The position numbers and the translations under genes are program-made. From the IMG/VR virus record IMGVR_UViG_3300042509_000617, positions 1 through 33,077 of that record: a stretch of 33,077 bases of DNA; one strand, 5' to 3'. Under the pieces are notes generated by a model, which had not been told where the DNA came from, ran no database searches, and saw nothing but the letters and a program-made list of their open reading frames with translations. Positions 1-33,077 of this stretch are shown here, one piece after another. How positions within the stretch are numbered: position 1 is the first letter of the stretch; every line of letters begins with the position of its first letter. This DNA is from a virus.

Positions 1-1
1 G

Positions 2-3000
2 GGTAATAGACTCATGTACGGTAACTATGTTGAGGGATATGACATGCTGGATGCCAATGGTGCCCCAGTAGATTTGGAGTATACTACTACATTGATATCT
101 GAAGAGGTAGCCAATGTTGAGATTAATGACTCGCTTGCTTCAGGAGTATATAGTTTTGGCTCTGCACAGACTATCCCTAACTCAGTGGTGTATTTAGACC
201 TTTCTAATTCTGAACTGATTACAGGGGCCTCTATTACAGTCGAGATGACTTTCGATCATAATTCTTTTGCAGGCACCACCCCATTCCCTACAGAGACTAC
301 AGATAACATATCGCTTACATTCTCATTTACTCTACCTAAGTCTTATGGGTCAGTATATGAGATGGCTACTAGCACAGAGTTTCAAGAGGCTGTAGGTGCA
401 GTAGGTAATATTAAATCAGTAGCTAACTCATGTAACGGGACAACATTCACTGATCAGTTTAACTGTGCATTGCCAAATAACTTGAATGCATTGATTAAAT
501 ATCAGAGTGGTATTTCTTCAGCTGGTCAGGGGATTGGTATAATTACAACACCTGCTAGTAAGCTTATTGGGTTGCAGTTGCTAACCATGAGGTATGTCAA
601 CAACACAACTACCCCTACTGTAAACGTATACGAGTACTATTCATACACTTTTATTGAAGCGTTCTATCAGAAGATAGACTCTCCAAGAAGCTTGCACAGT
701 AATAGAGGATATGAGATTGGCATTGTTTACATGGATGATTTTAACAGATCAACCACTGCATTAGTAAGTCCAAATAATACGGTTCACGTACCATGTTCTG
801 CATCTAATAGCAAGAACTCTATTCAGGTGACTATACCAACTGCGCAGAAGCCACCATACTGGGCTACTAGATACAAGTTTGTTATCAAGCCTGATGAGGA
901 GACATACGATACAATCTATAGTAGCATCTTCTTTAATGACCCGCTGACTAACAATACTTTCTTCTTGCTTGAGGGCGAGAATGCTAGGAAGGTACAGGCT
1001 GGGGACAGGCTTATAGTTAAGGCTGATACTAATGGTCCTACTAAAAGCTGTGTGTATACTACTGTTCTTGAAAAAGAGTCTCAGGTAGAAGGATTCATTG
1101 AGATACCAAGTGTTATAGATCCAACTCTAGATGTGGCTGTGCCAGCTGGCGTGTACATCAAGATTAATCCAAATAACTTCTCTACGGTAACTAATGACCT
1201 ATCCATTATAGCACCTGGCACTATTCAGGTAAATCAGGACACCCCTGGTGAATATCCTATATTGGCTTACCCAATGAACTTAAGTCGTACAGCTGGGTAT
1301 GATCCTTTAAATCCGACTTGGTCATTTCAAGACTACCCTGTTCTTGCTGGCAGTAGAATAAAGATAAACCTTAAGTTCCAAAGACTTGGCGTAGGCAAGG
1401 GTAATGGTGCCTGTGAAAGAAGGATATATACCCTAGAAAAAACCATGATTGCCTCTGCTAATTATGACAACATGCTTGATTGGTTTGTTGGAGATAATGT
1501 TGAGGTGGTGCTTGATCAGGGTGTTCAAGATGTGGGTGGAGATGGATGTGAGATTCAGAATCAATATATAACAAACCCTGCTACTACAGGAACAGTAAAC
1601 GATGCTATACCTTTCCCATCAACATGCACTAACCTTTATAGATTCTACAGGAATACAACAACAAATCAGTTGTTACTTGTTATGTCTGGTACTGTTCGTT
1701 GTGATGGTGTCCTTGCACAGAGTAGTAGAAGATCTAGCATAACTGCTTCATTTGAAGTATTCAGTGCTGATAATATAATTATATTCGAGACTGAGCCACT
1801 AGACGCTGCTCCAGATATTTTCTTTGAGAATGAGTTGTCATTCCCTATTGTCAATGGATTCCATACAGGTAATGTACAGAATCAGACAGGATCAGTGCCA
1901 GCAATTATTGACACCAAGTTCTTCAACTGCTTTACATTTGGTAACGGAGCGGAGAGCTACAAGATTCTAGATTCAATCATTGGTAGAACGCTATCTCTTG
2001 GTAACAGAGTTACAGCAGTAGCTGCTCAGGACTACCAGAGAGTAAGAAGGTTTGCTGATATCACGTACAGCGGTGTGTATAACTTCGAGTCAAATGTTAA
2101 TAAGCTAAACGAGTTTAATCTTGGACTGCTTAATTACAAGTACCTTGAGGTGGCATTCGGCCCTATCTACATCCTAGATGGTCGTGAGACTGACGTGCTT
2201 GTATTGCAAGAGGACAAGATATCCTATGTGCTTGCTAGTAAGAACTTGATTTCAGACTCTTCTGGTGGAGGCACAATTGCTTCAATACCACAGGTACTTG
2301 GTACCCAGATTGCTAGAACTGAGGAGTATGGTATCAGCTTCCATCCAGAGAGTTACGTTCAGTGGGGACCTGATAGGTTCTTTACTGATGTAAAGCGTGG
2401 TGCTGTGCTTAATCTAAAGGGAGACCAGTTGATAGTGATATCAGAGATGGGCATGCGTACTTGGTTCAGAGATGAGTTTATTGAGTCATTCAATACTCAG
2501 AAGCTAGGTGGATATGATCCGTATCTAAATGAATACGTGTTGACCACAAACTCTGAGGAGCTGCCTATAGAAGTAGAGTGCGTTGCTTGCGGTGTAAACC
2601 AGACATTTACTATACCAAATGGTGATACGTTTAGTTACTGCGTTGACTTGGGCCAGCTTGTAGGTATAACAAATATTGACTACGTTGTGCCTGTTGGGTC
2701 TACTGCTGACTTTACTATGTCGGTAACTTACGATGGCACTACTGTAACATCTGGTCTTGTGTCAACATCTGGCAGCTTACAGTTTAATAAGAATAAGAAC
2801 AATGTTAACGTAGCCACGGTTACTGTAACCGCAGCTGATCCTCTTGAGATTACTATATCTCCTAACTGCCCTATTCAGCAGACCTTAACTATTGTGAAGG
2901 TGACATTGACTAGCGTTGTTGATGGAGGCAAGTTTATACATAATGAGTACAGATATACTCAAGGGACTTATGTGTCACCATTGCAGTCTACTTTTATTAC

Positions 3001-3481
3001 CTTTGCTACAGATGATTCTAGTCCTGTGGTTTCTCAGTACGATACAGTATCTGGAGCTCAAGGATTTGGAGGCATCCCAACAAATGGGTCAAACCTACAG
3101 ATTATATCGAATAAGACTTCAACTGATACATTTAATTTTGTATTAGGCCAAGACAAGTTCAGATATGTTCGTAGTAATACATTGTATCCAAATACTTCTG
3201 TAGGAATTACAAACTTACTTGCAGCTTCTACAATAGTATCTCCAATAACAGGTAGTGATGGGTTCTACTCAGCATCATTTGTAGTACCTAATACCGGTCA
3301 GTACCTTTACTTGATTTGGGATTATAGAAATTCATTACCAATACAATTGTGTTACTCAAATATTAGTGCGATAGACGCATGCTGCGGATGCGATCCTGAA
3401 CCGAATCCACCAGTAGAATTATGTTACTCAAACACCAGCAGCCTAGACGCTTGTTGCGGCTGCGAAGAAGAACCAACTTAA
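2..3481 (+). CDS. Large tail (stabilisation/tail-hub type) protein, 5' truncated by window edge
   Basis: The open frame enters from the window edge: codons for G-N-R-L precede the first ATG at 14, so that ATG (in MYGNYVEGYDM) is internal and the true start lies upstream. The visible 1159 residues are beta-rich, with many Thr/Ser/Asn/Val and no membrane segment. Two stretches resemble a tail stabilisation protein I remember from Bacteroidota podoviruses and crAss-like phages: the GNRLMYGNYVEGYD segment, and a middle region with EDKISYVLASKN, VLGTQIARTEEYGIS, FTDVKRGAV and GMRTWFRDEF. Such proteins sit at the neck or tail hub. The C terminus carries two near-identical Cys-rich units, LCYSNISAIDACCGC and LCYSNTSSLDACCGC. 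The next gene starts one base after the stop. Virion role is secure; exact position in the tail is inferred. Confidence 0.8.
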   Translation, partial: GNRLMYGNYVEGYDMLDANGAPVDLEYTTTLISEEVANVEINDSLASGVYSFGSAQTIPNSVVYLDLSNSELITGASITVEMTFDHNSFAGTTPFPTETTDNISLTFSFTLPKSYGSVYEMATSTEFQEAVGAVGNIKSVANSCNGTTFTDQFNCALPNNLNALIKYQSGISSAGQGIGIITTPASKLIGLQLLTMRYVNNTTTPTVNVYEYYSYTFIEAFYQKIDSPRSLHSNRGYEIGIVYMDDFNRSTTALVSPNNTVHVPCSASNSKNSIQVTIPTAQKPPYWATRYKFVIKPDEETYDTIYSSIFFNDPLTNNTFFLLEGENARKVQAGDRLIVKADTNGPTKSCVYTTVLEKESQVEGFIEIPSVIDPTLDVAVPAGVYIKINPNNFSTVTNDLSIIAPGTIQVNQDTPGEYPILAYPMNLSRTAGYDPLNPTWSFQDYPVLAGSRIKINLKFQRLGVGKGNGACERRIYTLEKTMIASANYDNMLDWFVGDNVEVVLDQGVQDVGGDGCEIQNQYITNPATTGTVNDAIPFPSTCTNLYRFYRNTTTNQLLLVMSGTVRCDGVLAQSSRRSSITASFEVFSADNIIIFETEPLDAAPDIFFENELSFPIVNGFHTGNVQNQTGSVPAIIDTKFFNCFTFGNGAESYKILDSIIGRTLSLGNRVTAVAAQDYQRVRRFADITYSGVYNFESNVNKLNEFNLGLLNYKYLEVAFGPIYILDGRETDVLVLQEDKISYVLASKNLISDSSGGGTIASIPQVLGTQIARTEEYGISFHPESYVQWGPDRFFTDVKRGAVLNLKGDQLIVISEMGMRTWFRDEFIESFNTQKLGGYDPYLNEYVLTTNSEELPIEVECVACGVNQTFTIPNGDTFSYCVDLGQLVGITNIDYVVPVGSTADFTMSVTYDGTTVTSGLVSTSGSLQFNKNKNNVNVATVTVTAADPLEITISPNCPIQQTLTIVKVTLTSVVDGGKFIHNEYRYTQGTYVSPLQSTFITFATDDSSPVVSQYDTVSGAQGFGGIPTNGSNLQIISNKTSTDTFNFVLGQDKFRYVRSNTLYPNTSVGITNLLAASTIVSPITGSDGFYSASFVVPNTGQYLYLIWDYRNSLPIQLCYSNISAIDACCGCDPEPNPPVELCYSNTSSLDACCGCEEEPT

Positions 3482-3482
3482 T

Positions 3483-3965
3483 ATGGCAACATCAGCAACA
3501 TTTTATTTAGATGCCCCATCACTTAGCTCAGCATCAGTGGTATACTCAAATGCAACTCTTACAACAGTAGCTGCTGATGGGTACTACTCTGATGGGTCTA
3601 TTGTAAGACAACAATCGTCTGGGTTATTACTACCTCAGACTACTTGTCCTTCTTGCTCACCCACTCAGTCGTTTACCATATACTTTGATGTAACTACGTC
3701 TCCTCCAAATACTCAAGGATGGAGTAGCTCATCTGCTGCTTGTGCTGGAACAGGAACTCCTTTGACAGTTTACATCATTGGATCCGCATCATCTTTGTAT
3801 GATGCTGTGGTTACTCAGGGTAAGGTTCTATATACAAATTCAATTACTACTACTCCATTGAATGGCGGTAATACTTGGTATAAGACAGTATCTGCTCCAG
3901 CTAGTGGAGACTCTTTTCAAGTATCTGCAATAGGCGAGACATCAGCATGGGGAGGTCCTTGTTAA
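3483..3965 (+). CDS. Small Ser/Thr-rich structural protein, tail-fibre-like
   Basis: A 160-residue protein, very rich in Ser, Thr, Tyr and Ala and poor in charged residues, as in phage fibre or decoration domains. The N-terminal half (TFYLDAPSLSSASVVYSNA, then DGYYSDGSIVRQQSSG, then CPSC around residue 60) fits a module I remember as recurring in Bacteroidota phage tail proteins: an annotated-value style strand pair followed by a 'DG-Y-S-DG' turn and a CxxC pair. The second half (TQSFTIYF onward) looks like another beta domain with a C-terminal Cys. No signal peptide or membrane segment. It begins one base after the preceding tail gene and ends three bases before the next, so it belongs to the virion operon. 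A role in host attachment is inferred. Confidence 0.65.
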   Translation: MATSATFYLDAPSLSSASVVYSNATLTTVAADGYYSDGSIVRQQSSGLLLPQTTCPSCSPTQSFTIYFDVTTSPPNTQGWSSSSAACAGTGTPLTVYIIGSASSLYDAVVTQGKVLYTNSITTTPLNGGNTWYKTVSAPASGDSFQVSAIGETSAWGGPC

Positions 3966-3968
3966 ACT

Positions 3969-4775
3969 ATGGCAAACTACACACTATCATATAGCGAATC
4001 ATCACAGGGGTGGCCTTCATTCTACTCCTTCATTCCTGACTACATGATCGGGATGAACAACTACTTCTATACATTTAATGGAGGTAACTTGTATCGTCAT
4101 AATGTGAATGAGACCAGGAATAACTTCTATGGTACTCAGTATACGTCTAGGGTTCAGAGTGTATTCAACGTGTCTCCTCTTGAAAATAAGATATTTAAGA
4201 CTCTTAATTTAGAGGGCAATCAGAGCTGGGGAACACTAATGGAGACAGACATTCAGACCTCAGGATTCATTGAGTCTGCTTGGTATGAGAAGAAGGAGGG
4301 ATCTTTTTTTGCGTTTGTACGGAACGCAGGTACGGTGCCAGCACAGCCATCAGAGTATGCACTTAGATCAGTGAATGGCATTGGCCTAAGTCAGAACGTA
4401 ACAGGGGCTGCGTCTGCACTACAGGTATCGTTTCCTATAAGCCCTAACCTAACTGAGATTGGCAGCATTGTAAGCGTAGGAGACTACTTGTATTACAGCT
4501 TGCCACCTAGCTACAGCACACCAGTATTGTGTGGTCAGATTACTAGCATTGTGGTGGACTATCCAACTGGTGTCAATAGGATAGTTGTGAATGCATCAAT
4601 AGCTGGAGGTAGTGTTCCGGGTATAACTACCCCATTCTTTATGTATATTAAGGGTTCAGTAGCTGAGTCTCACGGGGTACTAGGACATTATTGTATATTT
4701 ACATTAGAGAATAACAGCACTACTAAGGTTGAGCTATTTGCAGTTGAGTCAGAAGTAATGAAAAGTTATCCTTAA
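3969..4775 (+). CDS. Conserved tail/structural protein of Bacteroidota podoviruses
   Basis: A 268-residue beta-rich protein. Its N terminus (MANYTLSYSESSQGWPSFYS, PDYMIGMNNYFYTFNGGNLYRHN) is a signature I recall from structural proteins of crAss-like and related Bacteroidota podoviruses, usually encoded beside the stabilisation/tail-hub gene, as here. The region after residue 90 (IESAWYEKKEGSFFAFVRN) matches the same family in pattern; the C-terminal half looks like a small beta-barrel. No membrane segment or enzyme motif is visible. The gene lies three bases after its upstream neighbour and four before the next. A tail assembly or accessory role is inferred from family and position; no precise function is known to me. 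Confidence 0.75.
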   Translation: MANYTLSYSESSQGWPSFYSFIPDYMIGMNNYFYTFNGGNLYRHNVNETRNNFYGTQYTSRVQSVFNVSPLENKIFKTLNLEGNQSWGTLMETDIQTSGFIESAWYEKKEGSFFAFVRNAGTVPAQPSEYALRSVNGIGLSQNVTGAASALQVSFPISPNLTEIGSIVSVGDYLYYSLPPSYSTPVLCGQITSIVVDYPTGVNRIVVNASIAGGSVPGITTPFFMYIKGSVAESHGVLGHYCIFTLENNSTTKVELFAVESEVMKSYP

Positions 4776-4779
4776 ATTT

Positions 4780-5190
4780 ATGGGAATATTAGTAAGGGCT
4801 TTAAATGCAAATGACTACGATGACATCCTAGTGGGATGGTGGAAGGATTGGGGATTGGATGCGCCTAGTAGAGACTTCTTGCCTGATGATGGGACTAGTG
4901 GACTGATTGTATTTGATGATGATGAACCAGTATGTGCTGGGTTTATGTACACCATGAATGCAAAGGTTGCTTGGGTTGAATGGATAATATCCAGCAAGAC
5001 CTACAGGAAGAAGCCAGCTAGAAAGGATTGCTTGGAATTATTAATCCATACGCTTACTCATATCTGCAAAAGTAAGGGAGCGAAGTATGTGTTCTCAAAC
5101 AATAACAATAAGCATTTGATTGATAGCTTCATTAATAGTGGGTATGTCAAGGGATGTACAAATTCAACAGAGTTAATAAAAATATTATAA
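4780..5190 (+). CDS. GNAT-fold N-acetyltransferase-like protein
   Basis: A 136-residue protein with the GNAT layout: N-terminal RALNANDYDDI, a beta pair with GLIVFDDDEPVCAGF, the beta4 strand WVEWIISSKTYRKK, an amphipathic helix (CLELLIHTLTHICKSKG), then a strand and NNNNKHLIDSFINSGYVKG near the end. The length suits a minimal GNAT. The acetyl-CoA pyrophosphate loop (usually Q/R-x-x-G-x-G/A) is only loosely present as R-K-K-P-A-R, so activity is uncertain. Similar proteins are common among phage structural genes, between tail and internal virion protein genes; their substrate is unknown. It starts four bases after the tail gene and ends one base before the ejection-protein gene. It could be a virion-carried enzyme or a structural relic. 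Confidence 0.7.
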   Translation: MGILVRALNANDYDDILVGWWKDWGLDAPSRDFLPDDGTSGLIVFDDDEPVCAGFMYTMNAKVAWVEWIISSKTYRKKPARKDCLELLIHTLTHICKSKGAKYVFSNNNNKHLIDSFINSGYVKGCTNSTELIKIL

Positions 5191-5191
5191 C

Positions 5192-6100
5192 ATGGGACTA
5201 GAAACAGCAGCCATAATCGGTATATCAACAGCGATAGCAAGTGCAGGAGCATCTGCTGGACAGGCTGTAAGCGCAGGTCAAGCAGCTAGAAAAGCATCAA
5301 GAACTGCTGAAGAATCATTTAATAAGGCGATGAATGAGTTGAGTGCAAATAGAATTGCAGGGCTCAGCCTACCAATGGAGGTAGTAGATCGTCAGATTGA
5401 GGAAGCTAGAGGCGCAGGAGCAGAGTTAACTCGTGCTGGTGCAGAGAGTGAGAGAGGTGCAGCGGCTATTGCAGGACAAGTATACAGAGGACAGACATCT
5501 GCTCAGAGAGAGATAGCCGGAGATGTTGGCAAGCAACTAATGGGTCTTGAAGCTGCAACTGCTGAGGAGGAGGCGAGACTTGCTGGGGCTAGAGCTAATC
5601 TAAACTTAGCTGAAGCACAGGGGGCTCAGGCTGCCGCTGCTCAGGCTGGTGCTCAACAAGACGCAGCTGTTAAAGGAATATTTACAGGACTTGAATCAGC
5701 AGGTCAGCAATACCTAGAAGCCAGTGAGTTGTATAAGGCTAACGAAGGCACTAAGGAGCTTGCTAATTTGAAAAAGCAATACGAGGCTGCTGTAAAAAAT
5801 GAAAAGGTTGGATCAAGATTTAAAGATGCTCAGGGTAATGTACTTCCATTTGAAGATATACTACCAAGGATACAAGCACCTAATGTTGAGCTATCTGGAC
5901 TACAGGGATTGCAAGGCGCACAGATTACTGATTACTTTGTGAAGAGGCCATCAGTAACCAAGTCTTTATTAGGCATGTCTTTCGAAGACAATACTCCATT
6001 TCAACAATCTTTAGCTGCACAAGCGGCTAATAAGTTTATGCCTTCTGCTTCTGGTATTAACCCTTCGTTAAGATTTAATGCAAACCCTTTTGGATTTTAA
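5192..6100 (+). CDS. Probable internal virion / DNA-ejection protein (small subunit)
   Basis: A 302-residue protein. Residues ~5-30 are an uninterrupted run of small and hydrophobic residues (AAIIGISTAIASAGASAGQAV), followed by ~150 residues of Ala/Gln/Glu-rich helix (repeated AEAQGAQAAAAQAGAQQDA type), then a less regular C terminus. A hydrophobic N-terminal helix plus a long Ala-rich coiled coil is typical of the smallest podovirus ejection protein (T7 gp14-like role), which enters the cell envelope during DNA delivery. It is the first of three genes of rising size (302, 479, 2955 aa), the usual order of ejection proteins. Assignment rests on architecture and context, not on a conserved motif. 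Confidence 0.6.
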   Translation: MGLETAAIIGISTAIASAGASAGQAVSAGQAARKASRTAEESFNKAMNELSANRIAGLSLPMEVVDRQIEEARGAGAELTRAGAESERGAAAIAGQVYRGQTSAQREIAGDVGKQLMGLEAATAEEEARLAGARANLNLAEAQGAQAAAAQAGAQQDAAVKGIFTGLESAGQQYLEASELYKANEGTKELANLKKQYEAAVKNEKVGSRFKDAQGNVLPFEDILPRIQAPNVELSGLQGLQGAQITDYFVKRPSVTKSLLGMSFEDNTPFQQSLAAQAANKFMPSASGINPSLRFNANPFGF

Positions 6101-6103
6101 AGG

Positions 6104-7543
6104 ATGGCTACATACTATAAATTTGCGGAGAGAGAAGCTGACAGTTTTGTAAACTGGGCAGAGATTGGAAAGGGTCTTACTGACATGCTTCAGGAGCAGG
6201 TTAAAATCCGTGAGGATAAAAGAGCTGCTATAGACCAGGCTACTAGAGAGAACCTAAAGAAAGTATCAGAGGCACCTACTGGGGACCATACTAATCTAAA
6301 CACTTGGACTCTTGATTATGCAGACAATGCAAGACAAGCTATTCTATTGCAGGATAGACTACTAAAGTCTGGGGCCCTTAAATTAAAAGACTATACTGTA
6401 ATGCGTCAGAACCTAAACGATGGTACTGATGAGTTGTTTAGCGTGATTAAGAACTTCCAATCTTCTTTCAAAGAGAAGAGAGACAGGATGATAAGCAATG
6501 ATCCTAAAAATAAATCTCAAGCATTTGAGATGGACCTAATGGCTTATACTGAGCAGTTTGGAGATTTCTCTAAATCAAAGGCCATGATTGATCCAAATAA
6601 CTTCATGGTTAATATTGGTCTTATGGAGCCTGACCCTGAGAACCAGGGGGTAATGAAGGTTGGAAAGCAGATTGCTCCATCTGGATTCCTAAAGAAGATT
6701 CAGAATACCAAGGTAGACTACTTCGATTCTAATGGTGCAGCTGAGGCTGCAAGCAAAAGCTTTGGTGGCTTTACCGAATCTACTATCCAAGATTTAAATA
6801 GATTACAGGGTAAGGTTGTAACGATTGATGATGTAAGGAAGAGGCCTGGATATGAGGAGGCTATTAATGAAGAGCTCAATTCATTCTTTTCTAATCCATT
6901 TAACATTACATCAGTTCTTACCAATGATTTGGTTAAAGACAAGAATGGTAAGGCATACGTGTCAAACATATCGGGCAAGGAAGGCAATGTAATTGAGTAC
7001 GTGTTTGATTCTCAGACAAACTTCTATAAGCCAAAGCTAACAGCGGAGCAAGAGCAGGCTGCTAGAGATTACATGAGACGTAAGATTGAGCAGAGACTTG
7101 ATATAAAACTTAAGGAAGATCCATTCAATAAGCCACAGCCTAACGTAGGAAGACGTGAAGATGAGCAAACTCCTAGTGGTCCTAGTCAACCTATTGCTGA
7201 GAGATATAAGGCTGCTATTAAACAAAAGACAGGATTAGGCACAAGTACTTTCTCTCCTAAAATGTCCGATACTATAAGCAATCTACAGACAATACTTTCG
7301 CAAATACCTCGTGGCACTGAGTTTATTATTGAGCCAGGAGATGAAGATGGAATAGTAAATCTTAAGAAGGGAGATCAAGTTGTTAGATCATTTAATGTTA
7401 AAGCGATTGACAAGAATACTCAGCAGAGATATGTAAATGAATTATCACAAACTCTTGCTAACTTGCCAAGCCTAGATGAGATATCTCTTTACATCCAAGG
7501 ACAAGAACAACAATCAGGAGGACTTAACTACTCAGAATTTTAA
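6104..7543 (+). CDS. Probable internal virion / ejection (cargo) protein, 479 aa
   Basis: Predicted mostly helical, with charged heptad-like stretches (for example EQVKIREDKRAAIDQATREN near residue 35) and no membrane segment. The start MATYYKFAEREADSFVNWAE and the segment LLQDRLLKSGALKLKDYTVM resemble a protein I recall being encoded just before the giant cargo protein in Bacteroidota podoviruses. The C-terminal quarter is Pro/Gln-rich then folded (IPRGTEFIIEPGDEDG). It probably acts in the virion core as the middle ejection protein (T7 gp15-like role), delivered with the genome. AAAGG lies directly against the ATG, too close for a normal ribosome site. It ends three bases before the giant gene. 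Confidence 0.6.
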   Translation: MATYYKFAEREADSFVNWAEIGKGLTDMLQEQVKIREDKRAAIDQATRENLKKVSEAPTGDHTNLNTWTLDYADNARQAILLQDRLLKSGALKLKDYTVMRQNLNDGTDELFSVIKNFQSSFKEKRDRMISNDPKNKSQAFEMDLMAYTEQFGDFSKSKAMIDPNNFMVNIGLMEPDPENQGVMKVGKQIAPSGFLKKIQNTKVDYFDSNGAAEAASKSFGGFTESTIQDLNRLQGKVVTIDDVRKRPGYEEAINEELNSFFSNPFNITSVLTNDLVKDKNGKAYVSNISGKEGNVIEYVFDSQTNFYKPKLTAEQEQAARDYMRRKIEQRLDIKLKEDPFNKPQPNVGRREDEQTPSGPSQPIAERYKAAIKQKTGLGTSTFSPKMSDTISNLQTILSQIPRGTEFIIEPGDEDGIVNLKKGDQVVRSFNVKAIDKNTQQRYVNELSQTLANLPSLDEISLYIQGQEQQSGGLNYSEF

Positions 7544-7546
7544 AAA

Positions 7547-10500
7547 ATGAACGAAGAAGTAATCAACGACCTATACGGCAATGCTGTATCTAAAGGATAT
7601 AAGAAGAGTAGAGAAGAGTTTGTTTCACTTCTTAATTCAAATGATGCTGTTCTAAATGATATGTATTCCTATGTTCAATCAAAAGGATACAAGAAGGGGG
7701 TAGATGATTTCAAGAACTTAATTGGTGCCGAAAGTCCTATGGCTATAAAGCCTGAGGTAGATCAGCAAAAAAAAAACAGAAGTTCGGTATCACCATTTGT
7801 GGATGGTGGCTCGGGGCTTACAAAGTTTGACCCAGCTACTGGCAAAGTTGTACAGGGACAGGGAATACCTGAACGTACTGAGTTTCAATACCAGCCGGGC
7901 CAACCTTTGCCTGAGCAAAAAATTGATTTTGACAGTAAAGTAAAGAAGCAGAAAGTTTCTGCTCCAATGTCTTATTCAAATATTTTTGCAAAAACAATAG
8001 CAGATCTTCCATCAGATTTAGGTGAGTCTTGGGCGGTAGCGTCAGCATTTATTGAAAGACAATTGGGTAAGGCAGGGGTTCCGGGTGCTAACCCTAACTT
8101 AACTGCAAGAGATTTACACACCTACGATTTAGCAAATGATTGGAGAAAATATACAGATGAAGTTTTTCCTACTAATCAAGAAGATAGATCTACATTTTTA
8201 GGTGGAGTTGTTTCTGGACTAGGACAAGCAGTTCCAATGGTTATGTCTGGAGGAATATCAGCTGTATCTAAAACAAAAGCGGCTATGGATATAGCCAAAA
8301 CAGCATTAAGTACTGGAACAAAACTTACTCCATTTATTAATATGGGTAAGGATATAGCGAAACAAGCGGTATCTCCTTCTGGATTAATAGGTGGATCTCA
8401 AATGTCTTCAGCAATGTATAGACAAGCTATAGATTCTGGAGCAACTGAAGATCAAGCACAGCAGTATGCTATTGAAAACTTTTTTGTTGGAACAGTGGCG
8501 GAGTCACTTCCAGTACAATCAATGTTCTCAAGAATATTGAAGAAAGAACCTACTGCAAATATTTTAAGAATATTAAAAGAAGGTAGTGTTGGTGCGGCTG
8601 AAGAGTTCACAACAGAGATGTGGCAAACCACTTATGAAAACTGGTCTGCTCAAAGAATCTATGACTTCAATAGAGAAATGCTAGATGGAGTTGGTGAGGC
8701 TGGAGCAGTTGGTGGAACGGTTGGCTTTATCTTAAACACAGCATTAGCCGCATTGGTAGGCAGAAGAGCTAAAGCAAAAACTAAGGAAGAAGAAATTATT
8801 TTAGATAAGTCAATAGATGAGGTTGAGTCAAAAATAAACACTGTAAATAAAAACAATGAAAATATATCAGCTGTTGCTGAAGAATTAGATTCTATAGAGC
8901 CAATTGTTTTAAACTACGGAGACTCTAAATACTTTTTTGCTAGAGATAAATCTGGTAGAATGGAGTTAGCAGAAGATCCTATGCTTGAAGACCAAGCAAA
9001 ATCAATGGCTAATATGCTTGGGAAAGTTTATAAAGGACTTGAGTTTTCTATAGAAGAGGTAATGTCTAATGATCCATACGCTCCAGTAAAATACAATGTT
9101 ATTGCTAACGAAAAAATAAACGAACAACAAGATGCCATTCAAGAGCAAGCAGCAGGTCAAGTACCTGTACAGCCAGGAACCAGAGATCGCCAAGAGATGG
9201 CGCAAGGAGAACCCCAAGCAGAACCTCAAGTCGTTACCGAAGAAGGTCAAGAAAAAGTAAAGCCGGCTATATCAGAAATGGCAGGCGAAAGTGTTACTGT
9301 CAGAATTGGTAATCGGAATGTATCTGGAATTGTAGAAGTTGATGAAGGAGGGAAGGCAACAATAACTGAAGGAAGAGTAACCTATGAAATACCTAGTGAT
9401 TCAGAATTCTCTGAGTTTTCAAGGCCAGTCGCTGTTACTAAAGATGGTGACTTTGTTGTAAATGGGGATTCATTTAATGAGGCTAGAATTGTTTTAGAGG
9501 ATGGCAAAAAGAAAGCCTTGCTTATAGCTCAAGATGGAACTACAAAAGCAGTAACAAACCCTAGAGTCGTAGAAGAAATTGAATACAATATAGCATTGTC
9601 TTCATTAGAAGAGATGAATGATGCTGATGCAGATAACCTAATAAATCAATATGAACAGCAAAGAAAAACTGAAGAACCTACCGAAAGCGCAACTGATAAA
9701 ACTGTTACAGAGTCAGATGAAGACAGAAAACTTCGTGAAGCCTTTGAAGAAATAGACTTGATTGAGGAGTTGGCGTTAATGGAACTTGAAGATGTTGAGT
9801 CTCAAGCAAAGTTAGTTGAGCATACTCCGAGAACTATGAAGGAGGCTAAAACCTACTTAGTAAAAAAGAATCCTGATGGAACTTATCAAGCCACTTTAAA
9901 TGGAAGAAAGGTTGCAAGAAAAGATGTTCTTGATGACTTGGGCAAATTGTTTGAACAAAGAGCTAGTGAAGATATATCAAAGCTACAAGAGCAAACAAAT
10001 AAACTTAAGCAAGAAGTAGAGCAGAAGTTATTTGGTAGAGAAAAGGCACAAACAGAACCTCAAGTGACTCCTGCTGTATCTCCAGCTCCTTTAGCAGCAG
10101 CCCCTACATTAACTACTAAACAAAAGCCTGCTCCTAAAAAACCTAGGGCTGTATCTAAGAAAAAAAATAGAAAGGAGATTATCTCTAGACCTGCCGTTAC
10201 TCAAAATACGATTGCTAGACAATGGTTGCTATCAGGAGGCAAGCTTCGCTCAACACAGAGTGAAGAGGATAAAAGGCGTGGTGTAGGCGTTGGCAAAGGT
10301 GTGCGTGAGGAAACCGGAATGAGTGGAGTTGAAATGCGGGGGCTCACTGGTGTAATTAACAACAAGAGAGGTGTAAGTATAGAGGTAGCTGCTGAACAGA
10401 TTCATGGTAATTTAAACGCAGGGCTTCAAGAAAAAATAAGCGAACAAGACATCAGGAATGGTTTGATTGAAGTATTATCTTCGGAAGAACGTAAATCATG

Positions 10501-13500
10501 GATTGAAAATCAAGATAGAGAGACTTCTGAGGATGATACCTCGGGCTTGAGTGAGTATTACGGATACGATCAGTATGAGTATGATCGTCTTACAGATGAA
10601 GAGCGCGCAGACTTTGACGCGTATTATTTTCCTGTTGACCCGGAAGAGCAGTATTTTATAGAAAATGCAGAGCGATTAGCTCAAGAGTATGATGAGTTTA
10701 TTAATTCAGAAGATTATCAAAACTACATAGAGGAAATATATGGATCAGATAGAGAAGGCCAAGATGATGTTAAAAATCAAGGCGATACAGGAAGTAAAAA
10801 ACAAGGTACCGATGGAGAAACGGATTCTGTTCAAGTCAAAGTAGATTTCAATGAAGATGAAGTAAATTTACTTTCAAATCTACTAGATAAAAGCGAGGCT
10901 GAAGGTAAGGATCTACCTGAAGTATTCCAGCTAGAGACAACAACAGATAACGAAGCAAGGAAGCAATCCCTTGTAGAGTCTGCTACTAAGCTAATGGAAA
11001 CTGTTAGTGATGATTTGTCCTCTAAATCAAGTCAGACTAATGCGCCAACTATGGAGCCTACTCCAATAGTTATAACTGAGAATACTGAGCTTACTAATAA
11101 GGTTCCAAGATTCCCACTTGTTGACTTAATAAAGAAGAGGATTAATCTTGTAATGGCTGATCAATTAAAGGTAGGGGATGGATTTATGGGCGGACCATTG
11201 TTCCCACTTATTGATGGTATTTTTGGTAAGGCAGCATGGGCATCTATAAATCTAGATGCTGCTAGAAAGATTGTAAGGGGTGCTATAAATGGTGACTATA
11301 GTGTGGTGTTTAATATGAATCCAACTGCTGTTGATTCAAACACTGCGTTTATGGACACATTTATTAAGAAATTAAATGAGGCTGGCATAAAAGAAAATGT
11401 GCTTGTTGAATTAAAATCTTATGTGAAGGACAAGAAGTTTGGAAAGAAGACAGATCAGATAAGAAAGATTACTGAGACATCAAATACAATTGATGAGTTC
11501 TCTGAAAGATTATCTGAACTAGATGTAGATACCATATCTGATTTCGTTAAGAAAATTATCCCTTCAAAGAGTGTGGTAGCAGAGACCGCAATTGGAAAAA
11601 TCCTACAGGCTCAGAACATTACTCAAGAAGATATCAGAAATGAGATATCAGAGCAGCTTGCTAAGGACTTGCCTATGGGGGCAATGACTATGGTCCTTAA
11701 GATTACAGATGCAAATGGTAATCCTGTTACTGAAAAGAATATTGATGATGCTATTATAACTCCTGAACAGCAGAAGGCTGAAGGGATACCATCTCATAGG
11801 AATTATCCTTTCTATGTTAGAGGCTCAGCTGTTGGTATACTTGATAGCACAGTTCCTTTTTGGAATATGTCAAAGGCCGCAATGAGTACAATTAATGCAA
11901 AGGTAGCTAAGGTTATAAGAAACAGTGAGGGAAAGGCATATAGTGCATCTCAAGCTCGTGCTGCTGCAATGAGGTCAGCATCAATGAAGGCTTCTAAATC
12001 TTTCATTACTCAGCCCCCTACTAAATCTGCTTACCAGCAGTTTATAGAGAAGCTATCCAAGGCTATACCTTCTGTTGAGGTGGTGACATCTCAAAAAGAA
12101 TTCGATAATCTTCTTACAAACTTGAACGCTAAGTCTTTGGCTACAAAGAACCAGAAGATTTATGGAGCTGTTCTAGATGGTAAGCTATATCTTAACCCAT
12201 CTCTTGAGAATTTTAATACACCTATACACGAGTTTGCTCACGTATGGACAAACACTATTAAGGAATTATCCCCTGAGATTTATCAGAAGGGAGTAGACCT
12301 TATTAAAGGTTCTGATTATGTTGCTCAAATAGAGGGCAGTAAGGACTACAAGCGTATTACTGATAAGATGATAAAGGATGGAGCCACTGCTCAGGAGATA
12401 AGAGATTATATTCTTGAGGAGGCATTGGCTACAGCAATTGGAGATAAGGGCGAATCATTTGCTACGGCTTCTCAGCAGAGAAACTTTAAGAACTGGCTTA
12501 ATGACTTGTTCCAATTTATTAAGAAGCTTACTGGTATATCTAAGCTGACTCCTAATCAGATACAGGACCTTAATCTTGATGACTTCTTAAATAGTGTAGT
12601 AGTTGATTTACTTTCAGAGAAGCCTATATTTAAAAACGCTGAGGTAAAAAATCTAAGCAACCAGCTTCAGCTCATGGCTAGACCTAACTTGAAGGCAGAT
12701 GATATTGTTAAGATTGGACTAGCTAATGGATTTTCTAAAGGATCTATACGTGAGTTGCTAAAACGTAGAGGCTTTACTCAAGGGGAAATTGATATTGCGT
12801 TGGGTAAAACAACCCCTACTGATAAGAAAGCTCCTAGTGCAGAGAAGATAATTGGCAAGCCAGAAAGAAATAAAGTAACTGTCGATGAGATGGCGGCACT
12901 TAAGAGCCAGATAAGGCTTGAGGCAAGAGCAGCAAGAGAAGCCAAGGGAGACCTGAATAAAAAACGAAAGGCATTGGCCGCCAAGATTATTGCAGCAAGA
13001 CGAAAAGGATCAATCAATGAAGCACAAGCTAGAGCTCTAGTAAATAGAATTAGCAGAGTGAACTTGGATAATCCTATCATGGTAGATAGGTTGCTTGCAT
13101 ACATTGAGAAGGTATTTGATAATGCCAACTATGCAGCTGACATGACCGAGCTAAGAAAGCTACAGCGTCAGTCTAGGTCTAGAAACCATACCTCAATGAC
13201 TAACGTAGTAAAACAGTTCACGTCTATCAACCCTGAGAATATACCACTTGATAGGATACAAGACTATAAAGAGGCACTAGACTTCTTAAATAACAGAACT
13301 CCATTCTATGGTAACATGAATGATTTGTTTGATGAGATGTTATCTTATCAGATATCTGAAGAGTTCGATGCTATCAAAACAATTGAAGCTCTTAATAAGA
13401 AGTATGAGGATATCATGTCTAATGAGGTTAAGACTGTAGAAGACTACGTGAACCTAATAAAGGATATCAACTCATTTAAGAGAAAGGCATTTCAATTACT

Positions 13501-16414
13501 ACAGAACGAATCCATTACTCAGGAAAACTATGACAACCTGATTAAAATGGTCGGAAAGGATCAGGAGGCTATTGAAAAACAGTATAAAAATGAAATCACT
13601 AAGATAAAGAAAGACTTGATTGCTGAGATAAAGAATCAGCGACCAAAGGTAAGCAGAGACTTTAGTAGTGTAGAAAACGATTTGATTCGTAAGTACCTAG
13701 AGCTTAGTGATGCTGACCTTGAGAGTTTATCACCTGAGGATTTATTCGTATTGAATGATTTGCTAGAGAATATCAGCAACGGAGAGATTGACAACTTCAG
13801 ATTCAATGAGATTATATCCAAGGCATATACAAGTGATGGTGCCAACAGACTGGCTAAACAAATTGATGATTCAAAGTTTGACATGACTCCTGAAGAAGGA
13901 ACGAAAGAACTATCTGAATACGAAAGTTCATTCTGGGAGGGGTTACTTGGTATGGGAAGAGCTAAGTCAGGAGCACTACAGAAGTTTGTTGTATCTGTAT
14001 TCAATAGAGCAATTGCTTCCTACGAGAACCTAACTAGAGATGGATACAATGAATTCTTAAAGCTCAAGAAGAAGTATAAGATGTCTGATAAGGACATGCA
14101 TAAGATAGGTATGCTAACCACATACCTTCAAGAGTACATGGCTCAGTTTGATCCTAAGAATGATGGTATAAAAGATATTGGTAGCCGTGATTGGTTCAAA
14201 GAAATCTTGAACAGCAAATCCATGAGGGGCAAATACTCATCTGGAAAACCATCTGTGCTAAAGGTTATTGGACTAGGGAAATCTGAGATAGATATCATTG
14301 AAGAAATCTGGGATAGCCTACCAAAAGATAAGGATGGTAATGTAGATCCTAAGGCAGTATACGATAGCTACATGGCTAACGATGGTAAGTTCTTTACTAA
14401 GAATGAGAAAGGATTCTTCGATGATGTTATGGCCTATAAGACATCTGAGATTACACCTAAGCAAAAGTTTGCTAACGAAATCAATGGAGCTTCATTCAAG
14501 GAGATTCCATTCCACATGATGAGAGTTAGACTTGATGGAGGTAAGACTCAGATTACACCAACCGCATCTTCTGATAATGGTGTGGTTCGCATTAAAGCTG
14601 GTACCGGTAAGGAGAGAGTTAGTGAAGCTGTTGGTCCTATCATGACTAACTTCGAGAAACTATTCATAACAAATCTTGAGCAGACTGGCCGTGATTATTT
14701 CTTATCTGGAGCACTAAAGGACATTAATAATACTCTATCAGGTGCAAAGAAAAAGATTGATTCTGACAAGATGCCTCTGCTTGATACCATATCTGGTACA
14801 TTGTCTGAGGCATTAGGGTATGAGTTTGATAGGACTAGGACTGAGTTGATTCTAAGGTCATTACTATCTGCTAGGGCTGCGACCACATTGTTGAACCCTA
14901 TTCGTACAGCTATGGAATTGGGGGCAACACTTGCATCTTATCCACTTAGAGCAAGGACATTGTCAGGATACAAGGAATTATTTGGGAAGCAAAAGGAGAT
15001 GAGTAAACTTCTTGAGTTCACTAATAGCCCTCTAAGATTGAGACAGAATATCAACAATGCAATTGATATCAATGATGGAAGGATAGAACCACAAAGCAGG
15101 TTAACCAAGGCAACAGCATACCTATCTGGTCTACCAGAAAGAACGATGATGGTTACATCATGGATGCCAACCTTCAAATCTGAGTTCAAGGATATTACTG
15201 GACTTGACTTTGACATGAAGAAGTTCAATGATAGCGAGGCATACAGAGAGAAGTATGGCAAGGCAGTAAAAGAAGCCTCTGCTGTAGCTGATGCTCAGAC
15301 TGAGAAGATTATTGGTCCAACAACTAAGGCAGGTCAGAGAAGAGAAGTTAGGATAGCGCCAAAGGTATTGGCAAATATTATAGGTCTTGAAGGAACTGTG
15401 TCTAAGAATACTGCTGCTGGTCAGATACTTGGATTCTTTAGTAACTATCCTTATCGAGAAGTAACTGAATTTGTGAATGGATTTAAAGAGGCAGCTGAAG
15501 TTATTAAAGATGAAGGCGCATTGAGTTCTTTAAGTCAGTTACAGAAGCCACTGGGTATTGCATTGAACGTGGCTGCCTATGGATTCCTTGGATCTCTAGC
15601 CTATGCTGCGCAAAATATATTACTTGGAGATGAGGATGATGAGGAGAGAGGTAATAAGATTCTTAAGGATCTTCTTACTACAGAAGGCTTCTTGAATGAG
15701 CTTGCATCCAACGCCATATCTCTTGCCGGTAGTAAGTACGCAGCTGGAGGTAAGGCTTTACTTCAGTTAGCCGCTACTATAGCAATTGAATCTACAGATG
15801 ATGAGGATCAGAAGGCTAAGATTAAGAAGCTACTAAAGGATAGTGTATTTGTTGATCCACTTCCAGTTGAGCAGGCTGCTAAGTTTGGAGGAAGAGATAA
15901 AGCCTTGAGTGCTATAGCAATGTACATCCCTCAGTTTGTAATACTAGCAGACAGATATGCTGATTTTATTGGAAGTCTTAATGAAGTCGGAGCTATATAC
16001 GATAAGGTAGAAAGAAAAGGTGTAGAAAGCTTGACTCAGGATGAGGGTCAGAAGGTGCTTGCTTTAAATACGATATTCAATGCGTCTCAGATTATATTGA
16101 ACCTAGCTGGGACATCAATCCCGGCTTACAACTACATCAAGACTTACATGAATAAACTAAAAGAAGATGCTGGTGTAGCTGAAGTCTACAAGGGAGAAGC
16201 ACCTGCAAAGAAGAAGTCATCTGGAGGCAGAGGAAGCAGCAGGGGTGGAGGGATGAATAAGACCGACATGAAGAAGTATAAACCTGAGTTGTATAACCAG
16301 ATGTATGGACCAGGGTCGGCTGCGTATGAAATAGAGCAGGAGGTTAAAGACTTCGAGAAGGAGCAGAGAGAATTTAAAAAGAAGATGAAAGACCAGTTAT
16401 ATGGTGGGGACTAA
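7547..16414 (+). CDS. Giant (2955 aa) internal virion / ejection protein with HExxH metalloprotease domain
   Basis: Residues 6-58 hold two tandem 30-residue units (LYGNAVSKGYKKSREEF and MYSYVQSKGYKKGVDDF), a helical module I recall at the start of large phage proteins. Low-complexity acidic/Gln-rich linkers occupy roughly 530-1130. Around residue 1561 lies HEFAH, preceded by VYLNPSL-like strands and followed ~60 residues later by LEEALATAIG, whose Glu may be the third zinc ligand: a gluzincin-type protease arrangement seen in phage large polyvalent proteins. Residues ~1700-2300 are long charged helices. The last ~600 residues contain hydrophobic segments (LLNPIRTAMELGATLASYPL; AAYGFLGSLAYAAQNILLG) that could insert in a membrane, then a Gly/Ser-rich tail. 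The protein is probably ejected into the host with DNA, forming a channel or carrying protease activity. Codon use changes near 11.0 kb. N4-type virion RNA polymerase was considered; I see no polymerase motif. Confidence 0.75.
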   Translation: MNEEVINDLYGNAVSKGYKKSREEFVSLLNSNDAVLNDMYSYVQSKGYKKGVDDFKNLIGAESPMAIKPEVDQQKKNRSSVSPFVDGGSGLTKFDPATGKVVQGQGIPERTEFQYQPGQPLPEQKIDFDSKVKKQKVSAPMSYSNIFAKTIADLPSDLGESWAVASAFIERQLGKAGVPGANPNLTARDLHTYDLANDWRKYTDEVFPTNQEDRSTFLGGVVSGLGQAVPMVMSGGISAVSKTKAAMDIAKTALSTGTKLTPFINMGKDIAKQAVSPSGLIGGSQMSSAMYRQAIDSGATEDQAQQYAIENFFVGTVAESLPVQSMFSRILKKEPTANILRILKEGSVGAAEEFTTEMWQTTYENWSAQRIYDFNREMLDGVGEAGAVGGTVGFILNTALAALVGRRAKAKTKEEEIILDKSIDEVESKINTVNKNNENISAVAEELDSIEPIVLNYGDSKYFFARDKSGRMELAEDPMLEDQAKSMANMLGKVYKGLEFSIEEVMSNDPYAPVKYNVIANEKINEQQDAIQEQAAGQVPVQPGTRDRQEMAQGEPQAEPQVVTEEGQEKVKPAISEMAGESVTVRIGNRNVSGIVEVDEGGKATITEGRVTYEIPSDSEFSEFSRPVAVTKDGDFVVNGDSFNEARIVLEDGKKKALLIAQDGTTKAVTNPRVVEEIEYNIALSSLEEMNDADADNLINQYEQQRKTEEPTESATDKTVTESDEDRKLREAFEEIDLIEELALMELEDVESQAKLVEHTPRTMKEAKTYLVKKNPDGTYQATLNGRKVARKDVLDDLGKLFEQRASEDISKLQEQTNKLKQEVEQKLFGREKAQTEPQVTPAVSPAPLAAAPTLTTKQKPAPKKPRAVSKKKNRKEIISRPAVTQNTIARQWLLSGGKLRSTQSEEDKRRGVGVGKGVREETGMSGVEMRGLTGVINNKRGVSIEVAAEQIHGNLNAGLQEKISEQDIRNGLIEVLSSEERKSWIENQDRETSEDDTSGLSEYYGYDQYEYDRLTDEERADFDAYYFPVDPEEQYFIENAERLAQEYDEFINSEDYQNYIEEIYGSDREGQDDVKNQGDTGSKKQGTDGETDSVQVKVDFNEDEVNLLSNLLDKSEAEGKDLPEVFQLETTTDNEARKQSLVESATKLMETVSDDLSSKSSQTNAPTMEPTPIVITENTELTNKVPRFPLVDLIKKRINLVMADQLKVGDGFMGGPLFPLIDGIFGKAAWASINLDAARKIVRGAINGDYSVVFNMNPTAVDSNTAFMDTFIKKLNEAGIKENVLVELKSYVKDKKFGKKTDQIRKITETSNTIDEFSERLSELDVDTISDFVKKIIPSKSVVAETAIGKILQAQNITQEDIRNEISEQLAKDLPMGAMTMVLKITDANGNPVTEKNIDDAIITPEQQKAEGIPSHRNYPFYVRGSAVGILDSTVPFWNMSKAAMSTINAKVAKVIRNSEGKAYSASQARAAAMRSASMKASKSFITQPPTKSAYQQFIEKLSKAIPSVEVVTSQKEFDNLLTNLNAKSLATKNQKIYGAVLDGKLYLNPSLENFNTPIHEFAHVWTNTIKELSPEIYQKGVDLIKGSDYVAQIEGSKDYKRITDKMIKDGATAQEIRDYILEEALATAIGDKGESFATASQQRNFKNWLNDLFQFIKKLTGISKLTPNQIQDLNLDDFLNSVVVDLLSEKPIFKNAEVKNLSNQLQLMARPNLKADDIVKIGLANGFSKGSIRELLKRRGFTQGEIDIALGKTTPTDKKAPSAEKIIGKPERNKVTVDEMAALKSQIRLEARAAREAKGDLNKKRKALAAKIIAARRKGSINEAQARALVNRISRVNLDNPIMVDRLLAYIEKVFDNANYAADMTELRKLQRQSRSRNHTSMTNVVKQFTSINPENIPLDRIQDYKEALDFLNNRTPFYGNMNDLFDEMLSYQISEEFDAIKTIEALNKKYEDIMSNEVKTVEDYVNLIKDINSFKRKAFQLLQNESITQENYDNLIKMVGKDQEAIEKQYKNEITKIKKDLIAEIKNQRPKVSRDFSSVENDLIRKYLELSDADLESLSPEDLFVLNDLLENISNGEIDNFRFNEIISKAYTSDGANRLAKQIDDSKFDMTPEEGTKELSEYESSFWEGLLGMGRAKSGALQKFVVSVFNRAIASYENLTRDGYNEFLKLKKKYKMSDKDMHKIGMLTTYLQEYMAQFDPKNDGIKDIGSRDWFKEILNSKSMRGKYSSGKPSVLKVIGLGKSEIDIIEEIWDSLPKDKDGNVDPKAVYDSYMANDGKFFTKNEKGFFDDVMAYKTSEITPKQKFANEINGASFKEIPFHMMRVRLDGGKTQITPTASSDNGVVRIKAGTGKERVSEAVGPIMTNFEKLFITNLEQTGRDYFLSGALKDINNTLSGAKKKIDSDKMPLLDTISGTLSEALGYEFDRTRTELILRSLLSARAATTLLNPIRTAMELGATLASYPLRARTLSGYKELFGKQKEMSKLLEFTNSPLRLRQNINNAIDINDGRIEPQSRLTKATAYLSGLPERTMMVTSWMPTFKSEFKDITGLDFDMKKFNDSEAYREKYGKAVKEASAVADAQTEKIIGPTTKAGQRREVRIAPKVLANIIGLEGTVSKNTAAGQILGFFSNYPYREVTEFVNGFKEAAEVIKDEGALSSLSQLQKPLGIALNVAAYGFLGSLAYAAQNILLGDEDDEERGNKILKDLLTTEGFLNELASNAISLAGSKYAAGGKALLQLAATIAIESTDDEDQKAKIKKLLKDSVFVDPLPVEQAAKFGGRDKALSAIAMYIPQFVILADRYADFIGSLNEVGAIYDKVERKGVESLTQDEGQKVLALNTIFNASQIILNLAGTSIPAYNYIKTYMNKLKEDAGVAEVYKGEAPAKKKSSGGRGSSRGGGMNKTDMKKYKPELYNQMYGPGSAAYEIEQEVKDFEKEQREFKKKMKDQLYGGD

Positions 16415-16608
16415 AAGTCCTCATCATATTCTATTGTCTTAATGATATCCCTGAGATCCTTGATGAGGCTCTTAACGTCATCCTTAACAGACTCATACTC
16501 CCTATCCACGAGCTTCTCGTAGATGTTACTGACGCTAGCGTGGAAGCCTTCTGTAGTGAAGGCTATCCTTGCAGCTCTGTCTCTTTCTTGTTGGAGTGTT
16601 CCATCCAT
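16411..16608 (-). CDS. Hypothetical 65-aa charged helical protein
   Basis: Last gene of the leftward unit. The sequence is strongly charged and helical: an N-terminal QQERDRAARIAF stretch, then YEKLVDREYESVKDDVKSLIKDLRDII with heptad spacing suggesting a short coiled coil, and an acidic end (YDEDF). It has only one Met, so the start at 16608 is the only ATG; it overlaps the end of the DnaA-like gene by 46 bases in another frame. Its stop TAG (complement of CTA at 16411-16413) shares bases with the TAA of the giant virion gene on the other strand. No family recognised. Confidence 0.6.
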   Translation of the reverse strand: MDGTLQQERDRAARIAFTTEGFHASVSNIYEKLVDREYESVKDDVKSLIKDLRDIIKTIEYDEDF

Positions 16609-17024
16609 TCTTGCTCAGTTATAAAATTATAAATAGGCCTCATTCTTTCTTTGAGTAATCTAAGTTCATGCTTAAGTGCCTCATTCTCTTGCACTAATCT
16701 ACCAACAATATTGTATGAATTTACAGGTTCGTCCTTAAATTTATTCATTACAGCCATCTCCTTGCATTTAAGATACTTTAATCTGAATTCTTTGTCTGTC
16801 TCTGCAAGGTCATTGCACTTGTTTAAATAATATTGAGCAGCATACTTGCTCTTCTTTAGGTTGTATGCTATGCTCTCTACATGCATATCCATATCCTTTA
16901 GCATTGAGGCAAATATAATTCTAGCTTCAACTTGTGATCTGTGTCTTGAGTCAGAGATTACCCTTACACCAGTGACTAGTTCTATTATGTCCTTCAGTGC
17001 CTTAATCTTTTTCTGATCCTCCAT
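16563..17024 (-). CDS. DnaA domain-IV-like DNA-binding protein (153 aa)
   Basis: Residues ~24-85 look like the C-terminal DNA-binding domain of the initiator DnaA: SDSRHRSQVEARIIFASMLK matches the basic start and 'xxxAR.ia..L' helix, followed by MHVESIAYNLKKSKYAAQYYL (helix-turn-helix) and a KEFRLKYLKCK helix. There is no AAA+ ATPase domain. The C-terminal 60 residues form a charged helix (ENEALKHELRLLKERMRPI), probably a coiled coil. I chose the Met at 17024 (MEDQKKIKALK) rather than 17048 because it reduces overlap with the upstream nuclease gene to 23 bases. It could bind phage origin repeats, compete with host DnaA, or act as a regulator. A second protein of this kind is encoded at 25448-25738. 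Confidence 0.65.
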   Translation of the reverse strand: MEDQKKIKALKDIIELVTGVRVISDSRHRSQVEARIIFASMLKDMDMHVESIAYNLKKSKYAAQYYLNKCNDLAETDKEFRLKYLKCKEMAVMNKFKDEPVNSYNIVGRLVQENEALKHELRLLKERMRPIYNFITEQEWMEHSNKKETELQG

Positions 17025-17256
17025 AAAAGAGTTCCGCTTTAATTCCATGTTTCTGTAGTTCTTTGATTCTGTATTCCTGTAGTTTACTTGGCTTACCTGT
17101 CGCTCGCTTCACCTCGTAGAACTCAACGTCAGAGTCCTTAGGTATGGCAATGAGATCCGGTATGCCATTCTTGTTGGTCTTGATTAGCTTGATGACGTAG
17201 TACCCCTTATCCTCAAGGTCCTTGATAAGCTTAGTCTGTACCTGCTGCTCTGTCAT
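17002..17256 (-). CDS. VRR-NUC family nuclease
   Basis: An 84-residue minimal PD-(D/E)XK nuclease of the VRR-NUC type. Visible motif order: N-terminal helix TEQQVQTKLIKDLEDKGYYV, then GIPDLIAI with Asp34, FYEVKRATGK with Glu48 and Lys50 as the E-x-K pair, then KLQEYRIKELQKHGI with Gln60 on the following helix. Stand-alone domains of this size occur in many phages and are thought to act as structure-specific endonucleases on branched replication or recombination DNA; Holliday-junction cleavage has been shown for some family members. It lies in the leftward replication unit with a 26-base overlap on each side, consistent with translation coupled to its neighbours. All catalytic residues seem present. 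Confidence 0.85.
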   Translation of the reverse strand: MTEQQVQTKLIKDLEDKGYYVIKLIKTNKNGIPDLIAIPKDSDVEFYEVKRATGKPSKLQEYRIKELQKHGIKAELFYGGSEKD

Positions 17257-17449
17257 ATGGCCTAAAGTTCCTCTTAGAAATCATCAATGCCTCTGCCTCA
17301 GTATCAGCAAACCCTGTATCGTATGTGAACCCATCGCTGTACCAATACAGCCACTCACCTACGTGTGATTGGAACACACCTATTGATCCTACAGGAACCT
17401 CTCTCATGTAGAATAACTTCTTTGCCTGGTCACCTAGATAGATTGTCAT
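17231..17449 (-). CDS. Hypothetical 72-aa protein
   Basis: I chose the ATG at 17449 (MTIYLGDQAKKLFYM) because it falls 11 bases after the upstream stop; an upstream in-frame ATG at 17488 would overlap the PP-loop gene and add residues that look unrelated. The protein is small and probably one alpha/beta domain, with aromatic-rich HVGEWLYWYSDGFTYDTGFADTEAEALM, a pattern typical of small phage domains that cover a beta sheet. No catalytic motif, Cys pairs or membrane segment. Its end overlaps the VRR-NUC gene by 26 bases. Function unknown. Confidence 0.6.
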   Translation of the reverse strand: MTIYLGDQAKKLFYMREVPVGSIGVFQSHVGEWLYWYSDGFTYDTGFADTEAEALMISKRNFRPYDRAAGTD

Positions 17450-17460
17450 GATATTATTGT

Positions 17461-18273
17461 TTAGTCTGTACAAAATCCTGCTTGACATCCGCTTCCAGTT
17501 CCAAAGAAGAAGTCTTGTTGCAACCCAATCGTTTTAATTTGCTCGTAATTCATTTCCTTTTTCCAGTTCGCATGTGTTTCTTGATCAGCAAACCATTGCA
17601 TCTTATTGGGCTCATTGTCCCAATTCTTTCTAAGCTGCTGCACTGGTTTCCAAAAGCATCCAACACAATTGCTATCTGCTGGGAAAGTAATTCCTATTTT
17701 TTGTGCCCATTGGTAAATAGGATAGTGGGTTATCTTATCTTCAATTAAAGGGAAGTATCCCTCTCTCCATTCTAATTCTTCCCACCTATTTCTTGTACCT
17801 CTTTTGCCTACAATTCCTTTGAATGTAGTACTAAATCTTTCTGCCCTTTCCTTTTCATCGTATCTAAATCCGATACCCATTCTTACTTTTTCATTGATGT
17901 TTTTAAACCACCAATCAAAGATAGGTCTGATTTTCATCTCAGTAGTACAGAATCTCCATTGGTTGTTTGGCAATCCTTTACCTCCAGTTATTTTTCTATT
18001 TACCCTTTCGAAAGTATCACCTACAACCCATATAATTTCTTGCCCTAGCAACTGCTCAAGGTCTCGCATTGCATACAGAGTAAGGTCACTCTCTGCTGTA
18101 GCTATAAAGTCTTTGCCTATTTTTTCAGAAACATATCTAACTATGCTCTCATCTTTAGGCTTACAATTTATGTCATTGATTTGTACCAGGGCAAATAGAT
18201 TGTAGTCAGCAGGGTAATGCATAGCCATATAACTTGATGTCTTGCCTCCACTTAAACTATTAATTATTTTCAT
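17461..18273 (-). CDS. PP-loop ATPase, PAPS-reductase / DndC-like
   Basis: A 270-residue member of the adenine-nucleotide alpha-hydrolase superfamily. The PP-loop SGGKTSSYMA starts at residue 8 and binds ATP pyrophosphate. Later there are Cys-containing motifs: RFCTTEMKIRPIFDWW (~107-123), SNCVGCFWKP (~200), and GCQAGFC at the extreme C terminus. The Cys spacing resembles Fe-S-binding relatives such as DndC rather than plain PAPS reductase. Phage members of this family are common but their substrate is unknown; sulfur chemistry on nucleotides or DNA is a possibility, not shown. It overlaps the upstream small Cys gene by four bases (ATGA). No Dnd or queuosine partner genes are visible. Its base composition looks more AT-rich than the flanking helicase genes, which may mean separate acquisition. 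Confidence 0.8.
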   Translation of the reverse strand: MKIINSLSGGKTSSYMAMHYPADYNLFALVQINDINCKPKDESIVRYVSEKIGKDFIATAESDLTLYAMRDLEQLLGQEIIWVVGDTFERVNRKITGGKGLPNNQWRFCTTEMKIRPIFDWWFKNINEKVRMGIGFRYDEKERAERFSTTFKGIVGKRGTRNRWEELEWREGYFPLIEDKITHYPIYQWAQKIGITFPADSNCVGCFWKPVQQLRKNWDNEPNKMQWFADQETHANWKKEMNYEQIKTIGLQQDFFFGTGSGCQAGFCTD

Positions 18274-18458
18274 TTCACTATATCTTTAAGTTGATTCCAG
18301 ATACTCTCTGCATTCTCACCCCAGTAGTATTCACACTTACCATCCTTGATAGGTGGCTTCATGAAGTATGATTGATAATCGCTTGGCTTTGCTGTGAACC
18401 TGTAACAGCTTTCTTTGTAGGGACAATTTGTCCCCTGACACATTGTTATATCAGGCAT
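18270..18458 (-). CDS. Small Cys-rich (probable metal-binding) protein
   Basis: I start it at the ATG at 18458 (MPDITMCQGTNCPYKESCYR), which overlaps the end of the upstream gene by eight bases; a longer in-frame reading to 18593 would cover that gene in an unlikely Arg/Lys-rich sequence. The 62-residue product has CxxxxCxxxxxC within the first 20 residues and a fourth Cys in KDGKCEYYWG, followed by a short helix. This small Cys-motif family is common in Bacteroidota phages as I recall it, and the four Cys could bind zinc or an Fe-S cluster. It is directly joined (ATGA) to the PP-loop enzyme gene, so a partnership with that Cys-rich enzyme is possible. Confidence 0.65.
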   Translation of the reverse strand: MPDITMCQGTNCPYKESCYRFTAKPSDYQSYFMKPPIKDGKCEYYWGENAESIWNQLKDIVK

Positions 18459-18675
18459 CTTTTCCGTAGGTTTCGTTGTAGTATTCTTCTGCGTATTCAC
18501 AAAGTGGTATTTGCTGACCATGATTATAAGCATCTTTAATCTGCTCCTTCTCCATCTCTTTGGCTTGTTTAATAGCCTGATTGTACAATTCAATTGTTTT
18601 TTCTTTTGATACTATTCTAGAGTTAGAGATTAATTCGACCTCTCTAACTAACCAATCTACTGCTGTCTGTTTCAC
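18451..18675 (-). CDS. Small helical phage protein (74 aa), GTG start
   Basis: Start codon GTG at 18675 overlaps the TGA of the upstream gene (GTGA), consistent with re-initiation. The protein (MKQTAVDWLVREVELIS, then YNQAIKQAKEMEKEQIKDAY and a C-terminal EEYYNETYGKDA) matches a small family very frequent in Bacteroidota phages and prophages; I recall no assigned function. It is mainly a two-helix charged protein without membrane segment. The end of the gene contains the start of the next Cys-rich gene. Confidence 0.7.
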   Translation of the reverse strand: MKQTAVDWLVREVELISNSRIVSKEKTIELYNQAIKQAKEMEKEQIKDAYNHGQQIPLCEYAEEYYNETYGKDA

Positions 18676-18836
18676 TTCTTAAATTCGTTGATAGCAATCT
18701 GCGCTAATCTCTCTGCATCTTTTCTAACCCTGTTGTGATAATCTGAGTTGTCAGAAAATGGAGACTGCCACTTTGTGCTTGCAACTTGATCGTAGACTAA
18801 TGCATTGTAGAATCTTTCTGTTAGTAATTTTTTCAT
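18672..18836 (-). CDS. Hypothetical 54-aa protein
   Basis: Short gene found by reading the reverse strand: product begins MKKLLTERFYNALVYDQVA, continues with a Trp/Ser segment (STKWQSPFSDNSDYH) and ends with an amphipathic helix RVRKDAERLAQIAINEF and KK. It is joined by ATGA to the upstream gene and by GTGA to the downstream gene; unbroken overlap at both ends is the main support that it is real. No family recognised. Confidence 0.6.
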   Translation of the reverse strand: MKKLLTERFYNALVYDQVASTKWQSPFSDNSDYHNRVRKDAERLAQIAINEFKK

Positions 18837-18994
18837 GTGTTTGTTAGTTTGATAATTAAATTGTTTAAGTCCTCATCTGATGGGAAGTTATCCTTGTCAG
18901 TACTCCAATAGTCTAGGTACCTATCCCTGTGTACAGCGTACCACTTCTGTGTGTATTCATTCCAATGAAATACGTAGTTCCAAATCTTATCCAT
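18833..18994 (-). CDS. Hypothetical 53-aa aromatic-rich protein
   Basis: Small reverse-strand gene starting MDKIWNYVFHWNEYTQKWYA, with five Trp in 53 residues, then YLDYWSTDKDNFPSDEDL and a closing helix. Its TGA overlaps the ATG of the next gene (ATGA). It follows the SNF2 helicase gene after a 55-base gap, the first gap after that gene. No family recognised; coding status rests on overlap and amino-acid make-up. Confidence 0.55.
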   Translation of the reverse strand: MDKIWNYVFHWNEYTQKWYAVHRDRYLDYWSTDKDNFPSDEDLNNLIIKLTNT

Positions 18995-19049
18995 ATCGTT
19001 TGTTGTTAAAGTTTGCTACTGTTGGTAGGCACTAGCGACCCGATCCTAT

Positions 19050-20417
19050 CTATGTGTTTTTAAAATGATTAACTGTGTAGTCCTTCTTCTTTATCACTGT
19101 CTTGTACACGTCATGCTCAATGCCTCCCTTACTAAAGACCCAGTACACATGGTTAAAAGAACGATCCTTTGTTGTCATCCTGTCCCTGCTCTGCCAGTAA
19201 CTAGTAGCACTGAAGTCAATGTTGTAGTACACCAAGTACTTGGCATGCCTAAGGCTAATCCCCTCCCTGCCGCTAACTATCTGAAGAGCAATGCTTTTAT
19301 CTGTACTTTCAAATATACTAAGATCAGTTGTAAGATCATCACCAAACACATCCTTCAAAGCAGATAGCTCTTCCTTAAATTTATAGAAGATGCCTATCTT
19401 ACTTCCTTGAAATTTTTGTTTAATGAACTCAGCCTTGCTGGTGTCAAGCACCATGCTGTTGCCACTCTCAAACTTAATCGTGCCGCTGCACAGCTGGTGT
19501 ACCTTCATCATTAACTTCACTGCCGTGTCTGCTAGTATCACCTCAGTCTTGCCCTCAATCACGAGGTCTCTTTTTAGCTTCTTGATAAGCTGCATCGTAG
19601 ACTCCTTCATCTCCACCTCTAGGATCTCCTCAGTAACTGATGACACGAACCCTGCCTCCTTCTGTGAGAAGCTTATCATGTGTGGCTGCATCTCCTCAAT
19701 GATGCTGTCCAACCCAGTGCTGTAGTCATTGATGAATAGACCATTGATGTTCTTCTGCTTCACCTTCACATGCACCTCAGCAAACTTATAGAAGTTAACG
19801 AACCGCTTGAATGGGTTGCCAGGTATGCCGTACACCTGGTGGTACATCTGCGAGTAGCTCTCCGGTGTTGGTGTGCCAGACATGAGTATCACCTTAGGTC
19901 TATACTTAGAGATGGCGTGTCGCATCATTACAGCCCGATTGCTGGGCTTTGGGAACGCACCTATACTATGTGCCTCATCGATGACTATTAGGTCAAATTT
20001 GAAGCTATCTACCACGTTGTGCAGGCTCTCATAGTTGACCACCTTTATCTGGTAGCTAGGCTGTAGCAAATCGTAGTCCTTCTCGATGCTTCCGATGGCC
20101 TTCTTCTTGGTCACAAACAGCACAGACTTTGCTCCGCACTCACTGGCTATGCCAAGGCTGGTCAAGGTCTTGCCTGTCCGTACCTCCATCGCTAGGTACA
20201 CGAAGCCATGTGTCTCTATGGCTCGTGCTCCCTGCGATATTATGTCCCTCTGGTATGGTCTAAACTCCATGCTTTTTGTTCCGTAATGAGATAGGCAATT
20301 CTTAATACTGGTTAGTACATCTGGGTCAGCAGACTTGTCCTTTGATACAACATTGTAAAGTGTACCGCAGTAGTGTAACATCTGCTCATCCGAATAGCCG
20401 GGTACTCTCTCAATCAT
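19050..20417 (-). CDS. SNF2/SF2-type DNA helicase-ATPase
   Basis: A 455-residue superfamily-2 helicase. Motif order: Q-motif-like FRPYQRDIISQGARA (~52), Walker A VRTGKTLTSLG (~80), VLFVTKKK (motif Ia), Walker B VIDEAHS (~145), ILMSGTPTPESY (motif III, SGTP), then in the second RecA domain GIFYKFKEEL (IV), IVSGREGISLRHA (V) and YWQSRDRMTTK (VI, with arginine finger). Length is short for a SNF2 protein; no extra domains are visible. SNF2-like helicases without remodelling domains are common in phage replication modules, including crAss-like phages, and probably move on duplex DNA to clear protein or assist replication/recombination. Its ATG overlaps the end of the primase-helicase gene by eight bases, so the two are probably translated together. 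Confidence 0.9.
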   Translation of the reverse strand: MIERVPGYSDEQMLHYCGTLYNVVSKDKSADPDVLTSIKNCLSHYGTKSMEFRPYQRDIISQGARAIETHGFVYLAMEVRTGKTLTSLGIASECGAKSVLFVTKKKAIGSIEKDYDLLQPSYQIKVVNYESLHNVVDSFKFDLIVIDEAHSIGAFPKPSNRAVMMRHAISKYRPKVILMSGTPTPESYSQMYHQVYGIPGNPFKRFVNFYKFAEVHVKVKQKNINGLFINDYSTGLDSIIEEMQPHMISFSQKEAGFVSSVTEEILEVEMKESTMQLIKKLKRDLVIEGKTEVILADTAVKLMMKVHQLCSGTIKFESGNSMVLDTSKAEFIKQKFQGSKIGIFYKFKEELSALKDVFGDDLTTDLSIFESTDKSIALQIVSGREGISLRHAKYLVYYNIDFSATSYWQSRDRMTTKDRSFNHVYWVFSKGGIEHDVYKTVIKKKDYTVNHFKNT

Positions 20418-22800
20418 TTGAATGAATTATGATCCACCTGCCCATCATGTCACGTCCCTCCTCAGGAGCAACGCCATACTTGAACATGCCGTAGGACACC
20501 AACCACTTGTAGAACTTGGTTCTGCTGATGGTCATCTTAGACTTTGGTCCGTAGTCAGGGTACTCGTTGACGAAGTCATTATACAAATCGTTCTTGTACA
20601 GCCTTATCTCTGGCTCCAGCGTGTTGTTCTTAGGCTGACCCTCCACTAGACCACACCACTCGATAAAGTCATGAGCGGTCTCCGCAGATAGCTGTCTGAT
20701 CTTTAGGTTGACAAACTTACTTCTCACTAGACCATCCTTCAGGTAGTTAGCCAAGCATCTAATCATGTAGTTGTCAAACTCACACCAGTCATCATCGTTC
20801 CAATCCCCGAACATCAGCTTACCAAACTCATCCAAAGGCGTAAAGGCTTTAGAATAATATTGGTGTAGCTCAAGCTCCCACTTACGTCTTGCAAAGCTAT
20901 TGCCTGACCCCTTGATTGCGTAGTTAGTAGTGATAGCAATCTTTGGAGACTTGCTGAATGGGATCTTGATTGCGTCTTTGTTCTTCTTCTCTAGCGTGAG
21001 ACCCTCGGTGACTACACTGAAGAGTCTCTCGAAGTCAAAGTACTTCTTCACGTCATCGAACACTAGGATCTGCGTATCGGCAGACACCAGCTGGTAGGCG
21101 AAGCTCCGCTCAAACGTGAAAGACTTACCATCAATAGTTACCACCTTCTTCATTCTGCTTAGTGCGTTCATGAACAGACCCTTGCCTGTGCCACCCTCAG
21201 GGTTGTCGCTTATCACCTCATCGTTTAGTATTACTGCCGGACAGAAGCTTAGGTTCTTGTAGCCATGTAGCAGGAACCCAATGGTACTCTCCATCGACTC
21301 GACCCTGCCATCATCACCCCCACAGATGTTGCGTATAAACTTCCTGTAGCTGCATGCATCTGTCACATCGCACATGGTGAAGTTGCGGTCAATCACGTGA
21401 TCCTTCCACACGTATCCACCCAAGTCAAGGTAGTCAATAGGCTTGACCTGATCCTTAGTCACCTGCACAGCACAGTTCTTGTAGTACAGGTAGGACGTAT
21501 CCTTGGTATCCTCGATGAAGAAGATGTCTATGGTTGATAGCATGGACAGGAACTCCTCCTTAAAGAATCTGGTGTTGTCAGCAAAGTAGTTGTACACCAT
21601 GATGTCATCCAACTCAAGTAGGTGGTTCAGCACGTAGTCCTTTATCTCCTTCTCGGATGTGTGGTCAATCAAGTTGTTCGTAACCTTGACAAATACATAG
21701 TTCTTCCCACCCTCTGGGCAGTACTTGTAGAAGCCATTGTCCTCAAGGAACTGCTTAAATTGAATGTGTACTATTCGAATGACTCCCTTCTCGCTCTTTT
21801 CCCAGAATGTTTTCTTTGCGTTCTCCTCCTCCACCTTGGTCAAGACTGCTTCGATAGTATCCGTATCCAGTTGAGAGTCCTGTAGCTGAATACGTATCTC
21901 TTTTTTTGACACACCCCTTCTCAGCTTGGCCTTGATGGTGTTTATCTTCTCCTCGTCCTCGTAGTACTTGGTACCAAAGTTGGTAGTGTTCCGGTAGGCT
22001 GAGTCAATTGTCATACCTATCTCACGTACAGAGAAGTCCTCCGTAGCGTACTGGTTCAGTACGTAGGATGCGAGTGGCTTGCTGATACCAAAGTCATTGA
22101 ACGCCATCGCTAGGATGTACACGTTATGGTTACGCTGTCCCTCCACCATTGGGTACTTCTTCATCCACCACTTGACCAAGATCTCAACCACCTTGTTCTC
22201 ATCAGTGATGGGGATGGTTGGCTTGTCCTTGAACTTACTCACCTCTGTGTACTCTGGCTCCTCCAGTACGTCCCATACAGATGAGTTCTCATTGATGTGA
22301 ATGAGTGCATCATAAGACTCGTAGCATACACGTGATACGTTCTTGCTAGTCTTGTCAAAGTACTCGCTGTTGAAGTGCTTCTCTAGGCTGTTGAAGTAGT
22401 TGATGTGGTTGTCTGGGTCTGCCGGTATCTTTACCAATGCCTTAAGGCCATTGCCAGATGGAGAGGTGAATACTGAGTAGACGTACTTGTTCTTCGATAG
22501 GGTCTCCTTGTCCTGTAGTAAGGTCTTCTGGTTCTGGTAGCCATCAAAGTCTAGGCATATCAGACCACTATGCTGGGTAAGGGATGCATCGGATCTCTTG
22601 GTAAATATCCCACTGAAGCATATCGCTGGAAGCAACTTCTTCAAGTCATTCCTCTCCTGCTTTCGCTTCTCTGCTCTGATCTTCTTTACCAGTTCTTTTG
22701 ACGATCCAGATTTAATTCTCTCTAGGATTAGCCCAACATTCCTGTGGAAAGGCATGCTTGTATCCTTGATACTCTGGAATATGGTCACTTGATGTATCAT
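20410..22800 (-). CDS. Primase-helicase fusion (BT4734-like primase N-domain + SF3 helicase)
   Basis: A 796-residue replication protein. Residues ~1-185 fit the BT4734/BF3469-like (VirE N-terminal) domain: conserved LICLDFDGYQN (~80), YVYSVFTSPSGNGLKALVKI (~105-125), a fold related to primase-polymerases. Residues ~215-270 (NHNVYILAMAFNDFGISKPL) look like the accessory helical domain. The C-terminal half is a superfamily-3 helicase (D5/DUF5906-like): Walker A GGTGKGLF (~535), Walker B ILVFDD (~580), sensor KIAITTNYA (~620), then ARRKWELELH with arginines. It probably primes and unwinds at the phage origin. The gene is first after the terminator at 22951-22978, and its own 150-base AT-rich leader probably holds a promoter. 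Overlaps the SNF2 gene by eight bases. Confidence 0.88.
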   Translation of the reverse strand: MIHQVTIFQSIKDTSMPFHRNVGLILERIKSGSSKELVKKIRAEKRKQERNDLKKLLPAICFSGIFTKRSDASLTQHSGLICLDFDGYQNQKTLLQDKETLSKNKYVYSVFTSPSGNGLKALVKIPADPDNHINYFNSLEKHFNSEYFDKTSKNVSRVCYESYDALIHINENSSVWDVLEEPEYTEVSKFKDKPTIPITDENKVVEILVKWWMKKYPMVEGQRNHNVYILAMAFNDFGISKPLASYVLNQYATEDFSVREIGMTIDSAYRNTTNFGTKYYEDEEKINTIKAKLRRGVSKKEIRIQLQDSQLDTDTIEAVLTKVEEENAKKTFWEKSEKGVIRIVHIQFKQFLEDNGFYKYCPEGGKNYVFVKVTNNLIDHTSEKEIKDYVLNHLLELDDIMVYNYFADNTRFFKEEFLSMLSTIDIFFIEDTKDTSYLYYKNCAVQVTKDQVKPIDYLDLGGYVWKDHVIDRNFTMCDVTDACSYRKFIRNICGGDDGRVESMESTIGFLLHGYKNLSFCPAVILNDEVISDNPEGGTGKGLFMNALSRMKKVVTIDGKSFTFERSFAYQLVSADTQILVFDDVKKYFDFERLFSVVTEGLTLEKKNKDAIKIPFSKSPKIAITTNYAIKGSGNSFARRKWELELHQYYSKAFTPLDEFGKLMFGDWNDDDWCEFDNYMIRCLANYLKDGLVRSKFVNLKIRQLSAETAHDFIEWCGLVEGQPKNNTLEPEIRLYKNDLYNDFVNEYPDYGPKSKMTISRTKFYKWLVSYGMFKYGVAPEEGRDMMGRWIIIHSND

Positions 22801-22950
22801 AAATGTCGTTAATATGTCATGTAACTAATTGATAATTAACTCTATGTCGATTATGTCAATTTAAAAACCCTTTTAGATTCAAAGAAATAATAATAATATA
22901 TAAGTAGTATATATATATATAGGGAAAAAGAAAAATGACATGGACTAGAG
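22801..22950 (-). promoter_or_regulatory. AT-rich leader of the primase-helicase gene, probable leftward promoter
   Basis: A 150-base non-coding stretch between the terminator and the primase-helicase ATG. On the minus strand TTGACA occurs at 22859-22854 and TAATTA follows 15 bases later, a poor but possible sigma-70-like pair. The sequence GACAT recurs three times more between there and the ATG (CGACATA, TGACATA, CGACATT). A (TA)n run lies near 22908-22921. No clean Bacteroidota TAnnTTTG element was found; the nearest is TTTCTTTG. That transcription restarts here is inferred from the upstream terminator. Confidence 0.4.
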
Positions 22951-22978
22951 AAAAAAAAGAGGGGTAGTAAACCCCCTC
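22951..22978 (-). terminator. Rho-independent terminator (leftward)
   Basis: On the minus strand a perfect 6-bp stem GAGGGG/CCCCTC (22978-22973 with 22964-22959) with an 8-base loop is followed at once by eight T residues (22958-22951). It starts four bases after the stop of the 88-residue gene, and so closes the recombination/modification part of the early arm ahead of the primase-helicase gene. Confidence 0.8.
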
Positions 22979-22982
22979 CATT

Positions 22983-23249
22983 TTAGAAAGGCACCTCGTT
23001 GGTAGGCTCAGCTACCTTCTTGTTTCCATCTGGCTTCCAAGTATCCACCTCTAGGTAGTGAGTAGGTTTGTTAGCGACCTTCTCTCTCTTCTCTACAATC
23101 TTTAGGTTTACCCACTCAAGGTTGTTATCGTTAAGGTACGCTAAAAGATTCTGCAAATCCTTCTTGCTTTGGCTGATGGTTGTCAGCTCTCCGAACTTAG
23201 TCTGAACAACTCTAGAACTTCCTCCGTAAATTTTTTCTGTCTGTTTCAT
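22983..23249 (-). CDS. Small replication-associated protein with SSB-like C-terminal tail
   Basis: An 88-residue protein: a beta-rich core (KIYGGSSRVVQTKFGELTTI; NLEWVNLKIVEKREK; THYLEVDTWKP) and a flexible end that finishes in EPTNEVPF. The last residues resemble the C-terminal tip of bacterial single-stranded DNA-binding proteins (D-D-x-P-F), which docks replication and repair partners. I recall similar small proteins beside primases in Bacteroidota phages, without a function. It is shorter than a bacterial SSB (~110-180 aa) and no OB-fold can be proven by eye. It lies four bases downstream of the exonuclease gene and directly before the terminator. A ssDNA-binding role is inferred. Confidence 0.6.
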   Translation of the reverse strand: MKQTEKIYGGSSRVVQTKFGELTTISQSKKDLQNLLAYLNDNNLEWVNLKIVEKREKVANKPTHYLEVDTWKPDGNKKVAEPTNEVPF

Positions 23250-23253
23250 TTGA

Positions 23254-23985
23254 TTAAAGTATTTCGTTTATAAAGTAATTGTCAATATCATCTGTTGGAT
23301 TTGGTCCGAAGTACCTGTAGTATACCTCCATTGCTCGCTCGACCTTAGCTTCTCCACCCTTTACGAATTCTTCGGATGGTCTGAACAGACCAAGCTGCTC
23401 AGATTCCTTGTCAATAACGTAAAAGTATAGGGGTTTTCCAAATAATTGCTGGTAAATGTAGCACTGAGAGTCATAGTTGTAGCTCTTTGCAGACCATCTG
23501 AACTTGTTGATGTCTGATGTGGTCTTCAGATCAATGATTGAATCGCTAGTAACTATGTCTGCCTTTGCTTTCCATTGCAGTCCCTTAATCTCACCAATGG
23601 TTGGCTCCTCGTATAGGTTGCCATCCCTGTAGATGTCATCGTAGAACTGGAGGTTGGACTTCATCACACCAGCAAGTCTAACAATTTCCTCGTACTCCTT
23701 GGTCAACATGGCGAATCCAATGTTGTTATCAGCACAGAAGGTCTTGTACTCCTTTGTATTCCTTGTACTGACATCCACCTGTGGCACGATTACAGCCTTC
23801 TCAGGCTCAAGAATTAGCTGATGGAATAGTCTACCCTCATGAAAGTGTTTGAAGTCCCCAGAGGGCACTCTAAATAGCTTAGGATTGGTAAGCAAAGAAT
23901 ATATGTCTGAGTTGGATAGGTAGTACCTACCCTTCCCATTGTAGTACTCATCATCATTCCTTAGTTCATCGATTATTGTATTCAT
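23254..23985 (-). CDS. PD-(D/E)XK exonuclease (RecE/Cas4-like)
   Basis: A 243-residue nuclease. An early HFHEGRLFHQLILEPE segment (His/Gly/His at ~49-55) matches the N-terminal motif of phage and RecE-type exonucleases. The active site reads AKADIV (Asp143), IIDLKTT (Asp152, Lys154) and YDSQCYIYQQ with Gln174, the usual QxxxY motif. Such enzymes resect one DNA strand so that an annealing protein can act; the DUF1071 annealing-protein gene lies one gene upstream with the methyltransferase between them. No Cys cluster for an Fe-S domain is visible, so Cas4-type is less likely. The ATG overlaps the methyltransferase end by 20 bases. Confidence 0.82.
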   Translation of the reverse strand: MNTIIDELRNDDEYYNGKGRYYLSNSDIYSLLTNPKLFRVPSGDFKHFHEGRLFHQLILEPEKAVIVPQVDVSTRNTKEYKTFCADNNIGFAMLTKEYEEIVRLAGVMKSNLQFYDDIYRDGNLYEEPTIGEIKGLQWKAKADIVTSDSIIDLKTTSDINKFRWSAKSYNYDSQCYIYQQLFGKPLYFYVIDKESEQLGLFRPSEEFVKGGEAKVERAMEVYYRYFGPNPTDDIDNYFINEIL

Positions 23986-24853
23986 ATTGTTCTATAGTTT
24001 TAAATATTTGATACACTACCTGGGGGACTACCGCATTCCCCCCTGCCATTATTGATTCTTTTCTCCATTTAGGAAAGGTAATTCCGTCCAGTCTACCGGA
24101 AAGCCCATCATTTCCATCACAAATTGGGTGGACAGATGGGAACATTTCGAAGTCTGCTCTTGGTAATTTATTGCATCCTTCAAACTGTTTGTCATCGGGT
24201 TGTGACCATTCCTTGGAGCATCTCCTCTCCTCCCTGCATTCTTGTCCGATGATACTGGAGTCGGAAGAATCGATATTTTTTTTGCATATTCCGATGGACT
24301 CATTGTCCTTCCTTTCGCAAATTGCTCTGACCTTGGTATTTCGTTTGCTCTTGGAGTTGAAAGCCACAAACCAGACTCTATCTCTTCGGTGTGGAGCGTT
24401 GACACTTGCAGCTGGAAGTATAAACGGTTGGACTTCGTACCCTTCAGATTCCAAGTCAGCTTGCACCTCTTCGAATACCATCCCTCCATTCCAACTAACA
24501 AGCCCACGAACGTTTTCGCCCAGGACCCAGCGTGGTTGTATCTCTCGAATTGCTCTAAGCATTTCTGGCCAGAGGTGGCGATCATCATTCTTTCCGAGTC
24601 TCCTACCTGCTGTTGAGTATGGTTGGCATGGGAATCCTCCTGTGATGATGTCAATTTCTCCTCTGTAAATAGAGAAGTCTGTCTTGGTGATGTCATTGTG
24701 TGATATTGAATTAGGCCAATAATATTTTAAAACTCTCTGACCGAATGGATTCCATTCGCAATGGAATACGTTCTCCCATCCCATCCAATCGGAGGCTAAA
24801 TCAAAGCCCCCGATTCCACTGAATAGAGATCCGTGTCTAAGCATTAAACTCAT
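23966..24853 (-). CDS. DNA (cytosine-5-)-methyltransferase
   Basis: A 295-residue C5 methyltransferase with all key motifs in order: I, SLFSGIGGFDLA (Phe11; AdoMet binding); IV, GGFPCQPYS with catalytic Cys76; VI, GENVRG (Glu113-Asn114-Val115); VIII, APHRRDRVWF (~153-162); X, GGNAVVPQVVYQIFK near 275. The target recognition region between VIII and IX is short and low in hydrophobic residues (~165-245), so the recognised sequence cannot be told. No partner restriction enzyme is visible, so it probably protects phage DNA from host restriction. A second ATG at 24844 is also possible. The gene overlaps its neighbours by 17 and 20 bases, and a 215-codon frame lies wholly inside it. Confidence 0.93.
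   Translation of the reverse strand: MSLMLRHGSLFSGIGGFDLASDWMGWENVFHCEWNPFGQRVLKYYWPNSISHNDITKTDFSIYRGEIDIITGGFPCQPYSTAGRRLGKNDDRHLWPEMLRAIREIQPRWVLGENVRGLVSWNGGMVFEEVQADLESEGYEVQPFILPAASVNAPHRRDRVWFVAFNSKSKRNTKVRAICERKDNESIGICKKNIDSSDSSIIGQECREERRCSKEWSQPDDKQFEGCNKLPRADFEMFPSVHPICDGNDGLSGRLDGITFPKWRKESIMAGGNAVVPQVVYQIFKTIEQYEYNNR
24049..24696 (-). CDS. Overlapping gene inside the cytosine methyltransferase (215 aa), candidate
   Basis: A 215-codon frame, same strand, shifted one base forward from the methyltransferase frame and lying wholly within it. The product does not read like chance: TSLFTEEKLTSSQEDSHANH, ATSGQKCLEQFERYNHAGSW, KLTWNLKGTKSNRLYFQL, ESGLWLSTPRA, SILPTPVSSD and FVMEMMGFPVDWTELPF. 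I recall proteins with this same motif order (C-L-E-Q, K-L-T-W-x-L-K-G-T, LPTP, MMGFP-x-W-T) as hypothetical or methylase-labelled entries in phages. The LPTP part corresponds to the poorly conserved target-recognition region in the other frame, so here the inner frame seems the better conserved one. Function unknown; perhaps an accessory to modification. Two antisense frames are also open here, so openness alone proves little. Confidence 0.5.
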   Translation of the reverse strand: MTSPRQTSLFTEEKLTSSQEDSHANHTQQQVGDSERMMIATSGQKCLEQFERYNHAGSWAKTFVGLLVGMEGWYSKRCKLTWNLKGTKSNRLYFQLQVSTLHTEEIESGLWLSTPRANEIPRSEQFAKGRTMSPSEYAKKISILPTPVSSDKNAGRRGDAPRNGHNPMTNSLKDAINYQEQTSKCSHLSTQFVMEMMGFPVDWTELPFLNGEKNQ

Positions 24854-25451
24854 CAGCTATCTCCTTCTTTAACTCAACAGAGATGTCATACTTGGTGGTC
24901 AACTGCTTGCCAATGAATGCAAGACCCTTGCTCTTGTTGTCCTTCACATACTTTAGAACCTTAGTCCAATCATCGCTGTCCTTAACTAGGGTAACCAGTG
25001 CAGTAGGTACGCTCTGCTCCACTACCTGTGTATCTGGAAGATCCTCTCCGGCATAAATGTAGATGCCCAATCCAAACATGGCTAGGTTCTTAACCAAGCA
25101 ACGCATCAAGGTCTTGTTGATGTCAAATGTGGTGGCAGCATCCACCTGCTTGTCTCCGTACTTGGTAGCATAGGAGTAAGCCTTCTTCTTCATGCTCTTG
25201 TTCTTCCCATCCATGACAGGCAACCACATCTCCAATGTCTGACCCTCAATTGTAACTGATGTGTGGCACATGAATCCCAAGTCATCATCGTAGTCCGTAG
25301 GGAGGATGGTGTACGATGCATCTGGGCACTCCTTCTTAGTCACCGACCATGCCCATGCCCATGATAGGTAGGTTAGGTTGTCCTTCTTCTCAACATGATC
25401 GTTCACATTGATAGCTGAGAGTCTCTCGAATACTGATTTTTCTGATTTCAT
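24837..25451 (-). CDS. DUF1071 (Sak3-like) single-strand annealing protein
   Basis: A 204-residue protein whose first ~140 residues carry the DUF1071 pattern: FERLSAINVNDHVEKK, NLTYLSWAWAWSV, then MCHTSVTIEGQTLEMWLPVM, KKKAYSYATKYG and DINKTLMRCLVKNLAMFGLG. DUF1071 proteins are a phage recombinase family (Sak3) that binds ssDNA and anneals complementary strands, a role like Red-beta or Rad52. The C-terminal 60 residues are a charged variable part. It forms a pair with the exonuclease at 23254-23985, as RecT pairs with RecE. Overlaps the methyltransferase by 17 bases and the DnaA-like gene by four (ATGA). Confidence 0.88.
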   Translation of the reverse strand: MKSEKSVFERLSAINVNDHVEKKDNLTYLSWAWAWSVTKKECPDASYTILPTDYDDDLGFMCHTSVTIEGQTLEMWLPVMDGKNKSMKKKAYSYATKYGDKQVDAATTFDINKTLMRCLVKNLAMFGLGIYIYAGEDLPDTQVVEQSVPTALVTLVKDSDDWTKVLKYVKDNKSKGLAFIGKQLTTKYDISVELKKEIADEFNA

Positions 25452-25738
25452 TTCTCTAGATTTTTAATTAGTTGCTTGTAGTCTGTGTCTGCCTGTACTT
25501 TATTCTCGATTGATTTAATCCCATGAATAATGGATGAGTGACCTATCACATACCCATTCATGTCCATGTACCTCTGGATGTAGCTTACCGGTATGTTTCT
25601 CTGTGAGCATAGGTAGTATAGCATGTGTCTTGCATCTACTACCTCCATCTTTTTATTCTTTGAGAAAATCCATTCCTTTGGGATGGAGTAACGCTTGATA
25701 ATGTTTTCTAAATAGTTATTAAAGATTTCAATTTTCAT
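25448..25738 (-). CDS. DnaA domain-IV-like DNA-binding protein (96 aa)
   Basis: The protein is almost only the DnaA C-terminal fold: VVDARHMLYYLCSQRNIPVSYIQ (Ala36-Arg37 and the following helix), then GYVIGHSSIIHGIKSIENK, where GHSSIIHGI at 66-74 matches the DnaA signature D-H-S-T-V-x-H-A that reads the DnaA box, then a closing helix. The first ~30 residues are a short helical lead. No ATPase domain, so it cannot load helicase by itself. It may mark the phage origin, steal or mimic host DnaA sites, or regulate. It is a better match to DnaA than the relative at 16563-17024. ATGA overlaps join it to both neighbours. Confidence 0.75.
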   Translation of the reverse strand: MKIEIFNNYLENIIKRYSIPKEWIFSKNKKMEVVDARHMLYYLCSQRNIPVSYIQRYMDMNGYVIGHSSIIHGIKSIENKVQADTDYKQLIKNLEK

Positions 25739-25899
25739 GATATTAGAATTATATAAAGAATAAATGATACTATAAGCAGTACAAGACTTGCCACCTCAAT
25801 CAGAATCTTGCCCATCTCAGTAGAGTTATCAATCTTTCTGATTCTCCTTGAGACAATAAGGTTTCCTATTATAATTAGCACTCCGTATAAGAACATCAT
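25735..25899 (-). CDS. Small membrane protein, two transmembrane helices (54 aa)
   Basis: Reverse-strand reading gives MMFLYGVLIIIGNLIVSRR, a charged turn (RIRKIDNSTEMGK), then ILIEVASLVLLIVSFILYII ending in LIS. That is two hydrophobic segments of ~15-20 residues around a basic loop, so a hairpin membrane protein with the loop probably on the cytoplasmic side. ATGA overlaps with both the acidic gene upstream and the DnaA-like gene downstream support it as a real gene. It could be an inner-membrane takeover factor, superinfection-exclusion protein or holin-like; nothing in the sequence decides. Confidence 0.7.
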   Translation of the reverse strand: MMFLYGVLIIIGNLIVSRRIRKIDNSTEMGKILIEVASLVLLIVSFILYIILIS

Positions 25900-26153
25900 A
25901 AGCCTCTGATTATATGCTCAATAAGACCATTCATATGATCCTGTGTAGGCGTGATGTTAAACCAATCATCGCCATCGTGTTCGCATAGGCGAATGGTAGA
26001 CAGGATATTAATCTCTGTCTCCCACATGCCCATCGAATCCCAAGTGGATTCCTCACCAAACTGGTGAACCTCGTAGCTTCCTACCCATAGGTAGTCCTTG
26101 TCATCAATGCTGAACTCAACTTCCTCATTGATAAATACTTCGCTTTCTTCCAT
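25896..26153 (-). CDS. Acidic hypothetical protein (85 aa)
   Basis: A strongly acidic small protein: EESEVFINEEVEFSIDDKDY at the start, then a beta-like core (YLWVGSYEVHQFGEES; EINILSTIRLCEHDGDDWF) and a C-terminal helix NGLIEHIIRGL. No known motif. It is the first gene downstream of the promoter-like element at 26177-26205, 17 bases from its expected start point. Its many Asp/Glu fit DNA-mimic or other inhibitor proteins, but that is only a thought from composition. Confidence 0.65.
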   Translation of the reverse strand: MEESEVFINEEVEFSIDDKDYLWVGSYEVHQFGEESTWDSMGMWETEINILSTIRLCEHDGDDWFNITPTQDHMNGLIEHIIRGL

Positions 26154-26176
26154 TAGATTTGATTTAATTTTGATAC

Positions 26177-26205
26177 AATATAAGACAATAAATAAACAAT
26201 GTCAA
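26177..26205 (-). promoter_or_regulatory. Sigma-70-like promoter (leftward)
   Basis: On the minus strand TTGACA (26205-26200) is separated by exactly 17 bases from TATATT (26182-26177), giving a perfect -35 and a one-mismatch -10. The expected start, near 26170, leaves a ~17-base leader before the ATG at 26153. The flanks are very AT-rich. Bacteroidota host promoters use a different consensus (TTTG / TAnnTTTG), so either the match is chance or a different polymerase reads it. Confidence 0.5.
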
Positions 26206-26333
26206 TCTTTTTTTGCAGAAACTTTGCTCCTGTTCAACCAGTAATGCTCGTTGCAGATCCGGTCAATCGCTTCCCACTTGGTGGTACATACCAACCTTGC
26301 GTATAGACTACCGCAGTAGTACACATTAAACAT
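26202..26333 (-). CDS. Hypothetical 43-aa protein
   Basis: A short frame starting eight bases inside the end of the upstream gene: MFNVYYCGSLYARLVCTTKW, then EAIDRICNEHYWLNRSK and a basic tail ending KKD. Three Cys, five aromatic residues in the first half. It occupies most of an otherwise empty stretch, and the overlap suggests coupled translation. Its stop lies within the -35 element of the following promoter. Weak but reasonable candidate. Confidence 0.5.
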   Translation of the reverse strand: MFNVYYCGSLYARLVCTTKWEAIDRICNEHYWLNRSKVSAKKD

Positions 26334-26520
26334 TTGCTTCGCTTCCATCCTTTAGTCTAGCTTCTGATCCATACTTTACCTCTCTGGGGCATGGATAAAT
26401 TTTAAACAATGCATCCATCCCTTTCACAAACTTAGCCTTGCTCTTCTCATCCAGATAAAGCAGTCTGTCATTAATTCCATGTACCAATCTGTACATCTCT
26501 AGTCTTCCTTCTAGTGTCAT
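26326..26520 (-). CDS. Hypothetical 64-aa protein
   Basis: Helical, charged small protein: GRLEMYRLVHGINDRLLYLD, EKSKAKFVKGMDALFKIYPC, then a less ordered Ser/Gly-rich tail. No motif or membrane segment. Linked to the upstream gene by an ATGA overlap and to the next by an eight-base overlap. Not recognised. Confidence 0.6.
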   Translation of the reverse strand: MTLEGRLEMYRLVHGINDRLLYLDEKSKAKFVKGMDALFKIYPCPREVKYGSEARLKDGSEANV

Positions 26521-26927
26521 TGTAGTTTTAGATTTGTGAATTCAATAATAGTATCAACCCAGTCCCCATCCCATACCCTATTCTCATAGGTGTTGGCGAA
26601 CTGATTGGTCAATTCAATGCCCAAGTCATAAAGTCCAGCCATGCCTTCTTCATCTATTATATCAAGTAGTCTTGTTGGCATTGTATCATTGGTAATAAAT
26701 GCATGGATGGTACAGACAATCTCATGGTGAGTCTCTGCCCAGTCTCTGAAGCCTTTGGGTAATGACTGCTTGTCCTTCTTTGATGCAAGCTGATTGAGGA
26801 TACTTGATACCAATGCATACTCTTGTTGGGTCATATGTGGTAGGTCATATGTTGCATCTGTTACAGCTTGGTAGGTATGGTCAAGATCCATGTCCTCCGG
26901 TACATCCACTTCAATTGTAATTTTCAT
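26517..26927 (-). CDS. Hypothetical 136-aa protein
   Basis: Starts with a strand and acidic helix (MKITIEVDVPEDMDLDHTYQ), then a longer helical body (QQEYALVSSILNQLASKKDK; GFRDWAETHHEIVCTIHAFI; EEGMAGLYDLGIELTNQFAN) and ends with WDGDWVDTIIEFTNLKL. Net acidic. One of the larger genes in the early cluster. No family recognised. ATGA overlaps with both neighbours show it is part of one translated chain. Confidence 0.65.
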   Translation of the reverse strand: MKITIEVDVPEDMDLDHTYQAVTDATYDLPHMTQQEYALVSSILNQLASKKDKQSLPKGFRDWAETHHEIVCTIHAFITNDTMPTRLLDIIDEEGMAGLYDLGIELTNQFANTYENRVWDGDWVDTIIEFTNLKLQ

Positions 26928-27145
26928 AGTTGAATTGTTATAGTGTCACTGAAATTTGATAAGATTATTTTCTTTGGATAGGCATCCTCCAATGCAATGA
27001 TGTAGTCCTCGATGAAATAATTCATCTCCTCATGTTGCTTTGCCATTGGATCTACCACCTTCCTTACATTCTCCTCTGTCAAGTTGGTGTACAAGGTACA
27101 CTGGTCACCATCCCAGTTGCCGATTTTTAATTTGAATACATTCAT
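26924..27145 (-). CDS. Hypothetical 73-aa protein, paralogue of the gene at 28051-28275
   Basis: I start it at the ATG at 27145 (MNVFKLKIGNWDGDQ), one base after the upstream stop; an in-frame ATG at 27184 would overlap that gene. The core CTLYTNLTEENVRKVVDPMA ... YIIALEDAYPKKIILSN lines up with FVILTDLNESQIKKVIEPIV ... LIDALLDAYPENKFYYY of the 74-residue product about 1 kb upstream, including the shared K-V-x-x-P and A-x-x-D-A-Y-P. This suggests an old tandem duplication. Fold appears beta-helix-helix-beta; function unknown. Confidence 0.7.
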   Translation of the reverse strand: MNVFKLKIGNWDGDQCTLYTNLTEENVRKVVDPMAKQHEEMNYFIEDYIIALEDAYPKKIILSNFSDTITIQL

Positions 27146-27146
27146 A

Positions 27147-27389
27147 TTAGTTGTCTGATAATTCTGTGAATTGGGGAAAGCCATCTGCCATCTGAAGCAG
27201 ATGATTGGTTGCTAGTAGCAGTAAGATGTTGTAGTCCACACATTTGTGCATCATCTCGCTTACTTTACTCACCCTATCCATCTCCCCACTGGATAGTAGG
27301 GTTAGGATTGTGGCTAACTGGGCAGCATACTTGTGTTGCTCCACTCCTAGTGATTCCACTAGGAAGATTGCTTCGTGGTTGAATGTCAT
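27147..27389 (-). CDS. Hypothetical 80-aa helical protein
   Basis: All-helical by eye: NHEAIFLVESLGVEQHKYAA, QLATILTLLSSGEMDRVSKV, then MMHKCVDYNILLLLATNHLL and a short tail. Moderately hydrophobic C-terminal helix, but with charged and polar residues that make a membrane segment unlikely. Joined by ATGA to the gene upstream. Not recognised. Confidence 0.6.
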   Translation of the reverse strand: MTFNHEAIFLVESLGVEQHKYAAQLATILTLLSSGEMDRVSKVSEMMHKCVDYNILLLLATNHLLQMADGFPQFTELSDN

Positions 27390-27598
27390 TTGTTTATTTG
27401 TTTAAGTAAAAATTCTTGCCAATGATTTGGCAACTCCGTACATGGAATCACTTTCTCGTTACCTCTGCAATCTGATTCAGCCTCATGTATGTCCCCAAAT
27501 ATTACCGCCTCTCCATCAAAAAAGGATACAACATGGTCATTCGCCCAGTCATAAATCACATAGTCAGTTTCGCTTAGTACTTGCATTTTCTTTTCCAT
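27386..27598 (-). CDS. Hypothetical 70-aa protein
   Basis: Beta-rich first half (MQVLSETDYVIYDWANDHVV; SFFDGEAVIFGDIHEAESD), two Cys (DCRGNEKVIPC) and a C-terminal helix NHWQEFLLKQINK. The ATG at 27586 (second Met) is an equal choice. It overlaps the end of the upstream gene by 13-25 bases in another frame. No family recognised. Confidence 0.6.
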   Translation of the reverse strand: MEKKMQVLSETDYVIYDWANDHVVSFFDGEAVIFGDIHEAESDCRGNEKVIPCTELPNHWQEFLLKQINK

Positions 27599-27783
27599 TC
27601 TTGTACAATTTTAGTTGCCTCGTATAGTGCATCGGCACATTCACCCATGCCCATGCCCTCATTCGCCATGATCCATTGGTAGATGTCCTCTACCAACATC
27701 TGCTCATGCTCCTCACGGATCTCCTTGAGCCTCTTGATTTCGCTTCTGAGAAAGTCATTCTCTAATCCTTCAATTGTTTTCAT
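27574..27783 (-). CDS. Hypothetical 69-aa coiled-coil-like protein
   Basis: The N-terminal ~35 residues form a charged heptad-rich helix (ENDFLRSEIKRLKEIREEHE, QMLVEDIYQWI), then a Gly/Met turn (MANEGMGMGECADALYEA) and a last helix with basic end. A short coiled coil suggests dimerisation. Overlaps both neighbours by 14-25 bases. Not recognised. Confidence 0.6.
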   Translation of the reverse strand: MKTIEGLENDFLRSEIKRLKEIREEHEQMLVEDIYQWIMANEGMGMGECADALYEATKIVQEWKRKCKY

Positions 27784-28054
27784 TTTTTTCTAAGTTTAAG
27801 TCTTCTGCTACTAAATAAATTGTATCCCAAATCTGCTCCATGAGATACTCGTTTGTCAATGCATCATTTAGTACTCCGTAGGCTTGTTCATCCGTACATT
27901 TGTATGTGCTAGTCACATCATAAACATGCCATAGGTTAGCCACAAAATAGCCATTGCTCTCTAAGATTTGTTTAGCATCCTCAATGCTCAATTGTGTTTT
28001 TGCGTACTCCAATACCTCTTGTCTGGCAGTCTCGCTTGTCGGGTTAAATGTCAT
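27770..28054 (-). CDS. Hypothetical 94-aa acidic helical protein
   Basis: Helices dominate: ETARQEVLEYAKTQLSIEDA, KQILESNGYFVANLWHVYDV, then DEQAYGVLNDALTNEYLMEQ and IWDTIYLVAEDLNLEKN. Net negative. The pattern (two helix pairs around a polar loop) resembles other small phage early proteins I have seen without function. ATGA overlap with the upstream gene. Not recognised. Confidence 0.6.
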   Translation of the reverse strand: MTFNPTSETARQEVLEYAKTQLSIEDAKQILESNGYFVANLWHVYDVTSTYKCTDEQAYGVLNDALTNEYLMEQIWDTIYLVAEDLNLEKNENN

Positions 28055-28275
28055 ATGCTGATTAGTTTAGGTTTGTTGTAGTAGTAGAATTTATTCTCTG
28101 GATAGGCATCCAATAGGGCATCGATGAGTGAATCATTCGTGTACTCCTCACCAAACTCTCGCTCCCGATTAACTATGGGCTCAATCACTTTTTTAATTTG
28201 ACTCTCGTTCAAGTCTGTGAGGATCACAAAGTTCTCCTCATCATATGCAGTTGTGTTAATTTCAAATGGTCTCAT
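28051..28275 (-). CDS. Hypothetical 74-aa protein, paralogue of the gene at 26924-27145
   Basis: FVILTDLNESQIKKVIEPIV followed by NREREFGEEYTNDSLIDALL and DAYPENKFYYY aligns with the product at 26924-27145 over nearly its full length. N terminus MRPFEINTTAYDEEN is acidic. It overlaps the upstream Api92-like gene by 14 bases and the downstream gene by four (ATGA). Function unknown; the retained pair suggests either partners in a heteromer or divergence against different targets. Confidence 0.7.
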   Translation of the reverse strand: MRPFEINTTAYDEENFVILTDLNESQIKKVIEPIVNREREFGEEYTNDSLIDALLDAYPENKFYYYNKPKLISI

Positions 28276-28825
28276 TGTATATTTTAGTTAGTTCTTTCTT
28301 GTCATAAGTAGGTAAGTAGTCATAATCTTCTAGGAATTCCTCCACAGATTGACCATCCTCTTTTGCATACTCTATGTAGGACTCAATCTCTACCCAGAAA
28401 TAGTCTGCATCAAAATTGTAGAGTCCCTCCATGTATCCATAATCCTCCTCTGTGTATGTACCATCAGAGTTGATGTATGCCTTGCCACAGAAATCCATGC
28501 CCGACTCGTAGTAGAACATATCTACTTGCACACCATACTTCTTAGCTAGGTTAACACCAAACTGAATTGGTGGAGACCATGCAGTATTGGGAGTTAGTAC
28601 CAATCCATTATCATCAATCTCTTGGGGATCAGATTCCTCATAAGATACATCCCACTTTGTACCAAAGTATTCTAGATTAGTATTGTACCAATCCTCTGCA
28701 TCTGGTACATCAATTAAAGTTTTGAATAAGTTATTCTCTTCCTTATTCTCAATGGACTCCAAAGCTTGTACAATCTTTGTAACATCTCCGGTAATTGTGA
28801 TTTCATTTGAACACCAATTAGGCAT
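28262..28825 (-). CDS. Api92-like / YubB ferredoxin-like-domain protein (187 aa)
   Basis: The start MPNWCSNEITITGDVTKIVQ is the hallmark of the Api92-like/YubB (DUF1281-type) family found on plasmids and phages: a ferredoxin-like fold beginning MPNW-C-x-N-x-L-T-I-x-G. Further family features are WDVSYEES, TAWSPPIQFGVNLAKKYGVQ and YYESGMDFCGKAY. The C-terminal third is extremely acidic (DADYFWVEIESYIEYAKEDG and following). The family's role is unknown; it is usually in accessory, early-expressed regions. Largest gene of this small-gene cluster. Confidence 0.78.
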   Translation of the reverse strand: MPNWCSNEITITGDVTKIVQALESIENKEENNLFKTLIDVPDAEDWYNTNLEYFGTKWDVSYEESDPQEIDDNGLVLTPNTAWSPPIQFGVNLAKKYGVQVDMFYYESGMDFCGKAYINSDGTYTEEDYGYMEGLYNFDADYFWVEIESYIEYAKEDGQSVEEFLEDYDYLPTYDKKELTKIYNETI

Positions 28826-28837
28826 AGCTTTATTTGT

Positions 28838-29203
28838 TTATGATTTAAAATATCTAATGTGCATTGGTAAGTCTACTTTCCATCCTCTGCCGTTTGGATT
28901 ACCCCATCCTTGATTCCAATCATCATCACTCTGAGTTGTTGGAACTTCATCCTTGAAATAATATTCTAGGATCACTGCGATTCCATCGCCATCATTATCA
29001 CTAAACATAAGGTCGCATACATCTGACCAATCCATGTCCCATTCGAATGAGTCACCAGAATCATTGTAAACTTTGCCATACAAGTCATAATGACCTCGCA
29101 TCTCTTCTACCACCTTGCCATTCTTAAGCAAGTACATTCTTACTGCATCTCCCTCAGCTACCGGAAGATTGCTTTCTTTACAGATAAAACTAAAGCATCC
29201 CAT
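28838..29203 (-). CDS. Conserved acidic phage protein (121 aa)
   Basis: Begins MGCFSFICKESNLPV, a start I recall from a family of unassigned proteins in bacteria and phages, followed by VRMYLLKNGKVVEEMRGHYD and LYGKVYNDSGDSFEWDMDWS. The middle is strongly acidic (SDVCDLMFSDNDGDGIAVIL), the end Gly/Trp-rich (WNQGWGNPNGRGWKV). Two early Cys. No enzyme motif. A 12-base gap on both sides, so translated on its own signal. Function unknown. Confidence 0.65.
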   Translation of the reverse strand: MGCFSFICKESNLPVAEGDAVRMYLLKNGKVVEEMRGHYDLYGKVYNDSGDSFEWDMDWSDVCDLMFSDNDGDGIAVILEYYFKDEVPTTQSDDDWNQGWGNPNGRGWKVDLPMHIRYFKS

Positions 29204-29215
29204 ATTTATAGTAGT

Positions 29216-29641
29216 TTATTTTAATTCAACTCCAGCGTATTTTTTTCTGTATTCGTAATAATCACTTTTCAATTCTTTAGAAATATTTTTAGTTTCTTGA
29301 AACCATTTATCTATTATCTTTTGAGCCTCTCTCCATTCTAATTTAAACGCAAACACCTCACCCATTGCAGTCCTTTTAAAATCAAAAAAATCATTTAGAG
29401 TATTGTGAATGTCTTTCATCATGGGCATTAAAGTTTCTTCCTTGAAGATGGAATAATACTCTTGTTCCAATCTTGTCCAATTGTAATGAAAATCTCTATC
29501 GTAGAGATAATGCACAATAGCATCTTTAATTTTTTCAATAAGTTTTTCTTCTGTCCAAGTCCCCGTAGTATGACAACTTCCGATTTCAATTTGGAAACGA
29601 GTACCGACTAAGTCTTCGAGTTTTGTTGATTTTTTTTCCAT
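29216..29641 (-). CDS. Hypothetical 141-aa helical protein
   Basis: Predicted helices with mixed charge and many aromatics: EKLIEKIKDAIVHYLYDRDF, NWTRLEQEYYSIFKEETLMP, DIHNTLNDFFDFKRTAMGEV, WREAQKIIDKWFQETKN, then a basic C terminus YYEYRKKYAGVEL. No motif recognised. The DNA around it is more AT-rich than neighbouring small genes. Four bases separate it from the upstream gene. Confidence 0.65.
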   Translation of the reverse strand: MEKKSTKLEDLVGTRFQIEIGSCHTTGTWTEEKLIEKIKDAIVHYLYDRDFHYNWTRLEQEYYSIFKEETLMPMMKDIHNTLNDFFDFKRTAMGEVFAFKLEWREAQKIIDKWFQETKNISKELKSDYYEYRKKYAGVELK

Positions 29642-29645
29642 GTTA

Positions 29646-29840
29646 TTAATGTGTATCTAGTATAAGTCCTCCTATTAATTCTCTATGTGGTTTATTCTCT
29701 TTTATCACATAGTACTCTCCTAATGCATCATCATCATCTGGATATTCGCAATACAGAAAGTCCCATGCATCCTCGTAACTTTTAAATTTTTTGTTGGAGT
29801 AACACCTTGTGCTTGTCCAATCAACAATTATCCATTTCAT
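29646..29840 (-). CDS. Hypothetical 64-aa protein
   Basis: Compact alpha/beta sequence: MKWIIVDWTSTRCYSNKKFK, SYEDAWDFLYCEYPDDDDAL, GEYYVIKENKPHRELIGGLI. The pattern (strand, short helix with acidic turn, strand pair) is typical of small phage domains; no function known. Joined by ATGA to the upstream gene. Confidence 0.6.
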   Translation of the reverse strand: MKWIIVDWTSTRCYSNKKFKSYEDAWDFLYCEYPDDDDALGEYYVIKENKPHRELIGGLILDTH

Positions 29841-30037
29841 ATAAATCTTATAATTACTTGTCTGTGTATGTCATCAATGTTATGGTCATGCTCAAATCCT
29901 TTTAGAGACCATACCAATCCATGTGATTCTGCAATCTCCATGAACTCTGCATCTGATAGTTCAAAGTCTACCAATCTTTGATGTTCAAGTCCATCTAGAA
30001 TCAAGTCTAGATTAACTCCATATACTTTTGTTTCCAT
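29837..30037 (-). CDS. Hypothetical 66-aa acidic protein
   Basis: Short protein with VNLDLILDGLEHQRLVDFEL, SDAEFMEIAESHGLVWSL and a His/Asp-rich end KGFEHDHNIDDIHRQVIIR. Net acidic, no motif, no membrane segment. Eight bases downstream of the gene at 30046-30219; ATGA overlap with the gene downstream. Not recognised. Confidence 0.6.
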   Translation of the reverse strand: METKVYGVNLDLILDGLEHQRLVDFELSDAEFMEIAESHGLVWSLKGFEHDHNIDDIHRQVIIRFI

Positions 30038-30045
30038 AGCTATTT

Positions 30046-30219
30046 TTAGTTTAAGATTGATTTAACTTCTTCCTCTGTGAGTTTAATCTCAGAAGAAAAT
30101 TCCGGTAGATAGTAGTACTCACCATCTCTGTAGAATAGAGTACCCTCACCTCTACATTTAGGATGCCTAACAAAAAATCTGTGACCTACTTTTTTAAGTG
30201 ATTCGAATTTTGATTCCAT
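30046..30219 (-). CDS. Hypothetical 57-aa protein
   Basis: Fills the space between two small genes, four and eight bases from its neighbours. Sequence: ESKFESLKKVGHRFFVRHPK, CRGEGTLFYRDGEYYYLPEF, SSEIKLTEEEVKSILN. The first two thirds look like a beta sheet (a basic start, then RDGEYYYLP turn), the end is an amphipathic acidic helix. Plausible by composition; no family recognised. Confidence 0.6.
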   Translation of the reverse strand: MESKFESLKKVGHRFFVRHPKCRGEGTLFYRDGEYYYLPEFSSEIKLTEEEVKSILN

Positions 30220-30223
30220 AGTC

Positions 30224-30373
30224 TTATATTATTTTAGTTCCAATTACTTTTACTCTATCTTGATTCTTGTCCATCCAGGTTAACCAATTGTCTAGATGTT
30301 TATCATCTTTGAACTCCTTGGTTTGACTGAATGTCCCTCCGTATATTCCTCTCATGTGGATCACAGCTTTCAT
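30224..30373 (-). CDS. Hypothetical 49-aa protein
   Basis: I start it at the ATG at 30373 (MKAVIHMRGIYGGTFSQTKE) because that ATG overlaps the stop of the upstream gene (ATGA); extension to 30454 would run through that gene in a poor sequence. The rest is FKDDKHLDNWLTWMDKNQDR and VKVIGTKII: strand, helix, strand. A tiny alpha/beta domain, function unknown. Confidence 0.6.
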   Translation of the reverse strand: MKAVIHMRGIYGGTFSQTKEFKDDKHLDNWLTWMDKNQDRVKVIGTKII

Positions 30374-30537
30374 AACTTTTCTTTTATTGTGTTGTATAAT
30401 AAATCTAAACCATACCTTGTCAATCCATTTGTCTTGAATGGATATGCAATCCATAAATCTTCGATAGAAATAATTCTATTCTGAGTTGTTAAAACTTGCA
30501 CAATCCAATCGTAGGATTCGCTCAATCTTTTGTCCAT
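30370..30537 (-). CDS. Hypothetical 55-aa protein
   Basis: Reverse-strand frame beginning MDKRLSESYDWIVQVLTTQN, then RIISIEDLWIAYPFKTNGLT and RYGLDLLYNTIKEKL. Start overlaps the TAA of the upstream gene (TAATG) and its stop overlaps the next ATG (ATGA), so it fits exactly between two genes. Helical, no motif recognised. Confidence 0.6.
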   Translation of the reverse strand: MDKRLSESYDWIVQVLTTQNRIISIEDLWIAYPFKTNGLTRYGLDLLYNTIKEKL

Positions 30538-31250
30538 TATTTTGCGTGATTTAATATTTTAATATGCTTCTTACCTTTTCTCATTCCACTACATAGTCCG
30601 CATTTCTCACATGTAGACCTATATCCCATCTCCTTACTAGCTGGGCATTGGATTACATCCTTTGATTCCTCATCCGTAACTATGAATGACCTATAGCCTA
30701 GCTTATTCGCCATATTTGCTTGACCTATACTATGAGTACTTGCCATGAAGAATTTATGGTACTCAGGCTTTTTTGCCCATTGATGTGTATATCCTGTATG
30801 TGATTTGGATACGGAAATCATATTTGCTACCATGTCTATGGGGATCAGTGATGGTTCACCATATGTACCAAATCTGATGTACCTATCCATTGACATCTTC
30901 ATCACCTTTGTCCATACATCATCCAAACTAGGGATTTCTTTCTCTTTGAATTCTTTCACCAAACTTTTAAACATACTACAAAAACCAGCGTACTGCTCAT
31001 ACTTATGAGTATAGCATTTTAGATATCCTCTGAATGGGCAGTCAAAACATACTGCATCCGCTAGGTCAAAGAATTCTTTTGGTATCATCTTCTCACCATT
31101 GGAATACTTTTTACTAGCGTACTCCAATTGTGATTTGCTGAATGAATAAACTTGCAAGATTCTCTCTTTGCCAGATGTTATCTTGCCATTTGTACTTTTG
31201 TCCAATCGGAATACAATAATTGCATCCTTGATTTGTGCAGTTACTCTCAT
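30537..31250 (-). CDS. Cys-rich phage protein (237 aa), DUF7227-like
   Basis: I choose the ATG at 31250 (MRVTAQIKDAIIVFRLDKST) since a longer frame to 31361 would overlap the upstream gene and a hairpin. Features: GKITSGKERILQVYSFSKSQ near the start, a Cys cluster CFDCPFRGYLKC (~68-79), then RYIRFGTYGEPSLIPI, HTGYTHQWAKKPEYHKFFMA, and a C-terminal CPASKEMGYRSTCEKCGLCS with four Cys. This architecture recurs in phages and plasmids, in a family I recall as DUF7227; the Cys probably bind zinc or Fe-S. Function unknown, possibly nucleic-acid related. Largest unassigned gene in the early arm. Confidence 0.65.
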   Translation of the reverse strand: MRVTAQIKDAIIVFRLDKSTNGKITSGKERILQVYSFSKSQLEYASKKYSNGEKMIPKEFFDLADAVCFDCPFRGYLKCYTHKYEQYAGFCSMFKSLVKEFKEKEIPSLDDVWTKVMKMSMDRYIRFGTYGEPSLIPIDMVANMISVSKSHTGYTHQWAKKPEYHKFFMASTHSIGQANMANKLGYRSFIVTDEESKDVIQCPASKEMGYRSTCEKCGLCSGMRKGKKHIKILNHAK

Positions 31251-31278
31251 AGATTTTAGGGTTAAAGTTTGAGACCAT

Positions 31279-31297
31279 AGGGGAAAACGATTCCCCT
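31279..31297 (-). promoter_or_regulatory. Hairpin in the leader of the Cys-rich gene
   Basis: Perfect 7-bp inverted repeat AGGGGAA / TTCCCCT with a 5-base loop lies in the 64-base gap before the ATG at 31250. No T run follows on either strand (minus strand continues ATGGTC), so it is not a standard terminator. It could slow or attenuate transcription or mark an RNA processing site. Confidence 0.45.
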
Positions 31298-31314
31298 CTC
31301 TGCTCCAAGATGGT

Positions 31315-31464
31315 CTATTTTGATAATTGTTTAAGGATCTCGAATAAGTTTTTTGCGACATCTAAGGATAAATTTGTGGTGATTTTGTCGCCATTTGCTA
31401 CACCAAACTGCCCGTTTTGAAATCTAACTAGGCTTATGAATCCATGTGTTTTTATAGTTACCAT
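31315..31464 (-). CDS. Hypothetical 49-aa protein
   Basis: Reverse-strand frame MVTIKTHGFISLVRFQNGQF then GVANGDKITTNLSLDVAKNL and FEILKQLSK. Beta-rich start, helix at the end. Its ATG overlaps the stop of the membrane-peptide gene (ATGGTAA). Reasonable composition and exact junctions support it. Not recognised. Confidence 0.55.
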   Translation of the reverse strand: MVTIKTHGFISLVRFQNGQFGVANGDKITTNLSLDVAKNLFEILKQLSK

Positions 31465-31565
31465 ATAGTTTTTTCTAATTCAATTCCAAAAAAGTTTCCA
31501 ATAATAACTGCAATCCCCAGGACTGCTATGGCCATGAGCCATGCCTTTAAATCTTGCTTATTCAT
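31458..31565 (-). CDS. Single-span membrane peptide (35 aa)
   Basis: MNKQDLKAWLMAIAVLGIAV followed by IIGNFFGIELEKTIW: a short charged N terminus, one hydrophobic helix of ~18 residues (roughly 9-27), and a short polar tail. Start overlaps the TAA of the upstream gene (TAATG). Too short for confident prediction, but its position between overlapping genes argues for coding. Possible inner-membrane regulator; function unknown. Confidence 0.55.
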   Translation of the reverse strand: MNKQDLKAWLMAIAVLGIAVIIGNFFGIELEKTIW

Positions 31566-31741
31566 TATCCTTTTATTTGTTCAGTTGCTAATTCTAATGC
31601 GTACTCTCTGCTCATAGGATCAATTCCCTCCTCCTCACAATCCTCATCCGTATAAATTCCATTTTTGTCATTCCAACAAAGCCATTCGATTAACTGCTCT
31701 CGATTGAATGACTGCAAATCTTCAATAGTTACATTTCTCAT
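31565..31741 (-). CDS. Hypothetical 58-aa acidic protein
   Basis: Started at the ATG at 31741 (MRNVTIEDLQSFNREQLIEW), one base after the upstream stop, rather than 31765. Continues LCWNDKNGIYTDEDCEEEGI and DPMSREYALELATEQIKG. Two Cys, acidic middle, helical ends. The layout (leading helix with EQLIEWL, then D/E-rich turn) is common for small phage early proteins. Not recognised. Confidence 0.6.
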   Translation of the reverse strand: MRNVTIEDLQSFNREQLIEWLCWNDKNGIYTDEDCEEEGIDPMSREYALELATEQIKG

Positions 31742-31742
31742 T

Positions 31743-32003
31743 TTAGTAGGTGTTAAAACATTCATTAAGATAATTATCTAAGGTATCAAAACTCTTCTCT
31801 GAGGTTTCTACCTCAAAGTCCATAAAGTGAATTGCCATCACCTTGCCATCCATTAGATGCAAGAACAGATGCGTATACCCTCCGCCCGAATGATAAGAAA
31901 TACTATTTGTATGCGGAGTTTTCTTTGCTAACTCAAATCCTTTGATATGATTCTCATCGGGAAACCATTGCATTAGCCATTCCATTCTTTCTTGTAGTTC
32001 CAT
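31743..32003 (-). CDS. Hypothetical 86-aa protein
   Basis: ELQERMEWLMQWFPDENHIK, then a Gly/His-rich beta segment SISYHSGGGYTHLFLHLMDG and KVMAIHFMDFEVETSEKSFD, ending in a helix. The beta hairpins with His could form a small domain. The ATG at 31985 is an alternative. Overlaps the upstream gene by 31 bases in another frame. Not recognised. Confidence 0.6.
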   Translation of the reverse strand: MELQERMEWLMQWFPDENHIKGFELAKKTPHTNSISYHSGGGYTHLFLHLMDGKVMAIHFMDFEVETSEKSFDTLDNYLNECFNTY

Positions 32004-32173
32004 GATTTTTTAACTTTGTTTTTTAGTTCATTAATAGTTTTAGCCTCCATGTAATCCTCGAAAAAGAAGCATTCATACATTCCATTTTCATTCAAGTCTA
32101 TGTACAAGTCATAGTACATATCGACTACCTTGACGATGTAGTGTTTCTCCATTACTTTTTGAATAGTTACCAT
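31973..32173 (-). CDS. Hypothetical 66-aa protein, first gene of the leftward arm
   Basis: MVTIQKVMEKHYIVKVVDMY, then YDLYIDLNENGMYECFFFED and YMEAKTINELKNKVKKSWNY ending in KKEWNG. Beta strands, then a basic helix; no motif. As the promoter-proximal gene of the whole leftward arm it is probably expressed first and strongly, which makes it a candidate host-takeover factor by position only. Upstream lies the long divergent region. Confidence 0.6.
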   Translation of the reverse strand: MVTIQKVMEKHYIVKVVDMYYDLYIDLNENGMYECFFFEDYMEAKTINELKNKVKKSWNYKKEWNG

Positions 32174-32383
32174 GTTTCAATTGGGTTTTAAATGTGTTCC
32201 CCATTGCAATCGAATGCCACATCTAGAATGTGGGGAATATATACATTAGGCAAAGGAATAACGAGTAAGTGAACTATCCCTAACGATTAGTCATTTATGC
32301 CATTAATGTGATGTCAATTATCTATACCTATTACCATAGCCGTTAGGTTACTCTGTAGGTCATTTTATGGACTTGTTTGTCCC

Positions 32384-32398
32384 TCCGCATATGGCGGA
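32384..32398. repeat. Inverted repeat TCCGC-ATATG-GCGGA
   Basis: A perfect 5-bp stem, one of the few GC-rich spots in an AT-rich region, centred ~220 bases upstream of the first leftward gene. No T run follows on either strand, so it is more likely a protein-binding site than a terminator. Confidence 0.5.
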
Positions 32399-32617
32399 AT
32401 TTCAGCATGTCAAAGAAGCGGAAAAAAATAGGTCAACTGCGTTCGGCGAATCCATATGATTGCTTAATGCATGTACAAAGGATGTTCTTTTTAAGTTCAT
32501 AACCTAATACTCGTTCAATTTATTTTCATTATTTCTTAAAGTTTATTGTAACTGACTGATAATCAGTAATAAAAATTTCATGTTTAACTGGAATTTTATT
32601 GCATCGGAATATATTCG

Positions 32618-32645
32618 TAGGGGGATAAAGCAAAAGATCCTCCTA
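32618..32645. repeat. Hairpin TAGGGGGAT / ATCCTCCTA and related repeats
   Basis: A 9-bp stem (32618-32626 with 32637-32645, one G-T pair) around a 10-base A-rich loop. The right arm recurs as a direct copy, AAAGATCCTCCTAT (32633-32646) and AAAGATCCCTCCTAT (32676-32690). The left arm motif recurs as CTAGGGGA at 32739-32746 and 32769-32776. Such clustered repeats suit an origin, packaging or regulator-binding site. Confidence 0.5.
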
Positions 32646-32723
32646 TCTTCTGTGCTTTTTTTGTGCGTTCGATGGAAAGATCCCTCCTATTTTTATTTCC
32701 AATTGGAATGCGAGATCCCTTTA

Positions 32724-32738
32724 TTGACTGCAAGTCAA
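32724..32738. repeat. Palindromic site TTGACT-GCA-AGTCAA, copy 1
   Basis: Perfect 6-bp inverted repeat with a 3-base centre. A second copy, TTGACT-GCT-AGTCAA, lies 87 bases to the right. A repeated dyad of this size is typical of a dimeric regulator's operator. Confidence 0.6.
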
Positions 32739-32810
32739 CTAGGGGAAGCATGGGAGAAATCGTAGAAGCTAGGGGATAGGTGTACGCAAAAGCTAGGTAC
32801 ATGCATGCAG

Positions 32811-32825
32811 TTGACTGCTAGTCAA
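32811..32825. repeat. Palindromic site TTGACT-GCT-AGTCAA, copy 2
   Basis: Second copy of the dyad, differing only at the central base, ~140 bases upstream of the rightward gene start. Starts were measured 87 bases apart, about eight helical turns, so the two sites could lie on the same face of the DNA. Confidence 0.6.
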
Positions 32826-32964
32826 AATCCCAAAAAATCTGATGGAAGGCTAGATCATGCCTACCCCCCATGCCGAAAAAAAAGTCGTTTCCGGTTTGGG
32901 CCGGATGTCGTAATTTGGTGGTATTACCCAATCACTGCTATCATCTAAATAGTTATATTTGTGC

Positions 32965-33077
32965 ATGTACGATGGACTAACAATTAAGAATGGTCGTTTG
33001 ATAAATGATCGTCCTACTGGTACCACAGGTATCCAAGAGGCTGCTCAAATCAGAAAGGATTTGAAGAAAGCTGAGAA
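32965..33077 (+). CDS. Start of a rightward gene, cut by the window end
   Basis: An open frame of 37 codons runs from ATG 32965 to the window end: MYDGLTIKNGRLINDRPTGT then TGIQEAAQIRKDLKKAE. A stop three codon positions before the possible TTG start at 32959 limits the frame on the left. The composition is ordinary for a coding region, with Lys/Ala-rich helix at the end. It faces away from the leftward arm, and so probably begins the late operon; a small terminase subunit would be a usual first gene, but nothing in these 37 residues shows it. Confidence 0.55.
   Translation, partial: MYDGLTIKNGRLINDRPTGTTGIQEAAQIRKDLKKAE

Follow-up and report, generated by a model that had tools for sequence, protein, structure and literature searches.

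The multispecific C5-methyltransferases of Bacillus phages (SPR, phi3T group) have a tandem row of exchangeable recognition modules, each about 40 residues long, between their motifs VIII and IX, and in the two-polypeptide enzyme M.EcoHK31I the smaller gene lies inside the larger one in another reading frame. Passages on M.EcoHK31I (YGGCCR) in PMC3404938 place motifs I-VIII and X on the larger chain and motif IX on the smaller one, and assign the recognition domain, as a prediction, to the larger subunit; passages of the same source describe M.AquI (CYCGRG) as a split C5-methyltransferase with motif X in the second chain. According to passages of PMC8936443, M.BatI (GCDGC), a Bacillus anthracis prophage methyltransferase, is active, 20-30% smaller than typical enzymes and equipped with an unusually short recognition domain and a motif I of the form CxGxxG; these passages on M.BatI make no mention of a nested gene.

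The window analysed here, a stretch of viral DNA of 33,077 nucleotides, contains a methyltransferase gene that resembles M.EcoHK31I, as described, in that the large chain carries motifs I-VIII and X and the small chain motif IX. Here, too, the small gene sits inside the large one and is read in a different frame. The two systems appear to differ at the recognition domain, which in the passages cited is assigned to the large chain of M.EcoHK31I, whereas the outer chain of the window is unconstrained and disordered at that position and exchangeable cassettes are found in the inner one. With M.AquI the locus shares two chains, the second of which bears part of the recognition region together with motif IX, but motif X, described for M.AquI in the second chain, belongs here to the outer chain. 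The cassettes are comparable, by analogy, to the exchangeable modules of the SPR/phi3T group, which, in contrast, share chain and frame with the catalytic domain, while the cassettes lie in the +1 inner chain. We consider as the best explanation that the locus may work like M.EcoHK31I with shuffled recognition cassettes added, and we give a probability of about three in four to a split C5-methyltransferase with its catalytic subunit in the outer frame and its recognition/motif-IX subunit in the +1 frame of the same gene.

Literature searches on nested genes in cytosine methyltransferases brought up no description of such a two-frame arrangement in phages. In phages of Paenibacillus larvae the nested gene has already been recorded as 'g50 Internal gene' (e.g. 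NC_029084); this internal gene and the family PHROG_1008 both bear the label DNA methyltransferase, and neither is given a role or a partner. PHROG_1008 nevertheless matches the nested partner rather than the catalytic protein.

Gene layout and distribution of motifs between the two frames

The features of the locus are as follows.

23966-24853, minus strand: outer frame, catalytic subunit of a C5-methyltransferase, 295 residues, motifs I-VIII and X; Pfam PF00145 (DNA_methylase), E 3.7e-45
24049-24696, minus strand: inner +1-frame gene, 215 residues, ATG start, PHROG_1008 family; proposed recognition/motif-IX subunit
24364-24696, minus strand: inner residues 1-111, conserved N-terminal domain with a hairpin at residues 78-100 (pLDDT about 80)
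24268-24363, minus strand: recognition-like cassette 1 of the inner protein, LSTPRANEIPRSEQFAKGRTMSPSEYAKKISI
24136-24267, minus strand: recognition-like cassette 2 of the inner protein, LPTPVSSDKNAGRRGDAPRNGHNPMTNSLKDAINYQEQTSKCSH
24073-24135, minus strand: inner residues 188-208, LSTQFVMEMMGFPVDWTELPF, C5-methyltransferase motif IX in the inner frame
24620-24640, minus strand: outer motif IV GGFPCQP with catalytic Cys76
24158-24334, minus strand: outer residues 174-232, disordered linker (pLDDT <50) at the position of the recognition domain
24020-24043, minus strand: outer motif X GGNAVVPQ, residues 271-278, just 3' of the inner stop codon
24837-25451: Sak-type annealing protein, flanking the methyltransferase gene
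23254-23985: exonuclease VIII-like PD-(D/E)XK protein, flanking it on the other side

The outer protein is a C5-cytosine methyltransferase with motifs I, IV (PCQ), VI (ENV), VIII and X in order. It carries motifs I-VIII and X, and it has neither motif IX nor a folded recognition domain. Its profile aligns to M.HhaI over motifs I-VIII only, and motif IX is located in the inner frame. In the AlphaFold model, outer residues 1-167 form a mostly confident catalytic domain with M.HhaI as best PDB matches (E 3e-14), and no folded small domain is present; residues 174-232 are disordered where the recognition domain is expected.

The inner open reading frame of 215 codons lies entirely within the methyltransferase frame. 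Its product matched the PHROG_1008 profile (E 4e-18) and nothing in Pfam and NCBIfam. It terminates in the motif-IX segment, in which motif IX reads MMGFPVDW, and a short tail. Scanning of viral contigs for FVEWMMG[LF]P revealed two sorts of genes: single-chain enzymes, with motif IV, FVEWMMGLP and motif X (GNGVVPQQ) in one frame, and nested genes, with FVEWMMGFP in the +1 frame and motif X (GNAVVP) in the outer frame 17-29 residues further on, a distance similar to that in the single-chain enzymes. The single-chain profile places FVEWMMGLP...GNGVV on residues 271-307 of M.HhaI, the motif IX-X segment, with a weak score of 3.4 bits, and this match to motif IX rests on the position beside motif X. 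Motif IX is assigned to the inner protein because the inner and single-chain profiles align at the FVEWMMG segment (P 9.5e-7 and 4e-11) and the single-chain segment falls on M.HhaI 271-307. Two inner subfamilies were sampled, one mainly of Firmicutes and Bacteroidota type (A4) and one mainly of Actinobacteria and Proteobacteria type (A5), and they are homologous over their length. The AlphaFold model of the inner protein alone was poor (pLDDT 55) and matched no fold in the PDB, and neither its profile nor its sequence matched a solved structure there.

The initial annotation had suggested that the nested protein might be a methylation partner or an anti-restriction factor. The first of these is well supported, the inner protein carrying the motif IX that is missing from the outer chain, whereas nothing points to an independent anti-restriction factor; methylation itself would be the anti-restriction activity.

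Conservation of the nested gene and selection on both frames

The nested gene in the +1 frame is genuine and subject to selection. Its 648-base open frame had been noticed in the window alone, and our comparison confirmed it: both frames were present at offset +1 in all 228 homologous loci, collected by similarity from viral contigs and phage records, 80 of which were ascertained with the methyltransferase profile only. Synonymous recoding of the outer protein introduced a mean of 11.2 stops into the inner span, and none of 5000 trials was free of stops, as the actual sequence is; across 172 non-redundant loci the same recoding gave a mean of 13.1 expected stops. In 172/172 loci the ATG of the inner frame is located within outer residues 35-65, mostly at 52-53, and in phage Rani GGGAGGTG lies upstream of it. 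As a control, dcm of E. coli, a methyltransferase outside the group, has 14 stops in its +1 frame and no match to the inner family.

Two antisense frames are also open in the window, and the initial annotation had been cautious about frame length on their account. These frames average 5.7-16.4 stops over the inner span in the homologues and are open in none of them; being closed and not conserved, they were rejected as chance.

The initial annotation had mentioned relatives of the inner protein in other phages without a methyltransferase in the other frame, which our searches did not bear out. Phages, plasmids and viral and genome contigs yielded no stand-alone inner gene beyond truncated or degenerate loci: the matches lacking an intact methyltransferase frame were contig-end fragments, the internally deleted L355 and the degenerate L365 and L366.

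Several loci have features of their own. In L366 the outer methyltransferase-like frame has neither PCQ nor ENV and is catalytically dead by sequence, and the inner frame is still open; L365, a piece from the end of a contig, is of this type too, and in both the open inner frame terminates in FVEWLMGFPIGW. A degenerate copy in the prophage of E. coli 23CRST032 (L386, 2874-3635) has one stop in the outer and one in the inner frame. In Mycobacterium phage Llama (L378, 1071-1830) a single indel apparently shifts both frames, and the methyltransferase is annotated in two pieces, gp74 and gp75; several related mycobacteriophage records contain the same split match.

In the +1 arrangement the outer third codon position is the inner second position, and the test for reduced silent change in the outer frame, called for in the initial annotation, showed such a reduction. 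Outer fourfold-degenerate sites differed between loci at 0.61 before and 0.59 after the overlap; inside it the values were 0.38 for the core, 0.26 for the recognition region and 0.13 around motif IX (per-column test of constraint, p=1.7e-9). Substitutions in 41 independent pairs were also classified according to what they do to each of the two proteins. Those that leave the outer protein unchanged and alter the inner one occurred at 0.62 of the non-overlap rate in the core (95% interval 0.53-0.73), at 0.57 in the recognition region (0.40-0.78) and at 0.21 in the motif-IX part (0.14-0.30). Within the recognition region, changes altering only the outer protein were about as common as doubly silent ones, a rough estimate from few doubly silent changes. 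Outside the overlap no constraint on the +1 frame was seen. Purifying selection on both frames is supported by these results.

The assignment of the recognition region to the inner frame, with the outer frame as a nearly unconstrained linker, was borne out as well. When cassettes from different phages, 70-92% identical at the DNA level, were compared, mean protein identity was 0.825 in the inner and 0.493 in the outer frame; inner identity was the higher in 720/720 comparisons, the pairs not being mutually independent, and 62% of the differences fell at inner third positions. These substitution patterns are most naturally read as the mark of a translated and selected inner frame, which would also be the functional one in the recognition region. 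A separate observation concerns L363 (5119-5195), whose sole DNA-level similarity to E. coli prophages (about 80% over 77 bases) lies exactly on the doubly coding motif-IX segment.

Cassette exchange and variants of the split

Between the N-terminal domain and motif IX the inner proteins contain 0-5 segments of about 25-50 residues each, starting with xxTP (LPTP...), two of them in the window. Among the 46 cassette types found in at least 3 loci, 44 occurred in more than one neighbourhood. A shared cassette at least 90% identical was combined with N-terminal domains at most 65% identical in 83 pairs, and 18 of 40 pairs with near-identical N-terminal domains differed in their cassettes; L047 and L066, for example, have near-identical N-terminal domains, an identical last cassette and otherwise different ones. 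Cassette 1 of the window recurs at 0.91 and 0.88 identity in L087 and L048, where the N-terminal domains are 0.64 and 0.58 identical. Judged from this distribution, the cassettes recombine between phages. They would look like exchangeable target-recognition modules and, by analogy with such modules, may choose the DNA target.

The motifs are divided between the frames in three ways. In variant A, to which the window belongs, the inner protein comprises the N-terminal domain, cassettes and motif IX, and the outer one motifs I-VIII and X. This variant was found in phages of Paenibacillus, Lacticaseibacillus, Klebsiella, Xanthomonas, Acinetobacter, Microbacterium and Synechococcus, on a Leptospira plasmid, in E. 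coli prophages and in the majority of 22 contigs from prokaryotic genomes of many phyla. In variant B the outer frame holds motifs I-X, and the +1 frame with a YDP...SWRTS...LPTP protein is kept and ends at motif IX. Variant C is represented by gp6/gp5 of Mycobacterium phage Firecracker, a close counterpart of the M.AquI split, in which the outer protein has motifs I-VIII only and the +1 gene contributes the N-terminal domain, LPTP and motifs IX and X; gp6 and gp5 are each annotated as DNA methyltransferase, and a Pfam search with gp5 did not recover motifs IX-X. That motifs IX and X have moved from one frame to the other would be difficult to account for if the two frames did not contribute to a single enzyme. 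Retention of the LPTP +1 frame in single-chain relatives with motif IX in the outer frame indicates, in turn, that providing motif IX is not the only function of the inner protein.

At L372 (3768-3793, Blastococcus mobilis), motifs IX and X stand together in the inner frame, FVEWLMGFPPGVDRRRALGNAVVPQ, and the outer frame is without motif X, which reflects either a naturally displaced boundary between the frames or an error in the sequence.

The proposed two-frame enzyme and its alternatives

According to the split-enzyme model, translation of the outer frame would produce a catalytic subunit that has motifs I-VIII and X and, in place of the recognition domain, an unstructured linker. The +1 frame, read from its own ATG, would give the 215-residue partner, in which the N-terminal domain is followed by the two exchangeable recognition-like cassettes and then by motif IX. 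Independent initiation at the inner ATG is suggested by the conservation of this codon and by the upstream sequence in phage Rani. The two chains, made from one message, would assemble into an active enzyme, the inner cassettes would select the DNA target, and methylation of the phage DNA would presumably protect it against host restriction. The parts of this model that the data support directly are selection on both frames, the fixed overlap, motif IX in the inner frame and the shuffling of cassettes.

Among the alternatives, a translated and selected inner protein that acts as a separate factor, either a regulator of the methyltransferase or an anti-restriction protein, and not as a structural part of the enzyme, holds up best and is still unlikely. 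It would agree with the conserved N-terminal domain that the inner protein has to itself and with its persistence in single-chain relatives whose outer frame already includes motif IX. A separate factor would not, however, be expected to carry motif IX at the very place at which the outer chain has none, or motifs IX and X together as in Firecracker, and, apart from fragments and degenerate cases, no copy away from a methyltransferase frame was found. A single long polypeptide, made by a programmed frameshift that leads out of the outer frame and into the inner one, appears considerably less probable: the frames are collinear and a single +1 shift near the outer stop of Firecracker would join motifs I-X in one chain, but the window would need two opposite shifts, into the inner frame for motif IX and back for motif X, and the inner ATG, with its upstream sequence in phage Rani, lies in all 172 loci long before any useful shift point. 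An untranslated inner frame, its constraint arising from an RNA or DNA element or as a side effect of codon composition, can be practically dismissed, as nothing was found in its favour beyond the fact that chance can give long open frames in biased genes, and against it stand the inner-frame wobble pattern, the uniformly higher inner conservation of the cassettes, the absence of all 11-13 expected stops, the lack of such constraint outside the overlap and the negative dcm control.

The nested gene is real, selected and widespread, and it most likely encodes the subunit that brings target recognition and motif IX to a methyltransferase written in two frames. Somewhat less firmly, we favour the view that it represents a widespread class of phage C5-methyltransferases, in which an outer catalytic chain is paired with an inner +1 target-recognition chain of 0-5 shuffled cassettes, and in which recombination would alter specificity via the inner frame while the outer frame tolerates it as a disordered linker. 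If true, this would explain how phage cytosine methyltransferases that are very short and in which no recognition domain is visible can be sequence-specific; M.BatI, as described in the passages cited, is a published puzzle of that sort. Locus L239, where a nested inner gene is present, has the motif I CSGIAG and Asp and Ala at -11 and +12 of the catalytic Cys, the spacing given there for D75, C86 and A98 of M.BatI; by motif I and residue spacing, not by sequence comparison, M.BatI appears to belong to the L239 group, which carries the nested gene. It would also correct the annotation of the many phage genomes whose second subunit is now missing or misnamed. A large natural set of overlapping genes would become available for measuring frame-specific evolution, and swapping the exchangeable cassettes would provide a direct test of DNA-target specificity.

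Two minor observations concern annotation and gene neighbourhood. In L002 (BK068099) the inner frame alone is annotated, as 'hypothetical protein', and the methyltransferase frame (1239-2225) is absent from the annotation. The phage of the window also encodes a PAPS reductase-like protein (17461-18273, minus strand; PHROG_424), and Bacteroides phages BS-TP4 and BKO1-TP3, as well as phage C72C1, likewise have PAPS reductases close to their methyltransferase.
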